Shown one piece after another: positions 1 through 64,000 of a stretch of 64,000 nt of DNA. The stretch is from assembly GCA_026129685.1 (NCBI GenBank), contig JAHCHO010000004.1, forward strand, positions 186,001-250,000, in the 5' to 3' direction. The notes beneath the pieces are model-generated. The model saw only the letters and a list, made by a program, of their open reading frames with translations, was not told the origin of the DNA and ran no database searches. Made by a program: the position numbers and the translations under genes. Origin of the DNA: Fimbriimonadaceae bacterium (GTDB taxonomy: Bacteria; Armatimonadota; Fimbriimonadia; Fimbriimonadales; Fimbriimonadaceae). How positions within the stretch are numbered: position 1 is the first letter of the stretch; each line of letters begins with the position of its first letter.

Positions 1-1
1 G

Positions 2-916
2 AGCCTGGTCGAGACGCACCGGTTCGACGTGAACGCGATTCTGGAGGAGAAGAAGCAGATCGTCCGCAAGTCGGGCCTGCTCGAGTACTACCCAGCGGAA
101 TCCAAGCTGAAAGACGTCGGCGGGATGGAGATGCTCAAGGAGTGGCTCGAGCAGCGCACCTCCAGCTTTACCGACCGGGCGCGCGACTTTGGGATTCCGG
201 CGCCGAAAGGGGTGCTCTTGATCGGGGTCCAGGGCTGCGGCAAGTCGTTGCTCGCCAAGGCGATCGCCGCCCAATGGAACCTGCCCATGCTCAAGATGGA
301 CGTGGGGCGGGTGTTCGGCAGCCTGGTCGGGCAGAGTGAGCAGAACATGCGCAAAGCGATCTCGGTCGCCGAGTCCCTCGCGCCGTGTTGCCTCTGGACC
401 GACGAACTCGAAAAGGGCTTCGCGGGTCTGGGCGGGTCGGGAGTCAGCGACGGGGGCACGACCGCGCGGGTGTTCGCCACCTTCCTGACGTGGATGCAGG
501 AGAAGACGGAGCCGGTGTTCCTGATCGCGACCGCGAACGACGTGACGAAACTTCCGCCGGAGATGCTCCGCAAGGGGCGCTTCGACGAGATCTTCTTTGT
601 GGACCTGCCGGACCTCGACGAGAGGGAAGAGATCTTCGCGATCCACCTTCGCAAGCGCAAACGCGACCCGGCGCTGTTCGACCTTCGCGCCGTTGGGGCG
701 GAGACGAAGGGTTATAGCGGGGCGGAGATCGAGCAGATCGTCGTCGGGGCGCTGTACCGGGCGTTCGCGAAGGGACGGGAACTGGAGCAGACCGACCTCC
801 TCGAGGAGAGCCGCGCCATCGTCCCCCTCAGTCGGATGATGGAGGAGGAGATCTCCTGGCTCCGGGCATGGGCGGAGAAGCGGACGCGGCCAAGCTCGGA
901 TCGAAAGGGGGACTGA
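2..916 (+). CDS. Ycf46-type AAA+ ATPase (5' end outside window)
   Basis: C-terminal part of an AAA+ ATPase of the Ycf46 family, an uncharacterised cytoplasmic ATPase group known from cyanobacteria, plastids and other bacteria. The frame is open from base 2, so the protein starts upstream of the window; the first in-window start (GTG at 29) is not the real one. Counting from that GTG, Walker A (GVQGCGKS) lies at residues 66-73 and a Walker B-like LWTDE at 122-126. The MLRKGRFDEIFF segment carrying the sensor/arginine-finger arginines is at about 179-190, and the AAA lid contains a GYSGAEIEQ motif. The Ycf46 signatures EWLEQRTSSF and GTTARVFATFLTW support the family over FtsH or Cdc48. The role is unknown. 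Confidence 0.85.
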   Translation, partial: SLVETHRFDVNAILEEKKQIVRKSGLLEYYPAESKLKDVGGMEMLKEWLEQRTSSFTDRARDFGIPAPKGVLLIGVQGCGKSLLAKAIAAQWNLPMLKMDVGRVFGSLVGQSEQNMRKAISVAESLAPCCLWTDELEKGFAGLGGSGVSDGGTTARVFATFLTWMQEKTEPVFLIATANDVTKLPPEMLRKGRFDEIFFVDLPDLDEREEIFAIHLRKRKRDPALFDLRAVGAETKGYSGAEIEQIVVGALYRAFAKGRELEQTDLLEESRAIVPLSRMMEEEISWLRAWAEKRTRPSSDRKGD

Positions 917-1010
917 CCTGCCTGGTCCCGGCGGGCTCTTCGTCGGGTTTCCCACACGTTCTCGGTTGAAATTGGGTCGGTGCTCGTCGCCCGGTCCGGT
1001 CCAACGGGTG

Positions 1011-1042
1011 CCCGGGATCCTTCGTTCCCCAGGATGGCCGGC
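1011..1042. repeat. Intergenic REP-like repeat, copy A
   Basis: The core GGGATCCTTCGTTCCCCAGG at about 1014-1033 begins with GGATCC and closes with AGGATG, giving weak inverted symmetry (ATCC...GGAT). It lies between the stops of the convergent Ycf46-like and VOC genes. Related copies sit 400-550 bp away on the far side of the VOC gene, so that small gene is bracketed by copies of the same element. Confidence 0.5.
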
Positions 1043-1051
1043 CTCAAGCCG

Positions 1052-1399
1052 TTACTTCGCGTACTTGGGTTGGTAGAGTTGGACGGTGAAGTCGCCGGGG
1101 ACGCGGAAGAAGGTGACGAGGCCGTAGCCGTGGTCCTCGATCTCCGTCGCGAACTCGACCCCACGGACGCGCAGTTCGGCAACGGTGGCCTCGATGTCGT
1201 CGCAGTAGAAGGACAGGTCGACGGTGCCGGACGGAGGGTTGCCGTCGGTCGGGTGCACCCCCAGATCGGCTTCCGGCGCGTCGAAGATCAGCCATCCGCC
1301 GCCGATGTCGGTTCCGGAAAGGCCGAGTTGGTCGCGGAGGAACGCGCGCAGGGCGTCCGCTTCGGACGAGTAGAACATGGCGTGCATGCCGCGGATCAT
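1052..1399 (-). CDS. VOC superfamily (glyoxalase/bleomycin-resistance-like) protein
   Basis: A 115-residue single-domain protein, the usual size for one vicinal-oxygen-chelate half. It has the beta-alpha-beta-beta-beta pattern: the start MHAMFYSSEADALRAFLRDQLGL, then GGGWLIFDAPEADLGVHP, then a second half with VDLSFYCDDIEATVAELRVRGVEF and a closing VTFFRVPGDFTVQLYQPKY strand. Family members are metal-dependent lyases, isomerases or dioxygenases, or antibiotic-binding proteins; the substrate cannot be read here. The ATG at 1399 is used, with a second in-frame ATG four codons on. It is a monocistronic gene flanked on both sides by related short repeats. Confidence 0.8.
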   Translation of the reverse strand: MIRGMHAMFYSSEADALRAFLRDQLGLSGTDIGGGWLIFDAPEADLGVHPTDGNPPSGTVDLSFYCDDIEATVAELRVRGVEFATEIEDHGYGLVTFFRVPGDFTVQLYQPKYAK

Positions 1400-1443
1400 C
1401 GAGGACCTCAGACGCTCGGACCCGGACGAACGACACGAGTCGG

Positions 1444-1563
1444 AATCCGAGGCGACCTTCCTCAGGATGACGGGGTCCCGTACGACCGGGGTCCTTCGTT
1501 CCCCCGGGATGACGGGAATGGCTTTCCGTGGCGACCGGGATCCCTCGTTCCTCCGGATGACAC
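1444..1563. repeat. Cluster of three REP-like intergenic repeats
   Basis: Three imperfect copies follow one another between the VOC gene start and the copA stop: about 1444-1473 (partial, ends CTCAGGATGACGGGG), 1486-1518 (CCGGGGTCCTTCGTTC then CCCCGGGATGACGGG) and 1534-1563 (CCGGGATCCCTCGTTC then CTCCGGATGACAC). The shared consensus is roughly CCGGGATCCTTCGTTCC followed by TCAGGATGACGG. This accounts for most of the 185-bp gap. No coding function is apparent. Confidence 0.55.
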
Positions 1564-1584
1564 AGATCCAGGAGGACAGGCAGC

Positions 1585-3792
1585 CTAGCGGAAGCGGCGC
1601 AAGCGGAGCGAGTTGAGGACCACGGAGACGCTGCTGAGGGCCATCGCGCCCGCTGCCAGCATCGGGTTGAGCTTGCCCATCGCGGCCAAGGGGATCATGA
1701 CCACGTTGTAGCCGAAGGCCCAGATCAGGTTGCCACGGATGGTGCGCATCGTCGCGCGGGCGAGGCGAACGGCGCGGGGCACCCCGCGCAAGTCGGCGCC
1801 GAGGAGCGTGACGCCCGCCGTTTCCATCGCGATGTCGGTGCCGGTGCCCATCGCGATGCCAAGGTCAGCGGCGGCGAGGGCGGGGGCGTCGTTGATGCCG
1901 TCGCCGACCATCGCGACCGAGCCTCGCGTCCGGTATCGGGTCACGACCTCGGCCTTGCCCTCGGGGCGGACCTCGGCCACGATGCTCTGGACGCCCACCT
2001 GGCCGGCGATGGCTTCGGCGGTCGCCCGGTTGTCTCCGGTCACCATAACCGTGCTCAGTCCGAGAGCGTGCAGTTCGCGCACGGCTTCGGCACTGTGCTC
2101 GGCGACGGTGTCCGCGACGGCGAACACGGCGCGCGTTTGGCCGTCGACGGCGAGGACGACCACGGTCTTTGCCGCCGAGCGGAAAGACGCGACCGCTCCA
2201 TCAAGAGCGGGGTTCGCGGGTACCCCCCGAGAAGCGACGAATTCCGGACTGCCGACGAGCACCGCCCGACCATTCACCGTCGCCTCGATCCCGCCTCCCT
2301 CGACGTTACGGAAGCCGGTCGGCCGGACGAAGGCGATCTGCTCTCGCTCGGCGGCGGCAACGATCGCTCGCGCGATCGGGTGTTCGGAGAGGCTCTCGGC
2401 CGCGGCGGCATGGGCCAGCGCTTCCGCACTCGAAACGCCGTCGGTGACGACGTCCACGAGTTCAGGGTGACCTTTGGTGAGGGTGCCGGTCTTGTCGAGC
2501 AGGACGGTCGACAGGTTGCCCGCGAGTTCGAGGGCGGCGCCATCCTTTACGAGCACGCCCAGTTGCGCGCCTCTCCCGGTCCCGACCATGATGGCGGTCG
2601 GCGTGGCGAGGCCGAGGGCGCACGGACACGCGATGACGAGGACGGCAACGGCGGGGATCAGCGCCTGACCCAGGGTCGCGCCCCAAGCCGCCCATGCCGC
2701 GAACGTGGCCAGGGCAACCACAAGGACGACCGGAACGAAGACGCTCGACACCCGATCGGCCAGCCGCTGTACGGGAGCCTTGGACCCCTGGGCGCGCTCG
2801 ACGAGACGGACGATGTTGGCGAGAGCGGTCTCGGCACCGACCTTGGTGGCCTCGTAGACGAGCGAACCGTTCGTGTTCAGCGTGCCGCCGGTCACCGGGT
2901 CGCCCTGGCGCTTCCGGACGGGAACCGGTTCGCCCGTGAGCATCGCCTCGTCCACGAAACTATCGCCTTCGAGGACCCGACCGTCCGCGGCGATTCTCTC
3001 GCCCGGTCTCGCGCGGAGGCGTTCACCGACGCGAACAGAGGACGCGGGCCGCTCCCTCTCGGTGCCGTCGGGACCGACCACGATGGCCGTCTTTGGAGTG
3101 AGACCGATGAGGGACCGGATCGCGCCAGAGGTCCCGGACCGGGCGCGTGCCTCGAGGTACTTGCCCACGAGGATAAGGGTCACGATCGTCGCCCCCGTCT
3201 CGAAGTAGACGTGTTCGGAGAGGTGATGGTCGCCGTGGCCTCGGTACGCCAAGAGGGCGGCGGTGCTGTACGACCATGCCGCGAAGCTCCCGAGGGCGAT
3301 CAGCGTGTCCATCGTTGTAGAAAGGTGGCGGAGTCCCTTGAGCGTGGTGGCAAAGAACCGTCGGCCGCACCAGAAGACGACGGGGGTGACGAGGGCGAAG
3401 AGCAGCCAGTTCGCCCAGAGAGGGCGCGGATGCCAGAGCATGGACAGGGCGACGGACGGAACGGTCAGGAGGATGGCGACCGCGATGTTGGAGCGTTCGG
3501 CACGGAGGTCACCCCCATGGCTCGGGCTCTCGGCAACTTGCTCGACATCCGCTTCCACCCGGGTCGCCCGGTAGCCGGCGTCTTCGACCGCGCGGGCGAG
3601 CGCGTCGTGTGCGACCGCGTCGGAGTGCTGCACGGTCGCCCGTTCGGTGGCGTAGTTGACCTCGGCCCGTTCGACCCCGGGCACTCGACGGAGCGCACGC
3701 TCGACGCGCGCGACGCACGAGGCGCAGGTCATGCCTTCGACTGAGAGTTCGGTCTGCGTGGATTCGGCAGGCAGGGTTGCCATCGGGCTCAC
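1585..3792 (-). CDS. copA: Copper-exporting P1B-type ATPase
   Basis: A 735-residue Cu(I)-translocating P-type ATPase that exports copper from the cytoplasm. It has one N-terminal heavy-metal-associated domain with the metal site GMTCASC (Cys23, Cys26). The actuator motif TGEP is at 286-289, the transmembrane copper site CPC at 389-391, the phosphorylation site DKTGT at 433-437, the P1B signature HP at 471-472 and GDGINDAP at 630-637. About eight hydrophobic segments fit the family. The GTG at 3792 overlaps the copZ TGA in a GTGA arrangement and implies translational coupling; an ATG three codons later (3783) is an alternative. It is the last gene of csoR-copZ-copA. Confidence 0.95.
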
Positions 3793-3998
3793 GCGAGCGT
3801 GAATCCCTCTTCAGCGAGGGCGGCGGCGAACGCCTTGGAGGTGACGGCCGGATCGTGAACGACGGTCGCCGAGTTCGAGTCGAGGTCCACGTCGGCGGTT
3901 TGGACGCCGGGAATCCCTTCGAGGGCCTTCTTGGCGGCGCGAACGCAGTGCGAGCAGGTCATGCCCTTGATGGAGAGACGGGTGGTGGTTTCGTTCAT
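3789..3998 (-). CDS. copZ: CopZ-like copper chaperone
   Basis: A 69-residue single heavy-metal-associated domain with the Cu(I) motif GMTCSHC near the N-terminus, expected to carry copper to CopA or buffer it. The chosen ATG at 3998 is where HMA homology begins ([18 protein letters not shown]); the upstream extension of the frame runs antisense to nothing conserved and crosses csoR. The stop overlaps the copA start by 4 nt. A CsoR-type operator lies 12 nt upstream of the start, inside the 41-nt gap to csoR, so copZ-copA probably has its own copper-controlled promoter reaching into the end of csoR. Confidence 0.9.
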
Positions 3999-4010
3999 GG
4001 TGCTGGACTT

Positions 4011-4028
4011 GGTACCTACGGGGGTATC
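4011..4028 (-). promoter_or_regulatory. Putative CsoR operator in front of copZ-copA
   Basis: GGTACCTACGGGGGTATC is a TACC...GGTA dyad with the G-tract typical of CsoR operators. Twelve of its 18 positions match the second site at 4339-4356, including the whole CGGGGGTATC half. It occupies most of the csoR-copZ gap. Confidence 0.7.
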
Positions 4029-4039
4029 GTGGTCGGAGG

Positions 4040-4330
4040 TCAGCGGATGAGGCGACCGAGGGTGATGCGGAGTTCCTCGACGAGGTCTTCTTGGGTCATT
4101 GTCCGGCAGTGCGCGTGCTCGGACCCGGTCCCGTAGCCGACGATGCAACTTTCGACGTGCGCGGTGGCGAGTTCGGCGCCCACCGAATCCAAGGCGGAGC
4201 GAATGGCGGCGAGCTGGGTCAATACGTCCACACAGTAGGCGTCTTCGTTCAGCATGCGCCTCACGCCGCGGACCTGCCCTTCGAGCCGGGCAAGACGGCG
4301 ATCCAGATTCTTCTTCGTCTCCGGAGACAT
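4040..4330 (-). CDS. csoR: CsoR/DUF156 copper-sensing repressor
   Basis: A 96-residue all-helical metal-responsive repressor. The Cu(I) ligand set of CsoR is present in the expected C...H-x3-C pattern: Cys33, His58 and Cys62 (HVESC). The conserved start RRLARLEGQVRGVRRML matches the DUF156 helix. An additional His/Cys-rich patch (EHAHC, residues 71-75) follows, which could modify metal binding. Start ATG at 4330 is supported by homology and by a TATAGT hexamer six nt upstream with the operator across it. CsoR releases DNA when it binds Cu(I), so the gene should be autoregulated and control copZ-copA. Confidence 0.93.
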   Translation of the reverse strand: MSPETKKNLDRRLARLEGQVRGVRRMLNEDAYCVDVLTQLAAIRSALDSVGAELATAHVESCIVGYGTGSEHAHCRTMTQEDLVEELRITLGRLIR

Positions 4331-4336
4331 GCCCCG

Positions 4337-4356
4337 ACTATACCACCGGGGGTATC
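4337..4356 (-). promoter_or_regulatory. csoR promoter -10 overlapped by CsoR operator
   Basis: Read on the minus strand, the operator GATACCCCCGGTGGTATA (4356-4339) overlaps the -10-like TATAGT (4342-4337), which is followed by six nt and then the csoR ATG. By standard spacing, transcription would begin at the A of the ATG, giving a leaderless mRNA. Bound CsoR would cover the -10 directly. No good -35 is seen. Confidence 0.7.
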
Positions 4357-4367
4357 GAGTCCTGGGA

Positions 4368-5267
4368 CTATCCGTACTCGGCGGCGAGGCCCGGGTAGGA
4401 ACGAAACTCCATCGCGCCATCCCGACAGACCCAGAGGGGAAACTCGCCGACGGAGGTGGCGGCGCCGAAGTCGCCGTCCGCGCGCAGGGCGAGGACGACG
4501 CAGGGCATCCAGGTGGAGCGCGGCTGGCGACGGATCATATGCCGAACGGTCTCCTCACAGGCGGCCTGGGCGTCGAGACCCCGCCGCATCGCTTCGACGG
4601 TGCGAAAGGAGGCGGCCGCCTTCCAGAGTTCCTCGCCCCAGCCGGTCGCCCCGGCGGCGCCGATCTCGTCGTCCGCGTACACCCCCGCCCCTACGATGGG
4701 GGAGTCACCGACGCGGCCGGGGGTTTTCCAGCCGAGACCGCTCGTGGCGGAGGCGGCGATCACGTGCCGGGGGGCTTCCCAACCGAGCATGGTGATCGTG
4801 TCGCCGTAGTGCTCCTCGAGCGAGTGGACATACTTGCGCTCGTACTTGGCGGGTTCGCGCTTCCAGTTTTCATAGGCTTCGATGGCCTGGGGGGTCATCA
4901 AGTTTTGGGGCGTAAAGCCTCTCTGGAGGGCGAACCGGCGCGCCTGCTCGCCCGCGAGCATCACGTGAGGCGTCTCCTCAAGGACCTTGCGAGCGACCGA
5001 GATGGCGGGCACGACGCCGCGAAGGGCGCAGACCGCGCCCGCGTTGAGGTCGGTGCCGTCCATGATGGCGGCGTCGAGTTCGATTTCGCCATCGCGGTTC
5101 GGCAGGGAACCGAGGCCAATGGCCATCAGGGTTGGGTCGAGTTCGGCGACGGCCAGTCCTTGCTCGAGGCAATCGAGCAACGAACCGCCCGTCGCGCGCT
5201 TGGCCCAGGCCGCCTCGATGGCGACCTTGCCGGGTTCCTTCCACGTGGCGAGGAGCGTGGTCGACAT
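4368..5267 (-). CDS. Isoaspartyl peptidase/L-asparaginase-type Ntn hydrolase (aspartylglucosaminidase-like)
   Basis: A 299-residue member of the T2 N-terminal-nucleophile amidohydrolases, which cleave beta-aspartyl or N-acetylglucosaminyl-asparagine bonds after self-processing. The processing site is HYGDTITML: Thr157 would be the new N-terminal nucleophile. The substrate-loop motif PGRVGDSPIVGAG (183-195) and the substrate-binding GATGWGE (205-211) follow. The N-terminal half keeps DAAIMDGTDLNAGAV, as in aspartylglucosaminidases. Start ATG 5267 overlaps the etfA stop (TGATG), so it is co-transcribed and probably translationally coupled with etfBA. No obvious signal peptide is seen, so a cytoplasmic enzyme is likely. 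The link to electron-transfer flavoprotein is not explained by known biochemistry. Confidence 0.85.
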   Translation of the reverse strand: MSTTLLATWKEPGKVAIEAAWAKRATGGSLLDCLEQGLAVAELDPTLMAIGLGSLPNRDGEIELDAAIMDGTDLNAGAVCALRGVVPAISVARKVLEETPHVMLAGEQARRFALQRGFTPQNLMTPQAIEAYENWKREPAKYERKYVHSLEEHYGDTITMLGWEAPRHVIAASATSGLGWKTPGRVGDSPIVGAGVYADDEIGAAGATGWGEELWKAAASFRTVEAMRRGLDAQAACEETVRHMIRRQPRSTWMPCVVLALRADGDFGAATSVGEFPLWVCRDGAMEFRSYPGLAAEYG

Positions 5268-6163
5268 CACTTGCCCAGGGCCTGCCGAATCTTGGGAATG
5301 GCGGTGAAGAGGTCTTCGACGAGGCCGAGGTCGGCGACCTCGAAGATGGGCGCGTCGGGGTCCGTGTTGATGGCGACGATAAGCTTGCTGTCCTTCATGC
5401 CGGCAAGGTGCTGGGTCGAACCGGATACCCCGGCGGCGACATAGAGATTGGGGGCCACGTTCTTGCCCGTCTGGCCGACCTGGGCCTCGTTGGGAGCGAT
5501 GCCCGAATCCACCGCCGCTCGGGTCGCGCCGACCGCTCCGCCGAGGGCATCGGCGAGGCCGCCGATGACGGACTCGAAGGTGGCGGCATCCTTGAGGGGG
5601 CGGCCGCCCGAAACGACCACCTTGGCCTGGGTTGGGTCGGGTCGCCCGCCCTTGCCGTGCGACGCCACCGAGACGCGGCGGGCTAGGCTTTCGACGTTGA
5701 GCGACACCGCTTCGACCAACGACGCGCCGCTCGTGGCGGCCGTGCCGAAAGCGGCGGGCCGGAAGGTGAGAAGGACGGGTTCGCCAAGGGTCTCGACGAC
5801 TTCGATGGCGGCGCCCGCGACCACGGGGCGCTTGTACACGGTCGGCGACTCGACGGCGATCACGTCGGTGACCATCGGGGCGTCCAAGTGGACGGCGAGG
5901 CGGGGAAGGACGTCCTTGCACCGCATCGAGGAGACCATCGCCACGTGGGAGTATTCGGCGCAGACGGGAACGAGGGCCTTGGCGAGGCCGTCGGCGGGAG
6001 GGGCTTCGGCGAGTCCGGCTAGGCAGACCCTCTCCGCGCCCGCGTCGGTCACCGGATCGCCGGTGAGTTGGAGGATGTCGAACGGGATGCCCAACGCTTC
6101 GGCCAAACGGGCGCCGCCTCGGGCATCGGCGGGATCGAACGCGATCAGAAGGAGACGGGCCAT
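5267..6163 (-). CDS. etfA: Electron transfer flavoprotein alpha subunit
   Basis: A 298-residue ETF alpha subunit; the ETF dimer carries FAD and AMP and passes electrons from acyl-CoA dehydrogenases to the quinone pool or, in bifurcating forms, to ferredoxin. The C-terminal FAD-binding domain is clear: VVSGGRPLKD, then GQTGKNVAPNLYVAAGVSGS, then QHLAGMKDSKLIVAINTDPDAPIF. The N-terminal domain keeps the fold (MARLLLIAFDPADARGGA). The start ATG at 6163 directly follows the etfB stop codon, and the end overlaps the next gene by one base. Order is fadN-like, etfB, etfA, asparaginase-like. Confidence 0.93.
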   Translation of the reverse strand: MARLLLIAFDPADARGGARLAEALGIPFDILQLTGDPVTDAGAERVCLAGLAEAPPADGLAKALVPVCAEYSHVAMVSSMRCKDVLPRLAVHLDAPMVTDVIAVESPTVYKRPVVAGAAIEVVETLGEPVLLTFRPAAFGTAATSGASLVEAVSLNVESLARRVSVASHGKGGRPDPTQAKVVVSGGRPLKDAATFESVIGGLADALGGAVGATRAAVDSGIAPNEAQVGQTGKNVAPNLYVAAGVSGSTQHLAGMKDSKLIVAINTDPDAPIFEVADLGLVEDLFTAIPKIRQALGK

Positions 6164-6901
6164 CTAGATCGCACCTCGCGCACGGAGTTCGGACACCAGT
6201 TCTTCGACGGAACCGACCTTCTTGCCGGGAGGGCGGGAGGGCGGCGTTTCGTAACGAAGCGGCCTCGTTTTCGGCAGGGCCGTCGTCGCGCGCGGACGCT
6301 TCTCCAGGGACTTCGTACGGGCCTTGATGATTCCGGGGAGAGCGATGTAGCGGGGTTCGTTCAGCCGCAGGTCGGTGGTCACGATGGCGGGCAAAGGGAT
6401 TTCCAGGGTCTCCTCGCCCGTGTCGGTCTCGCGGGCGACGGTGGCGGAGCCGTCCGAGACCGTGAGCTTGGAGGCAAAGGTGGCCTGGGGCCAGCCCAAG
6501 CGCGCCGCGAGCATCTGCGCGGCCTGGTTTCGGTCGTCGTCGGTCGCTTGTTTGCCCATAAGGATCAGGTCGGGCTTCAGTTCGCGGACGATCGCCTCGA
6601 GTTCAGCGGCGACGACCGAGGAGTCCTGGGGGTCGCCCGTCTCGACCAGGATCGCCCGGTCGGCCCCCATCGCAAGGGCCTTGCGGAGTTGGTCTTCACA
6701 TTCGCTCGGACCGACGCTCACCGCGACGATCTCCGTGTCGCCGCGGGCTTCGCGTTGTCGGACGGCCTCCTCGATCGCGATCTCATCGAAGGGATTGATC
6801 TCGAACTTGGCGCCCCCGGTGTCGATGCCGCTGCCATCGGGCATCGGGCGGACCCGGGCGTAGGGGTCCACGACTCGCTTGACGGTCACGAGGATTCTCA
6901 T
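6164..6901 (-). CDS. etfB: Electron transfer flavoprotein beta subunit
   Basis: A 245-residue ETF beta subunit starting MRILVTVKRVVDPYARVRP. It contains INPFDEIAIEEAVR, the signature VSVGPSECEDQLRKALAMGADRAILVE and LILMGKQATDDDRNQAAQMLA, which frame the AMP site in this family. It partners with EtfA, encoded immediately downstream. The ATG at 6901 is fixed by homology, with only 8 nt separating it from the preceding dehydrogenase/hydratase gene. No Shine-Dalgarno is evident. Nothing here distinguishes the classical from the bifurcating type with certainty. Confidence 0.93.
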   Translation of the reverse strand: MRILVTVKRVVDPYARVRPMPDGSGIDTGGAKFEINPFDEIAIEEAVRQREARGDTEIVAVSVGPSECEDQLRKALAMGADRAILVETGDPQDSSVVAAELEAIVRELKPDLILMGKQATDDDRNQAAQMLAARLGWPQATFASKLTVSDGSATVARETDTGEETLEIPLPAIVTTDLRLNEPRYIALPGIIKARTKSLEKRPRATTALPKTRPLRYETPPSRPPGKKVGSVEELVSELRARGAI

Positions 6902-6909
6902 GGGTCGGG

Positions 6910-9105
6910 TTAGTTGCGAAGGGGTTTGCCCGTCTCCACCATGTGGCGGACGCGGGCGACGGACAGGGCTCGTCCGCACAGCGACAGGAACTCGGCACGC
7001 TCGGCTTCCAGAGCGGTGGCGAACGAGGTGGACTTCACCAGGACGGCCTTGATCCGGTCGCCAATGTGTTCGTCGTGCTCGCTCATATCGCCGGCCTGAC
7101 GGTGCTTTTCCTGGCCCCGGTCGATCATTCCGACCACCATCGGAGGAACGAGCGCGTACGCGGGCTCGAGATTGGGGCCAACGGAGACGGCGAGGTTCTT
7201 GGCGGTGAAAAGCACCCGATCCGGGTGGTACTCGACGACGTCGGTCTCGCGGAGAAACCCTAGTTTGCGCGCCTCGTCCGCGTTGGTGGCGGTCGTGCCC
7301 ATCGAGAGTCTCACGGCCATCTCGGCAAGCGACTTGGCGTCGTGCTGAAGGCGCGCCCGCAAACGGGCAAGGCCCCCGCCGCTCGGCACCAGGCCGACCT
7401 TGGCCTCGGGCAGACCGATGGTGGACTCCGGCCCGGCCACGACCCTTGCGCAAGCGGTCGCCATTTCATAGCCACCACCCAGACAGAACCCCTGCACGGC
7501 GGCGACGACCCCACGGGCGGCGAGGTCCTCGCCGAGACGCTGGAATCGCACGAGGCCGGCGTCGAGGCGGGCCCAATCGGCAGCATCGATGCACTCGAGG
7601 ATGAACTTGAGGTCGAACCCGGCGGAGAAGTGCTTGCCCTCGCAGGTCAGCACAAGCGGTCCCCGGTGCCCGGCCTCGATCTCGGCGAGCATCGCATCCA
7701 CCAGGAAGGGAGAGAAGACCCCCATCTTGGTCGTGGTGGTGAGGGCCAGAACACCGTCACCAAGATCGCGGACGTTAAAGCCGTCGCACGCCTTGACGAT
7801 CGGGCATTGCTCGACGGTGACGTACTGTGGCTCGTTCGGGCGTTCGGTGTAAGAACCCGTAAACGTGCGCACTTCGGAGCCGCGAAAGAAGGACTCCGGC
7901 TCGATCCCCAGGTTCTCGGCGCCGATCGCGTCGATCGTGGCGAAGGGACCCATCTCCCAGCCGAAGCCCCATTGCATCACGCGGTCGAAGTCCAGGACGG
8001 AGTGCGAGACCTCGGCTTTGAGGTAGTCCGCGTAGCGAAGGACGGGGACCAGATGGTGGCGAAGGAACTCCCCGACCGGGTCTCGCAGTTCGAGGGCGGC
8101 GGCGATGCGCTCGGCGAGCGGCTTCCTACCCAACTCCTTGAGGGCCGGGAAGTCCGGTTCGCGGCGCTCGCGGTAGGCGTGGGTCACCAGATCGAGCGAT
8201 AGGAACTCCCGCCCCTCGCGACGATAGTATCCTTGCCCGGACTTCTCGCCGATCCAGCCTCGTTCGAGCAGGGTGGCCATCGAGCGCGGCGTGGCGAGGG
8301 CTTCGCGATGCGGATCGTCGGGGCATCGCTCGACGAGGTTGGCGGCAATGTCCCGCATGATGTCGAGGCCGACGATGTCGTTGAGGCGGAAGCTGGCGCT
8401 GCGCGGACGACCGAGAAAGGGACCGGTGATCGCGTCCACTTCTTCAATCGTAAGCTGGAGTTTTTCGGCGGTACGGACAGCGTGGAACATCGCCCACATC
8501 CCGAACCGGTTGGCGATGAACCCGGGGGTGTCTTTGGCGGGAACGACGCGGCGCGCGACCTTGTCCTCGAGGAACCGGGTCATGGCGGCGAGCGCCCCAG
8601 GGTCGGTATCGGGGGTGGGAATCAGCTCAAGGAGCTTCAGATACCGGGGCGGGTTGAAGAAGTGCGTGCCCAAGAAGCGGCGACGGAAGGACTCGCTTCG
8701 ACCCTCGGCAAGAAGGGCGATCTGAAGGCCGCTCGTGTTGGTCGACACCATCGCGTCGTCGCGAAGCAGCGGTTCGACTCGGTCGAACAGGGACCGCTTC
8801 GCTTCGAGGTTTTCGACGATCGCTTCGACCACCCAATCGGCCTGGGCGATCCAGCTCCGGTGGTCGTCCAGCGCGCCCGCTTCGATGCGGGCCGCGCTTT
8901 CGGGCACGTAGAAGTGGGGCGGCTTCCCGCGCTGGACGCGATCCAGGCCGGCAAAAGCGGCCTTCTCGGTGACGTCGAGGAGAGAGACGTGGAAACCAAG
9001 ATTGGCGAGGTGGGCGGCGATGCCGCTTCCCATTGTGCCGGCACCGATCACGCACACGCGCCGGGCATCCGGCCAGCGCTGAACCGCAACGTCGAGGCTT
9101 TCCAT
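6910..9105 (-). CDS. fadN: FadN-type 3-hydroxyacyl-CoA dehydrogenase/enoyl-CoA hydratase
   Basis: A 731-residue bifunctional beta-oxidation enzyme with the dehydrogenase first and the hydratase last, the Bacillus FadN order rather than the FadB order. The NAD-binding Rossmann motif VCVIGAGTMGSGIAAHLANLGF is at about residues 17-38 and the catalytic-His region is LGTHFFNPP. A PAKDTPGFIANRFGMWAMF segment and a GPFLGRPRSASFRLNDIVGLD segment follow. The C-terminal crotonase part has the oxyanion motifs GKHFSAGFDLKF and GFCLGGGYEMATAC and the acid region GLPEAKVGLVPSGGG. Start ATG 9105 is chosen because homology begins here; the longer frame runs through the intergenic region. It heads an operon with etfB-etfA. 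No thiolase or acyl-CoA dehydrogenase is adjacent. Confidence 0.9.
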   Translation of the reverse strand: MESLDVAVQRWPDARRVCVIGAGTMGSGIAAHLANLGFHVSLLDVTEKAAFAGLDRVQRGKPPHFYVPESAARIEAGALDDHRSWIAQADWVVEAIVENLEAKRSLFDRVEPLLRDDAMVSTNTSGLQIALLAEGRSESFRRRFLGTHFFNPPRYLKLLELIPTPDTDPGALAAMTRFLEDKVARRVVPAKDTPGFIANRFGMWAMFHAVRTAEKLQLTIEEVDAITGPFLGRPRSASFRLNDIVGLDIMRDIAANLVERCPDDPHREALATPRSMATLLERGWIGEKSGQGYYRREGREFLSLDLVTHAYRERREPDFPALKELGRKPLAERIAAALELRDPVGEFLRHHLVPVLRYADYLKAEVSHSVLDFDRVMQWGFGWEMGPFATIDAIGAENLGIEPESFFRGSEVRTFTGSYTERPNEPQYVTVEQCPIVKACDGFNVRDLGDGVLALTTTTKMGVFSPFLVDAMLAEIEAGHRGPLVLTCEGKHFSAGFDLKFILECIDAADWARLDAGLVRFQRLGEDLAARGVVAAVQGFCLGGGYEMATACARVVAGPESTIGLPEAKVGLVPSGGGLARLRARLQHDAKSLAEMAVRLSMGTTATNADEARKLGFLRETDVVEYHPDRVLFTAKNLAVSVGPNLEPAYALVPPMVVGMIDRGQEKHRQAGDMSEHDEHIGDRIKAVLVKSTSFATALEAERAEFLSLCGRALSVARVRHMVETGKPLRN

Positions 9106-9221
9106 GGTCGGGGAGGCGCGCGCGTGAGGTCGGCGGCCAGCAGAGAGGATACCTCCAGAGCTTGCCCGCCCGGATCGTGGGCGCGTTGGTCGACCGAATC
9201 GGAGGAGTTTGCGCGAGTCAT

Positions 9222-9251
9222 TTGACAAGAAGGCCGGTTTGTTGTTACGAT
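9222..9251 (+). promoter_or_regulatory. Sigma-70-like promoter for the propeller/dockerin gene
   Basis: TTGACA at 9222-9227 and TACGAT at 9246-9251 are separated by 18 nt. The start codon lies 17 nt past the -10. This is the best -35/-10 pair in the window, in the divergent gap to the fadN-type gene. Confidence 0.6.
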
Positions 9252-9268
9252 GCGGGTGAAACGAACGA

Positions 9269-12022
9269 ATGCTCGAGCGAGCTTTCAACATGGTCAAACC
9301 ACGTCCGATCGTGCCGTCCCGGACGGCTCGCGTCGCCAAGTCGGCGAAGCGCCTCGTCCCCCTCGTCGCCCTCGCCACCCTCGGTTCCCTCGCGAACGGG
9401 CAGCCGATCTGGGCGATCTCCGATTTCACCCGAATTCCCTCAGCGACCAACGCCGATTGCGCGCGCATCGCGGCGGACGGTCGCTTGGCGGTCCGCGCCA
9501 ACGACGGACGCTCTCTGATCTTCGACTCCCTGGGCCGGATCGTCCATGAGTTCGACGGAGCCAGCGACTTCGTGAACTCGATCGCGCCGGACGCGGGGAG
9601 ATACATCGGGCGTCGCAGCGGGGTCTGGAACGTGATCAACCTCGCGAACGACACGATCGTTCGGGACCTGCCGGACGCCGGGGCGAGCGGAAACGAGCGC
9701 TGGATCCTGTCGGCCGACGGCAAGTACGCCCTCACGGCGGCGGACGATACGACCCTTTACCTTGCGCGGTCGGACGCGGCGGGGTTCCTGACGCTGACGA
9801 CGAGCGCGGCCGGCCACTTTGGGTTCAGCCGTAACGGGTCTTGGTTTTGGAGCGTGAATCCGGGAACGGGGAACTGGGCGGTGCGCCGAAGCACGACCGG
9901 AAACCTCGTGCGGTCCGGAACCGCCGGGGTCTACCACAACGCCTACGCCGCGGTCACCGATGACGGTCACTACCTGATCTCCTTCGCCACCGGCTCCAAC
10001 CCCCAGGTCGTGGACCTGAATTCCGGGGCGGTCTCGACCATTCCGGTCACGGCCAAAGGGAATCCCATTCTCGGGGCCTTGGCCTCCGGGGCCGGCTGGC
10101 TGGTATGCGGCTATCAGGTTCAAACGCCGGGAGGGCAATGGCGGTATTCGATCGGCAAGTGGTCGCTCCTCGGCGAGTTTCTGGGGGACTGGGCGGTCGA
10201 ACCGTTCGCCAACCGGGGAGCCGGAGTGGATTACATGGGGGTTGGCGGCGTCGTCCCGTCCGGCCCGCTCGCATGCTCCTCCTCGGGCGACCGCGTGTTC
10301 GTCTCGGGGGTGCAGTCGACTTCGGGAAGCGGGGACAAGCCTTTCCACGCGCTTCTTCGCGACGGAACCATCGACGCGATCATCGAGGGCGGGGCGAACG
10401 GCGCCGACGTGGTCGATAGCGACCACGCACTTCGATTCAGCCGTGACGGCGCTTCGCTTCGCCGCAACACCGTCCGATCCGCCTCGTCCATCCCAACCAC
10501 CGTCGGGCAACGAACGCTCCGCCAATGGTCGGACCAGGCGGTGCGTTTCGCGGGCGGCCTGGGGGGATACGTCACGGCACGCACCGATGCGGACGCCGCG
10601 AGACGGCTCGTTCTGTGCGATGCCTCCGGGAACGTGGTGAGGACCTTTATGACGTTCGTCGGCGACCCTACCGGGCTCGAAGTTTCGCCCGACGGTGCGA
10701 CCTGCGCGACGGCGCAAACGGTGGGTGGAGTCGGCACTCTGAGTCTTTTCGACGTTCAGACCGGAACGAGCCGCCAATTGAGCATCGCTGACCTGGGTGC
10801 GAGTCCGGCCGAGTTTGGGAATCGGCTGTGCTTCTCGCCGGAAGGGACGCTCTTGGCGGTCGTTCAGGCGGCGGGGGTCTCGATCGTCAAAGTCTCCGAC
10901 GGGACCGTCGCCAGCATCGCAACCGGGGCGGGAACCCGGGCCGTCGCTTGGGAACGGGGAAGCGGCGCGATTTGGGTTCTGAACCAACCCGCCGGGGCCG
11001 TAGGGTTCCGACGGTACAACGCCGTCACCGGCGCGTTGCTCCAGACGATTCCTGTGCCGGCAGGTTGGACCGTGCCCCCGGCGATCGACGTCAGCCCCGA
11101 CGGCAAAACCCTCGCTTTCTGCTGGAGCACCACCGGGGAGCCGACCGAATTGCGGCTGATGGACGTGGCGACGGGCACCGTGCTCCATGCGTTGCCCGTG
11201 CAACCCGGAGAGGGCGGAGCGGCCGCGATCAGCCCGGAGGGCTGGTTTGTGGCGGCGGCGGGAGATCACCAGACCGTCGTCTGGGAGAACCCGGTCAACG
11301 AGGGACCGGTCCTCGATCCGATCGCCGACCGCGCCGTGGAGTCGGTCGCGCTCCTTACTTTCGCCGCCCATGCCACCGACGCGAACGGGGACCAATTGCG
11401 GTACTCCCTCGAAGGCGCCCCGGCGGGAGCGGCGATCGATCCGACGACGGGCGTGTTCACGTGGACGCCCACCGACGCGCAAGTGGGCGGCCCTTATCCG
11501 ATCACGGTGGTCGTGAGCGAGTACCACATGGGTAGAACCAACAAGCACGCCGAGCGCACCTTCCAGGTGACGGTCGCGATCGGGCAGGTCGAGGTGGGCG
11601 GCAAACTCACGCTGACCGACTACAACGGCCCGGTGAACGGCCTTCAGGCGACCATCTCGCTGGGAGGCGGGCTCGAGAACCACGTCGTCACCTTGGACGC
11701 CCAAGGTCGCTTCAAGTTCAACACCTACCGACGCGGTCGCTTCGACATCTCGGCGGTCTCGCGCAGCTGGTTGCGCCGAAGGGTCAGCGGCCTCGATATC
11801 ACCTCGGCGGGAGGTACGAGAGACTTGACTTTGCTCTACAACGGCGACATCAACGGCAACAACACGATCAACATCCAGGACTTCTTGGCGTTGCGCGCCG
11901 CGTTCGGATCGACGCCCGGTGCGGCGAACTGGAATCCGTTGGCGGACGTGGACGGCAACGGGTCGGTTGGCGTGTCCGACTTCCTCATCGTCCGCCGCAA
12001 TTTCGGACGAACCGGACAGTAG
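9269..12022 (+). CDS. Secreted WD40/YVTN-like beta-propeller protein with putative-Ig and dockerin-like C-terminus
   Basis: A 917-residue probable extracellular protein. An N-terminal signal (basic stretch, then LVPLVALATLGSLANGQ, cleavage near residue 45) precedes about 600 residues of repeated propeller blades; phrases such as EVSPDGATCATAQ, LCFSPEGTLLAVVQ, AIDVSPDGKTLAFCW and AISPEGWFVAAAG mark the blades. Next comes a cadherin-like putative Ig repeat (GPVLDPIADRAVES ... GVFTWTPTDAQVGGPYPITVVV), then a beta-sandwich domain ending in RSWLRRRVSGLD. The protein ends in two calcium-loop-like dockerin repeats (NGDINGNNTINIQDFLALRAAF and ADVDGNGSVGVSDFLIVRRNF). ATG 9290 is an alternative start. 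Binding or scaffolding seems likelier than catalysis; the ligand is unknown. Confidence 0.8.
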   Translation: MLERAFNMVKPRPIVPSRTARVAKSAKRLVPLVALATLGSLANGQPIWAISDFTRIPSATNADCARIAADGRLAVRANDGRSLIFDSLGRIVHEFDGASDFVNSIAPDAGRYIGRRSGVWNVINLANDTIVRDLPDAGASGNERWILSADGKYALTAADDTTLYLARSDAAGFLTLTTSAAGHFGFSRNGSWFWSVNPGTGNWAVRRSTTGNLVRSGTAGVYHNAYAAVTDDGHYLISFATGSNPQVVDLNSGAVSTIPVTAKGNPILGALASGAGWLVCGYQVQTPGGQWRYSIGKWSLLGEFLGDWAVEPFANRGAGVDYMGVGGVVPSGPLACSSSGDRVFVSGVQSTSGSGDKPFHALLRDGTIDAIIEGGANGADVVDSDHALRFSRDGASLRRNTVRSASSIPTTVGQRTLRQWSDQAVRFAGGLGGYVTARTDADAARRLVLCDASGNVVRTFMTFVGDPTGLEVSPDGATCATAQTVGGVGTLSLFDVQTGTSRQLSIADLGASPAEFGNRLCFSPEGTLLAVVQAAGVSIVKVSDGTVASIATGAGTRAVAWERGSGAIWVLNQPAGAVGFRRYNAVTGALLQTIPVPAGWTVPPAIDVSPDGKTLAFCWSTTGEPTELRLMDVATGTVLHALPVQPGEGGAAAISPEGWFVAAAGDHQTVVWENPVNEGPVLDPIADRAVESVALLTFAAHATDANGDQLRYSLEGAPAGAAIDPTTGVFTWTPTDAQVGGPYPITVVVSEYHMGRTNKHAERTFQVTVAIGQVEVGGKLTLTDYNGPVNGLQATISLGGGLENHVVTLDAQGRFKFNTYRRGRFDISAVSRSWLRRRVSGLDITSAGGTRDLTLLYNGDINGNNTINIQDFLALRAAFGSTPGAANWNPLADVDGNGSVGVSDFLIVRRNFGRTGQ

Positions 12023-12049
12023 TCAACGCGGACTCGGGTCCACCCGCAA

Positions 12050-12083
12050 AGACCCCGCCTGGGCCAACGGCCGGGCGGGGTCT
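12050..12083 (+). terminator. Hairpin terminator between convergent genes
   Basis: AGACCCCGCC (12050-12059) pairs perfectly with GGCGGGGTCT (12074-12083) across a 14-nt loop. There is no T-run, but its position between the propeller gene stop and the lipoprotein stop on the other strand fits a bidirectional terminator. Confidence 0.65.
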
Positions 12084-12086
12084 CTC

Positions 12087-12599
12087 CTAGCCTGCGCCTG
12101 CACGCGCGGACACTTCGATTTGAACATCGAACCGCACCGCTCCCCCCAGTTCGGACCGGCGTTCGCCTCGGAATCGACCTCGTCCGAAGGGGCGGTCGTA
12201 ACGACCCTTGCCGCCGATCAGTTCCAGGTCGGCGTTGAACACGGCGTTCGTCGTATCGGGGTCGGAGACCGAGGTTCCTTTGACGACGAAAGCGATGGCG
12301 GAGCCATCGTCGAAGGTGACGGTGAGGAACCCGCCGATCGGGCCGTTGCCATCCAGGTAGTTCACGGTCCCGAGCGTTTCGACCTCGACCGTGTGCCCGT
12401 CAACGGTCGCGGACCCGACGAGACGGTTGACGCCGTACACCTTGCGCCCCGCCGGGTCGGCGGTGCGCACGAACCGGTCGGCGGAGGTCGTGTCCACCGT
12501 GAAGACGAGGTTGGGGTTCAGAGCTTTGGTTTCGCTGGAGCCACCGCAACCGGCAAGGAGGACGAGGAGGACGAGCGAGCCAGGGAGGGACCAACGCAT
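12087..12599 (-). CDS. Small lipoprotein, unknown function
   Basis: A 170-residue lipoprotein with a classic lipobox: MRWSLPGSLVLLVLLAGC, Cys18 being the lipidated residue, followed by GGSSE. The mature part is beta-rich with no domain I recognise (NRLVGSATVDGHTVEVETLGTV and GGFLTVTFDDGSAIAFVV), and its C-terminus is Arg/Gly-rich. An upstream in-frame ATG at 12608 exists, but its bases form part of a TACAAT hexamer ending seven nt before ATG 12599, so I take 12599 as the start. It converges on the propeller gene with a shared hairpin terminator between them. Likely exposed on a membrane surface; function unknown. Confidence 0.7.
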   Translation of the reverse strand: MRWSLPGSLVLLVLLAGCGGSSETKALNPNLVFTVDTTSADRFVRTADPAGRKVYGVNRLVGSATVDGHTVEVETLGTVNYLDGNGPIGGFLTVTFDDGSAIAFVVKGTSVSDPDTTNAVFNADLELIGGKGRYDRPFGRGRFRGERRSELGGAVRFDVQIEVSARAGAG

Positions 12600-12606
12600 G
12601 AAGGCC

Positions 12607-12612
12607 ATTGTA
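12607..12612 (-). promoter_or_regulatory. -10 element (TACAAT), probable leaderless promoter
   Basis: TACAAT on the minus strand is followed by seven nt (GGCCTTC) and the lipoprotein ATG at 12599. Standard spacing puts the transcript start one base before the ATG. No TTGACA-like -35 is seen. Confidence 0.5.
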
Positions 12613-12638
12613 TCGGATAGCCCACACGGTTCCTCCCC

Positions 12639-13253
12639 TCAACGCATGAGGAGCCAGGTCGTCAATGCGCCGAGGAACCCGCCGGTCGTGGCGCCGATGG
12701 CCAGCACGGTGAGGACGACGCGTGTTCGGGAGTTCGCGCGTCGCACCTTGGGCGGGTCGATGCGCACCTCCGCGATGCCGAAGCTCTTGTTCGAACCCCA
12801 GTTGTCGGTGACCTTGACCGTTCGGCTCGTCGCGCTGTAGCTGATGACGGTGCAGGGCCACCACCCCCAACCCGGCCAGGGACACGTGACGCGCTCGCCG
12901 GGCAGGAAGGTGGCGGGTCGCACTTGGCTCGCCGGGAGGGTGTGCTCGCCGCCATCGAGGAACCGAACGCGAACAGCCTGGTCATCAGATGCGAGCACTT
13001 CGGCGACGTACTCCCGCCCGTCCACCGAACGCGCGAAGGCAAGGTCGCCGACCTTGGCTGGCGCCGCGACCGAACGGTTGCGTTCTCGCAACGCCTGTTC
13101 GACCGCCTCGCGCGAGAGGCCCGCTTCTTCGGCGGCGGCGAGGATCGCCTCGACGCTCACCATGGGCGCATCGTCGGCCTTGCGCGAGTGGATCGCCTCC
13201 GCCCGGGCCAGCACTTCGCGCGTCTCCTCTTCGGTCAGTTGCTCGTGGTTCAT
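12639..13253 (-). CDS. C-terminally anchored protein with Tudor/Agenet-like beta domain
   Basis: A 204-residue protein I do not recognise as a named family. Residues 1-65 are helical and acidic (MNHEQLTEEETREVLARAEAIH; AILAAAEEAGLSREAVEQALRER), resembling a short helix-turn unit. Residues 66-150 contain two beta repeats of the type VGDLAFARSVDGREYVAEVL ... VRFLDGGEHTLPASQVRP and LPGERVTCPWPGWGWWPCTVI ... VKVTDNWG, reminiscent of Agenet/Tudor-like SH3 barrels. A single membrane helix (VVLTVLAIGATTGGFLGALTTWLL) lies at the C-terminus, so most of the protein would face the cytoplasm. It starts 7 nt before the DUF2961 gene ends, in transcription order after it, so the two may be co-transcribed. 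Function unknown. Confidence 0.65.
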   Translation of the reverse strand: MNHEQLTEEETREVLARAEAIHSRKADDAPMVSVEAILAAAEEAGLSREAVEQALRERNRSVAAPAKVGDLAFARSVDGREYVAEVLASDDQAVRVRFLDGGEHTLPASQVRPATFLPGERVTCPWPGWGWWPCTVISYSATSRTVKVTDNWGSNKSFGIAEVRIDPPKVRRANSRTRVVLTVLAIGATTGGFLGALTTWLLMR

Positions 13254-13260
13254 CCGTGGT

Positions 13261-14880
13261 CTAGCCGTAGAGCACCGGGTTGACGCGCCAGTCCTTGTCC
13301 TTGTCCCAGCCCATCGTCTTCACCCTTGGGCGGCGCTCCCGCAACCGAACGGACTCCAGCCCCAAGTAATAGCCCTTCGAAACCGGGTTCTTGCCCACGC
13401 ACTCCAAGCGCACAACGTGCTCGCCCACGGAGGGCCAGAAGTCCAAGAGGTGAATCTCTCGGTTGGAGACTTCGGCGGAATAGAGGTCGAACGGCTCGCC
13501 CAATTTGACCCCGTCCAGGTACGCCTGGTAGGTGCCGAAGTCGTAGGAGGTCGTGGCGTTCAGTAGGAGTCGCAGAGGCTCGGTCAGGCGGACGGTGATC
13601 GGGATCTCGAGCCACGCGCCCGTCTGCTCGGCGGGACGGTAGAGGAGTTGCGGACCCTCGTAAAGGCCGCCGAGGTCTTGCGGACCCGCCTCGCCCGTCC
13701 CATGGCGGTCGGCGTGATCTCGAGCGAAGGACACGACGCGCTCCAGAGAGGGAAGCCGGCGCTCCCTGGCATGGGGGGCGCGGGCGTCGAAGGTGGGGAC
13801 GCCCGTTTGGTACCAAAAGGCGACGCTGGAGTAGTCGTCCTCGCGCTCGTTCCAGCTCATGGCGCGGTTTTCGGGGTTTTCGTCGGGCGAAATCCAACCG
13901 AAGTGCTCCATGGTGAAGCGAATGCTCTTCTGGAAAACGATCGGGTCGTTGATGTGCCACCGGTAGGCGCTCGTATGCCCACCGACGATGCCCCACTGAT
14001 CGAAGTAGGGGACGCCGAAGTACGGGGTGCTCGTCTTCTTGAGGCCCCAGGCGGAGAGGAAGTAGTCCTCGGTGCCCGTGCCCCAAATCGAAGGGACCTT
14101 CTCGCCATCGATGTAGACCTTCTCATCGCCCTCGCCGAACCAGGACGGGCTGCGGGTTCGAACGGCCAGCACCGCGCCGACGAAGTGCCCCTTGCCCTTG
14201 GTGTCCAGCAGGACGTAGTCCTTGCCCTTCTCGACGGGATACTCCTGACGGTACTGGGCATAGAAGTAGGGGGTGTCCTCGGAGATGTGATCCTTCTTGA
14301 TCCAGTCGATGTTGTAGTAGAGGAGGGCGATCGGTTTGTCGCTTTGGTTGACGATCTCGACGCGGGCCGACTTGCGGAAGGGCATTTGCCAGAAGCAGTT
14401 GTACGAGTCGCCGTCCTCGACGATCACGGGGAGGCTGACGACCTCGTCGCGTTTGCCAAAGCAGTTGGCGAAGAAGTCGCCGAGGGGCGCTTCGACACCC
14501 GGCCTCTCGCTCCCGTCCCAGTAAATGCGAAGGAGCATCTCCTGATGGTTCGCCGCGCCGTCCTTCGCCCACGCCTGCGGCTCCGGGCCGAGAAACGTGA
14601 TCCACATGTGGGTGATCACGCCGGGGCCCTTGCGATCCATCAGGACGTGAGTCTCGCCCGGCGGCACACGGAAGTTGTCGAAGTTGCTCCTCTCCTCGAG
14701 GTCTCCCTTGGGGGGAGCATTGCGGTCGTACTTGCCGTCCTTTCCTTCGCGGAAGGTGGAGGTTTCGCGCATGCTCCGACCGTCCTGAGGCTGAGCGAGG
14801 TGGCCGAGGGGTCCGCCGTTCATCTGCCCCAGTATAGGGTGAACGAGCGCACAAAGGAAGAGGGCGACGAGGGGCTTCAT
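13261..14880 (-). CDS. Secreted DUF2961 (GH172-like) protein
   Basis: A 539-residue protein with a signal peptide (MKPLVALFLCALVHPILGQ) and a DUF2961 domain. The domain covers most of the chain: GPGVITHMWITF, LRIYWDGSERPGVEAPLGDFF, the SYNCFWQMPF strand, IYIDGEKVPSIWGTGTEDYF-type segment (14060-14120 region) and GHTSAYRWHINDPIVFQ. Characterised DUF2961 members belong to glycoside hydrolase family GH172 (difructose dianhydride/arabinofuranose-active enzymes), so a carbohydrate-active role is reasonable, though the substrate is not predictable. Start ATG 14880 is chosen because the signal peptide begins there; the longer frame adds only a basic non-conserved stretch. It follows the PhyH gene at a 46-bp gap. 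Confidence 0.85.
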   Translation of the reverse strand: MKPLVALFLCALVHPILGQMNGGPLGHLAQPQDGRSMRETSTFREGKDGKYDRNAPPKGDLEERSNFDNFRVPPGETHVLMDRKGPGVITHMWITFLGPEPQAWAKDGAANHQEMLLRIYWDGSERPGVEAPLGDFFANCFGKRDEVVSLPVIVEDGDSYNCFWQMPFRKSARVEIVNQSDKPIALLYYNIDWIKKDHISEDTPYFYAQYRQEYPVEKGKDYVLLDTKGKGHFVGAVLAVRTRSPSWFGEGDEKVYIDGEKVPSIWGTGTEDYFLSAWGLKKTSTPYFGVPYFDQWGIVGGHTSAYRWHINDPIVFQKSIRFTMEHFGWISPDENPENRAMSWNEREDDYSSVAFWYQTGVPTFDARAPHARERRLPSLERVVSFARDHADRHGTGEAGPQDLGGLYEGPQLLYRPAEQTGAWLEIPITVRLTEPLRLLLNATTSYDFGTYQAYLDGVKLGEPFDLYSAEVSNREIHLLDFWPSVGEHVVRLECVGKNPVSKGYYLGLESVRLRERRPRVKTMGWDKDKDWRVNPVLYG

Positions 14881-14926
14881 CAGGCGATGGTGGGCGGTTC
14901 GACGTTGGCGAGGACGATTCCTGTCG

Positions 14927-15820
14927 TCACCCACCGATCGGATCGTGGCCAAACTCGTCGGAAGCGATCGTCCTTCCGGGCCGGAACCGGGGCGGGGTTG
15001 GCATGACGAGGCGTCTTCGCTCGGCCGTCAGCCGGGCAAGGAACTCGGGCGAGGGGACGAAGTGGAAGCGGTTCGCCAGCAGATGCGGGGCGTAGCGATA
15101 GATGAGGACGCGACGCTCGCCGTCGTTCGTGCGCGGAGCCGAACCATGGGTCAGCGCGTCGGTGAACATCAGGGCGTCGCCCGGATCCAAATGGACTTCG
15201 ACCATGGCGAGCGCGTCGGCACCGGAGATCGGGTCGCTCGGATTCCACGCCCTGCCACGTTGGGGGTGGTCGAGGTGCGACTTGTGGCTCCCGGGAACGA
15301 CGGTGGTCGCGCCGTCGCCGGGTCCGACCTTGGTGAGGGCCATCAGGATGTTGATTTGGCCGACCGACCACTTGCCGGCATGGTTCCGGAACCAGGAGGT
15401 GAAGCGCACCAGGGTCCCGCCGGAATGGATGGGGATGAAGCCGCCGCTCTGACGGACGTTGAGGAAGTTCTCCTCGATGCTGAGGGCGTGGTCGTCGACT
15501 TGGATGTAGCGGCGCACCTGGTCGATCCAACTCGGGGAGTCGATGAGCTCTTCGAACACCGGGCCACCCTCGATAATGTTCTGGAAGTTCAGGCCGTCCT
15601 TACTCCCGTAGGTGTGGACCTCGACGTCGCCGACCCAGTCGCCGGGGCCAAGGGTCGTCAGCGGCTGCGCATCGACCCAGGCATGGATTCGGGCGAGTTG
15701 GTCCGGCGTCACCGCACCCTTGAGGACGCGGAAGCCGCGCAGATCGAACAGGTAGTCGAGTTCCTCTTGCCCGAGGAAATCCTCACGGGGGTCGTGTCGC
15801 CAGATCGGGTTGGCCGTCAT
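14927..15820 (-). CDS. PhyH-family Fe(II)/2-oxoglutarate oxygenase with HxG active-site motif
   Basis: A 297-residue phytanoyl-CoA dioxygenase-family protein. The conserved centre LMALTKVGPGDGATTVVPGSHKSHL and the distal iron-ligand region FTDALTHGSAPRTNDGERRVLIYRYAP are clear; the Arg in the latter would bind 2-oxoglutarate. At the proximal ligand position the sequence reads FIPIHSGGTLVRF: His-Ser-Gly where hydroxylases normally have His-x-Asp. Loss of that carboxylate is the hallmark of Fe/2-oxoglutarate halogenases, but it also occurs in large uncharacterised PhyH subfamilies, so substrate and reaction are open. It is preceded by the isomerase-like gene at 10 nt, and a TAACGT hexamer ends seven nt upstream of the ATG. 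Confidence 0.85.
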   Translation of the reverse strand: MTANPIWRHDPREDFLGQEELDYLFDLRGFRVLKGAVTPDQLARIHAWVDAQPLTTLGPGDWVGDVEVHTYGSKDGLNFQNIIEGGPVFEELIDSPSWIDQVRRYIQVDDHALSIEENFLNVRQSGGFIPIHSGGTLVRFTSWFRNHAGKWSVGQINILMALTKVGPGDGATTVVPGSHKSHLDHPQRGRAWNPSDPISGADALAMVEVHLDPGDALMFTDALTHGSAPRTNDGERRVLIYRYAPHLLANRFHFVPSPEFLARLTAERRRLVMPTPPRFRPGRTIASDEFGHDPIGG

Positions 15821-15830
15821 GGGCGAGACG

Positions 15831-16655
15831 TTACCCTTCCACGTCGAGGATACGACGCACGTGGGCTACGGCACGGCCGCACTCGTCGGGACCGGAGAGG
15901 TGCTCCAGGAGGAGCGGAGTGTCGTCGGGCAGGACCCGCATCGCGCGAACCATTGCACCCAGGTCCAACTCCCCGTCTCCTGGCGCCCGCTCGTCGATGT
16001 GGACGGTGAGGCGGGGACTCAGCGCAAGGTCCTTGAGGTGGACGCTCCTGACCCAGGGACCGAGGGTCTCGACGCAGCGCCGCGCGAAGGCAGCATGACC
16101 GAAGAACCGGGGTGGCGAGTGGATCATGTTCGCAACATCGAGGTGCACGGCGAAAGCCGGGCGTCCGACCGCATCGAGAAGCCTGAGGTACGACTCCGGC
16201 GAATCCGGAAAGATCCATGGCATCGTCTCCAGGGTGAAGAAGGTGCGCTTCGGTCGCACGGCGTCCACGATGTGGCGGACCTGCTCGACGATCAGGTCGA
16301 TGGTGTCTTCGTCGAGGTTGCGCACATCGGGCCCGTCCCACACGTCGCCACGGGACCCGGCGATGTTCACCGCGCAGCGCGCACCGAGGTCCTCGGCAAG
16401 CTCCAGACAGGCGACGCACCGATCCAAGGCGTCGCGCCTCGTCACCGGGTCCTCGGCGAGGGGATTGTTCCAGACGCCGACTTCGGCGACGACCCAGCGG
16501 TTCGTCTCGCAAAGACGAAGAAAAGCGGACCTCGTCTCGGCGGAGGTTTCGGGTCCGAACGGAGGGTTGACCGCCTCGTAACCAAACGCGAGGACTTCGC
16601 GCGCCCAGGCGTCCAGGTCGTCCGTCGGGCCAAAGGTGGGGCCGCCAAGTTTCAT
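15831..16655 (-). CDS. Sugar phosphate isomerase/epimerase-like TIM barrel
   Basis: A 274-residue AP-endonuclease-2/xylose-isomerase-like TIM barrel. Metal-ligand positions on successive strands are visible: Glu in FFTLETMPW, His and Asp in FAVHLDVANMI, His in RSVHLKDLAL and Glu in PLLLEHLSG. The family includes hydroxypyruvate, inosose and ketose isomerases/dehydratases; the exact substrate cannot be told. ATG 16655 overlaps the formate dehydrogenase stop by four nt (ATGA), so translation is probably coupled, and the PhyH gene follows after 10 nt. Isomerase-like plus PhyH pairs are common in sugar or polyol catabolic clusters of related bacteria, but the coupling to a formate dehydrogenase is unusual. 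Confidence 0.85.
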   Translation of the reverse strand: MKLGGPTFGPTDDLDAWAREVLAFGYEAVNPPFGPETSAETRSAFLRLCETNRWVVAEVGVWNNPLAEDPVTRRDALDRCVACLELAEDLGARCAVNIAGSRGDVWDGPDVRNLDEDTIDLIVEQVRHIVDAVRPKRTFFTLETMPWIFPDSPESYLRLLDAVGRPAFAVHLDVANMIHSPPRFFGHAAFARRCVETLGPWVRSVHLKDLALSPRLTVHIDERAPGDGELDLGAMVRAMRVLPDDTPLLLEHLSGPDECGRAVAHVRRILDVEG

Positions 16656-19306
16656 GCTTGCTCGAGCCGTACCGCGGTGACCTTGTACTCGGGGGTGCCG
16701 ACGGTTCGGTCGCGGACGGGGCTCGTCAGGTTGTTCAGGAAGACCTTGGGTGAATGGAAGGTCGCGAACAGCTCGCCGATGCGGACACCTCGGTCGAGCT
16801 GGACGGGGAGGGTCGCCTCGCCGTAGCGGCTGACCACGCGCACCCGGTCTCCGTTCGACAGTCCGAGTCGCTTTGCGTCGTCGGGATGGATTTCGAGGGT
16901 GTCGGTGGGCCGCAGTTCGTGATTGGGCGTGCGGTCGGTCATCGTCCCGGCGTTGAACTGGTAGAGGGTGCGGCCCGAATTCAGGAGGAAGGGGAAGTCG
17001 GGATCGACGGTCTCGGTGGTCGGGGTGTACTCGATCGGGCGCAGGGCCGCGCGAACCCCGATCGGGAACTTCTCGCGATGGAGGATGCGGGTGCCAGGGT
17101 GGTCTTCCGTCGGGCAGGGCCACTGGAGCCCGGCGACCTCCAGCCGGTCGTAGCTCATTCCGGCACCGGGGGTCCAGACCTGGCGGATCTCGTCCCAGAT
17201 CTCGCGAACCGATCCGAACGAAAAGCCCTCCCGATGCCCCATCGCCCGGGCGACGGACTGGACGATCTCCCAATCGCCCTTGCTCTCGCCGATCGGGTCG
17301 ATCGCTTTCCGCACGCGCTGGACGCGACGCTCGGCGTTCATGAAGGTCCCGTCCCGCTCGAACGAGGAGCAGGCGGGCAAGAAGACGTGGGCGAACTCGC
17401 GAGCCGTCTCGTTCAAGAACAGGTCTTGCACGACGACGAGGTCCAGCGCGGAGAGGCTAGCGCGGGTTGCGGCGGCGGTCGCCTGGGTGAGGTAGACGTC
17501 GTACCCGACGGCCCAGAGCGCCCGCAGTCGGCCTTCGCCGGCGGCCTGAAGCATCTGGACCATGTTAAGGCCCTTCGTCTGGGGGACGGGGGCGTTCCAG
17601 ACGACTTCGAAGCGCTCCCTTCCTTCCGACGGCGAGACGAACCCGGTCAGGTTGCTCGGCTCGCAACCCATATGGGCGGAGCCCTGCACGTTGTTCTGAC
17701 CACGAAGGGGGTTGATGCCGGCGCCCGGCTTGCCCAAATTGCCGGTCAAGAGCGCGAGGTTGACGAGCGCCATCACGCCTTCGGTGCCCTGTAGGTGTTC
17801 CGTCATCCCGAGGCCGTGGAACGCCATGAACGGTCCCGACGTCGCGTAGAGCCGGGCGGCCGCCCGGATGGTTTCCGGTTCCACGCCACAGACAAGTCCG
17901 GCGCGCTCGGGACTCCACGCTTGAACGAACGCGGCGAACGGCTCCAGCCCGTCCACTCTCTCCGCCAAGAACGAGCGGTCCGCGAGTCCCTCCGCGAGGA
18001 TCGTATGGGCCATCGCGTTCAGAAACGGGATGTTCGTGCCGGGGCGGAGGGGAACGTGCACATCGGCCATGCGCGCGAGCTCGGTCTTACGGGGGTCGAC
18101 GACGACCAGTTTCGCCCCCTCGCGCACGACCCGGAGGATGCGCGAGCCGATGACGGGGTGGTTCTCGGTGGGGTTGCAGCCGATCACCAAGACGCCGCGA
18201 GCGTCGGCGAGGTCCACGTAGGAGTTGGTGGCGGCGCCCGTGCCGATCATCGCTTTCATCGCGGCGGCGGTCGGGCCATGGCACACGCGGGCACAGCAGT
18301 CCACGTTGTTCGTCCCCAGCACGACCCGGGCGAACTTCTGGATCAGGTAGTTGTCCTCGTTGGTGGCGCGGGCGGAGCCGAGGACGCCGATGGCGTCCGG
18401 ACCGCTCTCGGTGAGAATGCGCTTCATCCCTTCGGCGACGCGCTCGATGGCTTCCGGCCAGGTGGCTTCCTCCAGACGGCCGTTTCGGCGAATAAGCGGT
18501 TTGCCAACCCGGTCTTCCGAGTGGACGAAGGCGTGAGCGTAGCGCCCCTTGACGCAGAGGTGGCCGTGGTTGACAAGGGCGTCCGGCACGGGCAGAATCT
18601 GATGCACCCGCCCCCCTTTGGTGCCGACGGAGAGCTCGCATCCAACCCCACAGTAGGGGCAGGTCGTGCGCGTCCAAGCATCCGGCCGACCCAATTCACG
18701 CGTCTTGTCGACGAGAGCGGCGGTCGGACAGGCGTCCACGCAGGCGCCGCAGCTCTTGCATCCGCTGGTCCGAAGCGAATCGCCGTCCGGAACGACGCGC
18801 GTTTCGGAACCGCGTTCCACGACCGTCCAGACGTGCGAGCCTTGGACCTCGTCGCAGACCCTTACGCACCGGAAGCACGCGATGCAGGCGGAAGGGTCGA
18901 ACCGAAAATACGGGTTGGTGGCGTCGGTTTCGCCCGGCCGGCCGGTCGGCTCGATGCCGTAGGCAAGCAACCATCGATGAAACGTCTTCTCCGGATAGGC
19001 CGCAACATACTCCCGTGGGTATCCGCGCGCGAGCATCGCGAGCGCGTCCCGGCGCATTTCGTGCAGGTCGGGGCGGTCCACCTCGACCTCCATGTCCGGC
19101 TGGACGCGCAGCGAACACGCAGAGGCCGGCTTGGGCTGGCCGGCGATGCCGACGAGGCAGAGGCGGCACGCGCCAAGCGGCGCGATCCGTGGATCGTCGC
19201 ACGCGGTTGGAACGTCGAGACCGATCGAGCGCAGGGCGGCCAGAACCGTCGTCCCATCCGGGACCTCGATTCGCCTTCCGTCTACCTTGACTGGAATCAC
19301 GCGCAT
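16652..19306 (-). CDS. Molybdopterin formate dehydrogenase, NAD/ferredoxin-type alpha subunit
   Basis: An 884-residue FdhA/FdhF-like catalytic subunit. From the N-terminus: a [2Fe-2S] domain (Cys36, 47, 50, 64), a His/Cys NuoG-like region, two [4Fe-4S] sites (Cys141/144/147/151 and 183/186/189/193) and the molybdopterin-domain cluster (Cys216/219/223/251). The Mo ligand is Cys342 in CCARVCHGPTAAA, with the catalytic His343; its codon is TGC, so it is not a selenoprotein. The C-terminal MopB domain (NSGRTLYQFNAGTMTDRTP; LFATFHSPKVFLNNLTSP) is complete. No diaphorase, FdhD or accessory subunit lies next to it, so the electron partner is unknown. It lies between fhs and an isomerase-like gene. 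A GGAGGG site directly precedes the ATG. Confidence 0.9.
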   Translation of the reverse strand: MRVIPVKVDGRRIEVPDGTTVLAALRSIGLDVPTACDDPRIAPLGACRLCLVGIAGQPKPASACSLRVQPDMEVEVDRPDLHEMRRDALAMLARGYPREYVAAYPEKTFHRWLLAYGIEPTGRPGETDATNPYFRFDPSACIACFRCVRVCDEVQGSHVWTVVERGSETRVVPDGDSLRTSGCKSCGACVDACPTAALVDKTRELGRPDAWTRTTCPYCGVGCELSVGTKGGRVHQILPVPDALVNHGHLCVKGRYAHAFVHSEDRVGKPLIRRNGRLEEATWPEAIERVAEGMKRILTESGPDAIGVLGSARATNEDNYLIQKFARVVLGTNNVDCCARVCHGPTAAAMKAMIGTGAATNSYVDLADARGVLVIGCNPTENHPVIGSRILRVVREGAKLVVVDPRKTELARMADVHVPLRPGTNIPFLNAMAHTILAEGLADRSFLAERVDGLEPFAAFVQAWSPERAGLVCGVEPETIRAAARLYATSGPFMAFHGLGMTEHLQGTEGVMALVNLALLTGNLGKPGAGINPLRGQNNVQGSAHMGCEPSNLTGFVSPSEGRERFEVVWNAPVPQTKGLNMVQMLQAAGEGRLRALWAVGYDVYLTQATAAATRASLSALDLVVVQDLFLNETAREFAHVFLPACSSFERDGTFMNAERRVQRVRKAIDPIGESKGDWEIVQSVARAMGHREGFSFGSVREIWDEIRQVWTPGAGMSYDRLEVAGLQWPCPTEDHPGTRILHREKFPIGVRAALRPIEYTPTTETVDPDFPFLLNSGRTLYQFNAGTMTDRTPNHELRPTDTLEIHPDDAKRLGLSNGDRVRVVSRYGEATLPVQLDRGVRIGELFATFHSPKVFLNNLTSPVRDRTVGTPEYKVTAVRLEQA

Positions 19307-19334
19307 CCCTCCGAATCCCCCTTTGCGGGGAGTT

Positions 19335-20963
19335 CTAGTTTAGACCTCGGATGGTCCCGTCGTCGTCCACGTCGATGCGCAGAGCGGCGGGGCTCTTGCC
19401 CAGCCCGGGCATCAGCATGATGTCGCCGCACACGGCGACGATGAAGCCCGCGCCGGCGGAAAGCCTGAACTCTCTGACGTGGAGGTCGAAGTCGCCGGGC
19501 GCGCCCTCGAAGCGAGGATCGTCGGACAGGCTCATCTGGGTCTTGGCGACGCAGACCGGGAGTTCGCCGTAGCCGTTGTCGTTCGCCCAGGCGAGATCGC
19601 GTTTGGCCGCCCGCGAGAGCGCGACCCCGCGTCCACCGTAGACCTTCTTTACCAGGAGTTCGAGCTTCGTTTCGATCGGGTCGGAGTTCTCGTAGATCGT
19701 CTGGAAGGGGGAGGGCTCGGCCGCGACCTCGTCCACGATGGCGGCGAGACCCTCGCATCCCGCGCCGCCACCGTGCCAGGGGTCACAGACGGTCGCGCGC
19801 ACATTGTGCGAACGAGCAAAGGCGCACACGGCCTCGATGTCCTCCTCGGTATCGTCGGCGAATCGGTTGATCGCGACGACCACGGGAGGGCCGTACGTCC
19901 TCAGGTGGCAGATGTGCTGACCAAGGTTGAGGAACCCCTTCGTAAGGTCTCCTCCGCCGTGGTACTTCAGGGCGCGTACGGTCGCGACGAGGACGATCGC
20001 GTTCGGCTGCGTCCCCAATTGTGGGCACACGATGTTGAGGAACTTCTCCCCGCCGAGATCGCTGCCGAAGCCACCCTCCGTGACCAGGTATTCCGACATC
20101 CCGAGTCCGCACTGGGTGGCGAGGATCGAAGAACAGCCGTGCGCCACGTTGCCGAAGGGGCCGCCATGGATGAGGGCGGGTCCGCCCTCGATGGTTTGGA
20201 CGAGATTCGGGCGGATCGCGTCTCGCAGGAGGGCGGCCATCGCGCCAACGACGCCGATCTCGCCGGCGGTGACGGGACGCGAGCCAGGCCCGACGCCGAC
20301 GATGATGCGGCCGAGCCGGTCCTTTAGGTCGCGCATGGAACGGGCCAGGCAGAGAATCGCCATCACCTCGCTGGCGGGGGTGATCACGTAACCGCTCGAA
20401 CGCGTCGGGCCGTTGCCGTCTCCGAGCCCCACGACGATCTCGCGAAGGCTGCGATCCAGCATGTCGATCGAGTGTGGCCACCAGATTTGGCGCATGTCCA
20501 GGCCGAGCGGATTGTCGGAGTGGAGCGAGTTGTCAAGCATCGCCGACAGCAGGTTGTGGGCCGAGGTGATGCAAGGGAAGTCCCCGTTGAAGAAGAGGTT
20601 GATCTCCTCCATCGGCAGCACCTGGCTGTACCCTCCGCCGCAAGCGCCTCCTTTGACGCCAAAAACCGGCCCAAGGGCCGGTTCGCGAAGGGCGGGCATC
20701 GCGCGCTTTCCGATGCGGTTTAGGCCCTGGGCGAGCCCGATGGAGACGGTCGTCTTGCCCTCCCCCGCCGGAGTCGGATTGACGGCGGTGACGAGAACGA
20801 GTTTGCCCCGGTCGCTCTTGGTGAGCCGCTCGACCGCCGGATAGGTCAGCTTGGCCTTGTGCCGGCCCAGGGTTTCAAAGTCGTCGGGACCCAAACCGGC
20901 CCGAACAGCGATCTGATCGACGGGGAGAACCGTGGCCTGCTGCGCAATATCCAGATTTGTCAT
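19335..20963 (-). CDS. fhs: Formate--tetrahydrofolate ligase
   Basis: A 542-residue cytoplasmic enzyme making 10-formyl-tetrahydrofolate from formate, tetrahydrofolate and ATP; near the usual 555 residues. The P-loop TPAGEGKTT is at residues 64-72. Family-specific blocks follow: REPALGPVFGVKGGACGGGYSQVLPMEEINLFFNGDF-type (20580-20700), ITPASEVMAILCLA, GGPFGNVAHGCSS, TEGGFGSDLGGEKF and DIMLMPGLGKSPAA near the end. Start ATG 20963 is where family similarity begins. It sits 28 nt upstream of the formate dehydrogenase gene on the same strand, which links formate production or consumption directly to the folate one-carbon pool. Other Wood-Ljungdahl methyl-branch genes are not in the window. Confidence 0.96.
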   Translation of the reverse strand: MTNLDIAQQATVLPVDQIAVRAGLGPDDFETLGRHKAKLTYPAVERLTKSDRGKLVLVTAVNPTPAGEGKTTVSIGLAQGLNRIGKRAMPALREPALGPVFGVKGGACGGGYSQVLPMEEINLFFNGDFPCITSAHNLLSAMLDNSLHSDNPLGLDMRQIWWPHSIDMLDRSLREIVVGLGDGNGPTRSSGYVITPASEVMAILCLARSMRDLKDRLGRIIVGVGPGSRPVTAGEIGVVGAMAALLRDAIRPNLVQTIEGGPALIHGGPFGNVAHGCSSILATQCGLGMSEYLVTEGGFGSDLGGEKFLNIVCPQLGTQPNAIVLVATVRALKYHGGGDLTKGFLNLGQHICHLRTYGPPVVVAINRFADDTEEDIEAVCAFARSHNVRATVCDPWHGGGAGCEGLAAIVDEVAAEPSPFQTIYENSDPIETKLELLVKKVYGGRGVALSRAAKRDLAWANDNGYGELPVCVAKTQMSLSDDPRFEGAPGDFDLHVREFRLSAGAGFIVAVCGDIMLMPGLGKSPAALRIDVDDDGTIRGLN

Positions 20964-21056
20964 GGGCGAACCCGCCGACCCATCGTTGGACCGGCCAATT
21001 CCTACTATTCGTTCTAGGTACCCGCGCTTTGGGCGCAAGGCACGGGACCAAAGGTC

Positions 21057-24017
21057 CTAGTCTGCTCGAACCTTGGTCGACGACCGGTGCCGGAGATAGC
21101 GCCCGAACCGGCGCGCGGCCTCGTCCGCGGAGTCGAACACGGGGACGCCGGCGGTTCGAACGGCCTCGCGAAGCGCGTCGAAGCGCGATCCAGAGTCGAC
21201 CACGAACACAACCGGCTTGGCGGTCTCGTTGCGCCATTCGCGGGCGAACCGCGCGAATGAACCTTCGTCTGACAGCTCCTCGGCGAGGGTGCTGAGCCTC
21301 GGGGCGAGCGGGACGCACGAGACGATCGCGCCGTGCACCTCGGGCCGGGCGAGCGCGGCCCGCAGGAGGGCTTCGTACGCTCGCTCGTCCGCCATCGGCG
21401 TCACGTCGAGCGGGTTTCGGGGGGCGACGAGCCCGCCGAGCCGATGCGCATCGAGGACGGTGCGCAGGGTCTCTTCGAGTTCCGCGCCGAGAGCGCGAAA
21501 GGAAGGCTCGGCGTCCGCCATGGCCACCGCTTCAAATCCCGCGTTCGTCAGGCCAAAGAGGTCGGTTCCGTCGACCCGACGATCGCCGAGAAAGGTCGCC
21601 AGTTCGAGCAGCTGCCCAAACTCGCGCGTCTCCTCGGCGACGAGGGCCCCCGCCTCGGTCAAGGCGGTCCGGCAGACATCGTAGTCCCCCGCGATCGCGG
21701 CGGTATGGCCGGACGCGGCGGATCGCCCCGATTCGGATCGCCCTCCTTTGTAGAACGCGACGGTTCGGCCCGTTTCGGTCAGCCGGGCGATCGCGCGCAG
21801 GGTTTCGAGGCCGTCCCAGTTCGCAAAGCCCTCCAAGTACACGCCGACCGCCCGCAGATCGTCGCGCTCGGCAAGGGTCCAGAGCAAGTCGGAGACGGTG
21901 ACGTCGGCTTGGTTGCCGATCGTGAAACTCGCCAGAGGCCGAAGGTGCCGCAGGCCGCTCAGGCGCGAGACGACGAAGGCGCCACTTTGCGATACCAGGG
22001 CGACCGGGTGGGGCGCGCCCGGTTCGACGGGCATTTTGTCGTCCGGGATGAAGAAGGTGTCGTACCGTCCCCAGGCCGATCGCACACCGAGGCAGTTCGG
22101 GCCAAGCAGCACCAGACCTTCGCCGCCCTCTCGGCCGGCTCGAACCGCTTCTCGGATGGCCTCACCGACGGGCACCGAGCCTGCGGTTTCGCCCGCACCT
22201 CCAGAGATTACGATGCAAGCCCGCACGGTTCCCTTGTCGTTGGCCTCCGCGACGATCTGGGGAACCGCCGAGGCCGGGGCGGCTATCACCAACAGATCGG
22301 TTCCCGCCGGCAGGTCGGACACGCGCGGCACGCACCGTACACCGTCGATCTCGGTGAGGCCGTCCTTGACGATGGTCAGGCTTTCGACCGGGTAACCGGC
22401 CTTCAGGGTGTTGCGCAACACCAGTCGGCCAAAGCCGTTCGGATCGCTGGAGACACCCACCATGGCGAGGGTCTCCGGCGCGAGGAGGCAACGGACCTGG
22501 CGGCGCGGGCGCGGGGGTTCGGCGCGCGCGGCGGTGCGGAGGCATCCTCGTCCGTCGAGCGGAACCATGCGGTCGTTCCGGAAGGCGAATGGGTTGACCT
22601 CGAGTTCGCCGATGTCCGGCCCCTCTTCGCCGCGATCCACACAGAACCACTTGGCGATCGAGATGAACGCTCGAAAGCACCGTAGGAGTTCGGCATCGGA
22701 CACTCGGCGGCGATGGCCGCGCGCCTTGCCCGACAGAACGTCGTACGCCACCGTCTGCCGGAACATGGCCAGGAAGCGCTCGGCGTCGAGGTCCATCGCG
22801 GGCGCCTTGGCGACGGCGACGTCGCGCGCAAGCTTCGACGAGAGGTACTCGGTGTCGAGTCCGCCCAACCCGGCGGCCACCACGGGTCCGAACTCCCTGG
22901 TCGATCGGATGCCGACGAAGAGCTCCGAGCCAAGTCCCTGAAACGCGTGCTCGACGAACTCGACGACGAGGACGCCCGCCACTTGGACATCGTCCGCGTG
23001 ACGGGAGACCAAGCGGTCGATCTCGAGGTTCACCTGTTCGAGCGACTTCGAGACGAAGACGACCGCGCCCGCGTCGCTTTTGTGGACCACGTTCGGAGAG
23101 ACGAGCTTGCAGACGACGCGCTCACCGGGGAAACCCGCGAGCGACTCGGCCGAGACCGCCGATCCCTTGGGCACGAAGACGTGGCGAGGAGGCGAGATCG
23201 CGCCCACCAACTCGATCAGACGGTAGACCTCGTGCTCGTAGAGCTGGCGGCGACCTTCGTGGTAGGCGTCCAGCAACACGCTTTCGAAGGCATGGGCCTC
23301 GGCCCCGGAGAGCCTCGCCTCGGGCGCGCTCGAAACACCCGCCAAGTCGAGGGGCTCGTCCGATTCGAGGTGAGCGGGGGATAGGGTTTCGATCCAACCC
23401 CGAGCGGCCGAGGGGGGAATCCCGCGCAGCATCGCCTCCGCGTAGGCCGAGGCGGCGGCACGCCCGAAGCGGAACCCGCGCACGTTGGCCTCGACCACCC
23501 GTTCTCCCTTGGCCGCAAAGCAGTCGGCGATCTCGCGCTCGAGATCGTCGGCCGGCACGGGAAGGTATCCGGCGGCGGCGCCAAGCGCGACCATGTTGGA
23601 CGCGAGCGGGTTGCCCGCCGCCCGCCCAAGGTTTTCCATGTCCAGGCAGACGTGGTTCGTACGCCGACAAAGACGCTCTAGGACGCGCTCGATGGCGGGA
23701 TAGGACTGGATGTTGGCGACGGCGTTCGTGCTCGCCACGATCGCGCCCTCCTCGCGGAGCATCGGCTCGTAACGGAGCGCCTCGAGGGGTTCCACGGCGA
23801 GGATCAGGTCGGCCTGGCCCTTTGGAATGAGGTCGCTGTGAATCTCCTCGTCGGACAGCCGAAGGTGCGAGTTCACCGCGCCGCCTCGCTGGGACATCCC
23901 GTGAACCTCGGCCTGCTTGACGTTCCAGCCGTTGGCGATCGCGGCGCCGGACACAATGCGCGCGATGGTGAGAATGCCCTGGCCCCCGACGCCGGCAAGA
24001 ACGATATCGTATCGCAT
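21057..24017 (-). CDS. Fusion: indolepyruvate oxidoreductase beta subunit + ADP-forming acyl-CoA synthetase (beta and alpha parts)
   Basis: A 986-residue fusion in one unbroken frame. Residues 1 to about 195 are an IorB-like gamma/beta domain of 2-oxoacid:ferredoxin oxidoreductases (MRYDIVLAGVGGQGILT; GMSQRGGAVNSHLRL; NMVALGAAAGYLPVP). Residues about 245-490 are an ATP-grasp domain of the acyl-CoA synthetase beta type (VVCKLVSPNVVHKSDAGAVVF; FVGIRSTREFGPVVAAGLGG; ELEVNPFAF). Residues about 510-986 are the alpha part: CoA-binding Rossmann domain (LAMVGVSSDPNGFGRLVLRN), LLGPNCLGV, VALVSQSGAF and the phosphohistidine loop GRSAASGHTAAIAGD (His771). IorB makes an arylacetyl-CoA with IorA; the synthetase half would convert the thioester to acid plus ATP. 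The preceding gene, 17 nt away, is iorA. Confidence 0.88.
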   Translation of the reverse strand: MRYDIVLAGVGGQGILTIARIVSGAAIANGWNVKQAEVHGMSQRGGAVNSHLRLSDEEIHSDLIPKGQADLILAVEPLEALRYEPMLREEGAIVASTNAVANIQSYPAIERVLERLCRRTNHVCLDMENLGRAAGNPLASNMVALGAAAGYLPVPADDLEREIADCFAAKGERVVEANVRGFRFGRAAASAYAEAMLRGIPPSAARGWIETLSPAHLESDEPLDLAGVSSAPEARLSGAEAHAFESVLLDAYHEGRRQLYEHEVYRLIELVGAISPPRHVFVPKGSAVSAESLAGFPGERVVCKLVSPNVVHKSDAGAVVFVSKSLEQVNLEIDRLVSRHADDVQVAGVLVVEFVEHAFQGLGSELFVGIRSTREFGPVVAAGLGGLDTEYLSSKLARDVAVAKAPAMDLDAERFLAMFRQTVAYDVLSGKARGHRRRVSDAELLRCFRAFISIAKWFCVDRGEEGPDIGELEVNPFAFRNDRMVPLDGRGCLRTAARAEPPRPRRQVRCLLAPETLAMVGVSSDPNGFGRLVLRNTLKAGYPVESLTIVKDGLTEIDGVRCVPRVSDLPAGTDLLVIAAPASAVPQIVAEANDKGTVRACIVISGGAGETAGSVPVGEAIREAVRAGREGGEGLVLLGPNCLGVRSAWGRYDTFFIPDDKMPVEPGAPHPVALVSQSGAFVVSRLSGLRHLRPLASFTIGNQADVTVSDLLWTLAERDDLRAVGVYLEGFANWDGLETLRAIARLTETGRTVAFYKGGRSESGRSAASGHTAAIAGDYDVCRTALTEAGALVAEETREFGQLLELATFLGDRRVDGTDLFGLTNAGFEAVAMADAEPSFRALGAELEETLRTVLDAHRLGGLVAPRNPLDVTPMADERAYEALLRAALARPEVHGAIVSCVPLAPRLSTLAEELSDEGSFARFAREWRNETAKPVVFVVDSGSRFDALREAVRTAGVPVFDSADEAARRFGRYLRHRSSTKVRAD

Positions 24018-24034
24018 AGTTCGGTTGGGACTCC

Positions 24035-25633
24035 TTACGTTCCGCTTTGCGGAAGAGGCGTGGCGCGCGTCCCGAGTTTGATGCGAACGCACGCCCTCTT
24101 GGCGACGAGCACGCTCGGGCCGGGACGCTCGATCGCCTCGCGAATGAGGCGGACGCTGTCGGCGTGATGTTTGGGCAACGGGTCGAACACGGTTAGGTCG
24201 GTGACTCCCAGGCCGCGCAACATCTGCAGCAAGACCTCGCCCGTCGCGTGGGAGTCTTGAGCGCCCGTCATCGCCGTGGTGCCGTTGTCGAGGATCAGCA
24301 CGGTGACGTTTGCGTTCGAATGGACCACGTCGAGCAGAGCGGGCATTCCGGAGTGAGCGAACGTCGAATCGCCGATCGTGCAGAGCACCGGGTGAGCCCC
24401 CGCCCGGGAGGCGCCGTGCGCGAGCCCGATCGAGGCCCCCATGTCCACACAGGCGTGGATGGCGCGGTAGGGCGGCATGATCCCGAGCGCGTAGCATCCG
24501 ATGTCGCCGAAGATCAGCGCATCCGGATAGGGGGCGGTGGCGTCCACGAGCGCACCAAAGGACGACCCGTGCGGGCAACCTTTGCAGAATTGCGGAGGGC
24601 GCCCCGCGACCATCGGGTCGGTAGGTGTCGCTTCCAACGGGATGCCCAACGCCCGGAAAACGGCCTCGGGCAGCAGTTCTCCGTCCATCGGGAGGCTGCC
24701 GTCGAGCTTTCCACGGACGGTTTTTCCGGGAACCCCAAGCAACCCGAGCAGGCGCGTCTCGATGAAGGGGAAGCCCTCTTCCACCACCAGAATCTCGTTG
24801 CAGCGATCGACGAACTCGCGGATCAGGCGAACCGGTAGGGGGTATGCGCCGATGTGGAGCGTGGTGTCGCCCGATCTTCCGGCAAGAGCCTCGCGGACGT
24901 AGTTCGTCGCGATGCCTGCGCTGAGGATGCCCCGCCGCCCCGACGCCAGGTAGCGGTTCGCCGGCGACGCCTCGAGTTCGTCTTGAAGGTCCCTCTGGAT
25001 GTCGAGCAGGTGCCGGTACCGTCGGCGGGCGTTCGCGGGCACGAGCGTCCAATCGTTTGGGTCGGGGCGAGACGGGTTCGGCTCGCCCGGCCCACGGTCC
25101 TCCGGGGGGACACGGACCACGTTGGCGCGGCTGTGTGCGACTCTCGTCACGAGTCGCACCATGACGGGGATGCGGTGCGCCTCGGAGAACCCGAACGCCT
25201 CCCGCGTCATGTCGTAGCACTGTTGCTGGTTCGCGGGTTCGAAGCAGGGAATCCGGGCGAAGTCGGCGTAGAACCGCGAATCCTGCTCGTTCTGGGAGGA
25301 ATGCATGCCAGGGTCGTCGGCGACGACCAGAACCAATCCGCCGTTAGCCCCGGTGAGGGCGCTGCTCATGAAGGGGTCGGCGGCCACGTTGAGGCCGACG
25401 TGCTTCATCGAGACCAGCGCGCGTCGGCCGGTGTAGGAGACGCCGAGGGCTTCCTCATAGGCGACCTTTTCGTTCGCGCTCCACACGGCCCAGACGCCGC
25501 CTTCCGCCTGCACCGTCTCGAATACCTCGGTGGCGGGGGTCCCGGCATAGGAGAAGGCGCCGACGATCCCCGCGTCGAGCGCGCCGAACGCGACCGCCTC
25601 CGCGCCCAACAGCAACGTTGATGTCGAGGGCAT
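24035..25633 (-). CDS. iorA: Indolepyruvate:ferredoxin oxidoreductase alpha subunit, lacking ferredoxin domain
   Basis: A 532-residue IorA-like thiamine-diphosphate subunit. The N-terminal pyrimidine-binding part begins LLLGAEAVAFGALDAGIVGAFSYAGTPATE and has VSMKHVGLNVAADPFM. The C-terminal TPP domain has PPQFCKGCPHGSSF, FGDIGCYALG, the TPP/Mg motif GDSTFAHSGMPALLDVV and LDNGTTAMTGAQ. Typical IorA proteins continue with a C-terminal 2x[4Fe-4S] ferredoxin domain and exceed 600 residues; here the chain stops just after PSVLVAKRACVRIKLG, so that electron-exit domain is missing. With the downstream IorB fusion it should oxidise aryl (indole-, phenyl- or 4-hydroxyphenyl-) pyruvates. Start ATG 25633 is set by homology. 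TACAAC is present five nt upstream. Confidence 0.9.
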   Translation of the reverse strand: MPSTSTLLLGAEAVAFGALDAGIVGAFSYAGTPATEVFETVQAEGGVWAVWSANEKVAYEEALGVSYTGRRALVSMKHVGLNVAADPFMSSALTGANGGLVLVVADDPGMHSSQNEQDSRFYADFARIPCFEPANQQQCYDMTREAFGFSEAHRIPVMVRLVTRVAHSRANVVRVPPEDRGPGEPNPSRPDPNDWTLVPANARRRYRHLLDIQRDLQDELEASPANRYLASGRRGILSAGIATNYVREALAGRSGDTTLHIGAYPLPVRLIREFVDRCNEILVVEEGFPFIETRLLGLLGVPGKTVRGKLDGSLPMDGELLPEAVFRALGIPLEATPTDPMVAGRPPQFCKGCPHGSSFGALVDATAPYPDALIFGDIGCYALGIMPPYRAIHACVDMGASIGLAHGASRAGAHPVLCTIGDSTFAHSGMPALLDVVHSNANVTVLILDNGTTAMTGAQDSHATGEVLLQMLRGLGVTDLTVFDPLPKHHADSVRLIREAIERPGPSVLVAKRACVRIKLGTRATPLPQSGT

Positions 25634-25768
25634 GGCTCGTTGTACCCGCCCCCCGCGCAACGCGCCGGGCGGGATTTTGGTCCCGACGAGTGGCACGAAT
25701 CGGCGCGAATCGCGTTGAATAGCCGTTCGGCCCGCAACCGGCGGCCGGAAGGAAGGTGATATCGAATC

Positions 25769-26014
25769 TTGGATCAACACTTCGCCATGCAGGTGGCGGT
25801 CGCTCAAGAGCTCTCCCGGCACTATGCCGATAGGGCCAAGTCCTTGAGACGCCCGCGCCGGAAACGGACTTGGATCGGGTTGGCGGCGTTCGCCGGCCTG
25901 TTCGCCGTTCTCGTTCTGACCACCCCGCGCGACACGGTCACCCAGACCTCGCGCCCAGACCTCACCAATGAGCGAGTCGTCGCCGAAAGGCCGCTCGCCA
26001 CGACGCGGACCTAA
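25769..26014 (+). CDS. Small single-pass membrane protein
   Basis: An 81-residue hypothetical protein starting with TTG at 25769. The start is supported by a strong Shine-Dalgarno (GGAAGGTGAT at 25751-25760) eight nt upstream, a site that is rare in this window. Residues 1-33 are polar to basic (SRHYADRAKSLRRPRRKRTW), residues 34-51 form one membrane helix (IGLAAFAGLFAVLVLTT), and the rest is a short polar tail. The basic-side rule predicts N-inside topology. It lies alone, divergent from iorA and 135 bp upstream of glyS on the same strand. No family is recognised. Confidence 0.5.
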   Translation: MDQHFAMQVAVAQELSRHYADRAKSLRRPRRKRTWIGLAAFAGLFAVLVLTTPRDTVTQTSRPDLTNERVVAERPLATTRT

Positions 26015-26149
26015 GTCGGCCCAAGTCGTCCACGGTCGGCGAAGAACTCGACGCAACGGGCGCCCCGAGTACGCCGAAACCCGAGCAACGCCGCTCGCAT
26101 CCCCCTCCCCGTATCCTCACGCCGCAGGCGAAGTAAACTCTCGGTCCCG

Positions 26150-28225
26150 ATGCCGGAGCTTCTCTTCGAATTGGGCTGCGAAGAGCTGCCCGCCACGTTC
26201 GTCCGCAAAGCGTTCCACCAGTTGGAGCACGAGATCACGGGTCGGTTGCGCGAGGCTCAGGTCCCTTTCGCATCGAGTCGCAGCCTTGGCACGCCGCGTC
26301 GGCTTATCGTCGTCGTCGAAGGTCTCGCCGAGCGGCAGCCCGACCGCTTCGAGGAGAAACGCGGTCCCGCCCTGGCGGCGGCATTCGGCACGGACGGCGT
26401 GCCCACGAAAGCCCTGGAGGGGTTCTGCCGCGGTTGCGGCGTCACCGTGGACGCGGTGAAGCCCAAGGACGGCTATGTCTGGGTGACCAAGCGGGTCGAG
26501 GGCCGAGCGACCCAGGAGTTGCTCTCGGAGATCTTGCCCGCCTCGGTGCGGGCGCTCACGTTCGACAAGACCATGCGGTGGGGAAAGAGCCGGATGCGGT
26601 TCGTTCGCCCCATCCGCTGGATGCTGGCCTGCCTCGGCGGGCAGACGGTGCCCTTTGCGATCGAGGGCGTGGCGGCGGGCAGTGTGTCGCGCGGACACCG
26701 GTTCTACGCCCCCGACGAGTTCGAGGTGAGGGACTCGGAGGGCTATCTGGCCGGTCTGCGGGCGCGCTTCGTCGAACCGGACCCGACGGTTCGCGAGGCG
26801 CGGATTCGCGAAGGGGCGGCGACGGTGGCTTCGGGGAGGCCGGATATGGACGACGCGTTGGTCGAGGAGAACGTGTTCCTGACCGAATGGCCGACGGCGA
26901 TCGAAGGCGCGTTCCGCGAGGAGTACCTGGAGTTGCCCGAAGCGGTGCTCGTCGTGGCGATGGCGAGGCACGAGCGTTTCTTCCCGGTGCGCGGACACGA
27001 TGGGCGGCTCACCAACCGGTTCGTCTCGATCCGTAACGGGGGCGCGGACGACGTGGTGCGCGAAGGGAACGCGTGGGTCTTGAGCGCCCGTTACAACGAT
27101 GCCAAGTTCTTCTACGACGAGGACCGTAAGCGCACCCTGGACGACTTCCTCGAGAAGACGGACGGCATCCTGTTCCAGGAGAAGCTGGGGACCGTTCGCG
27201 AACGAGCGGATCGGCTGTCCGACCTGTGCGCGGCGGTCGCGGGGGAGACGGGGGCGGACAAGGCCGAGACGGACCACGCGCGCAAGGCGGGGCTGTACGC
27301 GAAGGCGGACCTTTCGACCGGGCTGGTCTCGGAGTTGGCGTCCTTGCAGGGCGTGATCGGCGGGGAATACGCGCGGCGGGCGGGGCTGCCCGAACCGGTG
27401 TGCCGGGCGATCGCCGCGCAGTACGGCGCGCCGACGGCGCTGGACCCGACAACCGCCGAGGGCCGCGCGGGGCTTCGGCTGATCGTCGCCGACCAACTCG
27501 ACAAACTGGCGGGCTACCTGGGCTTGGGGCTCGCGCCGACGGGTTCGAGCGATCCGTTCGGGCTGCGACGGGCCGTGACGACGCTCATCCATGCCGCCTG
27601 GCACTGGCCGGGGGGTCCGCTCTCCTACAAGGCGCTGTTCGACTACGCGAACCTGAATTCGCCCGCTCGCTCGCCGGGTTCGCTGAGCGCCCTGTGCGAG
27701 TTGTTCGCCTCGCGCTACGAGGCCCTGCTACCGGACGCGGCGCACGACGTGCGGCTCGCGGCGACGCGCTTGGACGACCCCCGCGAGGTGCTGTCGCCCC
27801 GGCGGCTTCGGCTGCGCGTGGCGATCCTCGAACGGTTGCGGACGGACGTGGCGTTCGTGCAAGCGGCGACCCGGCCGCTGAACATCGTGCGCGCGGCGGT
27901 CAAGAAGGGGGTCGAGGTGCCGCGTTCCGAGTGGGTGTTCGAGCATCCGGAAGCGGCCCGGCTGGAATCGGCGGAAGGCCACGCTTTGGCGCGGGCGCTC
28001 GTCGCGACCCGATCCCAGGTGGATCGAGGATTCGCGGCAGAAGCGGCGAACGATGTGGCGACGGCTTTGCTCGCCCTCAAAGGACCGATCAACGCGTTCT
28101 TCGACGCGACGATGGTGATGGTGGACGACCCGGAGGTCCGGGGGGCGCGGCTTTCGTTGCTGGACGCCTGCTCCAACCTGCTGTTGCATGCAGGGGATTT
28201 CGGTCTGCTGGTGGTCGAGGGTTAG
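26150..28225 (+). CDS. glyS: Glycyl-tRNA synthetase beta subunit
   Basis: A 691-residue beta subunit of the tetrameric alpha2-beta2 bacterial GlyRS, standard length. It opens with the family signature MPELLFELGCEELPATFVRKAF and carries the HD-type region and the central blocks VEENVFLTEWPTAIEGAF, LPEAVLVVAMARHERFFPVR, NRFVSIRNGG, ARYNDAKFFYDEDRKRTLDDFLEK and GGEYARRAGLPEPVCRAIAAQYGA. The C-terminal anticodon-binding part (PINAFFDATMVMVDD) is complete. The alpha subunit gene glyQ is not next to it, so it must be elsewhere. A TAAACT hexamer ends 10 nt before the ATG. A hairpin terminator follows the stop. Confidence 0.96.
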   Translation: MPELLFELGCEELPATFVRKAFHQLEHEITGRLREAQVPFASSRSLGTPRRLIVVVEGLAERQPDRFEEKRGPALAAAFGTDGVPTKALEGFCRGCGVTVDAVKPKDGYVWVTKRVEGRATQELLSEILPASVRALTFDKTMRWGKSRMRFVRPIRWMLACLGGQTVPFAIEGVAAGSVSRGHRFYAPDEFEVRDSEGYLAGLRARFVEPDPTVREARIREGAATVASGRPDMDDALVEENVFLTEWPTAIEGAFREEYLELPEAVLVVAMARHERFFPVRGHDGRLTNRFVSIRNGGADDVVREGNAWVLSARYNDAKFFYDEDRKRTLDDFLEKTDGILFQEKLGTVRERADRLSDLCAAVAGETGADKAETDHARKAGLYAKADLSTGLVSELASLQGVIGGEYARRAGLPEPVCRAIAAQYGAPTALDPTTAEGRAGLRLIVADQLDKLAGYLGLGLAPTGSSDPFGLRRAVTTLIHAAWHWPGGPLSYKALFDYANLNSPARSPGSLSALCELFASRYEALLPDAAHDVRLAATRLDDPREVLSPRRLRLRVAILERLRTDVAFVQAATRPLNIVRAAVKKGVEVPRSEWVFEHPEAARLESAEGHALARALVATRSQVDRGFAAEAANDVATALLALKGPINAFFDATMVMVDDPEVRGARLSLLDACSNLLLHAGDFGLLVVEG

Positions 28226-28342
28226 GTCCGGCCGGCGGTCAAGGAGTTGGTGGCGACGCTCAGGGCGGCGGCTCGCGCGATTTCGAAACAGAGACTAACA
28301 ATGACGCTCATTCCGGACTCCGGACGACAAGGATCGGACGAA

Positions 28343-28372
28343 CCGCCCGCCTCGGCGTTGCGGGGCGGGCGG
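28343..28372 (+). terminator. GC-rich hairpin terminator after glyS
   Basis: CCGCCCGCC (28343-28351) pairs with GGCGGGCGG (28364-28372) across a 12-nt loop, between the convergent glyS and the TPR-like gene. There is no T-run; it could serve both strands. Confidence 0.6.
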
Positions 28373-28381
28373 AGAACGGAG

Positions 28382-29203
28382 TTACGAGTTGCCGTCGCGG
28401 AAGGTGGGGTCGAACGTGCGAATCCCTAAGAGGACACGACGCCGAATCGTCCCCGTGGCATCGGGCAACACGGACTTGAGCAAGGCCGCGCACCAGGCAG
28501 GCGTTTCCCCGGCGTTGTGACCCGCCACGGCCAGTCCGATCGCGATGGCGGGATTCCGGGGCAAGAGCCGGTGGGCTTCGCGATAGCAATCGACCGTAAG
28601 CGGATACCGGCTCGATTCTCGCCGGGCGAGGGCGAGATACGCCGCCGCAAGTGCGTCCTCCCGGCGCAGGAGGTCGGGCAAGGTTCCCGGACAATCCTTG
28701 AACTGGTCGAAGTACTCGGACTGCTTTCGGATGTAGCGGCGGATGTCGAGGGTGTCGGTACCGGTCTGAAGGCAGCTGATCGCGTACATCAGAAGCGGCG
28801 GCTCGTCCCAGTTGGCGCGCAGGACCGGCGTCAGGACCTCCCGCACTCTTGCGAACCGCTTCTGCAGGAAGAGCTTCTCCGCCAGCATCCAGCGAAGGTA
28901 CTCCTCGTCAACGCCGTCGCTACCCTGAAGGGTGGCCCGTAACCGGTTCTCGGCGGCGGCGTAGTCCCGCGCCTTGAAGAACGTTTCCGACTCGGCGAGG
29001 CCCTGGTTCACGAAGCGTTTCTTTGCCAAGAACGCCGGGTCCTCGACGTGCTTGGCCATCACCGAGGCGATGTACTCCGGATCGGAGCGCTTGATCGTCA
29101 CCCGGCCCTTGTCGAGCCAGTCGGCGGAAGGGGGCAGGGCGAGGGCCGCGCTCAGGGCGGCCGCCTGGAGACAGTGAACGCATAGAGAGATCAACGTGTT
29201 CAT
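28382..29203 (-). CDS. Secreted TPR-like protein, unknown function
   Basis: A 273-residue hypothetical protein. A short N-terminal hydrophobic stretch (ISLCVHCLQAAALSAALALPP) looks like a signal peptide. The remainder is helical with TPR-like helix pairs (GLAESETFFKARDYAAAENRLRATL; LRWMLAEKLFLQKRFARVREVLTPVL; EDALAAAYLALARRES; REAHRLLPRNPAIAIGLAVAGHNAG). Such repeats mediate protein-protein contacts. It begins four nt after the upstream ORF stops at 29208, so the two are one transcription unit. No catalytic motif is visible. Confidence 0.65.
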   Translation of the reverse strand: MNTLISLCVHCLQAAALSAALALPPSADWLDKGRVTIKRSDPEYIASVMAKHVEDPAFLAKKRFVNQGLAESETFFKARDYAAAENRLRATLQGSDGVDEEYLRWMLAEKLFLQKRFARVREVLTPVLRANWDEPPLLMYAISCLQTGTDTLDIRRYIRKQSEYFDQFKDCPGTLPDLLRREDALAAAYLALARRESSRYPLTVDCYREAHRLLPRNPAIAIGLAVAGHNAGETPAWCAALLKSVLPDATGTIRRRVLLGIRTFDPTFRDGNS

Positions 29204-29207
29204 GGGT

Positions 29208-30578
29208 TCACCCGACCTTGTAGGTCCACACGGGGTGCAAGGGCGCCGAAATCGGCGACGAGAGGGAAGAAGTGGCGTTGGACACGGTCCAGTTCGTCGA
29301 ACCGCGGACGGCGGTGGCGGACCACTGCCAGTCCCACCGGCGGATCGGTACGGGCTTGGCGTACCCAGGCGCGATGTACAGTATGGTCGTCCGAAACTCC
29401 ATCGTCACCGTCATGTCCGCCACGGCGACGGGGGGATTCTGTCGGTACACCGGAGCCACCGGACTGTCCACCAGCACGCCCGTCCTCTGACCGGTCTGGC
29501 TGCTGTACTCGGCGCCGACCCATTGAACGGGGTTCTTCGTGGGAGGGTCGGAGTAGATGCCCGGGTAGGGGTAGGAATAGTCAAGGGGCCAATCTGCAAA
29601 GACCTCCGCGTCCGTCTGCCCGTTCACCAAGTGGAACAAGGCGTCGTTGTTCACTTGCTGAACGAAGGTCCACTGTCCGATCGGCCCAGACTGACCGGGC
29701 GGCAGGGGCTCGCGACAAACCGTATCGTCCAAGGCCCCGCCCAGCAAGATGCCGAAACCGCCGGGGAATCCTGTGCGCACCGCTTCATGAGGACCCAGCC
29801 ACGCCACCTCGCTGACCAGGGTCGAGGGCGTGCGCGGACTGCCCTCCTTCAGCGTCTTCGGCGTACCTAGCGATCCGCTTCGGTCGTGGAAGGTCGGGGC
29901 AACGCTGTCCACCCGGTCTTCCAGGGTCATCTTGCCTGGTACGCCCAAGAAGGTGACTTGGCATTCGATTGGGACTCGGTCATGAGGGACGCGGAAATAG
30001 AACTCCGTCGTCGCGGTGCTCCCGGGCTGGTAGGCCGTGTAGATCGCGGAGTTGGTCGTCGGAACGTAGTCCGCGAACGGCTCGCCGCCGGACACCGTCC
30101 AGGCATAGGAGGTAGGGTCGGGGGCGCCCGCGTCAAGGACGACCTGGGCGGTCACCTTCTGGCCGATCGCCACCTTGTTCGTCGGACCGTCTTTCCACAC
30201 CATTCCGCCCAGCACGAGACGAGCCCCGAAGACCTGGGCGGTGTAGTTCACCCGGCAAAAGCCGTAGTAGGGCGAGCCGGAACCGAGGGTCATTAGGGCG
30301 GCGGGCGAACAGGTCACGGTGAACTGGGGTCCAGGCGCCTCGCGGATCGTCCACTTGACCCCCTCGCACGTCCCGCCGGGGTTGTCCGGGTACTCGGTCT
30401 CGACGACGGGGCTCCCGAGGCCGTTGGCGCAAGAGCCCGCGTCGCCGTACCACTCGGCGACGGAGGTCTCCTTCAGAAGGAGGGCGGGAGGTGGTTCGGC
30501 CCCGTCGCCGCCGTCGTTCCAGACGAAGGTGGCGGTGATCGATCCGCCGCAGGTGGCCGAACCCGGCCCGGCGTACAC
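29208..30578 (-). pseudogene. Body of a probably disrupted secreted beta-rich protein
   Basis: A 456-codon frame whose only start is GTG 30578. The same frame stays open upstream to a TAG at 30659, and those extra codons read as normal protein (GTWTSGGSSGSYSGTGPYG then TVTALVYAGPG), so GTG 30578 seems not to be the natural N-terminus. An upstream ATG at 30787 encodes a good signal peptide in another frame (see 30662-30787). The body is rich in beta-strands, Gly, Thr, Pro and paired Cys (SATCGGSITATFVWNDGG; GTCEGVKWTI; YAWTVSGGEPF, an Ig/PKD-like segment) and has no enzyme motif. I read it as the mature part of an exported protein broken by a frame change plus a stop, or by an assembly error. 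Confidence 0.5.
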
Positions 30579-30661
30579 GAGAGCGGTGACGGTTCCGTAC
30601 GGCCCCGTGCCGGAATAGGAACCGGACGAACCGCCGGAGGTCCAGGTCCCGCCGGACTAAG

Positions 30662-30787
30662 TCACGTCGTAGCGCGGATTACCGGGGGGGGGGTGGAGGT
30701 GAGGGCGACGGCGGCGAGGCCGAGGCACAGCGACGCAAGACCGACCAAGCGGCCGAACGGAAGGGTTCCCAAAAGACGCTCGAGCAT
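30662..30787 (-). pseudogene. Signal-peptide fragment of the disrupted secreted gene
   Basis: A 41-codon frame starting ATG 30787 with a GGAG site upstream. It encodes a textbook signal peptide (MLERLLGTLPFGRLVGLASL then CLGLAAVALTSTPPP) and then runs through a C10 tract (G10 on the plus strand) into TGA at 30664-30662. Adding one C to the tract would shift it into the frame of the 29208 body, though a TAG at 30659 would still interrupt it. The proximity, shared strand and missing signal on the body support one original gene. Confidence 0.5.
30684..30693. repeat. G10 homopolymer
   Basis: Ten consecutive G on the plus strand within the interrupted secreted-protein region. Tracts of this length are slippage-prone in replication and error-prone in sequencing. 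Confidence 0.9.
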
Positions 30788-30882
30788 CAACTCCACGAAT
30801 CTCCGCTCTCCATCCTATCACCGATTCCGCCAAGACGAGAGCCCAGCAGGCAAACGGGACCAAAGCACTGGTGCGACGGGAG

Positions 30883-33132
30883 TCAGCAAGCGCGCATGCC
30901 GTCGCGAGAAGACGCAACTTCCGCGATTGCGGGCGCCGACGGCTCCAAGACGGTTATGGTGGACGATGCGGGCCGCACGGTCACGACGACGGACTTGAAG
31001 GAAGGCGTCTTGGAGCGGGCGTCCACCGCACGAGGAATCAGGACGTTCGCTTCCGGATAGTACATAAGCGCGCAACCTATCGCGATATCGAAGGGACGGG
31101 CAAGAACGGTCAGGGTTCCCGTCTCGCTCGTAACGCATACCGGGTCGTCGGGCGTCAGTCCCAGTCGGTCCATGTCGAGCGAGTTGAGCAGAATCACGTC
31201 TCGGCGTTCCTGGCCGCGATAGAGGTCTTCCTCGTCGTACACGACGGTGTTGAACTGGCCCTCCGAACGGACGGTCATGACGATCAACTGATCCTTCGCA
31301 AGACGGGGACGAGCGGGGATGGGATGGGCACGGAAGCGCGCGCGCCCGGTCGGGGTGTTGAACTCGGGCTTCGTCAGGATGCGGCCGGGAATCTGGAACT
31401 CCCGCTTGGTGGTCCCCACCTCGGCGACCTCCGCCATCTTCGGCAACAGGCGCGCGATCAAGCGGCGGATGGCGTCGTGGTCTTTGAGGGCGAGCCAGTC
31501 GAGGGGGCCCTTCCCCAGGACGCGGTGGGCGATCTCGGCGACGAGGTCGGTCTCGGCGCGAGGCCCCTCGTAGCGGCGGGGGCCGCCGTCGCTGATTCGC
31601 ACGTAGCTGAACATGGACTCCTGGGTCGTGGCCTGCGGTTCTTCGTCGCGCGCCAGAACCGGGAGGACCACGGTGCGGACGCCCAGACCGTGCGCATGGC
31701 CCGTGTTGAGGGTGGTCGTGAGGTAGACGACGGTGCCGATCTTGGCAAAGGCGCCCCGGATGAAGTCCGCGTCCGGGTTCGAACCGTAGAGGTTGCCGCC
31801 GAGACAAAACGCGAAGTCCACCTCGCCCCTTCCCGCCGCCTCGATCCCGGCCATCGTGTCGTAACCGGGGAACGTCGGTACGGTCACGCCAAGGGTTCCG
31901 AGCGCCTCGACCGCGCTTTTCGCGACGTACGGCGACACCCCCACCGTCCCGAGGCCCTGCACGTTGCTGTGACCCCGGATGGGCAAGAGGCCGGCCCCGG
32001 GCCGCCCCACCATGCCCCGCAGGAGGGCGAGGTTGGCGATCCACTGCACGTTGTCGGTCCCGTGGAGGTGATGGGTGATGCCCATCGTCCAGGCGAAGAC
32101 CGTCCTCTCCGAGCGGGCATAGGCGTCGGCGGCTTCCCGAATCCGGGACTCCGGCAGTCCCGAAGCATTGACGATCTCGTCCCAACTCAGGGAGCGCAGG
32201 TGCTTTGCCAGGGTGGGGAAGTCCTCGGTGTGGGCTTCGATGTAGACGCGATCGAACCGGTCCGTCTCAAGGAGGCACCTGGCGATGCCGGAGAGAAGCG
32301 CGATGTCGCCCCCGATGGTGGGCTGAAGGTAGAGGGAGGCGATCTCGGAACCGAGGAGCATGCTCTTGACGTTCGAGGGCACGCGGAAGCGCTCCAGGCC
32401 GAGTTCGCGAACCGGGTTGACGACGATCACCTGGCCCCCACGCTCGCGCAAACGGACGAGCGACGCCATGAAACGGGGGTGGTTCGACGCCGGGTTGCCG
32501 CCGATCAGGAAGAGGGTGTCGCAGGACTCGATGTCGTCGAGCGACACCGTCGCGGTGCCCGTCCCGACCGAGTCGCTCAGGCCGGCCCCGCTCGCTTGGT
32601 GGCAGTAGTAGGAGCAGTTGCTGACGTGGTTCGTGCCGTAGACTCGGGCCATCAACTGCATCAGGAAGCCGGCCTCGTTGCTGGATCGGCCGCTCGAGTA
32701 GAAGAGCGCGCGCTCGGGGCCGGTGCCGGCCATCGCGGCGGACACGACGTCCAGGGCCTCGTCCCAGTCGGCGACGCGGTACCGGTCGGCGCCCGGATCG
32801 AGGATGAGCGGGGTGGTCAGGCGACCCAGGTGTTCGAGTTCCCGAGGACTCAGGCTCTGAAGTTGGGCGACGGTGTAGGTCTCGAAGAAGCGCGGCTCGA
32901 TGCGACCCCGCATGTCCGCCACCATCGCTTGCAGGGACTTCTTGCAGACTTCGGGGAAGTGGCCGGCCTCGTTGCGCATGCCACCCATTTGGCCGCCCAT
33001 GCCGAGGGCGCAGGTCTTGCAGGCGTTCTTGGAGGCCATCGCGCGCCAGAGGCGAAGCGGCCCCACCTGGAGGCCCTTCTGCAGGCTGTACCGGATCGCC
33101 TGCCATCCACCACCGCTGCCGGGACGCCTCAT
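30883..33132 (-). CDS. YdeP/FdhF-type molybdopterin oxidoreductase
   Basis: A 749-residue protein of the FdhF/YdeP family (formate-dehydrogenase-alpha-like, reaction unproven). It has the family's reduced N-terminal cluster motif, a CxxC pair (Cys38, Cys41, in NACKTCALG) and a further Cys63, instead of the four-Cys set of true FDH. Molybdopterin-binding blocks follow: LFYSSGRSSNEAGFLMQLMAR, the NCSYYCHQASGAGL region at the Mo-ligand position, LIGGNPASNHPRF and MGITHHLHGTDNVQWIANLALL. The C-terminal MopB domain ends MTVRSEGQFNTVVYDEEDLYRG-type (31220-31290). ATG 33144 is an upstream alternative, but it lies inside a TACAAT hexamer, so 33132 is preferred. It is probably its own transcription unit. 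Confidence 0.85.
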   Translation of the reverse strand: MRRPGSGGGWQAIRYSLQKGLQVGPLRLWRAMASKNACKTCALGMGGQMGGMRNEAGHFPEVCKKSLQAMVADMRGRIEPRFFETYTVAQLQSLSPRELEHLGRLTTPLILDPGADRYRVADWDEALDVVSAAMAGTGPERALFYSSGRSSNEAGFLMQLMARVYGTNHVSNCSYYCHQASGAGLSDSVGTGTATVSLDDIESCDTLFLIGGNPASNHPRFMASLVRLRERGGQVIVVNPVRELGLERFRVPSNVKSMLLGSEIASLYLQPTIGGDIALLSGIARCLLETDRFDRVYIEAHTEDFPTLAKHLRSLSWDEIVNASGLPESRIREAADAYARSERTVFAWTMGITHHLHGTDNVQWIANLALLRGMVGRPGAGLLPIRGHSNVQGLGTVGVSPYVAKSAVEALGTLGVTVPTFPGYDTMAGIEAAGRGEVDFAFCLGGNLYGSNPDADFIRGAFAKIGTVVYLTTTLNTGHAHGLGVRTVVLPVLARDEEPQATTQESMFSYVRISDGGPRRYEGPRAETDLVAEIAHRVLGKGPLDWLALKDHDAIRRLIARLLPKMAEVAEVGTTKREFQIPGRILTKPEFNTPTGRARFRAHPIPARPRLAKDQLIVMTVRSEGQFNTVVYDEEDLYRGQERRDVILLNSLDMDRLGLTPDDPVCVTSETGTLTVLARPFDIAIGCALMYYPEANVLIPRAVDARSKTPSFKSVVVTVRPASSTITVLEPSAPAIAEVASSRDGMRAC

Positions 33133-33162
33133 CGTGGGTCCCATTGTAACCGGGTCGACGAC

Positions 33163-34272
33163 CTATCGCGGCGAATGGGCGGTCGTCGGATTCGGTTCGG
33201 AAAGGGCTTCGATCATTTCAAGCACCATCCTCTCCATCGTCTCCATGGCACTGAAGCCGGGGAGCGCGCCCTTCAGCGAGGCGTCGGCGTCGGAGAGCAG
33301 GGCGAAACAGCGCGCCAGTTTGGGAAGGTCGGTCTGGCGGGCGGTCTGAAGCGCGCGGGATTGCTGCCACTCCTTCTCGGCACCCAGGTTCGGACGACTG
33401 GGGAACGCGGCGCGCACGTCGTCCGGCGGATTGCTGGGCGACACGTTGCGCTCGACGCAGACGCGGGCTTGCCACACGAGCCGCAACTGGCGCGAGAGCA
33501 TGGGGACGATGTTGCGGTGGGCGGCCTCGTCCGCCTTCCCTTGGCCCCCCATCAGCATGCGCAGTTGGCGCAGCGCCTCGTTCGGTCGGCGGCCGAAGAC
33601 GGCATCGATCAGCTTGAAGACGCTCCAGTCGGGGGAGGGAAGAACGACCTCTTTGACGTCCTTGTCGGTGATACGGTCGACATCGCCGACGAACAGGATC
33701 AGTTTTTCGAGTTCCTCGACCGCCCGGCTGTAGCTCTCACCGACCATTTCGACGAGAAGCTGCGCGGCGGGCCGGGAGATCGCCCGGTCCCGCTCCTTGG
33801 CGGTCTGCATCAGGGTCTCGACGAGCGCCCGGCTATCGGGCTTGGGGTCATAGACGAAACCGTCGCCGTCCTTCACGACCTTGGACCAATCGCCCCGCAC
33901 CTTGTCGTTGGCCTTGCGCCGGCTCTCGTCGGACGTGTTCTCCTCATCGGCGACGAACACGAGAAGGGCATGGGGCGGCAACGCCTTCAGCCGCTTCACC
34001 ATGTCCGGCGCGGCGTCCTTCGGACTGCCCGCCCGGACCAACTGACGGACGATCACGGTTCGGCGTTCGCCCAGGAAGGGCGAGGTGCCCGCCCGGGCGA
34101 GCCAGTCGGCGGGAGGAATCTCGTCCGCCCCGACGCTCTCGGTATCGAACTCCGCATCGCCGAGGGCAGCGACGAGGCTCTTCAACGCGGCGGCTCGCAA
34201 CGCCGATTCGTCGGCGGCGAGGATGACCGCACGATGCTTAAGCGCCTTGCCCGCGTCGAAGAGAAGACTCAT
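33163..34272 (-). CDS. holA: DNA polymerase III delta subunit
   Basis: A 369-residue clamp-loader delta subunit, which opens the beta clamp in the replisome. The N-terminal AAA-like fold lacks a true P-loop, as is normal for delta. Recognisable blocks are the segments LARAGTSPFLGERRTVIVRQL, LPPHALLVFVADEEN, the helix MVGESYSRAVEELEKLILFVGD and the collar helix VFKLIDAVFGRRPNEALRQLRMLM. ATG 34272 overlaps the transglutaminase stop by four nt (ATGA), placing it as the last gene of a moxR-DUF58-transglutaminase operon, an unexpected home for a replication gene. Confidence 0.9.
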   Translation of the reverse strand: MSLLFDAGKALKHRAVILAADESALRAAALKSLVAALGDAEFDTESVGADEIPPADWLARAGTSPFLGERRTVIVRQLVRAGSPKDAAPDMVKRLKALPPHALLVFVADEENTSDESRRKANDKVRGDWSKVVKDGDGFVYDPKPDSRALVETLMQTAKERDRAISRPAAQLLVEMVGESYSRAVEELEKLILFVGDVDRITDKDVKEVVLPSPDWSVFKLIDAVFGRRPNEALRQLRMLMGGQGKADEAAHRNIVPMLSRQLRLVWQARVCVERNVSPSNPPDDVRAAFPSRPNLGAEKEWQQSRALQTARQTDLPKLARCFALLSDADASLKGALPGFSAMETMERMVLEMIEALSEPNPTTAHSPR

Positions 34273-36332
34273 GCTTTCCGGCTTCGATACCTCTGGACGT
34301 CGCGCCGCAACTCGGCCAACGTTTCGGGCGTCGGTTCACGGGGACCGAACAAGGCGAGGACCAACGCCTCGTTGAGTTCCCAAGCGGCGGCGTAACGGTC
34401 GCCCAGCTTCGCCCGAAGGCCCTCAAGATACTCGGTCGGCGTTTGCCCGAGCATACGGACGACGCCCGTCTCTTTGCGAAGCGTCTGCGCGAACCGTCGG
34501 TAGAGCCGCCGGACGTCCTCCCGCGGGTGCAGGGCGGCGGGCAGCACCTTCTTGCCCCAGATGCGGAAGGCCAGGCAGCCCGCTCCGATGAGAGCGAGCA
34601 CGATCGTCACGTTGAGGAGCTGGACGGCCCAGTCCTTCTGGTACCAGGGTCGGTTGTCGACTTGGTCCCCACGGCCGGCGCCCTCGGCCTGGGCGGCGCC
34701 TTCCGTCGCGTCGAACACGACCCAGCCGTACCCGGAAAAGAACAGCTCGGCCCAGGCATGATAGTCGGCCTGGCGCACGATGAAGCGCTCGGCGTCGTCT
34801 TTCTTCCCCGACACCGGGTAGTAGCCGATCGCGTAGCGGGCCGGGATGCCGGCGCTGCGCGCCAGGAGGACCATCGAACTGGCGAAGAGGTCGCAGTAGC
34901 CTTCGTTGGTCTCGGTCAGAAAGGTGGCCACCGGGTCTTGGTCCGCCGGGATCGCTTTGCTCGCGAGGTTGTAGCGGCAACGCTGCTCGATCGCCCGCTT
35001 CAGGGCTTGCGCCTTCTCCCAGTCGGTGTTCGCCGTTCCGATGGCGGTCTCGGCAAATCTTCGCACGCTCGGATCGATGCCGCCGGTATCGGCGGCGAAG
35101 ATGAGGTCGTCGGCGAGTGCGTCGGGGACGCTGCGCGGCTCCCCCCCTTCCGCCGGTTCGATGGAGACGCCTTGGGCCTCCCTAGCGTTGCGGTCGACGA
35201 TCGCCACCGTGCCGTCCGAGCGCGGCCGGAATTTGCTTCGGTCCACGAGCAGATAGCGGACTTCGCCGGGGACGGGGAGGGAGTCGAGCGGCTGGACCAT
35301 CTCGATGCGAAAGCGGAATTCGCGTGGCTGGGCGATGGCGTTGTGGGCGTAGGTCGGCACCATCTCGGCACGGCTGGCGCCCAGGCGCCAGAAGTTGCTG
35401 GGGTCAAGCTCGTTGCGTCGACGCGACCATCCTCGCCCGTCGTACACGTCGTAGGTTAGTGTGCGTAGGTAGCGGGGCCGATCGAGGAGCGCGTAGAGAA
35501 CGGTCGCCTCGGAAAGGGTGTTCGGGCCTTGCCCGATGCGGACGCTGTCCTGTTCTGCGGCGGCGGTGCTCGCGGGCAGGATGGTTCGGGTCTGGGGCAC
35601 CTGAATCTGGACGAACCCGGAGAAGGGCTGAACGGAGGAGCGGAGAATGGGCGCCCCGATCAGGCTCACGACGACGATCGCCGCCGCCGAGGCGAGGCCC
35701 CATTCCGGGCCGGCCATCCATCGCCACGGTCCGTCGCGCAACTGCTGGCTCGCGCGCGAGAGACTGAAGCGCGCCCCAATATCGAGGGTCGCGAAGCCCG
35801 ACTCGGCGGCTCGGGCGAGCATGGTCCGCCGATGGGCGCGCGCGAACAGGGTCGCCACGCAGAGCAGAAACAGGAAGAAGAGGAAGGTGGAGCCGGAATA
35901 GGTGTCCCAACATCCGACCAGACCGAACAGGGCGATGCTCGGCACGGCTTGGAACAAGAGCGTAGAATCGCTCCACATGGTGAAACTGCCCAGAAGCAGC
36001 ATCCAGCACAAGATGCCGGCGACCATCAGTTGCCGGGCAAAACCGTCGTCCGGCAACAGGGCGTTCAGTTCGGGGGCGAAGAACGCGCTGACAAGGGCCA
36101 GGACCGCGTAGAGCCAGCCATCGAACCGGAAAGAACCGGTAGACAAGGGCTTCTGGAACACCATGCTGGTGATCGTTCCGGCGGCGATGCCGAGACTGAA
36201 GAAGTACCCGATCGCCGGACTCGAAACACCCATGCCGGCGGAATAGGCGGCCAGGACGCCCGTTGCCCCGGAGAGCAAGTAATCGGTGCTCCCGATCTGG
36301 CTCTCGATGGCTTCGCCGCGCGCCCGTCTCAA
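34269..36332 (-). CDS. Membrane-bound transglutaminase-like protein (DUF3488/DUF4129 type)
   Basis: A 687-residue membrane protein of the TgpA type. The N-terminal 200 residues contain about six membrane helices (YLLSGATGVLAAYSAGMG; LYAVLALVSAFFAPELNALL; FLFFLFLLCVATLFA). The extracytoplasmic part has the transglutaminase-like triad: Cys in NEGYCDLFASSMVLLARSAGIPARYAIGY, His in DYHAWAELFF and Asp in GWVVFDATEG. One further helix (NVTIVLALIGAGCLAFRIW) precedes a cytoplasmic DUF4129-like tail. TTG 36332 is chosen because TTGA overlaps the DUF58 stop and GAGGTG lies six nt upstream. With MoxR and DUF58 it forms a conserved set of unknown detailed function, thought to act in protein maturation. 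Confidence 0.88.
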   Translation of the reverse strand: MRRARGEAIESQIGSTDYLLSGATGVLAAYSAGMGVSSPAIGYFFSLGIAAGTITSMVFQKPLSTGSFRFDGWLYAVLALVSAFFAPELNALLPDDGFARQLMVAGILCWMLLLGSFTMWSDSTLLFQAVPSIALFGLVGCWDTYSGSTFLFFLFLLCVATLFARAHRRTMLARAAESGFATLDIGARFSLSRASQQLRDGPWRWMAGPEWGLASAAAIVVVSLIGAPILRSSVQPFSGFVQIQVPQTRTILPASTAAAEQDSVRIGQGPNTLSEATVLYALLDRPRYLRTLTYDVYDGRGWSRRRNELDPSNFWRLGASRAEMVPTYAHNAIAQPREFRFRIEMVQPLDSLPVPGEVRYLLVDRSKFRPRSDGTVAIVDRNAREAQGVSIEPAEGGEPRSVPDALADDLIFAADTGGIDPSVRRFAETAIGTANTDWEKAQALKRAIEQRCRYNLASKAIPADQDPVATFLTETNEGYCDLFASSMVLLARSAGIPARYAIGYYPVSGKKDDAERFIVRQADYHAWAELFFSGYGWVVFDATEGAAQAEGAGRGDQVDNRPWYQKDWAVQLLNVTIVLALIGAGCLAFRIWGKKVLPAALHPREDVRRLYRRFAQTLRKETGVVRMLGQTPTEYLEGLRAKLGDRYAAAWELNEALVLALFGPREPTPETLAELRRDVQRYRSRKA

Positions 36333-37537
36333 GCGTCCACCTCGAGCAGAGCGAGGGGCAAGACGGCCGGCTGCATCCCGCCTGATTGAAGGTCGAGGAT
36401 GAACTCTTCGGAAGCGGCGGAAACGTGACCGAGCAAGCGCCTCCTCGGCGCAGCGGCCGAAGCGTCGTAGAGCAACGGCCAGACCGAGACGTTCAGTCCC
36501 CGCAACGATTGGCACGCGGCGACGAAGCCTGGGTCGGCGACGCTCAGCAAGGCATAAACGACCGAGCCGGGCTCGATCCTGGGTCTGAGCGCCTGGATTT
36601 CGTCGCTCAGCGCCAGGGGCGACTCCGCGCGAAGCTCGGCCAATAACTCGAGCATCTCCCGGTAGCGCTCGTGGGTGGCGGAGGGCTTGGCCCGCTCCTC
36701 GAGTTGGGGCAGTTCAACCCGCGCGCCCTCGCGAAGCGACTTCTCGATCAAGAACGCGACGTGGCCGCACATGGTGTCGAGGGTCGATGTCCCGGGCGTG
36801 CCGATGTCGGACCCGGAAGTGCGCTGGATGAAGAAGGTCACGGAAGGGTTCGAGCCGGTTTCGAACTCGCGTACCAACAGCCGGCCGGCGCGCGCGCTCG
36901 AACGCCAATGGACGAACCGCAACGAATCGCCATAGGCGTACTCGCGCACCCCGTAGGGTTCGAGCCCCGGTCCACGGGATCGCCCACTCGCGGACTCGTT
37001 GTGTCCCCAGCCGGCTCCCACCGGCAGTTCGAGACTGACGGGAATCGGCGATGGCAGCACCAGCATCTCCGACGGTGCGGTTTCGTAGGCACGGGTCATC
37101 GTCACCAGACCGAGAGCGTCGGTCCCGGTGACGGTCAGGCCGCTCCAAACGTGCTTGCCCCGTCGCATCGGCCGGAAACGGTACTGGGTCCGAATCGGCT
37201 GGTCCTGGGCGGGAGCGATCGGCAGACTGGGCGAAACCTCGGTCGCGCCCAGACGCGCGGGAAGGTTGTCCTTCACGGTGATCAGCGGGCGGCGAATCTT
37301 GCGCTCCGACCAGACCGTGAACTCGACCTTGATCCGTTCGCCCTGAGAGGCCGTTTCCGGCACCACGCGCTCGAACCGTAACGCGCGGACGGACAGCCAA
37401 GCCTGCAGACGGGACGCGCCGATCGTCAGGATCATCGCCGTGCACATGTAGAACAGGGCGGCCGAGTTGAGCATAACCGCGACCACCAACAGAAAGAGGG
37501 CGGCGGCGGTGATGGTCAGACCGGCGATACGGCTCAT
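36329..37537 (-). CDS. DUF58 (vWA-like) membrane protein
   Basis: A 402-residue DUF58 protein. Two closely spaced N-terminal membrane helices (ITAAALFLLVVAVML; FYMCTAMILTIGASRL) precede a beta-rich domain and the family signature YAYGDSLRFVHWRSSARAGRLLVREFE. The vWA-like C-terminal part has the DxT-like stretch STLDTMCGHVAFLIEKSL. The partner MoxR ATPase is encoded 27 nt upstream and the transglutaminase immediately downstream with a four-nt overlap, the usual order of these genes. The protein probably sits in the inner membrane with the vWA part in the cytoplasm. Confidence 0.9.
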   Translation of the reverse strand: MSRIAGLTITAAALFLLVVAVMLNSAALFYMCTAMILTIGASRLQAWLSVRALRFERVVPETASQGERIKVEFTVWSERKIRRPLITVKDNLPARLGATEVSPSLPIAPAQDQPIRTQYRFRPMRRGKHVWSGLTVTGTDALGLVTMTRAYETAPSEMLVLPSPIPVSLELPVGAGWGHNESASGRSRGPGLEPYGVREYAYGDSLRFVHWRSSARAGRLLVREFETGSNPSVTFFIQRTSGSDIGTPGTSTLDTMCGHVAFLIEKSLREGARVELPQLEERAKPSATHERYREMLELLAELRAESPLALSDEIQALRPRIEPGSVVYALLSVADPGFVAACQSLRGLNVSVWPLLYDASAAAPRRRLLGHVSAASEEFILDLQSGGMQPAVLPLALLEVDA

Positions 37538-37564
37538 GGCGCTTCAGACGGATCGTGGCGGCGG

Positions 37565-38527
37565 TCAGGCGGGGACGGGGGTCGGCACCGACTCGACGAT
37601 GTCGGCTATAATCTCGTCCACCCCGACGCCGCGCGTTCGGGATTCGGCGCGGGCGATCACGCGGTGGGCGAGAACCTGGGCGGCGATCGCCTTGACCTCG
37701 TCCGGTCGAACGAACTCGCTTCCGTCCAAGCCCGCGCGCGCCTGGGCCGCGCGCATCAGGTGGAGCGATCCGCGGGGCGAAGCCCCCATGATCAGCATCC
37801 CGCTCGTTCGGGTGGCCTGGACGATGTCCACGATGTAGGCGCGGACGCTGTCGTGGACGTAGACGCGCTTCACCAACTCCTGTAGATGGAGGATGTCCTC
37901 AAGGCTCGCCACGACCTGGACTTCGGCGAGCGGCGTCTCGGTCTGTTGAGCCGAGAGGATGTTCACCTCGGATTGGCGACTCGGGTACCCGATCGACACG
38001 CGCATAAAGAAGCGATCCATCTGCGCCTCGGGCAGCGGGTACGTTCCGGTGAGTTCGATCGAGTTCTGGGTGGCGACCACGAAGAACGGCGTCGGCAATA
38101 TGCGCGTCTGGCCGTCGGTGGTCACCTGGCGCTCCTCCATCGCCTCGAGCAACGCGGACTGGGTCTTCGGGGTGGCACGGTTGATCTCGTCCGCCAGCAC
38201 CACGTTGCCGAACACCGGTCCGGCCCGAAACTCGAACTCGGCGTTCTTCTGGTTGAACACGCTCGATCCGGTGATGTCGGCGGGTAAGAGGTCTGGGGTG
38301 AACTGAATCCTGCGAAACTCGCCGCCGATGGACCGGGCGAGGGCTTTGGCGAGGGTCGTCTTGCCGACCCCGGGGATGTCCTCGATCAGCAGGTGCCCGC
38401 CCGCAAGGAGGGCGATGACCGCGTCCTCGACGGTTTCCGTCTTCCCGACGATGACCTTCTCGACCTCTCGAACGATCCCCTTCGCGGTCTGGGTCAAGGA
38501 GGACAGGCGGATCGGCTCGGCGCTCAT
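37565..38527 (-). CDS. MoxR-family AAA+ ATPase
   Basis: A 320-residue MoxR ATPase, a chaperone-like AAA+ protein usually acting with vWA proteins. Walker A GVGKTTLAKALA, Walker B VVLADEINRA, sensor 1 FFVVATQNSIELTGTYPLPEAQMDRFFM and the arginine-finger/sensor 2 region GASPRGSLHLMRAAQA are all present. ATG 38536 is three codons upstream in frame, but it lies within a CACAAT hexamer that ends seven nt before ATG 38527, so 38527 is preferred. It is the first gene of the moxR-DUF58-transglutaminase-holA unit. Confidence 0.92.
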   Translation of the reverse strand: MSAEPIRLSSLTQTAKGIVREVEKVIVGKTETVEDAVIALLAGGHLLIEDIPGVGKTTLAKALARSIGGEFRRIQFTPDLLPADITGSSVFNQKNAEFEFRAGPVFGNVVLADEINRATPKTQSALLEAMEERQVTTDGQTRILPTPFFVVATQNSIELTGTYPLPEAQMDRFFMRVSIGYPSRQSEVNILSAQQTETPLAEVQVVASLEDILHLQELVKRVYVHDSVRAYIVDIVQATRTSGMLIMGASPRGSLHLMRAAQARAGLDGSEFVRPDEVKAIAAQVLAHRVIARAESRTRGVGVDEIIADIVESVPTPVPA

Positions 38528-38534
38528 TTGTACC

Positions 38535-38540
38535 ATTGTG
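38535..38540 (-). promoter_or_regulatory. -10-like CACAAT in front of moxR
   Basis: CACAAT is followed by seven nt and ATG 38527. The identical hexamer precedes the PDZ-hydrolase gene near 62.7 kb at six nt. No consensus -35 is present. Confidence 0.35.
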
Positions 38541-38678
38541 GCTTGTCGGTTAGTCCCACGGCGGGGTCCGATTGGTCGGATATCGCCGTTCGATTGTGGT
38601 TGGGTCGAGTTACTCTATGCGGGGCACGTTTGGGGAGTTCCGCCGTCGACGATCGGTGGGACGTCGGACCGATCGCGG

Positions 38679-41600
38679 CTACCGCCACGCCTCGGGCTTC
38701 ACCCGGGTGACGACCTTCCGGAAGCGGGCCGGCGCAAAGGCAGCCAGCAACTCCGACGCCCGGGCGCTTTGGGTGTGGACGACGTGACGCTCCAACAGGG
38801 AGCGAACGACCTCTTCGTCTTCGGCGGCGAGTTCCAACGCTTGGACGTAGGCGCGGTTCAGCCGATTCGGGTCGGCGTCGAGAAGGTAGACGACCCCACC
38901 GGTCATGCCCGAGCCCAGGTTCACGCCCGTCGAGCCGAGCACGAGCGCCGTCCCCCCCGTCATGTACTGGAAGGCGTTCGCCTCGACGCCCTCGACGACC
39001 ACGATCGGTCCCGCACCCTCGAGGTTCTTCCGAAAGCAGATGCCGAAGCGGTTGCCCCCCCGACCCGCGAGGAAGACCTCGCCGCCGCGCGCGCCATACC
39101 CGAAGGCGTTGCCGACCACCGTCAGGGTCTCGTCCTCACCGCGCGGGACGACAACAAGTTTCCCTCCGTAACTGGCCGTCCAGCACGAATCGGCGGCAAG
39201 GCCCTCCAGCCGGTACTCCATTCCATGGACGGAGTAAGCCGCGTAGAAATGTCCGGCCGCTCCCGTATGGTGGAACCGCAGCTTGCCGGAAGGTAGGCCC
39301 GGGTCGCCGCACGCACGGGCGATCACCCCCGCCGCCTCGACGCCGACACAACGATCTTGGTTCGTGAGCGGGCCGGCCAACTCGACAGAGGCCCCGCCGA
39401 GGGCGGCCAGAGCGGCATCCAGTTCGCCCGACCGGCGCCGAGGCAAGTGCCTTGTCGTTTGGGCGGCGAAATCGCGTTTCGCCACGCGAGCCGATGGCGC
39501 GGACACGAGCGGCGACAGGTCGAGCAGGGCGGCTTTGCCAACCAGGTCGGCTCGAACCTCCAGCAAGTCTCTTCGCCCGACCACCGTCGAGAGGGAAGCG
39601 ATGCCCGCCTCGGCCATCCGCTCCCGGATTTCCCGCGCGACGAAGTAGAGGATGCGCGCGACGTGACGCCCCTTGCCGCTGAACTTGGCGACAAGGGCGG
39701 GGTCTTGGGTGGCGACCCCCGGGGCGCAACCGAGGCGGCGTACGCCCGTCGGGTCGCGCGGGTCGGGTCCGGCAAGGTGACACTTGCGCAACATCGAACA
39801 GCCGATCGCCATCAGTAGGCTCGTGCCGAAACCGACCCGGTCCGCGCCCAACAGCATCAGCTTCAGGGCCTGCTCGCCCGTCTGAACGCCGCCGTCCACG
39901 CTGAGTTCGACAAGATGGCGGGCACCCTCTTCGACGAGAAGGTCTTGGATCGCGGGCAAGACCGTGGCGACGGGCACACCCGCGCTCTTCTGGTCCACTC
40001 GCTTCGCGGCGCCCGTCCCGCCGCAACCGTCGGAGACGTGCAACCGGTTCGCGCCCGCGTTCACGCCGCCCAGACACACCAGTTCGATCCCGGTGGTGGC
40101 TACGTACTTCAGAGCGCAATTGACATCCGGGTTGAGGTGACGCCAGCTCTCGAGCATGAGCTTGACGTCCTCGATCGAGTAAAGGTTGTGGTTGATGGGA
40201 GGCGAAACGAGTTCGTAGCCGGGGTTGCAGCCGCGCCGAAGGGCCACGCCCTCGTCCACCTTCTTGCCGGGCAGTTGGCCGCCCTTGCCGGGCTTGGCCC
40301 CTTGGGCGAACTTCACCTCCGCCTCGGCCGCCGTCGCGGCGGTAAACGGGGTGATCGTGAAGCGACCGCCCGCGTACTGGACGCTGCGGTTGGCCTCGTT
40401 CGTCCCGACCCTGGCCTTGTCGAACCCTCCCTCGCCGGTGTTCGCGATCGGGCCTATCCCGGGGGGCAAGTCGCGGCCGGTCGCGCGGTATCTCAGCCGG
40501 CAGTATCGGTAGACGGCGTTCAGGCCTCGGGCGACGGCGCGATGGGCGGGTTCGCTGATCGCCCCCTCGCTCATGCCGGGGGCCATGAAACGCCAGAGGA
40601 TGGCCTCCAGGGGTTCGACGTCGTCGAGCGGGATGGCCGTTCCCCGGCGCACCCTTAGGCAGTCGAGAATATTGACCGGGGCACGCTCGCTTACCAGTTG
40701 GGAGTAGGAGCGGTAGGCCTCGTAAGAGCCCGGCTTCCCACCCTCGTGGATCTTCTTGGCGTAGCCGGAAGCGGCGTGAAGCGAACGGACGACGCCCGCA
40801 TCGTTGGCATGGGGCCGACCGCCCTTCGCGTGGCGGAACTCTCCCGCGTCGACCAGTTCCGGGTCTTCGGCAAAGGCCCGGCGATGGAACGCGATCCACT
40901 CACGGTTCAGGGTGTCGCGCCCGATACCCTCCAGATGGCCCGGTAGGCCGCCGAACTCCCCGTCCAGCAAGTCGCGGTCCAACCCAACCGCTTCCGCAAG
41001 GGCGGCGCCGCAGTAGGCCGAGGAAGGCGTGATTCCCATCATGGACATCGCTTCCCGGAAACCGCCTCGCAACGCCTTGAGGTAGCTCTCCTCGCGAGGT
41101 CCCGCGATGGCCGAGCCGAGCCAGGGGCACACCGCGTCCGCGCCCATGGTGAGCAACAACGCGCAGTGCTGGACATCCCAGACGCCCGCATCCGCCACCA
41201 ACGCCACGCGATGCCGGAGCCCCGCCTTCACCAGCCTTCGATGAAGACGCGAAACGAAACGGAGGGCGGGCAGCGGCGCTTTGTCCACCGCGACGTTCCG
41301 GTCGCTGAGGACGAGCACGGAAGTTCCCGGCACGAGCGCGGCGGCAGAAGCCTCCATCGATGACAGCGCCGCCTCGAGACCTTCCGAGCCGGTCGAGGGG
41401 TCGAACCGCAGATGGACGGTCGTCGCGCCCGGCTGGGTGCGCAACCAGTTGAGCTCTCCGCCGGACAGGAGCCGGTCCTCGAAGCGGTACAGCGGCCCGT
41501 CGCTCTCCGCCCAAAGACCGCTACGGTCGCCCATGATGACGGCGGAACTGAACACCCAAGCGTCGCGGATCGGGTCGATGGGGGGGCTGGTTTCCTGGGC

Positions 41601-43130
41601 GAACCGCAACTTAAAATAGCCCTCAGGGCGCCGGGGAAGCGCATCGAGCATGGCGGCCGGAGGCGTGTCGTCCCCCATCGACCCAATCGCCACCTTCCCA
41701 TCCGCGAGCATCGGCTCGAGCACGACGTCAAGGTCTTCGACGCCCATGCCAAAGGCAATCTGAAGGCGCTTGAGAGTTTGGGGGTCGAACTCCGGGGGGC
41801 CGCCGTTGGGTTGTCCTTCTCGGATGCGGCCCTGGGGTCGAGGGTACTTGCGGCGCGCGATGCGACGGTGCGCTTCGGCATCGAACTCGACGTCGCCCGA
41901 GTTCAGGTTCACGACGACGGTTCCGCCCGGGCCGAGGATGCGCTGGTGTTCCGGCTGGCCGATATCGCGCGTCCCGGTGAGTTCGCTCGCGGCGAAGACG
42001 TAGTCGTCGGTGACCTCCACCCAGAGAGGGCGCAGTCCGTTACGGTCGAGGTGGGCGACGGCGGTCGTGCCGTCGCACGCAACGATCGCCGCCGGGCCGT
42101 CGCAAGCGCCAAGGTAAACGAGCATCGCCTGGTAGAACCCGCGCAGCGGGTCCTTCTCCTCGATCATCGAGGTCGCCTCGGGGAGGAGGGCGAGAATCGC
42201 GGCCGAAAGGTCCATCCCTCCGGCAAGGAGGGCGATCAGCATGTCGTCCAGGTTCGCGCTGTCGGACCCGTTTGGGCAAACGATGCCGTCCACCCGGCGG
42301 GCGATCTTCTCCAGGCGTGGATGCCGCTCGACCAACTTGCGGATGAGGTCGTTGCCGATCGCCTGCATCCAAGCGACGTTGCCGTCGATGGTGTTGATCT
42401 CGCCGTTGTGGGCGAGCGACCAGAACGGTTGCGCCCGACGCCAAGCGGTCGTGGTGTTCGTGCAGTAGCGGCTGTGGAACAGGACGTATCGGGAGGCAAA
42501 GTGCTCGTCGCGCAAGTCGGGATAGAACTTCCCGATGCGAGAAAGCTCGACGAGGCCCTTGTACACGACGGTACGGTTGGAGAGGCTGACGACGGCGAAG
42601 TTGTCTCCCGCCACTTCTTTGATTCGCTCGTCCACGGCCAACCGGAGCAGGTACCGACACGCGAACCACTCGTCCTCGCTCATGCCCGCGCCCCGCTTGA
42701 AGAGCGCCTGGCGAACAACGGGGAGGGTCCTCAGGGCGCTGGAGTCGGGGGGAAGGGCCGACGGGTCCACGGGCACGTCGGCCCACTCGAGCACGTCCGC
42801 GCCCGCGAGCGCCGCCAGTTCTTCGATGAGGGTGACGCACCGACGGCGCAAGACGGCGTCAAAGGGCAAGAAGAACATGCCGAGGGCGCAGTCGCGCTGA
42901 GCGATCAGCTTCGCGTGATCGGGAAATCGGTCGAGCAGGAGCGGCCAGGGAATGTCCACCTGGATGCCCGCCCCGTGTCCGGGCGCACCACGATGGTCGA
43001 AGCGCGTGCACAGCTCGAGGGCGTACTCGACAAGACGCCGCTCGGCGACGCCTTTGCGCGTGGCCAGAAAACCGATGCCGCATGCGGCCGCCTCGAGGGC
43101 GGGCCGCCCGTTACGAATGACTTTGTACAC
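38679..43130 (-). CDS. gltB: Glutamate synthase large subunit, divergent subtype
   Basis: A 1483-residue glutamate synthase making two glutamates from 2-oxoglutarate and glutamine. A short propeptide ends at Cys17 (EAAACGIGFLATRKG), the expected nucleophile of the class II amidotransferase domain (RFDHRGAPGHGAGIQ; HSRYCTNTTTAW; LAHNGEINT). The FMN-barrel domain has LVSPPINHNLYSIEDVK, LHVSDGCGGTGAAKR and SVDGGVQTGEQALKLMLLGADRVGFGTS. The [3Fe-4S] cysteines are Cys1111, Cys1117 and Cys1135; the last spacing is 17 rather than the usual four. The C-terminal GXGXG beta-helix (AFGYGARGGEVFLAGRGGNRFG) is complete. GTG 43130 starts the frame. No gltD lies nearby, so ferredoxin or a distant small subunit must supply electrons. 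Confidence 0.9.
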   Translation of the reverse strand: MYKVIRNGRPALEAAACGIGFLATRKGVAERRLVEYALELCTRFDHRGAPGHGAGIQVDIPWPLLLDRFPDHAKLIAQRDCALGMFFLPFDAVLRRRCVTLIEELAALAGADVLEWADVPVDPSALPPDSSALRTLPVVRQALFKRGAGMSEDEWFACRYLLRLAVDERIKEVAGDNFAVVSLSNRTVVYKGLVELSRIGKFYPDLRDEHFASRYVLFHSRYCTNTTTAWRRAQPFWSLAHNGEINTIDGNVAWMQAIGNDLIRKLVERHPRLEKIARRVDGIVCPNGSDSANLDDMLIALLAGGMDLSAAILALLPEATSMIEEKDPLRGFYQAMLVYLGACDGPAAIVACDGTTAVAHLDRNGLRPLWVEVTDDYVFAASELTGTRDIGQPEHQRILGPGGTVVVNLNSGDVEFDAEAHRRIARRKYPRPQGRIREGQPNGGPPEFDPQTLKRLQIAFGMGVEDLDVVLEPMLADGKVAIGSMGDDTPPAAMLDALPRRPEGYFKLRFAQETSPPIDPIRDAWVFSSAVIMGDRSGLWAESDGPLYRFEDRLLSGGELNWLRTQPGATTVHLRFDPSTGSEGLEAALSSMEASAAALVPGTSVLVLSDRNVAVDKAPLPALRFVSRLHRRLVKAGLRHRVALVADAGVWDVQHCALLLTMGADAVCPWLGSAIAGPREESYLKALRGGFREAMSMMGITPSSAYCGAALAEAVGLDRDLLDGEFGGLPGHLEGIGRDTLNREWIAFHRRAFAEDPELVDAGEFRHAKGGRPHANDAGVVRSLHAASGYAKKIHEGGKPGSYEAYRSYSQLVSERAPVNILDCLRVRRGTAIPLDDVEPLEAILWRFMAPGMSEGAISEPAHRAVARGLNAVYRYCRLRYRATGRDLPPGIGPIANTGEGGFDKARVGTNEANRSVQYAGGRFTITPFTAATAAEAEVKFAQGAKPGKGGQLPGKKVDEGVALRRGCNPGYELVSPPINHNLYSIEDVKLMLESWRHLNPDVNCALKYVATTGIELVCLGGVNAGANRLHVSDGCGGTGAAKRVDQKSAGVPVATVLPAIQDLLVEEGARHLVELSVDGGVQTGEQALKLMLLGADRVGFGTSLLMAIGCSMLRKCHLAGPDPRDPTGVRRLGCAPGVATQDPALVAKFSGKGRHVARILYFVAREIRERMAEAGIASLSTVVGRRDLLEVRADLVGKAALLDLSPLVSAPSARVAKRDFAAQTTRHLPRRRSGELDAALAALGGASVELAGPLTNQDRCVGVEAAGVIARACGDPGLPSGKLRFHHTGAAGHFYAAYSVHGMEYRLEGLAADSCWTASYGGKLVVVPRGEDETLTVVGNAFGYGARGGEVFLAGRGGNRFGICFRKNLEGAGPIVVVEGVEANAFQYMTGGTALVLGSTGVNLGSGMTGGVVYLLDADPNRLNRAYVQALELAAEDEEVVRSLLERHVVHTQSARASELLAAFAPARFRKVVTRVKPEAWR

Positions 43131-43210
43131 CTGCTGCTCGAACCCTCGCCGGGAGGGGCCGACACGCCGGTGTGCCGAAGGCCCTGGAACCCCTACAATA
43201 CGCTATTCCG

Positions 43211-43237
43211 GGGCGGAATCGAACGTTCGGTCCGCCC
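43211..43237 (-). terminator. Hairpin between thuA-like gene and gltB
   Basis: GGGCGGA (43211-43217) pairs with TCCGCCC (43231-43237), with an inner perfect palindrome CGAACGTTCG (43220-43229). It lies 18 nt after the ThuA stop and could terminate that gene. A weak TTCGAT-N17-TATTGT (43223 to 43195, minus strand) overlapping its edge might be the gltB promoter. Confidence 0.5.
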
Positions 43238-43255
43238 AATTCCCGCGCAATCACG

Positions 43256-43963
43256 CTAACGTGTTCGGGAAACCCAGCGGATCGCCTCGTAGACGTGGCC
43301 GATGAACAGCGGTTCGGCGTAGCTTTCGTTGGTGTGGCCGCCGGCGGTGTACCAGGCCCGACCGCCGTCGAACTCGTGACACCAGACGGTGGGATGGTCG
43401 TCACCCATCTTGCCGCCCTGGTAGGTCTTCTCGTCGAGGGTCGCGAGGACATGGACTTGGCTACGTGGATTCGACTTGAAGTCGTACCACTCGTCGCGGC
43501 GCTGCCACAGTTTGGGCAGTCCCTTCATCGTCGGGTGCTTCGGGTCCTCGATGTGGACGTCGGCGTTCTGAACGGCGGGGTGGCTCATGAAGTACGCGCC
43601 GACGAGGCGACCGAACCACTCCCAGCCATATTCGGTGTCGCTGGCGGAATGGACGCCGACCCAGCCCCCGCCCTTTCGGTACCAGTTCTCGAAGGCGGTT
43701 TGTTGCTCGTCGTTGAGGGCGTCCCCCGTGGTGAGCAGGAACATGACGACCTTGAATTTGGCGAGGTTCGGCGCGTTGAAGGAGGCCGCATCCTCGGTGC
43801 ACTCGACCTCGAATCTCCGGGCGGTGGCGAGCGCCTTCATCGCCTCGACGGCGACGGGGATGGAGTCGTGGCGAAAACCCGCCGTCTTGCTGAACACGAG
43901 TACGCGCAGCGGCGCGGCGGGGGCAGACAACATGCCGAGGGCGATTCCGGCGGCGAGAAGCAT
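43256..43963 (-). CDS. Secreted ThuA-like protein
   Basis: A 235-residue ThuA-domain protein (class I glutamine-amidotransferase-like fold). A signal peptide (MLLAAGIALGMLSAPAAP) precedes RVLVFSKTAGFRHDSIPVAVEAMKAL, the ThuA start. The motifs FKVVMFLLTTGDALNDEQQTAFENWYRKGGGWVGVHSASDTEYGWEWFGRLVGAYFM-type (43600-43760) and PTVWCHEFDGGRAWYTAGGHTNESY are characteristic. In related bacteria such domains occur in secreted carbohydrate-related proteins, but no reaction is established. ATG 43963 is used; a GTG lies one codon upstream. It is divergent from the amidase gene. Confidence 0.85.
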   Translation of the reverse strand: MLLAAGIALGMLSAPAAPLRVLVFSKTAGFRHDSIPVAVEAMKALATARRFEVECTEDAASFNAPNLAKFKVVMFLLTTGDALNDEQQTAFENWYRKGGGWVGVHSASDTEYGWEWFGRLVGAYFMSHPAVQNADVHIEDPKHPTMKGLPKLWQRRDEWYDFKSNPRSQVHVLATLDEKTYQGGKMGDDHPTVWCHEFDGGRAWYTAGGHTNESYAEPLFIGHVYEAIRWVSRTR

Positions 43964-44029
43964 CACGGTCCAATACGGCGAATTGCGGTGAACTCCTTCG
44001 GTTTCCGACCCGTTTGACGAAAATACTTG

Positions 44030-44035
44030 TACAAT
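44030..44035 (+). promoter_or_regulatory. Candidate -10 (TACAAT) for the amidase gene
   Basis: TACAAT lies 21 nt upstream of ATG 44057 inside the perfect palindrome TTGTACAA (44027-44034). TTGACG at 44014 is too close (10 nt) to act as its -35, so the assignment is weak. Confidence 0.35.
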
Positions 44036-44056
44036 GGCGCACGAGACGGATCGCTC

Positions 44057-45850
44057 ATGAGAATTCGGCTTGCTTGTCTCTTGCCATGGATGGTAGTGAC
44101 AGCGGCCCTCGGGCAGGGAACCACCCGCCCGGCAGAGGTCGTGTACCCCCCGTTCGCCGCCGCCAAAGGGTCGGCTTGGCGCGACGGCGACGAGTGCTAC
44201 CTGAAAACCTCTCTCCTCCAGTCCTGGGGCTGGAACGTCGAGGCGTCCCGCGACCGGGCGACCGTCACGGTGGGGGGCAACCCGGTGACGGTTCCGGTGC
44301 GCACCTTCGGCCAAGACGCCACGGTCGCCCTTCGCGGACTGCTGACCAAGTTGGGCGGCGCTTCGGCATGGCGACCCAGCGAGGACACGCTCGAAGTTTG
44401 GAGCATCGTCCGGACCGTCTCGTTGCGGAACGGCGCGTTGGTGGTGGAGACGGGTTTGCCGTGCCGGCCCAAGATCTCGGTGGATCAGCAACCCAGCGCT
44501 CTCGCGGTGGACCTCCTGGGAGCCCGTAAGGACTCGGCGACTCGGATCGACGCCCCGTCCGAAGTGAGACTGACCCAGGAGACGCCCTTCCGGCTGAGGC
44601 TGACGGTGCCGTGCCAGCCGGGCGTCATGCTGCCGAGTTGGAGAGCGGAGACGACGCGCCGCTTCGAACTCGATATCGCCGCCGTCCTTTTGGCGACGCC
44701 GCCCGCCTCCACCCAAGTGACCTCGGTTCCCGGAGACGCGCGCGCGCGTCCCGCCATTGGAGCGGACCAGAACGCGGGCGCCAAGCCGACCCCGGCGATC
44801 GAACCGCCGAAGCAGGACCCGCCCAAGCAAGATCCGCCCGTTACGGAACCGCCCAAGCAGGAAGTTCCGCCCACCCAGACGCCGCCGGTCACTCAAGAGA
44901 TCGCCCAAGGCGGGTTGCAGGGACCACCGGTTCCCACGTACGAGGCCCTTCCGTGGCGCGTTCAAAACGAGACGGCGACGGGCGCGGCCCTCATCGTGCC
45001 TTTCCGAGGTCGGGCTCTGCAGGCCCCGGTGTTCTCGCGTCCGGATCTGGAGACGATCGAACTTCGGCTCTTCGGCGCCAAGCCCGGGTCGCCCCGGGAC
45101 GGGCAGGCCCCGTTCCAGGAATCGCCGAGCCTCGCCGGGGCGGAAACGATCGAGGACGACTTGGGCATCCTCGTCCGCTTCAAGACGGTGCGGCCTTTCG
45201 GGGTGGAGTTCTCCGTCGTCGGCAACGAGTACGTCGTGCGGCTCGTGAAGCCCAGGACCGGCGATGGCAGACTCGCGGGCAAAGTCGTCGTGATCGACCC
45301 GGGGCATGGAGGCGACGACCCCGGGGCAAGGAACCCCGCCGATCAGACGTTCGAGAAGAACCTGACGCTGGCGGTGGGAATGAAGGCGGCGCAACGCCTC
45401 ACGGAGGCAGGGGCGACGGTCCTGATGACGCGGCGCTCGGACGTGTTCATCGGCCTTCGAGAGAGGAGCGAGGTCGCCAACCGCAACGCGGCCGACTTCT
45501 TCGTCAGCATCCACATCAACTCGAACGCCCGTCCCAACAGCACGTCCGGCACGATCTCCTTCTATCACCTCAAGGACCCGATCGGGCGTTTGCTCGCCGA
45601 GTGCATGCAGAGCGAACTGGCGAAGGTCACGGGCCTTCCGGACATCGGCGTGTGGAGCGATGGACGCATTTACTCGAGCGGGTTCGCGGTCCTAAGGCAC
45701 TCTCAGGTCCCCGCGACGTTGCTTGAATTGGGTTTCATCAATCATCAGAGGGATCGGTCGGTCATGCGGACCGAGCGGTTCCAGGACTCGGTGGCCGAAG
45801 CGATCGTGCGCGGCCTCAAGGTGTATCTCGGCGATGGCGAAGGGCAATAA
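44057..45850 (+). CDS. N-acetylmuramoyl-L-alanine amidase (AmiC-like)
   Basis: A 597-residue exported zinc amidase that cleaves the peptide stem from peptidoglycan. It has a signal peptide (MRIRLACLLPWMVVTAALGQ), then a domain like the copper amine oxidase N-terminal stalk (VVYPPFAAAKGSAWRDGDECYLKTSLLQSWGW) and a first AMIN-like beta domain. A Pro/Lys-rich linker follows (about residues 245-290, repeated PPKQDPP), then a second AMIN-like region and the Amidase_3 domain from about 415. Zinc and catalytic residues appear in VVVIDPGHGGDDPG, FEKNLTLAVGMKAA, FVSIHINSN and PATLLELGFINHQRD. ATG 44057 fits the signal peptide. The next gene overlaps its end by 17 nt. Confidence 0.92.
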   Translation: MRIRLACLLPWMVVTAALGQGTTRPAEVVYPPFAAAKGSAWRDGDECYLKTSLLQSWGWNVEASRDRATVTVGGNPVTVPVRTFGQDATVALRGLLTKLGGASAWRPSEDTLEVWSIVRTVSLRNGALVVETGLPCRPKISVDQQPSALAVDLLGARKDSATRIDAPSEVRLTQETPFRLRLTVPCQPGVMLPSWRAETTRRFELDIAAVLLATPPASTQVTSVPGDARARPAIGADQNAGAKPTPAIEPPKQDPPKQDPPVTEPPKQEVPPTQTPPVTQEIAQGGLQGPPVPTYEALPWRVQNETATGAALIVPFRGRALQAPVFSRPDLETIELRLFGAKPGSPRDGQAPFQESPSLAGAETIEDDLGILVRFKTVRPFGVEFSVVGNEYVVRLVKPRTGDGRLAGKVVVIDPGHGGDDPGARNPADQTFEKNLTLAVGMKAAQRLTEAGATVLMTRRSDVFIGLRERSEVANRNAADFFVSIHINSNARPNSTSGTISFYHLKDPIGRLLAECMQSELAKVTGLPDIGVWSDGRIYSSGFAVLRHSQVPATLLELGFINHQRDRSVMRTERFQDSVAEAIVRGLKVYLGDGEGQ

Positions 45851-46436
45851 CGCAGGCGTTTGGGTAGCGGTCGTGGGCGGCGTTCTGGGCGTTTCGGCTC
45901 TGGCGGCGTACGTTCAATTGGCGCCCGCCAAGCGGATTCCCCCCGGCATGGAGCGCCAAGAGGCGCCCGAGCAGAAGCCCAAGGATTCCCCCAAGGTTGT
46001 CGTCATGCAGAAGGTCACCGTCGTGCTGCCCGAAATGCAGGGCGACAACATGACCTTCCGCAAGGAGACGTTCGACGTGCCGGACGACCTGGAAGCGAAG
46101 AAGGTCGCGGTCGAGGAGTACCTGAAACGGTCCAAGATCGCGCCTTCGGACACGCGACTGCTTCAGTTCGAGGTGTTGGACGGCGACGCGAGCCTCATCT
46201 TCAACGACTCGTTCCGCGCGGGATACGGCTCCGAGGAGGAGTCGATGCTCCTGACGGGGCTTTGCCGAACCCTCGGGCTCTTTCCGGACGTGCGAAAAGT
46301 GTCGTTCATGGTGGACGGCATGCCCCTCGAGTCGCTCGGACACATCGAGCTTCTGGACGGTCTCAAGGTCATACGCGACGACGAGCCGAACGAGACCAGG
46401 CCGTCTTCAGCGCGGCCAGAACCGCCAGCGAACTGA
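45834..46436 (+). CDS. GerMN-domain membrane protein
   Basis: A 200-residue protein with one N-terminal membrane helix (VWVAVVGGVLGVSALAAYVQL), a Pro/Lys-rich spacer and a GerMN domain (VEEYLKRSKIAPSDTRLLQFEVLDGDASLIFNDSF; ESMLLTGLCRTLGLFPDVRKVSFMVDGMPLESLGHIEL). GerMN domains are found in spore germination protein GerM and in cell-wall proteins of non-sporulating bacteria. Starting inside the amidase gene (17-nt overlap, other frame), it is almost certainly co-translated with it, suggesting a shared wall function. Its 3' end overlaps the convergent M50 gene by 68 nt. Confidence 0.85.
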   Translation: MAKGNNAGVWVAVVGGVLGVSALAAYVQLAPAKRIPPGMERQEAPEQKPKDSPKVVVMQKVTVVLPEMQGDNMTFRKETFDVPDDLEAKKVAVEEYLKRSKIAPSDTRLLQFEVLDGDASLIFNDSFRAGYGSEEESMLLTGLCRTLGLFPDVRKVSFMVDGMPLESLGHIELLDGLKVIRDDEPNETRPSSARPEPPAN

Positions 46437-47073
46437 ACAGGAACCAGGCGCTCGCCCAGACGATCGCCGGGATCGCGGTGTTGTCCGCCATGATCTGCGC
46501 GTCGCTCGCCATACCGACCGTGCTCACCTGGAACAGGGTCGAGAACGCCTCGCCGCTGGTCAAGCAAAGCTGGAGACCAAGAAACTGAGCCGCGAAGACC
46601 GCAGTGTCCCGCTTCAGGAATCGAGCCATCAAGAGCGTCAGGACGATCCAGACGACGCCCGCCGCCAGGCCGACCCCGTCGCCGCGAACGAGCAGCACCA
46701 ACGAGACCATGAGGGCAGCGGCCATGACGGAGAGCGCCTGCTTCGCGCCCCGTTCGCTCGCCGCCATGAGAACCATGAGGGCTCCGATCACGCTCGTGCC
46801 GACATACCCGGCGGCGGCGACGAGCGCCAACGATCCGCCCGAGGTGGGGGTCACGCCGCTCCCATCGGCGTTCACCAAGATGTAGTGCGGATGACCGCCG
46901 GACAACCAGCCGGCGAGTGCGTGGCAGAACTCGTGAAGGTGCGTGTTCAGGTACACCAGAGGAAGCAGGAATGGGCGCGCGTTCGGAGAAGCCCAAACGG
47001 CCAAGGCCACCAACCCGGCCAAGAGCAAGAGCTTCTGATCGCTACGCAGGGGCGTCTTCACGGCGGCGGGCAT
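46369..47073 (-). CDS. M50B-type membrane metalloprotease-like protein
   Basis: A 234-residue polytopic membrane protein of the peptidase M50B type. The zinc motif HEFCH (HExxH) lies in NTHLHEFCHALAGWLSGGHPHY at about residues 47-51. Five or six further hydrophobic segments follow (LALVAAAGYVGTSVIGALMVLM; SVMAAALMVSLVLLV; GLAAGVVWIVLTLLM; AIVWASAWFLFSSLAVLAAL). Homologues are common as single-domain M50 proteins whose substrates are unknown. ATG 47073 lies inside the upstream PAP2 gene (32-nt overlap), so the two are coupled. The 3' end is antisense to the GerMN tail. Confidence 0.8.
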   Translation of the reverse strand: MPAAVKTPLRSDQKLLLLAGLVALAVWASPNARPFLLPLVYLNTHLHEFCHALAGWLSGGHPHYILVNADGSGVTPTSGGSLALVAAAGYVGTSVIGALMVLMAASERGAKQALSVMAAALMVSLVLLVRGDGVGLAAGVVWIVLTLLMARFLKRDTAVFAAQFLGLQLCLTSGEAFSTLFQVSTVGMASDAQIMADNTAIPAIVWASAWFLFSSLAVLAALKTAWSRSARRRV

Positions 47074-47599
47074 CTCTCCATCTTACGAACGCTTCGTAGG
47101 TTTCGGTGACGAGGAATGCGGCAAAGGTCCCGCATAGCCACCCGAACAGAACTTGGGACGGATAGTGAACTCCAACGTACACCCGTGAGAGCCCGGTCAG
47201 GAACGCGACGATGACCCACGGCACGCCCCAAGGCCCGAGGTATCGGCAGAAGACGTAGGCGATGGCGGCCATGTTCGCCGCGTGGGCCGAAGCGGTTCCG
47301 AAACTCGTGAGCCGCTCGACCCGGAGGAAGGCGTCCGCCAATTCGACGCAGGGACGAAGCATCTGGAAGCCGCCCTTCAGCTGATCGGTTATCTCGTTCG
47401 ACAGCGGCCAAGCGGCCATGGCGAGGAGCGCGGTCTTTCTCGGCGCGCCCTTTCGCCACACCATCGCGAGCACCAGCAGTCCCATCGTGACGCGGAACCA
47501 GGTCTGCTTGTTCGCCTCGCTCAAGAGGTGGAAGACGGGCGACCAAGCGTCCGGCCAGCGGTTGATCCAATAGAAGACCTCGAGATCGAACTCGCGCAC
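47042..47599 (-). CDS. PAP2-superfamily membrane phosphatase-like protein
   Basis: A protein of about 185 residues with five or six membrane segments and the three PAP2 blocks: KGGFQMLRPC, the central SFGTASAHAANMAA (canonical PSGH replaced by ASAH), and SRVYVGVHYPSQVLFGW. In the last block the usual Asp after HYPS is Gln. The His nucleophile and acid-base His are retained, but the altered second motif and missing Asp make the activity uncertain. GTG 47599 is my preferred start because hydrophobic PAP2-like sequence begins there (REFDLEVFYWINRWPDAW); the longer frame to 47659 adds a Gly/Pro-rich stretch. Co-directional with the M50 gene. Confidence 0.75.
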   Translation of the reverse strand: MREFDLEVFYWINRWPDAWSPVFHLLSEANKQTWFRVTMGLLVLAMVWRKGAPRKTALLAMAAWPLSNEITDQLKGGFQMLRPCVELADAFLRVERLTSFGTASAHAANMAAIAYVFCRYLGPWGVPWVIVAFLTGLSRVYVGVHYPSQVLFGWLCGTFAAFLVTETYEAFVRWRDARRREDAPA

Positions 47600-47675
47600 G
47601 ACCCATTGTGGACGGAATCGCCCGCCCGGGTCCGAACAGGTGCCACCGTTCGGACCCACGTACCAGGAGGCCCGG

Positions 47676-50600
47676 CTAGTCCCCGGACTGCCCCATGTTG
47701 CGTCGCAACACCAGGAAGTCCGCGATCCCGACCGAGCCGTCCATATTGAGGTCCGCCATCGGGTTCCAGTTCGGGCTGGTCGAGTTCGAACCGAACGCCG
47801 CGCGCAGGAAGAGGAAGTCCGAGATGTTCACCGAGTTGTCCCCGTTGACGTCGCCGTTGATCAGGCTGAAGACGAGGGAACCGGCCCCCGTTGATGGGTC
47901 GATCGAGACGCGTCGGCGCAACCAGTGGGTCACCTTGAGGGTGACGTCGTAAGGGGCCAGCCTTGGGGAGGCGACGGTGAACTCCATGGCGGGACCGAGG
48001 TCCACGTCGGCGACGGCGAAGTTGGTGCCCGTCCCCGGTTCCTTGAACTCCAGTCGGATCGTTTGGACGAGGTCCAAACCCGCGACGACGTCCTGGTACG
48101 CGACCGACCCGCGCACGAGGAGGGGGCTGACCCGAAGGGTGTCGGTCGCCCTCCCGTTGAGTTCACCCGTGATCGTGACCGCGACCTCGTCCATCACCGC
48201 CGACGTCTCGACTTCGAACGTCGCCGTCGAGGACCCGGCGGGTACGACGACGCTGGGCCCGACCGAGGCGGCCGGGTTGTCCGACGAAAGCGCCACCGGG
48301 GTATCCGCATTGGCGGCAGCGTTCAGCCGCACGGTGCCCGAGACCTTGCCTCCCCCCGTGGCGCGTTCCACCGCGAGGACGAGCGATTCGATCGCGAGAC
48401 GACGGACGGTGACGTCGGCCGACCGCACTTGTCCGGATAGCGTGCCCGAAACGGTAACCACCTGATCCGTCCCTACGGGCGTGGTGGTGACGGCGAAGCT
48501 CGCCGACTTCTGGCCGGCGGGCACGGTGACCGACGCCGGTACGCTCAACACGGTGACCGTCGAAGACGAGAGGCTGATCAAGGTGCCTCCGGCGGGAGCG
48601 GCCGAGGGAAGCGCGACGTGCCCCACGGTGACGGCACCACCCTCGACGCTGGAGGGGGAGACCCAGAGCGAGTAGGCGGGCGGCGCGAGGACGACCGTCG
48701 TCTGCAGCGTTTCGCCGCCCGCCCGGACTTCCGCGAGAACCTCGGTCGCCTGGCTCACCGGCCTCGTCGTTCCGTTGAACTGAACCGCGGTTTCCCCTTC
48801 GGGAATCCGTACGGTCTCGGGCAAGGACACGAGCGGATCGGAGCAGAACAGGTCCAGATCGTAGCCGCCGACCGGAGCGGGGTGCGTGATCTCGACGACG
48901 CCAAGAATGCCATCGCCCCCGGGATGAGGTCCTCCGGGTACGCCCAGCGTCAGTTGCTTCAGCCGGCTTTCGCCAAGCTTGATGCGGTACATCCCCCGCC
49001 CCCAGGTCGCGCAGTTCAGGTATCCGGTGCCGGGGACGTATTGGAGGTGACGCACCTCGACGTTCGGCAACTTCAGGGGCTCGGTCGCGTTCTTCCAGGC
49101 CAGACCCCGGCTCGAGGTCATCAGAACCCCCACGTCGGTCCCCACGTACCAGGTGTTCTGCGGATCGTAGGGGTCGCGTTCGATCGTATTGACCGGGATA
49201 TCGGGGAGCGCGTTGGGGTCCGATCCGCGCCGATTGGCCCAAGTCACCGCCAAGGACCCAACCCCGGCGCCCGTGATCTCGCCCTCGTGCACGTGAACGG
49301 CGTTGGTGCCGCTGAAGGTCACGAGGATTCGGTTCAGGTTGCTGGCGTGCACGCTGATGTCTGTGACGGATCGGTTCGGCAGACCGACGATCGGCAGCGC
49401 TTGGGTCGCCCCGTTCGTCAGATTCACCGCGACGATTCGCCCATTGGTCGTGCCGACGTACATGCGGGAAGCCTGACCGACGGGGACGTGCATGCACGTG
49501 ATCGATCCAACGCCGCCGGGCATGGTGGCGAAGCTGTTCGTCCAGGTCGCGGTCTGGTTGTCCCAGCGGTAGATCGCGTTGGAGGAGGCCTGGTACACGA
49601 ATCGCGAGGTATTGAGGTCCATTTCCATCGGCACGATAAAGCCGAAGCTGCCGGAGCCCCTTTCGTCGTCGATGCGGGTCGGGTTCCAGTTGTCCGGGTC
49701 GTAGGTGTCCCACCCGTCGGTCGAACGGAAGATCCAGCCGTTCTGCGCGCTGGCGTACTGAACGAGGGGATCGGTCTGGTCGATCGCCGTCCAACCGCCG
49801 TCGCCTCCGCCCGAGTTGTCCCAGTTGTTCAGGTCGCCCAAACTGGTCGTCGTGGCGGTGTTGGGACTGGCGTTGTCCTGGGTTCCGCCGAGGATTCCGT
49901 TGGCCGCCGTCGGGTGGAACGAAGCGTGGTAGAACATCGCCAGGGAGAGGTTCGCGTTGAAGTTCTCCACGGTGGGGACACCCCCGTTCAACGTGACTCG
50001 GTAAGCGCCGCCGTCGTTGCCCAGCAGAAACTCGTTCGCCCGCGAAGGATGCCGGGTGAGCGCGTGCTGGTCGTTATGGGTGAGGGCGGGCGAGTTCTTC
50101 AGCCGATTGGGCGACGGTCCGGCCACGGTCGTTTGCCCCAGGTCGGTCCAGGTCCATCCGCTGTTCGCGGTCGGGTTGGCGCACATATAGAGGCCGGTTT
50201 GGCCCAGAACGACGACCTCGCTCCCGCCGGGTCCGTTTAGGACGGCGGCGATCGGGTAGTTGTAACCGCTCTGGGACCACCAGGTGTTCACGAAGTCCCC
50301 GGTGATGTTGGTCCACGATCCGCCGGCGTCGTTGCTCCGCCAGATCATGCCGGGGTTTCCGCCGGTGACGTTGCCCTGGGAGTCGAACGACTGGGCGCGG
50401 CTGACGAGGAGGTAGATGCGGTCGGGGGCGGTCGGGGAGCAGGCGAGTTGGTACATCGAAACGCCGCCGGAGATGCTCGGAAAAGCCGTCTGCGTCCAGG
50501 TCGCACCCCGGTTGCGCGATCGGTAGAGCCTTCCGCTCGTCCGAAGGGCGAAGTAGTTCCGCGATCCGTCGCTCGGACGAACCAGGCTCACGTCCAGGTC

Positions 50601-51464
50601 GCAGTAGTTGCCGGTGGGAACCGTCCCGCCACCGCTGAGGGTGGGAACCGCCCAGTCGAATCCGTTATTGGTGGTCCGATACACCTGACCGGTGCCGGCG
50701 CTCCCGCGCCCGCTCGTCGCGATCACGATATCCGGGTCTTCGGGATCGATCACGATGCCGCTGATGGCCTCGGAAGCCTGCTCCGGGGTCACCTGGTCCC
50801 AGGACAGGCCGAAGTTCGTGGACTTCATGATGCCCGCCCCCTGGATTCCGCCGCCGGGGTAGTCGCCGGTGCCCACGAAGATGCGGGCAAAGTTGGTCGG
50901 ATCGACCGCGATCGAGGACGTCTGGAGGGTGAGCCACCGGTCCGACATCGGGTTCCAAGCCGAGCCGTCGCTTTGGCTAATGAACAGGCCACCGGACGCC
51001 GCCCCGAGATAGAGGTTGTTGTCGTTTGACGGATCGTACGCCAGCGCGTTGACGCGGCCCGACACGGGCTTCGGTCCCCACCACCGCTTGTAAGGCACGT
51101 CGAGGTTCTTTGGACCGACCAGTTGCCACTTTCCGAGCGGAGCGTAGCGCCCCCGTACGCCACCGCGCTCCCGGGCGGGTTCGAGGGCATCGCGCTGGGC
51201 CGCCGCCCGGTTGTACGCGTCGGCATCGAGCCCGAAGTTGGGGTACTGCTTGGCGCGCATGTACCACTCAAAGGAGTCTTTCCATTCGCCGGCGGCCGAG
51301 CGGTCGGCGAACTCCCGTTCGAACGACGCCTCCGTGACTCGTGCGACCGAGGGGACGGAACCGACGGTGGCCGCGTCGCCCAGAGGTGGGCCGTTCAGGC
51401 CGGCTCTCCAGGCGACGAGTGCGAAGACGGAAAGGGCGATCAGGTAGATGGGCGCGCGCTTCAA
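47676..51464 (-). CDS. Secreted BNR/sortilin-like beta-propeller protein with Ig-like repeats and dockerin-like C-terminus
   Basis: A 1262-residue exported protein. A signal anchor (MKRAPIYLIALSVFALVAWRAG) precedes a roughly 780-residue propeller made of sialidase/VPS10-type blades, with repeated Asp-box-like phrases (IMKSTNFGLSWDQ; VYRTTNNGFDW; LYRSRNRGATW; IWRSNDAGGSW; VLMTSSRGLAWKN). Several beta-sandwich repeats follow, with TVVLAPPAYSLWVSPSSVEGG-like invasin/BIg-type phrasing and repeated SSTVTVLSVPASVTVPAGQ patterns. The C-terminus has a beta domain ending THWLRRRVSID and a double dockerin-like repeat (NGDVNGDNSVNISDFLFLRAAF; ADLNMDGSVGIADFLVLRRNM), nearly the same as in the gene at 9269. 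TTG 51464 is the start with GAGG upstream. Function unknown; surface binding is likely. Confidence 0.8.
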   Translation of the reverse strand: MKRAPIYLIALSVFALVAWRAGLNGPPLGDAATVGSVPSVARVTEASFEREFADRSAAGEWKDSFEWYMRAKQYPNFGLDADAYNRAAAQRDALEPARERGGVRGRYAPLGKWQLVGPKNLDVPYKRWWGPKPVSGRVNALAYDPSNDNNLYLGAASGGLFISQSDGSAWNPMSDRWLTLQTSSIAVDPTNFARIFVGTGDYPGGGIQGAGIMKSTNFGLSWDQVTPEQASEAISGIVIDPEDPDIVIATSGRGSAGTGQVYRTTNNGFDWAVPTLSGGGTVPTGNYCDLDVSLVRPSDGSRNYFALRTSGRLYRSRNRGATWTQTAFPSISGGVSMYQLACSPTAPDRIYLLVSRAQSFDSQGNVTGGNPGMIWRSNDAGGSWTNITGDFVNTWWSQSGYNYPIAAVLNGPGGSEVVVLGQTGLYMCANPTANSGWTWTDLGQTTVAGPSPNRLKNSPALTHNDQHALTRHPSRANEFLLGNDGGAYRVTLNGGVPTVENFNANLSLAMFYHASFHPTAANGILGGTQDNASPNTATTTSLGDLNNWDNSGGGDGGWTAIDQTDPLVQYASAQNGWIFRSTDGWDTYDPDNWNPTRIDDERGSGSFGFIVPMEMDLNTSRFVYQASSNAIYRWDNQTATWTNSFATMPGGVGSITCMHVPVGQASRMYVGTTNGRIVAVNLTNGATQALPIVGLPNRSVTDISVHASNLNRILVTFSGTNAVHVHEGEITGAGVGSLAVTWANRRGSDPNALPDIPVNTIERDPYDPQNTWYVGTDVGVLMTSSRGLAWKNATEPLKLPNVEVRHLQYVPGTGYLNCATWGRGMYRIKLGESRLKQLTLGVPGGPHPGGDGILGVVEITHPAPVGGYDLDLFCSDPLVSLPETVRIPEGETAVQFNGTTRPVSQATEVLAEVRAGGETLQTTVVLAPPAYSLWVSPSSVEGGAVTVGHVALPSAAPAGGTLISLSSSTVTVLSVPASVTVPAGQKSASFAVTTTPVGTDQVVTVSGTLSGQVRSADVTVRRLAIESLVLAVERATGGGKVSGTVRLNAAANADTPVALSSDNPAASVGPSVVVPAGSSTATFEVETSAVMDEVAVTITGELNGRATDTLRVSPLLVRGSVAYQDVVAGLDLVQTIRLEFKEPGTGTNFAVADVDLGPAMEFTVASPRLAPYDVTLKVTHWLRRRVSIDPSTGAGSLVFSLINGDVNGDNSVNISDFLFLRAAFGSNSTSPNWNPMADLNMDGSVGIADFLVLRRNMGQSGD

Positions 51465-51497
51465 ACAAGAACCTCAATATTCAGTATATGTCGGATT

Positions 51498-51526
51498 CTC
51501 GTATTATCCGGCGCTTTGTTGTGCAA
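51498..51526 (-). promoter_or_regulatory. Weak promoter candidate for the BNR/dockerin gene
   Basis: On the minus strand TTGCAC (51526-51521) and TACGAG (51503-51498) are 17 nt apart, resembling the TTGACA-N18-TACGAT in front of the other dockerin-type gene. The gap is strikingly AT-rich for this window. Confidence 0.3.
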
Positions 51527-51529
51527 TGT

Positions 51530-52072
51530 TCATGCGGCGGGCGGCTCGTCGCGCCCGGAGAGGGCGCGGACCCGGGCGACGACTCGGGACGAGGAGTCCG
51601 CGATGGCTTGCTCGTCGGCGTAGCCGCCGCCAAACTCCACCAGCGGTGGCACCCAACGCATTCGGCAGAAGGCCGCCGTTCGCTCGAAGGGTCGCAGAAA
51701 CTCATCGACTCGGTACCGACGGGTGCCCGCCGGACCGTACTCCTCGGATCCTGCGCCAACGGACACGATGGAGAGCCACGATTTGCCCTCCAGGCGATCG
51801 GGACCGCCGTAAGCCCACCCGTGCCCGAGGACCTCGTCGATCCACCGCTTCATCAGCCAGGGAGCCGAGTACCAGTGGAGCGGATGAACAAAGATCAGGA
51901 CGTCCGCCTCCTCGCACCAAGCTCGCTCTTCGTCCGGATCGACGACGCCATCGGGGTACCGCCCGTACAGGTCGCGGACGGACAGCCCCGCGTCCTGAAG
52001 GGCGCGCGCCCACGAGGCCACCACGCGCGAGCGGGAGAGCATCGGATGAAAGACGTTGACGAGGGCGGACAC
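51530..52072 (-). CDS. Flavodoxin-fold NAD(P)H:quinone reductase-like protein
   Basis: A protein of about 180 residues of the NQO1/KefF/MdaB type: cytoplasmic FMN or FAD enzymes reducing quinones. It opens VSALVNVFHPMLSRSRVVASWARAL (flavin-phosphate loop), then ADVLIFVHPLHWYSAPWLMKRWIDEVLGHGWAYG-type (51790-51900), the hallmark of the family, and VSVGAGSEEYG. The catalytic-site Tyr in HWYS is kept. GTG 52072 is chosen because homology begins there and because a strong hairpin lies between it and the era stop; the ORF could be read from 52138, but this would cross the hairpin. No ion-transport partner is adjacent. Confidence 0.8.
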   Translation of the reverse strand: MSALVNVFHPMLSRSRVVASWARALQDAGLSVRDLYGRYPDGVVDPDEERAWCEEADVLIFVHPLHWYSAPWLMKRWIDEVLGHGWAYGGPDRLEGKSWLSIVSVGAGSEEYGPAGTRRYRVDEFLRPFERTAAFCRMRWVPPLVEFGGGYADEQAIADSSSRVVARVRALSGRDEPPAA

Positions 52073-52087
52073 CCCAACCCATACGCA

Positions 52088-52114
52088 ACGGGGCGGGACA
52101 ACGTCCCGCCCCGT
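52088..52114 (-). terminator. Strong hairpin terminator after era
   Basis: ACGGGGCGGGAC (52088-52099) and GTCCCGCCCCGT (52103-52114) form a perfect 12-bp stem with a 3-nt loop, 24 nt after the era stop. It is the most stable short hairpin noted in the window. No T-run follows, which is common in GC-rich genomes. Confidence 0.7.
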
Positions 52115-52138
52115 AACCGGAACCGACCGGGCCGCCAC

Positions 52139-53047
52139 CTACTCGACGTATTCCATTTCGCGCAGGGTCGTCGGATTCTCCCGCCAATCTTCGCGGACTT
52201 TAACGTAGAGGTCCAGATGCACCGGGCGCCCGAGGGTCTCTTCGATCTCCCGCCGGGATTCGGTGCCAACGTCGTGGACGAACCGGCCCTTTTCGCCAAT
52301 CAGAATCGCCTTCTGGCCGGACCTTTCGACGACGATCGTCGCGGCGATCCGGAGCCGCCCCGAGTCGTCCTCCTCCCACGACTCGACGACGACGCCCGTC
52401 GCGTGGGGGACTTCCTGTCGGGTTTTGAGAAGGATCCGCTCGCGAACGAGCTCGGCCACCATGAATCGGGAGGACTGGTCGGTGAACTCGTCCTCCGGGT
52501 AGGCGGGCGGACCTTCGGGAAGGCGTTCGACGATCATGGACACGAGCTTGTCAAGGTTGTGACCCTTGGTGGCGGTGGTCAGCATCGTATCGTCCTGCGT
52601 CACGCCAAGGAGCCTCGCATACGCCTCCACGTTGGGGAGGACGTGCTCCGGCTTGAGGAGGTCCATCTTGTTCAGGCACAGAACGAGCCGACCCTTGCCG
52701 CCGCCAAAGCCGGAGTCTGCGACCATCTTGGCGATGCGCTTCTCATCCTCGTCGGGACGAGCGGCGCCGTTCGCGACGTACAGGACCAGGTCCACGTCGG
52801 TCAGGGCCGAGCGAGCGGATTCGACCATCGCTTTGCCCAGGCGCGTGTGCGGTTCGTGAACCCCGGGGGTGTCCACGAACACGATCTGGTGGTCGGGCGC
52901 GGTGGCGATGCCTCGTAACCGTCGTCGGGTCGTCTGCTTCTTGTCGCTGACGATGGCGACCTTCTGGCCCACCATGGCGTTGACCAATGTGCTCTTGCCG
53001 ACGTTCGGCTTGCCGATCAGGGCGACGGTTCCGAAGCGGTGCGTCAT
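52139..53047 (-). CDS. era: GTPase Era
   Basis: A 302-residue Era GTPase acting in 30S ribosome assembly through 16S rRNA 3'-end binding. G1 is IGKPNVGKST (11-20), the switch I region KKQTTRRRLRG carries the G2 Thr, G3 is DTPG (59-62), and G4 (NKMD) and the ATKG G5 motif follow. The C-terminal KH domain is present, with VHLDLYVKVREDWRENPTTL and EKGRFVHDVG. It starts four nt after the end of the 1129-residue glycosidase-like gene and is followed by a hairpin terminator, so era closes a HAD phosphatase/glycosidase-like/era unit. Confidence 0.95.
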   Translation of the reverse strand: MTHRFGTVALIGKPNVGKSTLVNAMVGQKVAIVSDKKQTTRRRLRGIATAPDHQIVFVDTPGVHEPHTRLGKAMVESARSALTDVDLVLYVANGAARPDEDEKRIAKMVADSGFGGGKGRLVLCLNKMDLLKPEHVLPNVEAYARLLGVTQDDTMLTTATKGHNLDKLVSMIVERLPEGPPAYPEDEFTDQSSRFMVAELVRERILLKTRQEVPHATGVVVESWEEDDSGRLRIAATIVVERSGQKAILIGEKGRFVHDVGTESRREIEETLGRPVHLDLYVKVREDWRENPTTLREMEYVE

Positions 53048-53051
53048 CGGT

Positions 53052-56000
53052 CTATTCCCGCTTCCGGAACACGAAGTTCACTTCTTCGGGGGGCTCCGTG
53101 CTCGATCCTGCCCCCGGGCGCGAACCGTTGCCGGTGGGGGCGGGACCGCCCTTCTTGCGGCGGCGGCGCCTCCGCCTCCCGGTTCGGTCGCCCTCGTCGG
53201 GCGATTCGGCGGCGGTCGCCTCCTCTTCCTCGACGTCCTCAATCTTCGGCCAGAAGAACAGGTCGTCCACGCTTTCGTCGCCGAGGTCGCCCTCCATCCA
53301 TTCGCCGAGTTTGATGACCGGAACGTCAAAGTTAAGGGCGTCGAAGCTCACGCTGTCGGACCGCCGATCGGGAAGCTGGTCCATCGCCAACATCCCGTCG
53401 GGGTCGAGCGACAAGAAGGCTTCGATCTCGTGGCGAGGACCGACGAGGAAAACGTGGGTGGCGCCGTGGATGGCCTGGTACCGGATCTGCCTTCCTTCCT
53501 CGATCCAGGTCTCCGAGAGGAGGTCGAACGCGCACCATTTGTCCGGGAGCGTGATCGTTCTTGGACCGCTGCTGGTCGCGTGGACGACCAAGAACGGCGG
53601 GCGAACGTGCACCACGTCCTCGGTGTAGCTCCAGACGTGCGCGCCCGCCATCTGCGCCAAGGCTCGGATGAGGCTCGGGGTCACGGGGGGCTCGCCGAGA
53701 AACACCGACTTCCAGCTCGCGGCCGGGCCGCCTTCGCTGAACTCGCGCACGACGAAGCTCGGGAGGCCGGTCTGGGAGTACTCCCCAAGTACGGTGGCGT
53801 CCTCCGGGATGGCGAAGTAGCTTGGCTCGAGTTGGGCCCCGTCCACCCCGTGCCGCTCGTCGAAGCTCTCGCCGAGGGGATGACGGCGGTTCAGGATGGT
53901 CGTTCCGCTCTTGCTGTTGAACGGCTGTGGGCGAAGGGCGATGCCGGTGATCTCGCGAACGCGTTCGAGCGATTCGCGTCCCCCGTCGAACAGTCCCGTC
54001 AAGTAGAGCCAGAAGAGTACTTTGCCGTCTTTCTGGAGCCTCGACTTGATCGCGGAGCGGTACTCGGGCCGCATGTCCCACGCGTTCAGAAAGATCGAGA
54101 GCTTGCACTCGGGGAAGATCTCCCGGTGGGCCAGGTCGCTCAGAAGGTAGAAGCCCGCGCTCAAACCGGAGCGTAGAACCGCGTCTCGGACGTTCTTGAC
54201 GAGCAAGTTGAAGCCCGTGGGATCGGCGAGGTAAGCGAGCGACCGCTCGTCGATGAAGACCGCCACGTCGGGCGCGGCGGGCGGATTGGCGGTGCGTCGG
54301 ACGAGCAGGTCCTTGACCAACGAGCCCCGCGTCCAGATGCTCGACGTGCGAAGCCATCCGTTCCCCCAGAGGTCCATCCAGCACACGCCGGACCCGTGGG
54401 CCAGGGCCGCCCCCGCGCCGCGCCAGTGCACGCTCTCGAGCGCCTGCGGCGTCTTGATGACGGGGTTAAAGTCGTCGGGTTCCTGAAGGTTGCCGATCGA
54501 GGTCTTAAAGTCCTCCTCACTGACGTACAGCTTGCCGTTCAGCGCGAGGCTGTCGATCGGGCAAGGGAAGCTCGCCGTTTCGCCGGGGGACCGCTGCCGA
54601 TAGCTGGGCGGGCCGGCGATGAAGTCGATCTCCGGCGTTCGCAGGAGTTTGCCCAGCGACAAGTGGCCGCTGTAGGGATGGGACCACTCGAACGAATACC
54701 CGTAGCTCACGCCGACGAGGAAGTAGCCTTCGCTGGCAGCCTTGACCGCGTTGGCCAGTTCGCCGATCCGGAAGACGGTGGCGTCGCTGAGGAAGAGGTG
54801 GTAGTCCACCCAGCGACGGTCCTTTCGCGACGTGCGCATGAATCGGTCGCCGTGCTTGCCCGCGCGCTCGAACGGCGGGACGCTGACCGTCTTGAAGTCG
54901 GCGTCTCCGTCGAACCAGGCAGCCCGGAGGGACACGATGTCGTCGTTGTAGCGGGTCCGGGCCCAGTCGCGAAACTTCTCTTTGGCGGCGAGCGAGTTGT
55001 CGTAGCCGTTGTTCTCGGGATAGAACCACTCGCCACGGTCCAGGTGAACTCCCAGGATATGGTCGTTCTGGCCGAGCATCCGGAGTTGGCGTACGAACGA
55101 CTCGATGTTGTGCCGCGCAAGGCTCCAGAACTTGTCGTCGCACACGCTAGGGTCGGCCAGACTCCCGTCGAGCCAGTTGAACCGCGCTTTGGGGAACCGC
55201 GAGTCCCACCCCCGCGGCGCGACGAACAGCACGCGGAACAGGACCTGGGCGAGGGGATCGACCTCGAGGACCTTCTTGAGCAGGTAGGCCGCGAACTGGG
55301 TTGCGCTCGCGACGCCCTCATCGCCGACCTCCAGATCCACGAACAGCGAATGGACGTGGATTCCCGCGTCCGCCGCCAGGCGGATCTGCTCGAGTACGGT
55401 TTGCAGACGCTTTTCGTCCTGAGCGCTGCCGAAGAACCAGATTGCGGGATAGGCCCGCTTGTCCCGAACCAGCACGGGAGTCCCGTTTTGGAGGACGACC
55501 TGGGGCGCGTTCGGCGGAATCGCGACGGCGGGTCGAGGCGGTGCGGTCGGTCTGGGCTCCTCCTTCGCAACCGTCGGGGCGGCCTCTTTCACAGCGGGAG
55601 CAACGGCGGCCTCGGTTCGCGTCCCGCGTCCTCGGCGGGTTCGGGCCGGTCGGTCCCCGCGCGTTGGCTCCACTTCGGCTCCTTCGTGCGGCAACACGGG
55701 CACGGTCACGGCGCTTGGAGCCTGCTCGCCTCGCCCGCGTCGCTTGGCCTTGCCGCGCGTGGTCGCGCGCCAGTTCACGACGACACGCCCCTCCTCGTCG
55801 TCGATCGCAAAGTCCGACTCCGGTTCGGCGGCAACAGGAGGAACTTCGCCGATGATCTCCGCACGCGCTTCCGCGATCTCGTCTTCGCGACGGCGGCCGC
55901 GACGGCGCGAGCGGTTGCGGCGGGGGGCGGTGCGTTCCTCCGGTTCGTCTACGGGTGGCGGGACGACCGGAGGCGTGGGATCCACCGGCAGAGCGTCGAC

Positions 56001-56441
56001 GGTGACAGGATCCAACAGGGGTGGCCGGCGGCGGGTTCTGCCGGGCCTGCTCGCCACCGCCGGTTCCGCTTCGGGAGGGGGAGGCTCGCCGATCGGCTCC
56101 GCTTGGGCAACCTTCTTGCGGCCGCGGGAGACCTTAGCGGAAGGCGCCGTTTCTTCGTCCGGAGCCGTTTCCGACGGAGGCGGCTGCGGGGCGCGAGCCC
56201 GCTTCGTTTTGGCGGTCGCTCCCGGGTCCGCTTCGAGCGGCGGTTCGGCCGGATCGCGCGGAGCGGCTTCCGCCAACTTCGGGCTCCGGGCGCGCGGCCG
56301 CTTGTCGGCCCCGACCGACGCCTCGTCGGCCACCTCCACGGGCTTACGCCGGGCTCGGGTCCGGGGGGTCGGTTCGGAAGGGGTGATGCCGGATTCGATC
56401 GGGGTTTCGGAATTGTCGTCCGAGGCGTTACGTCTTCGCAT
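53052..56441 (-). CDS. Glycosidase-like (GH-A/GH42-type) protein with RNase E-like charged tails
   Basis: A 1129-residue cytoplasmic protein without signal peptide. Residues 1 to about 315 are low-complexity, rich in Pro, Glu, Ala and Arg, with arginine islands (RRNRSRRRGRRRE at 174-186; KAKRRGRGEQ at 231-240; RTRRGRGTR near 267-275). Residues about 330-1050 look like a clan GH-A TIM barrel plus beta domains: GVHLDRGEWFYPENNGYDNS with Glu471 as candidate acid/base, FRDWARTRYNDDIVSLRAAWFDG as in GH42 enzymes, and LYVSEEDFKT with Glu642/643 as candidate nucleophile. The last 68 residues are a Glu-rich then polybasic tail (GRRRRRRRKKGG). Such flanks typify RNase E/G-type RNA-binding scaffolds, not glycosidases. 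It overlaps the HAD gene by 14 nt and precedes era by four. Function unknown. Confidence 0.7.
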   Translation of the reverse strand: MRRRNASDDNSETPIESGITPSEPTPRTRARRKPVEVADEASVGADKRPRARSPKLAEAAPRDPAEPPLEADPGATAKTKRARAPQPPPSETAPDEETAPSAKVSRGRKKVAQAEPIGEPPPPEAEPAVASRPGRTRRRPPLLDPVTVDALPVDPTPPVVPPPVDEPEERTAPRRNRSRRRGRRREDEIAEARAEIIGEVPPVAAEPESDFAIDDEEGRVVVNWRATTRGKAKRRGRGEQAPSAVTVPVLPHEGAEVEPTRGDRPARTRRGRGTRTEAAVAPAVKEAAPTVAKEEPRPTAPPRPAVAIPPNAPQVVLQNGTPVLVRDKRAYPAIWFFGSAQDEKRLQTVLEQIRLAADAGIHVHSLFVDLEVGDEGVASATQFAAYLLKKVLEVDPLAQVLFRVLFVAPRGWDSRFPKARFNWLDGSLADPSVCDDKFWSLARHNIESFVRQLRMLGQNDHILGVHLDRGEWFYPENNGYDNSLAAKEKFRDWARTRYNDDIVSLRAAWFDGDADFKTVSVPPFERAGKHGDRFMRTSRKDRRWVDYHLFLSDATVFRIGELANAVKAASEGYFLVGVSYGYSFEWSHPYSGHLSLGKLLRTPEIDFIAGPPSYRQRSPGETASFPCPIDSLALNGKLYVSEEDFKTSIGNLQEPDDFNPVIKTPQALESVHWRGAGAALAHGSGVCWMDLWGNGWLRTSSIWTRGSLVKDLLVRRTANPPAAPDVAVFIDERSLAYLADPTGFNLLVKNVRDAVLRSGLSAGFYLLSDLAHREIFPECKLSIFLNAWDMRPEYRSAIKSRLQKDGKVLFWLYLTGLFDGGRESLERVREITGIALRPQPFNSKSGTTILNRRHPLGESFDERHGVDGAQLEPSYFAIPEDATVLGEYSQTGLPSFVVREFSEGGPAASWKSVFLGEPPVTPSLIRALAQMAGAHVWSYTEDVVHVRPPFLVVHATSSGPRTITLPDKWCAFDLLSETWIEEGRQIRYQAIHGATHVFLVGPRHEIEAFLSLDPDGMLAMDQLPDRRSDSVSFDALNFDVPVIKLGEWMEGDLGDESVDDLFFWPKIEDVEEEEATAAESPDEGDRTGRRRRRRRKKGGPAPTGNGSRPGAGSSTEPPEEVNFVFRKRE

Positions 56442-57126
56442 GATGCAGAGAAATGAAATCGTGAGTCCAGGCTAGGAGGTCCTCGGGCGTCTCGAACCAT
56501 AGATCGGGTTCGGTCGCGCGCAAGGCCTCAGCGGTCGATGCGCCGTAGGATACGGCGGCGAATGGGCAACCCGCGCTCTTGGCGCAAGCGGCATCGTGAA
56601 CGGAATCGCCCACGAAGAGCGCTTCGCTTGGGTGCACGCCAAGGCGCGCGCACGCGAGCGTTGCGGGTTCGGCGTCCGGCTTGGGACGGGTGACGTCCGA
56701 GGCGCAGACGAAGGTGTCCACACTCTCCCGCGCGGGAAAGCGGACGAGGAAATTCTGGAGTTCCACCCGATTCCGGCTCGTCACGAGACCGACCGCATAG
56801 CCGGAGCGTTTGAAGGCGACCATCGAGTCGATGGCGGCCACGAACGGCCTCTCTCGGTGTTCGTGGACCTGGTAGCGGGAGATCGTGTACGCCACCCTTT
56901 CCCGGACCTCGTCGTCGGAAAGGGGCCGGTCGGTGAACAAGCGCGTCTGGGTGGTCAGAGGGAGGCCGATGAAGCCCATGAGCCACTCGTCGGACGGTCG
57001 ATGCCCCTCGAAGTGTTCGACGCCGTCGCCCAACCCTCCGAGAATCATGCCCAGACTGTCCACAAGGGTGCCGTCAACGTCGTACAAAACCGCCTTCAAG
57101 GCGGCGGGATCGAGCGTTCTCGGCAT
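56428..57126 (-). CDS. HAD-family phosphatase (phosphoglycolate phosphatase-like)
   Basis: A 232-residue haloacid-dehalogenase hydrolase of the Gph/beta-phosphoglucomutase type. Motif I is YDVDGTLVDS (nucleophile and acid-base Asp), motif II lies in VGLVTSRNR, motif III Lys in TRPKPDAEP, and motif IV is FVGDSVHDAACAKSAG. A helical cap (about residues 22-90) fits subtype C1. A TTG three codons upstream (57135) is an alternative, but a CATACT hexamer ends there, eight nt before ATG 57126, which I prefer. It heads a unit with the glycosidase-like gene (14-nt overlap) and era. Substrate is not predictable. Confidence 0.85.
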   Translation of the reverse strand: MPRTLDPAALKAVLYDVDGTLVDSLGMILGGLGDGVEHFEGHRPSDEWLMGFIGLPLTTQTRLFTDRPLSDDEVRERVAYTISRYQVHEHRERPFVAAIDSMVAFKRSGYAVGLVTSRNRVELQNFLVRFPARESVDTFVCASDVTRPKPDAEPATLACARLGVHPSEALFVGDSVHDAACAKSAGCPFAAVSYGASTAEALRATEPDLWFETPEDLLAWTHDFISLHHAKT

Positions 57127-57163
57127 CTCGGACAAGTATGACAGATTCGTTCGGTCGCGCCGG

Positions 57164-58222
57164 TCACGGAGCGTCGGCCTGGCGTTCGCTTCGCCAAACG
57201 CGCGAGTCTTGGGCGATGTGCCATCGGACTCGCTTCGCCGGGTCGAGCGTCGTTTCCGCGACCACTTCGAACGTCTCGTCTCCCGGGTAAAGGCTCATTC
57301 GGGTGACAAGATGGGGAAGCTGGCCGAGGTCGAGTTCGTCGATCGATTTCGGCCAACGACCGTGGTTGCCTCGGTAGGCGTGGAGAGCGTAGTAGGCTTG
57401 GTGTAGCCGGTCACGGATCGGTCCGGCGGGGTCTGGGCGGTAGGCGTCCGAACCCGGTTCGGCGGTCGAGAACTGCAAGTACCCCCACCGTTCGGGACGG
57501 TGCATATCGATGACTCCCTGCGGCGACCAGACCCAATTATGCTCGGGACGGCCGGGAATCTTGCGCGTCCCGCCGTCCGCCACCTCCACGTCCCACTCGA
57601 CGCGCGAAAAGTTGATCCGCCACTGATCGCCATGCCTCGGCGGGCACGGAACGCCCGCGCACTCTTCGAGCGCAGACCAGGGAATGGCGATCTCAACGTT
57701 CCATCCCTTGTCGTCGTCGGAGGGATCGTTCAGGCTGCCCATCACATGGACGGCGGTACGCGTCCCCGGCATCTCCCAGTTGTCCACCGCAGGCCCGCCG
57801 TCGCGGTACGGCCGAGGGAGCAAGAGGTCCCACGTCGTGTTCAAGGCGTTCATCTCGAACTCCGTGTAGCGGTGGTTGTCACCGTCGGGGTCGAGGAACA
57901 CCTCGAAGTCGTTGTCCTGAAAGATGACGGAGTCGTGCTCGGTGAGGGTGGCCCAGACGTTCGGCTCCTCCAGTTCGGCACCAATGTAAAGGAACTTATC
58001 GTCCCAGAGCATCTTCATGCGCGTGCGGAAGCGAGGCTTTGGCTTCTTATCGCCCTCGATGTCGACGAAGTCGTCGCTCCAAGGGGCGGAGTCCCACGGC
58101 GGTTCGTCGAGGCGCCCGTCGATCGTGAGCAACGCGGACGCTCGGTAACAGACGTAGCCTTTCGGCGGTGTCGAAAAGTCGGGTTGGGCAAGGCTCATAA
58201 GGGCGGCGAGGGCACAGAGCAC
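57164..58222 (-). CDS. Secreted CBM9-like carbohydrate-binding protein
   Basis: A 352-residue protein with a short signal (MLCALAALMSLAQP; GTG start at 58222) and a carbohydrate-binding-family-9-like beta sandwich: YRASALLTIDGRLDEPPWDSAPWSDDF, RTRMKMLWDDKFLYIGAELEEPNVWATL, VIFQDNDFEVFLDPDGDNHRYTEFEMNALNTTWDL-type (57790-57930), GWNVEIAIPWSALE and WRINFSRVEWD. The C-terminal 80 residues are a separate helical region (HQAYYALHAYRGNHGRWPKSIDEL). This type of CBM9-like domain is widespread in polysaccharide-degrading bacteria and may bind sugars at the cell surface. It is divergent from the aldolase gene. Confidence 0.82.
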   Translation of the reverse strand: MLCALAALMSLAQPDFSTPPKGYVCYRASALLTIDGRLDEPPWDSAPWSDDFVDIEGDKKPKPRFRTRMKMLWDDKFLYIGAELEEPNVWATLTEHDSVIFQDNDFEVFLDPDGDNHRYTEFEMNALNTTWDLLLPRPYRDGGPAVDNWEMPGTRTAVHVMGSLNDPSDDDKGWNVEIAIPWSALEECAGVPCPPRHGDQWRINFSRVEWDVEVADGGTRKIPGRPEHNWVWSPQGVIDMHRPERWGYLQFSTAEPGSDAYRPDPAGPIRDRLHQAYYALHAYRGNHGRWPKSIDELDLGQLPHLVTRMSLYPGDETFEVVAETTLDPAKRVRWHIAQDSRVWRSERQADAP

Positions 58223-58328
58223 CGTAGCGGGAGGCTACCCGCACCTTGGTCCGCCGCCAACGGCATCCCGTCACTACTTGGGCCGACGCCACGGGTCACA
58301 AGGTCCAGACGGCCGCCGTGCGCCGTGC

Positions 58329-58334
58329 TAACAT
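58329..58334 (+). promoter_or_regulatory. Extended -10 (TGC-TAACAT) at the aldolase start
   Basis: TAACAT preceded by TGC, followed by seven nt and ATG 58342. Transcription would begin one base before the start codon. No Shine-Dalgarno is present between. Confidence 0.5.
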
Positions 58335-58341
58335 CCCGACC

Positions 58342-59367
58342 ATGCCCGTACCGGACGCCAAGACCTTTAACCGTATGCTCGACGCTTGCCTCGCCGGCGA
58401 CTATGCCCTGGCCTCGATCAACGTCGCCTCGACCTCACAGGCCAATGCGGCCCTCGCCGCGTTCGCGGAGAGCAAGACCGACGGAATCATCCAGCTCAGC
58501 ACGGGCGGCGCGGAGTTCGGCAGCGGCCCCGTGAAGGACATGGTCCTCGGGGCCGAGGCCATCGCACAGCACATTCATCTGGTCGCCTCTCGCCTTCCGG
58601 TGTACGTGGCGATCACCACCGACCACTGTGTGCCCGCCAAGGTGGACAAGTTCGTGCGACCCCTGTTGGCGTTGGCGCGGGATCGAAAGGCGAAAGGTCT
58701 GCCGCTCCTGTTCAACGGTCACATGTTCGACGGGTCCGAACTCCCCCTGAAGGAGAACCTCGCGATCGCGACCGGGCTTGCCAAGGAGTGCGCGGAACTG
58801 GGCATCGTCCTCGAGGTCGAGACGGGAGTTGTCGGCGGAGAAGAGGACGGCATCGACAACACGGGCGTCGGCAAGGAGAAGCTCTACACCACACCCGAGG
58901 ACATGGTCGCGGTGTACGAGGCCCTTAGCCCGATCGGCCGTTTCACCCTCGCCGCCACTTTTGGCAACGTGCACGGGGTCTACAAGCCGGGCAACGTCAA
59001 GCTCAAACCCACGATCCTGAGGGACGGTCAGGACGCGGTCGTCGCCAAGCACGGCCCGAGCGCGAAGATGCCGCTCGTATTCCACGGCGGCAGCGGCACG
59101 CCCCTCCATGAAATCCAAGAGACGCTCGCCTACGGCGTCGTCAAGATGAACGTGGACACCGACTGCCAGTACGCCTACACCCGTCCGATCGCCGACCACG
59201 TGTTCACCAACTACTCCGGCGTGTTGCGAGTCGACGGAGAGATGGGGGACAAGAAAACCTACGATCCGCGCAGTTACCTCAAGAAGGCGGAAGCCTCGAT
59301 GAAGGCGCGGGTTCTCCAGGCGTGCGAAGAACTCAAGAGCCTCGGCGTGTCGCTCTGCGGCGCCTGA
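58342..59367 (+). CDS. fbaA: Class II fructose-bisphosphate aldolase
   Basis: A 341-residue zinc-dependent aldolase of the FbaA type, cleaving fructose 1,6-bisphosphate to dihydroxyacetone phosphate and glyceraldehyde 3-phosphate in glycolysis and gluconeogenesis. Zinc and catalytic sites are evident: ITTDHCVPAK (Asp94, His95), the Glu in EVETGVVGGEEDG, His in FGNVHGVYKPGNV, His in PLVFHGGSGTP and the phosphate loop VVKMNVDTDCQYAYTRPI. ATG 58342 is fixed by homology and by the -10 hexamer immediately upstream; the longer frame to 58246 extends through the promoter region. It is followed by a hairpin terminator. Confidence 0.95.
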   Translation: MPVPDAKTFNRMLDACLAGDYALASINVASTSQANAALAAFAESKTDGIIQLSTGGAEFGSGPVKDMVLGAEAIAQHIHLVASRLPVYVAITTDHCVPAKVDKFVRPLLALARDRKAKGLPLLFNGHMFDGSELPLKENLAIATGLAKECAELGIVLEVETGVVGGEEDGIDNTGVGKEKLYTTPEDMVAVYEALSPIGRFTLAATFGNVHGVYKPGNVKLKPTILRDGQDAVVAKHGPSAKMPLVFHGGSGTPLHEIQETLAYGVVKMNVDTDCQYAYTRPIADHVFTNYSGVLRVDGEMGDKKTYDPRSYLKKAEASMKARVLQACEELKSLGVSLCGA

Positions 59368-59379
59368 CCCGCGCGACAC

Positions 59380-59404
59380 GGGGCGGGTCCGCGCTCGCCC
59401 CTTT
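59380..59404 (+). terminator. Terminator after the aldolase gene
   Basis: GGGGCG (59380-59385) pairs with CGCCCC (59396-59401) and is followed by TTT. It lies 13 nt after the aldolase stop and just before a new -10-like element. Confidence 0.45.
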
Positions 59405-59409
59405 CCGGG

Positions 59410-59415
59410 TATTAA
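59410..59415 (+). promoter_or_regulatory. -10-like TATTAA before the 62-residue gene
   Basis: TATTAA is followed by AGGGGCG (seven nt) and ATG 59423. Either a leaderless start or, less likely, AGGGG as a Shine-Dalgarno on a longer transcript. Confidence 0.4.
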
Positions 59416-59422
59416 AGGGGCG

Positions 59423-59611
59423 ATGAACCCCGGTCTGATCGGTGAGTTGCTGGGCCACAAAGTGGCGATCTTCACGGCGGGCACCCAGTCGGGCTTCAAG
59501 GACGAAGGCGTCCTCGAGGCCTTCGACGGGCAAATCCTGCGGTTGCGGAAGGGCGCCGACTGTTACTATTTCCCGCTGTTCCACATCCGCCTGATCCGTC
59601 TCCTCGACTGA
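59423..59611 (+). CDS. Small beta-barrel-like protein upstream of surE
   Basis: A 62-residue protein starting MNPGLIGELLGHKVAIFTAG. The pattern is a short N-terminal helix, then strands KVAIFTAG, DEGVLEAFDGQILRLRKG and CYYFPLFHIRLIRLLD. The helix-plus-strands layout, with the Gly turn in the middle strand and a hydrophobic last strand, resembles an Sm/SH3-like barrel, but I cannot assign a family. It ends two nt before the surE ATG, so it is co-transcribed with surE; a hairpin terminator separates it from the aldolase gene. Probably a real gene given its composition, context and promoter-like element. Confidence 0.65.
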   Translation: MNPGLIGELLGHKVAIFTAGTQSGFKDEGVLEAFDGQILRLRKGADCYYFPLFHIRLIRLLD

Positions 59612-59613
59612 CC

Positions 59614-60381
59614 ATGCGCATCCTGATCACGAACGACGACGGGATTCGCGCCCCCGGCCTTCGCGCCCTTGTCGAGGTCGCGCGCGAGTTCGGCGAGGTG
59701 AAGGTCGTTGCGCCGGACCACGAACGCAGCGCGTGCGGCCACGCCCTGACGATGCGCGAACCCCTGCGCATGAAGCCCTTTCCCTGGGACGGCATTGAAG
59801 CGTGGGAAGTGAGCGGGGTGCCGACCGACTGTGTCAACTTGGGTCGTCACGCCGCGTTCGACGACCGGGTGGACCTCCTGCTGAGCGGGATCAACGCCGG
59901 CCCCAATCTCGGTTTCGACATCACCTACAGCGGCACCGTCGGCGGCGCGATGGAAGGCACGATCAACGGCATCCGCTCCATCGCCGTTTCTATGGCCCTA
60001 TTCGTGGACGGAGCGCCGATCCATTGGGAGACCAGCCAAGCATGGTTGCGCGAGCACCTGGGGGCGCTCATCGCGGCGCCGCTCCGACCGTTGACCTTCC
60101 TCAACGTGAACGTGCCCTCCATCGCGCTGCCCGGGCTTCGAGGCCACCGGGTGACGGTGATGGGCCAGCGGGTCTATGCCGATCGGGTGGAAAGCCGGGA
60201 GGATCCTTGGGGTCGCACCTACTTCTGGCAGGGCGGGTCGATCGTGGAACAGGGCGAACTACCAGGCACCGACGTGGACGCGATCAACCAGGGTTATGTG
60301 TCGATCACCCCAATCACTCTCGACTGGACCGACCAGACGGGGCTCACCGATCTACGCCGGGCGGTCGGTGCCGGCGCCTAG
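59614..60381 (+). CDS. surE: 5'/3'-nucleotidase SurE
   Basis: A 255-residue SurE metallophosphatase dephosphorylating nucleoside monophosphates. The metal-binding start MRILITNDDGIRAPGLRAL, the block KVVAPDHERSACGHALT, the segment VSGVPTDCVNLG and LLLSGINAGPNLGFDITYSGTVGGAMEG are diagnostic. The C-terminal dimerisation part (DVDAINQGYVSITPITLDWTD) is intact. It lies directly behind the 62-residue gene with a 2-nt gap. Its last 30 nt overlap the convergent epimerase gene. Confidence 0.95.
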   Translation: MRILITNDDGIRAPGLRALVEVAREFGEVKVVAPDHERSACGHALTMREPLRMKPFPWDGIEAWEVSGVPTDCVNLGRHAAFDDRVDLLLSGINAGPNLGFDITYSGTVGGAMEGTINGIRSIAVSMALFVDGAPIHWETSQAWLREHLGALIAAPLRPLTFLNVNVPSIALPGLRGHRVTVMGQRVYADRVESREDPWGRTYFWQGGSIVEQGELPGTDVDAINQGYVSITPITLDWTDQTGLTDLRRAVGAGA

Positions 60382-61353
60382 GTCGGCAAGAATCGCCGCC
60401 TCCCGCTCGGGCGTCAGGCCCACCTTCAGCGCGTCGTCTCCTCGTTCTCGATACCACCGGAGGGTATCTGCGCTTGTCTCCGCCAACGGACGCAGGAGGA
60501 GCCCGTGGTCCAGGGCCTTGCGGATGCTCACGCCGGCCATCCCGTCGTCCGATCCCGAATAGGGAAGGACCAGGGGCAGGTCCGACCATGGTTCGACGGC
60601 GTGCCGTTCAAGGATCTCGGCCGGCGCCCAAACGATCTCGGCGACCGAGCCCACCGTCGATCGGACAGCTTGTAGAAAGGCCGCAAGGTGCATCGCCTCG
60701 GCCGGACCCGTGGCCAGGTAAGCGCCCGTGCGGGCGTCCTCGAGGGTGCCGACGCCAAACTCGGCGAGGTCTCGCACATCGATAAACTGCACCGGTTGGC
60801 GCGGACGATCGGGGGCGACGATGCGCCCACCCCGGGAGAAGCGGACCGGCCAGTAGGTGAAGCGGTCCGAATAGTCGCCGGGACCCACGATCAGGCCGGG
60901 TCGAATCACCAACCCGCGATCACCGAACGCGTCGAGCACGACGTCCTCGCACTTGGCCTTGAGCGCCCCGTAGTGCTCCATTGAGAAGGTCTCGGTCCAC
61001 GGGTCGTCCATCGTGTGCCGGGGACCGTCCTCGTCGCATCCGAGGGTGGCCCCGGCGTCAAGGACGGAAATCGATGAAACGAACAGATAGCGGCCGACCC
61101 GGTTGCGAAGGGCGTCCACCGACTTCTTCACCACGATCGGGAGGTAACCGCAGGTATCCACCACCGCGTCCCAGGCGCCCTCCAAGCGACCGAGATCGGT
61201 CGCACGGTCTCCCACCACCCGCTCCACTCCATCCGGGATACCGCCCGAGGTTTGGCCTCGGTTGAACAAGGTGACGGTGTGACCCCGATCCAGGGCGGTC
61301 CGAACCATCGTCTTGCCAACCCACCGGGTGCCGCCGATGAAGAGTATCCGCAT
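60352..61353 (-). CDS. NAD-dependent epimerase/dehydratase (extended SDR)
   Basis: A 333-residue extended short-chain dehydrogenase-like protein. The Rossmann start is atypical but recognisable (MRILFIGGTRWVGKTMVRTALDRGHTVTLFNRG). The region SSISVLDAG followed by EHYGALKAKCEDVVLDAFG holds the Tyr-x3-Lys pair (YGALK). The segment VIRPGLIVGPGDYSDRFTYWPVRFSRGGRIVAPDRPRQPVQFIDVRDLAEF-type (60760-60910) matches isoflavone-reductase/NDUFA9-like epimerases. The likely substrate is a nucleotide sugar or similar; not predictable. ATG 61353 is fixed by the Rossmann start. It follows the PDZ-hydrolase gene at seven nt and ends overlapping surE on the opposite strand. Confidence 0.82.
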   Translation of the reverse strand: MRILFIGGTRWVGKTMVRTALDRGHTVTLFNRGQTSGGIPDGVERVVGDRATDLGRLEGAWDAVVDTCGYLPIVVKKSVDALRNRVGRYLFVSSISVLDAGATLGCDEDGPRHTMDDPWTETFSMEHYGALKAKCEDVVLDAFGDRGLVIRPGLIVGPGDYSDRFTYWPVRFSRGGRIVAPDRPRQPVQFIDVRDLAEFGVGTLEDARTGAYLATGPAEAMHLAAFLQAVRSTVGSVAEIVWAPAEILERHAVEPWSDLPLVLPYSGSDDGMAGVSIRKALDHGLLLRPLAETSADTLRWYRERGDDALKVGLTPEREAAILADLGAGTDRPA

Positions 61354-61360
61354 CGTGGAC

Positions 61361-62704
61361 CTACGCCTTGGCCCGCTCGGCGGCCCAGCGCACGAGGAGG
61401 GAGATGGCCTCGCGATTGAACTGCGCGGCGGGTCCGCGACCCCAGCGCAGTTGGCTCTCGCGTTGCGTCGGCAAGGTACGAAAGGCGTGGTCGGTGTTCG
61501 CCAGTTCCATATACTCGGCGCTACCCGGCCGAACGAGATTGACGATCCGCACGATTTCCGGATGCTCCTGCCGCTCGGCCACGAAGTCCGATGCCCCCCA
61601 AGCGGCGAGCACGTCGCAACCGACCTTCTTCCAGTACGAGGGAAGGTTGATCCGACTGAGCTGGCGGAAGAACCGGAAGGTCCTCCCATGGAGGTACTTG
61701 CCCTCGGCGACCTCTCGGTCGATGAAAGGCGCCAGGTCCGGAGCCGCCCGCTTGGCCTCCGCCGGACTCTTGCCCTCCAGGTAGATCAGGCTGTACATAC
61801 GGCCGGTCTTCACGGCGTATTCCTCGGTTTCGGCGGGATCGCCTTCCCCCAGGGTCATTTGCCGGCGCGTGCTGTGCGTCATGTGTTCGGCCCAGTTGGC
61901 GACGACGGTGCCCATGACGATCAAGCCCCGCAGCTTGGTTTCCGAGGCCAGAATCGGTCCCATGATGCCACCCATGCTGTGCCCGAACACGAAAACACGA
62001 TCCGGGTCCACGAAGGGGTAGGTTTTGAGTGCCTTGATTCCTTGTCGATAGCCGTCGAGTTCGGTCAGGAAGTCGGTGTCCGCCGTGGGTCCCCCTTCGC
62101 TGTCTCCCTGCCCGGGCTTGTCGACCCGCATGGTGACGAATCCCGCCTCCGAAAAGCGATTCAGGATCAGGGAATAGGCCTGCTCGGCGCCCAGGGGGGC
62201 GTCCACGCTGGAGTTTCCCAGCCCTTGGATCAGGAGGACGGCGGGCAAGCGTCCGGCCTCCAAGGGTTTGGTGACGATCGTACGGAGCCGAACGTCTCCA
62301 GACCGGACCGAGTCATAGAGGACCTCGTAGGCTCCGCCGGGGTCCCGGGGCCGCTCGACCAGCCTAACCTCGCAGGGAACCCGCTTGCCGTCCTTCATCA
62401 AGCCCAGCACGAGAGTCCTTCCGGACGACTTCTTCGCGAGGAGTTCGACGAAACGTTCCACGCTGCCGACGCGCTTTCCGTCCACCGTCAGCAGGATCTC
62501 CCCGCCCTTCAGCCCGGCCAACTCGGCGCTTCCGCCCTTCGACGGGGAGCCGATCGCAAGGCCCTCACCGGGGGCGAGCTTTAGCTCCGCGCGCCGGGCG
62601 GAATCCAGGGGGTTAAGCGCTGCGCCCAACCAGGGTCTGCGCGGAAGGTCGTCGGACGCAACCAGGCACGCGGCCCCGAGGCAGAGAAGGGTCACGAATC
62701 GCAC
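61361..62704 (-). CDS. Secreted PDZ domain-alpha/beta hydrolase fusion
   Basis: A 447-residue exported hydrolase. A signal peptide (MRFVTLLCLGAACLVAS; GTG start at 62704) precedes a PDZ domain of about residues 25-115 (PWLGAALNPL; GGSAELAGLKGGEILLTVDGKRVGSVERFVELL). Then comes an alpha/beta hydrolase with a prolyl-oligopeptidase/dienelactone-hydrolase-type core: AVLLIQGLGNSS oxyanion region, nucleophile Ser in VFGHSMGGIMG, acid Asp in AWGASDFVAE and His in NTDHAF. PDZ modules normally sit on serine proteases such as HtrA, so this pairing is uncommon. A CACAAT hexamer ends six nt before the GTG. It forms a unit with the epimerase gene. Confidence 0.82.
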   Translation of the reverse strand: MRFVTLLCLGAACLVASDDLPRRPWLGAALNPLDSARRAELKLAPGEGLAIGSPSKGGSAELAGLKGGEILLTVDGKRVGSVERFVELLAKKSSGRTLVLGLMKDGKRVPCEVRLVERPRDPGGAYEVLYDSVRSGDVRLRTIVTKPLEAGRLPAVLLIQGLGNSSVDAPLGAEQAYSLILNRFSEAGFVTMRVDKPGQGDSEGGPTADTDFLTELDGYRQGIKALKTYPFVDPDRVFVFGHSMGGIMGPILASETKLRGLIVMGTVVANWAEHMTHSTRRQMTLGEGDPAETEEYAVKTGRMYSLIYLEGKSPAEAKRAAPDLAPFIDREVAEGKYLHGRTFRFFRQLSRINLPSYWKKVGCDVLAAWGASDFVAERQEHPEIVRIVNLVRPGSAEYMELANTDHAFRTLPTQRESQLRWGRGPAAQFNREAISLLVRWAAERAKA

Positions 62705-62710
62705 AAGAGG

Positions 62711-62716
62711 ATTGTG
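62711..62716 (-). promoter_or_regulatory. -10-like CACAAT before the PDZ-hydrolase gene
   Basis: CACAAT is followed by six nt (CCTCTT) and the GTG start, which would place the transcript 5' end on the G of the GTG. The same hexamer precedes moxR. Confidence 0.4.
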
Positions 62717-62755
62717 GCGTTTGCGCTCGGCGGAGCGTTCTCCGATCTTCCTCGG

Positions 62756-63580
62756 TTACTCCTGGGACCAGAAACGGGTCGGCAGCTTGAACCGTCGCTC
62801 GATCTTCGCACGTTCCGGGGTGATCCAAGCGACGCGCCCCGAAGCGAAGAGCACCCGAATGCCGCTGGGATGGCGGGCACCACCGTTCTGCTCGAACCTC
62901 CCGCCCGCGGTGCCCGGGAAGGCGAGCCGCGTCACGTGGGTGGCCTCGGGGCCGATCGTCCGGCCGTTCCCGCCCTCGAAGCCGATCACAAAGCCGTCCA
63001 GCGGAGACGGCTTCCCGTCGTGGTCGAGGAGAGGGTTCGGGTTGTAGGTGTCGCGGGCGCCGTGATTCGCGGTTTCGGAGACCACCACCCCGACGTCCGG
63101 GTTCTCGAGCGAGGAGAACGCGGCGGCTCCGCGCGGGGCGAAGAGTCCGTAGCTGGACTCGAAGTTCTTCGCCCGGTCGAGCAGATGCTGGGTCGGAACG
63201 TTCTCATCCGGGCTCGAAGCGGGGCACTTGAACGAGGCGCGCTCGCTCATGTACGGTTGCGTCTGGGTCGCCCATGTGATCGCGCGCTTTTCGACAAGGA
63301 GCGGAGCCTCCACCCCCCCGACGTCCACGTGCGTGGGCGGGAATCGATCGTTGTTCTCCTCGCGGTAGAGCAGGAGCGCCTGGGAGATCGCCTTCAGGTT
63401 TCCCGTGCAGGTGTGTTCCCAGGCCTGGGCGCGGAGCATCCCGTACACCGGAATGGCGATCGCGATCAGCACGGCGAACACCGCGAGGAGAATGCGAAGG
63501 TCTCTCCCGGACAGGTGGCTGCGACCAACGCTGGAGCCTTCCGGCTCGTCCGCGTCGAAGGCGGCCGGCCACGGGAGCAT
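62756..63580 (-). CDS. Pilin-like membrane protein related to DUF1559-type pseudopilins
   Basis: A 274-residue protein with one membrane helix at about residues 30-48 (ILLAVFAVLIAIAIPVYGML) continuing into RAQAWEHTCTGNLKAISQALLLYREENNDRFP, as in type II secretion pseudopilins and DUF1559 proteins of Planctomycetes/Armatimonadota. The C-terminal HPSGIRVLFASGRVAWI resembles the H-x9-DG end motif. It lacks a recognisable prepilin peptidase site (G or A followed by FTLIE-like), and 29 polar residues precede the helix, so it may not be processed or assembled into a pilus. ATG 63580 overlaps the LCP gene stop (TGATG). Confidence 0.7.
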   Translation of the reverse strand: MLPWPAAFDADEPEGSSVGRSHLSGRDLRILLAVFAVLIAIAIPVYGMLRAQAWEHTCTGNLKAISQALLLYREENNDRFPPTHVDVGGVEAPLLVEKRAITWATQTQPYMSERASFKCPASSPDENVPTQHLLDRAKNFESSYGLFAPRGAAAFSSLENPDVGVVVSETANHGARDTYNPNPLLDHDGKPSPLDGFVIGFEGGNGRTIGPEATHVTRLAFPGTAGGRFEQNGGARHPSGIRVLFASGRVAWITPERAKIERRFKLPTRFWSQE

Positions 63581-64000
63581 CAGTGGTTCGCCAGCCTCGA
63601 GGTGTAGTGCTTCGGTGCGAAATCGAACTCGGCCAGCGTGTTGGGGAGTTTCGACTCGTCCACTTGCAGGTCGTAACCTTTGAGTTCGATCACGGGGACG
63701 ACGCCCATTCGGATGTTCTCGTTGGCGACGCCACGGGCGAAGCGGGCGAGCGCCGCCACCTCGTCCGGGCTGAGCTCGCCGCCAAGGAGGTTGACCGTCT
63801 GATCCGCCAACCGGTTGAGCAGTTGCGGCTTAGCCATGACGGCGTCCTTGAAGGAAAGCATGAACTCCTTCTGCCGCTCCTGACGGGCGAAGTCGCTGTC
63901 CGAATGACGGAAGCGGACGAAGCACATCGCGTTGTAGCCGTCCAACGTTTGGCGGCCCGGCTTGAGGTCGATGTATAGGTCGCCGGCGCGATCGGTCCAC
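63580..64000 (-). CDS. LytR-CpsA-Psr (LCP) family protein, C-terminal part
   Basis: C-terminal about 139 residues of an LCP phosphotransferase, an enzyme family attaching glycopolymers to peptidoglycan; the 5' part lies beyond the window. The open frame runs to the edge and reads IDLKPGRQTLDGYNAMCFVR then FRHSDSDFARQERQKEFML, the LCP Arg-rich lipid/pyrophosphate-binding block. The TTG at 63945 is internal, not a start. After the catalytic block comes a short helical C-terminus ending LPNTLAEFDFAPKHYTSRLANH. Stop overlaps the pilin-like gene start (TGATG). Confidence 0.88.
   Translation of the reverse strand, partial: WTDRAGDLYIDLKPGRQTLDGYNAMCFVRFRHSDSDFARQERQKEFMLSFKDAVMAKPQLLNRLADQTVNLLGGELSPDEVAALARFARGVANENIRMGVVPVIELKGYDLQVDESKLPNTLAEFDFAPKHYTSRLANH

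Follow-up and report, generated by a model that had tools for sequence, protein, structure and literature searches.

An IorB–ADP-forming acyl-CoA synthetase fusion paired with a ferredoxin-domain-less IorA in Fimbriimonadaceae and Phycisphaerae

Introduction

Indolepyruvate:ferredoxin oxidoreductases (IOR) and ADP-forming acyl-CoA synthetases (ACD) are both known enzymes. Characterised IORs take arylpyruvates, and a C. difficile ligase encoded beside such an oxidoreductase relative uses phenylacetate, hydroxyphenylacetate and indoleacetate (PMC13285125). More generally, clostridial IOR/VOR genes often lie near genes for a phosphate acyltransferase and kinase or for an ADP-forming ligase (PMC13285125). 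In the Peptostreptococcales clusters with such a ligase, the same two activities that concern us here are closely encoded, but as separate proteins, and no fusion has been reported (PMC13285125).

Besides these clusters, three described systems are closest to the locus presented here. IorAB of Pyrococcus and methanogens (TIGR03336 / TIGR03334) shares with it the POR_N and TPP domains of IorA, an adjacent IorB with a POR domain, and the proximal-cluster cysteines; in contrast to classical IorAB, our IorA has no C-terminal ferredoxin domain, and our IorB bears a synthetase. The two-subunit StOFOR of Sulfolobus (PMC5020499) shares the single [4Fe-4S] cluster, the absence of an internal ferredoxin domain and an edge-placed, IorB-like domain III, which in a docking model holds the external ferredoxin (PMC5020499). 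StOFOR uses an external ferredoxin, a trait that the present enzyme would presumably share; it differs in that domain III is joined to the catalytic alpha chain, not to a synthetase, and in its substrates, pyruvate and 2-oxoglutarate. Finally, ckcACD1 (4xyl-4ybz) and the Nitrosopumilus enzymes 9y43 (3HP-CoA) and 8wzu (4HB-CoA) share the ATP-grasp, CoA-binding and ligase domains and both catalytic histidines, and 9y43 has its parts in the same beta-then-alpha order as our protein, but none of these synthetases carries an oxidoreductase subunit.

A published description of a covalent IorB-ACD fusion was not found in the literature searched, which mostly excluded subscription journals. The activities and their genetic linkage are already known, and the new part is the covalent join, together with its pairing with an IorA lacking the ferredoxin domain.

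Results and Discussion

The fusion gene and its domains

In the window, a stretch of 64,000 nucleotides, the fusion is encoded by one intact frame of 986 codons on the minus strand, a strand that the sequence-only reading had left unspecified. The frame runs from an ATG at 24017 to a stop at 21057 with zero internal stops; the plus strand across 21057-24017 is interrupted by stops. The features are as follows.

21057..24017, minus strand: iorB-acd fusion gene, 986 aa (domain searches and homologue alignment)
23439..24017, minus strand: IorB part (POR gamma / domain III), residues 1-193 (Pfam POR 11-186; NF005324)
23268..23438, minus strand: interdomain linker, residues 194-250 (structure model; omega)
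22548..23267, minus strand: ATP-grasp (synthetase beta) part, residues 251-490, with K304, His312, E353, N475 and D488 (Pfam ATP-grasp_5)
22080..22472, minus strand: CoA-binding domain, residues 516-646 (Pfam CoA_binding_2)
21603..22010, minus strand: succinyl-CoA-ligase-like domain with the phosphohistidine swinging loop, residues 670-805, with E729 and His771 (Pfam Succ_CoA_lig)
21060..21602, minus strand: C-terminal synthetase domain (subdomain 5), residues 806-986, with the motif NAGFE at 825-829 (TIGR02717, 510-976)
24018..24034, minus strand: intergenic gap of 17 nt between iorA and iorB-acd (gene ends)
24035..25633, minus strand: iorA, 532 aa, of the type without a C-terminal ferredoxin domain, with cysteines C350, C353, C380 and C515 (TIGR03336, 3-535 of 595)

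All four Pfam domains scored well over the cut-off, with low E-values (POR 7e-34, ATP-grasp_5 2e-25, CoA_binding_2 3e-16, Succ_CoA_lig 2e-30). The IorB part passes the IOR-beta equivalog NF005324 of NCBIfam (248.6 bits, cut-off 222), and the NCBIfam ACD models are colinear along residues 258-974, although the acetate--CoA ligase equivalogs are not reached by this half (TIGR02717, 202 vs 567 bits; NF045494, 190 vs 1200). The sequence-only reading, which had proposed one frame combining IorB with a complete ADP-forming synthetase in the order IorB, synthetase beta, synthetase alpha, is therefore confirmed by Pfam, NCBIfam, the exact coordinates and the domain order. It had also described the two activities as normally separate proteins, which holds, and as known in Archaea, which is too narrow, as they are encoded close together in Peptostreptococcales (PMC13285125) and in the Spirochaetota operons described below.

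In the structure model of the fusion (pLDDT 82, pTM 0.78), linker residues from about 221 to 240 have low confidence, and how the IorB and synthetase parts sit relative to each other cannot be read from it. Foldseek matched the synthetase part with the ADP-forming 3HP-CoA synthetase 9y43 (TMt 0.82) and with ckcACD1 (alpha 0.86-0.88, beta 0.82), and the IorB part with OorC (TMt 0.82). The gene is present once, with no second copy, in its source genome (3.94 Mb in 18 contigs, 99% complete).

Conservation and selection

The same four-domain architecture, in a single frame and at 49-61% identity, was recovered from at least 30 genomes of Fimbriimonadaceae (Armatimonadota) and Phycisphaerae (Planctomycetota), which answers the search for homologues of the same domain order that had been proposed from the sequence; all four domains were found in each of 18 aligned homologues. 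Within an Armatimonadota sample of 291 genomes, the fusion was confined to Fimbriimonadaceae, with eight full-length copies and two cut at contig ends, whereas the class of the Phycisphaerae records (298 genomes) yielded 20 full-length fusions and two cut in the same way, and a wider Planctomycetota sample added two more. At the thresholds used, the fusion was absent from 247 Spirochaetota genomes and from 297 sampled in the phylum to which a Desulfobulbaceae record belongs.

Three close pairs gave an omega of 0.02-0.18 for either enzyme half and of 0-0.32 for the linker; therefore, both halves are maintained by purifying selection. The gene is not in decay, in agreement with the earlier judgement that decay was unlikely. 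The linker can be aligned along its whole length, yet it is among the least conserved regions of the fusion.

Active sites

The residues K304, His312, E353, E473, N475, D488, E729 and G770-H771-T772 are invariant in all 18 aligned fusions, as is the IorB core, in line with the earlier observation of intact active-site signatures in both parts. His771 aligns with the swinging-loop H256 and His312 with the ATP-grasp H535 of Nmar_0206, the 4HB-CoA synthetase of Nitrosopumilus, and these two histidines are the phosphate carriers of its published mechanism (PMC11494057). The pocket is different: at the tip of the active-site helix, this synthetase subfamily has NAG[F/Y/M]E, whereas canonical members, including the ordinary Armatimonadota ones compared, have NAGGPG, and a further altered pocket motif is NPLDLTPMA. 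NAG[F/Y/M]E may signal a different acyl group. As a marker of IOR linkage the motif was ruled out, since a standalone Desulfobacterota synthetase with no iorAB in its locus also has it.

The partner IorA and the gene neighbourhood

The iorA gene, with a likely start at the ATG at 25633, ends at 24035, which places it 17 nt upstream of the fusion exactly as had been read from the sequence. We compared 20 IorAs of the partner type: 18 are encoded next to a fusion, and the other two come from Spirochaetota, where the loci are unfused. POR_N and TPP_enzyme_C, the pyrimidine- and pyrophosphate-binding TPP domains, are found in every one of them, and the domain search detected a Fer4 family in none, the chains stopping no more than some tens of residues past the aligned core; the sequence-only reading had not noted this absence. 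The cluster cysteines C350, C353, C380 and C515 are invariant throughout, and C350 and C353 fit CxGC, a known proximal-cluster motif (PMC5020499). By these features, the partner IorA is predicted to be of a single-cluster type, a non-canonical IOR subunit, and because it has no C-terminal ferredoxin domain, an external ferredoxin or another acceptor would have to dock directly. A few Phycisphaerae IorAs (L007, L009, L010 and L014) have short cysteine-rich C-terminal tails, e.g., CTPACECTPLTV.

The iorA gene precedes the fusion in every locus for which the sequence read extends far enough, and no other conserved neighbour was found across the loci compared; the pair iorA and iorB-acd therefore behaves as a two-gene cassette. 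In the window, fhs (formate--THF ligase) and fdhA (formate dehydrogenase) follow closely downstream on the same strand (16652-21038). A functional operon of the four genes is unsupported, as fhs and fdhA pair up on their own in relatives (L156, L157, L159 and L160) and are missing beside other fusion copies.

Origin of the fusion

A tree of the synthetases places the fused proteins in one group of 39 rows (SH-aLRT 98). Fimbriimonadaceae fusions form one clade (99) nested among those of Phycisphaerae (95), which indicates horizontal transfer, and outside the fused group lie the planctomycete G581, in which iorAB and acd are separate, a Desulfobulbaceae synthetase and the Spirochaetota operons. 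The IorA tree is concordant on the unfused outgroups. The trees, which are quick builds with some long branches and in which IorB alone is too short to order the branches, give a single origin with horizontal spread; we suggest one fusion event, probably in Phycisphaerae, and later transfer to Fimbriimonadaceae. A candidate archaeal origin was ruled out, because the record concerned (JADZEW010000022.1, titled Methanoregulaceae archaeon) is mislabelled: it is the same contig as one of Fimbriimonadaceae (G013:C22), of equal length and with the gene at identical coordinates.

Unfused iorA-iorB-acd genes are adjacent in several Spirochaetota genomes (L133-L136), and in two of them (L133 and L134) the iorB and acd frames overlap, which looks like a pre-fusion state. 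In three planctomycete genomes (L140, L146 and L143), the synthetase stands alone with no iorAB adjacent, and in L143 it is divided between two frames. Two synthetase-only planctomycete members, L140 and L020 (the same gene as L146), are nested within the fused group and have, to judge from this position, lost the IorB part. Another arrangement was observed at 4335-7088 of locus L061 of genome G038, which belongs to the same taxonomic order as the window but to a different family; in this locus, an IorA with a ferredoxin tail and IorB apparently form one long frame directly downstream of acd; the same three parts appear to be arranged differently there.

A proposed two-step enzyme and its alternatives

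We propose, with a probability of about 0.6, that iorA and iorB-acd encode one two-step enzyme leading from a 2-oxoacid, most likely an arylpyruvate, through acyl-CoA to ATP. The direct basis is the fusion, its intact domains and residues, the constant pairing with iorA and the loss of the ferredoxin domain; the substrate, the direction of the reaction, ferredoxin as acceptor and a benefit of proximity are what we infer. IorA, with TPP and one [4Fe-4S] cluster, would act with the IorB domain in the oxidative decarboxylation of the 2-oxoacid, passing the acyl group to CoA, and electrons would leave the single IorA cluster for an external ferredoxin (2-oxoacid + CoA + oxidised ferredoxin -> acyl-CoA + CO2 + reduced ferredoxin). 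The attached synthetase would then accept the acyl-CoA and move the acyl group onto phosphate via His771, and the swinging loop would bring the phosphate to His312 and then to ADP (acyl-CoA + ADP + Pi -> acid + ATP + CoA), with CoA free for the next turn. Hung on domain III, beside the CoA site, the synthetase would lie near the thioester exit. That making the thioester is coupled to making ATP, as suggested in the sequence-only reading, is plausible. By analogy with characterised IORs and the C. difficile ligase, aryl substrates are likely, and the catabolic, ATP-forming direction would be the simplest reading. Nevertheless, ACD reactions are reversible, which counts against a fixed direction. 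A two-fold symmetric IorA2(IorB-ACD)2, in which acyl-CoA is handed over without release and CoA is regenerated in place, is a more specific proposal that we consider rather unlikely.

One alternative is that the two enzymes are independent and acyl-CoA diffuses freely, so that the join merely sets stoichiometry and co-expression. This is quite conceivable, if somewhat doubtful. It is favoured by the weak conservation of the linker and by the ACD-only derivatives that survive within the fused clade; the latter indicate that the synthetase can be retained without IorB, which also counts against the two-step enzyme. Against this alternative, the fusion has been kept in at least 30 divergent species. 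What it addresses is the advantage of joining, and it and the two-step enzyme may both be true.

It is also possible, though we think it unlikely, that the same two-step chemistry is applied to a branched-chain or other 2-oxoacid. A shift in substrate class is conceivable, as IorA reaches only 499.4 bits against the IOR_alpha model (cut-off 650.9), and the acyl group of the synthetase may differ, as NAG[F/Y/M]E, found here together with NPLDLTPMA, is non-canonical. Both points count against the arylpyruvate proposal; nevertheless, IOR models are the best match for both IorA and IorB, and IorB exceeds its equivalog cut-off.

The main rival, which we take to be unlikely but serious, is a reverse, anabolic role, in which the synthetase would spend ATP on activating environmental aryl (or branched) acids and the IOR half would reductively carboxylate them to 2-oxoacids for amino-acid synthesis or salvage. 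The methanogen IOR has been proposed to run in this way, and so may that of Bacteroides, which has an AMP-forming ligase as its neighbour (PMC13285125); an AMP-forming PaaK-type ligase follows iorA-iorB in one Spirochaetota locus (L137) and occurs together with acd in another locus (L026). However, the ligase of the fusion is ADP-forming, a type usually tied to breakdown, and reductive carboxylation requires strongly reduced ferredoxin. Moreover, prephenate dehydratase is present in six of the seven holders tested, including the source genome; these should thus make phenylalanine, for which salvage would be unneeded. The seventh, a chromosome-level genome (G292, CP070827.1), has no prephenate dehydratase match and could rely on the reverse reaction for phenylalanine.

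Misassembly or a read-through joining two genes is ruled out, even if the holder genomes are largely MAGs: the same join, at 49-61% identity, occurs in many independent assemblies, including the chromosome-level CP070827.1, purifying selection extends through the linker, and at least 30 genomes read through residues 195-245, where a stop or frameshift had been a concern.

Implications

Annotation models that name proteins from one end would call the fusion IorB and conceal its ATP-forming half. To our knowledge, Phycisphaerae and Fimbriimonadaceae are not generally regarded as amino-acid fermenters. The join predicts that both halves use the same acyl group, which would leave fewer candidate substrates to consider for a large, unstudied subfamily of synthetases, and it makes the fusion a test case for channelling between 2-oxoacid oxidation and ATP formation. 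If it exists, IorA2(IorB-ACD)2 would be a self-contained oxidative-decarboxylation-to-ATP enzyme, with ATP made on the very chain that helps to form the thioester.

Follow-up and report, generated by a model that had tools for sequence, protein, structure and literature searches.

A GH42-like protein with disordered arginine-rich tails in Armatimonadota: a possible scaffold derived from a glycosidase

Described relatives and layout of the locus

The described proteins closest to the one analysed here are the GH42 beta-galactosidases (3tts, 1kwg, 5e9a; PF02449). They have in common with it a three-domain architecture over the whole core; a Glu after strand 4 and a Glu at strand 7 of its barrel, as judged from strand order and conservation, would match theirs. 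An Asn directly before the acid/base Glu is typical of clan GH-A. The present protein differs from them in being sub-threshold in Pfam, in having tails, in the recurrent loss of Glu among its orthologues and in having a Gly (HLDRGEW) where a GH42 protein (WHVSNE) has that Asn.

A second point of comparison is the RNase E scaffold (E. coli, Pseudomonas, Caulobacter, cyanobacteria), which likewise joins a folded core to a disordered tail, arginine-rich and provided with short docking motifs. The Pseudomonas enzyme binds RNA through arginine-rich linear motifs, in the Caulobacter and cyanobacterial enzymes motifs of the GWWRR and RRRRRRSSA types bind PNPase, and RRRRRRSSA and APPEKPRRGWWRR are quoted as PNPase-binding motifs of RNase E (PMC11964227). 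A disordered region with conserved linear motifs, by which such degradosome scaffolds are defined, is also present in our protein, which differs in that it lacks a nuclease domain, is tailed at its two ends and carries another motif. A third parallel is offered by the fungal Dis3/RNase II pseudonucleases, presented in PMC8097288 as pseudoenzymes turned RNA-binding, with repeated loss of catalytic residues and retention of the protein; fold and kingdom are different, and for the protein described here RNA binding is something that we infer.

The gene is located in a stretch of 64,000 nucleotides from a Fimbriimonadaceae bacterium (the window), to which the following positions refer:

52139..53047, minus strand: era, the downstream neighbour, 4 nt from the GH42-like gene (NF000908)
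53052..56441, minus strand: whole gene, N-tail, GH42-like core and C-tail, 1129 aa (ORF with ATG start)
53055..53081, minus strand: C-terminal linear motif VNFVFRKRE-COOH, residues 1121-1129 (register conserved in families f1, f2, f4 and f5)
53055..53321, minus strand: disordered C-tail, residues 1041-1129 (orthologue comparison)
53151..53177, minus strand: polybasic run RRRRRRRKK, residues 1089-1097 (C-tail sequence)
53322..55526, minus strand: folded core, residues 306-1040 (735 aa), predicted as TIM barrel, GATase-like domain and C-terminal beta domain in the GH42 order (AlphaFold and fold searches)
54516..54518, minus strand: E642 (YVSEEDF), candidate nucleophile close to where barrel strand 7 ends (conservation and strand position)
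55029..55031, minus strand: E471, candidate acid/base, 3 residues past barrel strand 4 (HLDRGEW; conservation and strand position)
55527..56441, minus strand: disordered N-tail, residues 1-305, rich in Pro/Ala/Glu/Arg, with several arginine islands (hydrophobic-poor, codon frame, orthologues)
55755..55784, minus strand: N-tail motif copy VVVNWRATTR, residues 220-229 (matches the aromatic-Arg motif)
55887..55922, minus strand: arginine island RRNRSRRRGRRR, residues 174-185 (N-tail sequence)
56428..57135, minus strand: HAD phosphatase, PpaX/phosphoglycolate phosphatase-like, upstream, overlapping the GH42-like gene by 14 nt (scores below equivalog cut-offs)

On re-reading, the open reading frame, its strand and length, the 14-nt overlap with the HAD gene and the 4-nt gap to era matched the original prediction exactly. 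The downstream neighbour can be called Era, a ribosome-assembly GTPase, with firm support from its NCBIfam profile (347 bits versus a cut-off of 237). The possibility that the tails belong to an over-long ORF was ruled out by codon usage (the N-tail frame is the best or near-best throughout), by the conservation of the tails and by the start that overlaps the HAD gene. Directly upstream of the HAD gene lies a gene for a CBM9-domain protein (57164..58222, minus strand; Pfam 3.3e-11), which is absent beside the GH42-like gene in the loci read, many of these being too short to reveal it. Elsewhere in the window, 47676..51464 (minus strand) encodes a probably secreted protein of 1262 aa with dockerin-like repeats at its end (DVNGDNSVNISDFLFLRAAFG...DLNMDGSVGIADFLVLRRNMGQSGD); a similar ending, LRANLGQSGDA, is found in another gene of the same genome (L143, 12278-15604).

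The glycosidase fold announced in the original prediction was borne out by structure prediction and fold search. The model of residues 306-1040 reached a pLDDT of 91.8 and a pTM of 0.93, and Foldseek together with VIA-align ranked GH42 beta-galactosidases first for the full core. The best PDB match was 3tts (E = 1.1e-24, Z = 22.8, rmsd 3.6 over 601 residues, 14% identity); the beta-galactosidase 1kwg gave a Z of 21.7. Chains of GH35, GH5 and GH164 follow at only slightly lower scores, so the fold by itself does not decide to which family the core belongs; the core is also close to a beta-1,2-glucosyltransferase. At the sequence level, searching the PDB with the single 1129-aa protein returned no match, a profile search with the orthologues reached 1.7e-4, and profile-profile alignment with GH42 proteins extended over 651 columns (probability 98.6). 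The protein alone scored 11.8 bits against Pfam GH42 (PF02449; E = 0.15), under the curated cut-off of 21, and matched no NCBIfam family; 45 of 61 orthologues matched the Pfam family at E up to 1, the best at 4.2e-9. A true GH42 is encoded separately in the same genome. A phage or plasmid origin was ruled out, there being no match in the phage and plasmid collections searched and no PHROG.

Distribution, neighbours and candidate catalytic residues

The protein, single copy in its own genome, is spread as a single-copy protein over several classes of Armatimonadota. Within its own family almost every genome gave a match, and across the phylum 231 of 291 genomes did, paralogues being counted as well. 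When a panel of 19 genomes was searched with a profile built from 61 orthologues, the full-length hits separated into two groups, orthologues at 800-940 bits and paralogues at 463 bits or less; the orthologues read come from families f1-f5, f10-f14 and f19. By a simple hydropathy test, most low-scoring paralogues start with a signal-like N-terminus, and they stop where the core does, whereas the orthologues have tails and no export signal. This contrast and the bimodality of the scores argue that the orthologues form a cytoplasmic group descended from a secreted family. By hydropathy alone, with a peak 19-residue mean above 1.0 within the N-terminal 60 aa as the criterion, a signal peptide was indicated in 2 of 72 orthologues and not in the window protein. 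An overlooked signal peptide was thus rejected, on the hydropathy of the orthologues and the contrast with the paralogues, and the cytoplasmic location first proposed now appears sound on sequence grounds.

The GH42-like paralogues (L210-L235) belong to a large, mostly secreted-looking family with many copies per genome (up to about ten or more in other classes) in several Armatimonadota classes, possibly an unassigned glycosidase family. They have the same domain and the same conserved blocks (GEWF, within NTGEWF; NEDDTRT; WMDL); unlike the protein described here they mostly have signal-like N-termini, lack the C-tail and the basic islands, and score much lower.

The order HAD-GH42-like gene-era, part of the original prediction, stands in part. 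Downstream era is found in 64 of 66 loci of families f1, f2, f4 and f5, but in none of 25 loci from other families, which keep the protein and its tails without it; era is therefore not the defining partner. The HAD gene is upstream in f3 (4/4), in f19 (3/3) and in about half of the f1, f2, f4 and f5 loci, so that this adjacency looks older than that of era. No constant neighbour was seen in the loci of other classes.

E471 and E642 are candidates for the acid/base and nucleophile, occupying the usual clan GH-A positions as read from strand order and conservation. Among 92 aligned orthologues, E471 is kept in 79, E642 in 81 and both in 77, and the same two Glu are retained in most paralogues (NTGEWF, NEDDTRT). 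Several lineages have lost Glu: at least five changes are required on a maximum likelihood tree computed without the E471 and E642 columns, and well-supported branches enforce three of these changes; the topology is provisional, as it comes from a quick search. One clade of 10 sequences from several genera contains nine without both Glu and one without E471 only; it keeps the tails, the motif and the era neighbour, and for one member, L181, the structure was predicted with a confidence equal to that for the window protein (pLDDT 90.8). Its pocket shows other changes, for instance YGYTFEWSHP to YGLSLENTYP and GHLSLG to GQLSLG, while W472, D481, R617, K637, D644 and D690 are invariant despite the loss of Glu.

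These observations bear on the main rival explanation, in which the protein is an active glycoside hydrolase or transglycosidase that processes an internal glycan in the cytoplasm. The tails would then only position the enzyme (in a condensate, or on a membrane, a polyanion or a polysaccharide granule), and the clade without Glu would represent a side branch. This explanation would agree with the presence of the pair in most orthologues and secreted paralogues, with its clan GH-A placement and with a fold near both GH42 and a beta-1,2-glucosyltransferase. It accounts less well for lineages that lost Glu yet keep fold, tails and motif, for neighbourhoods in which no carbohydrate gene recurs consistently, and for the sequence R-G-E, in which the Asn of clan GH-A is replaced. 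We regard it as rather unlikely, though it must be taken seriously. Because both Glu are found in the large majority of orthologues, catalysis is probably still of importance in most lineages; because Glu was lost repeatedly and one clade nonetheless keeps fold, tails, motif and era, the tails, and not hydrolysis, are the persistent feature. Hydrolysis, to go by the sequences, is probably kept in most lineages yet is probably not what keeps the gene, and the retention of the ends where the cutting residues are lost suggests a second, non-enzymatic job.

Tails, basic runs and the aromatic-Arg motif

The tails of the original prediction are real and recur in orthologues, so the possibility that they would not be conserved does not hold. 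A disordered N-tail (about 95 to 450 aa) is present in every orthologue read; nearly all also have a C-tail, in which a basic run is usual. Two apparently tailless orthologues (L029 and L070) were rejected as such, the tail being found upstream in another frame. At least two runs of at least three R/K occur in 74 of 89 N-tails, against 36 expected from shuffled tails, and a run of at least four R/K in 70 of 91 C-tails against 7 expected; these shuffle controls, like that for the motif below, ignore shared ancestry. The net charge of the N-tail varies from -27 to +34 among orthologues, so the tails are mixed-charge rather than uniformly basic. In the 41% of the genome covered by a rough gene caller, no other frame-supported gene combined a long hydrophobic-poor stretch with at least three basic islands; a poly-Arg DNA pattern applied genome-wide was too permissive to use.

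Arginine islands within Pro/Ala-rich linkers could also be those of a DNA- or nucleoid-binding protein whose islands contact the chromosome, a reading that we consider improbable: nothing in the data is DNA-specific, the nearest conserved gene is the one for the ribosome-assembly GTPase, and runs that are rich in R or resemble RGG are no less typical of binding to RNA.

The likeness to RNase E, after which the tails were originally named, holds for composition only, since the RNase E/G of the same genome (G000:C14:235148) has no such tails; Pfam found no RNase E/G catalytic domain in the GH42-like protein. A search for RNase E/G carrying the same tails found none in the protein's own family, only a short basic end in two f10 genomes: the f10 enzymes L320 and L321 have short polybasic tails (RGRRRRRRGGQRTGAAA; NKRRRRKKNRDTQSA) that resemble the C-tail.

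In the Fimbriimonas-type families (f1, f2, f4 and f5) the protein ends in [MLIV][NS][VI][MVL]FR[KR][KR][DE], with the F-R register kept in 66 of 66 sequences and F fifth from the C-terminus in 62. The related pattern [VIL]x0-2[WF]R is found in 60 of the 64 N-tails of these families, against 9.7 expected; 300 shuffle runs never gave more than 18 such tails. The N-tail copies number one to five and are degenerate, the fullest form being E/D-L-P-V-P-T-[WF]-R-P-R. Only 1 of 25 sequences from other families has the motif; related C-terminal strings occur in f3 (IIAVQWRR, LTIMWRK). Its fixation within otherwise barely alignable sequence points to selection, and by analogy it bears a likeness to the PNPase-type motifs of RNase E. 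A tag common to many proteins was rejected, the 41% of the genome covered yielding no other convincing case. An earlier DNA pattern for the C-terminal motif had no match, and the pattern used here, which misses this gene's own variant NFVFRKRE, showed no excess over control.

That the protein is a cell-division adaptor or decoy, with [DE]LP[VI]P[TIV][WF]RxR copies in the N-tail mimicking the FtsZ C-terminal peptide and competing for its receptors, seems very improbable: these copies do resemble the FtsZ ends DIDIPAFIREH and DLDIPTFLRRQ, and FtsZ has the only other disordered segment of similar pattern in the same 41%, but the likeness was noticed after the fact, no Leu/Ile separates the aromatic residue from Arg in the present protein, the Pro-type copy is limited to 20 of 66 tails, and both the C-terminal copy and the window's own N-tail copy are without Pro. 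The genome contains two ftsZ genes (G000:C11:204073-205047 and G000:C14:106184-107122), as do nearly all Fimbriimonas-family genomes examined; they form two groups, one with a DIDIPAFIREH-like and the other with a DLDIPTFLRRQ-like end.

A possible scaffold of glycosidase origin

The reading that we tentatively prefer, at somewhat short of an even chance, is that of a domesticated glycosidase serving as a scaffold, with a presumed RNA association through RNP or partner binding. A phylum-specific, single-copy cytoplasmic protein would have arisen from a secreted GH42-like glycosidase, this being the direction of descent that we infer, by (i) loss of the export signal, (ii) gain of disordered tails with arginine islands at both ends and (iii), in the Fimbriimonas-type families, addition and repetition of an aromatic-Arg docking motif, one copy of which is always C-terminal. 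By analogy, the arginine islands would bind nucleic acid, most likely RNA; the motif would dock a partner protein, the core would act as a ligand-binding or catalytic platform, and the whole would serve as a scaffold associated with ribonucleoproteins; the adjoining era may hint at a role close to ribosome assembly.

The glycosidase fold and the idea of a disordered scaffold are already known. The two strongest findings, both absent from the original prediction, are the repeated [WF]R motif and the fact that the candidate catalytic Glu were lost more than once. In the literature searched, with few subscription journals covered, we found no paper describing this protein, nor the combination of this fold, a distribution over several classes, repeated Glu loss and a C-terminal motif.

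If the scaffold reading is true, a secreted carbohydrate enzyme became a conserved internal scaffold that shed catalysis more than once. A more ambitious version, which we put forward as doubtful, is that of a new class of bacterial hub protein in Armatimonadota: a domesticated, partly pseudo-enzymatic glycosidase fold, with a docking motif present in several copies on its disordered tails and one copy fixed C-terminally, would organise a body for RNA processing or for the assembly of ribosomes. The nine-residue C-terminal peptide would provide a precise bait for the partner, in a phylum for which hardly any molecular cell biology exists.
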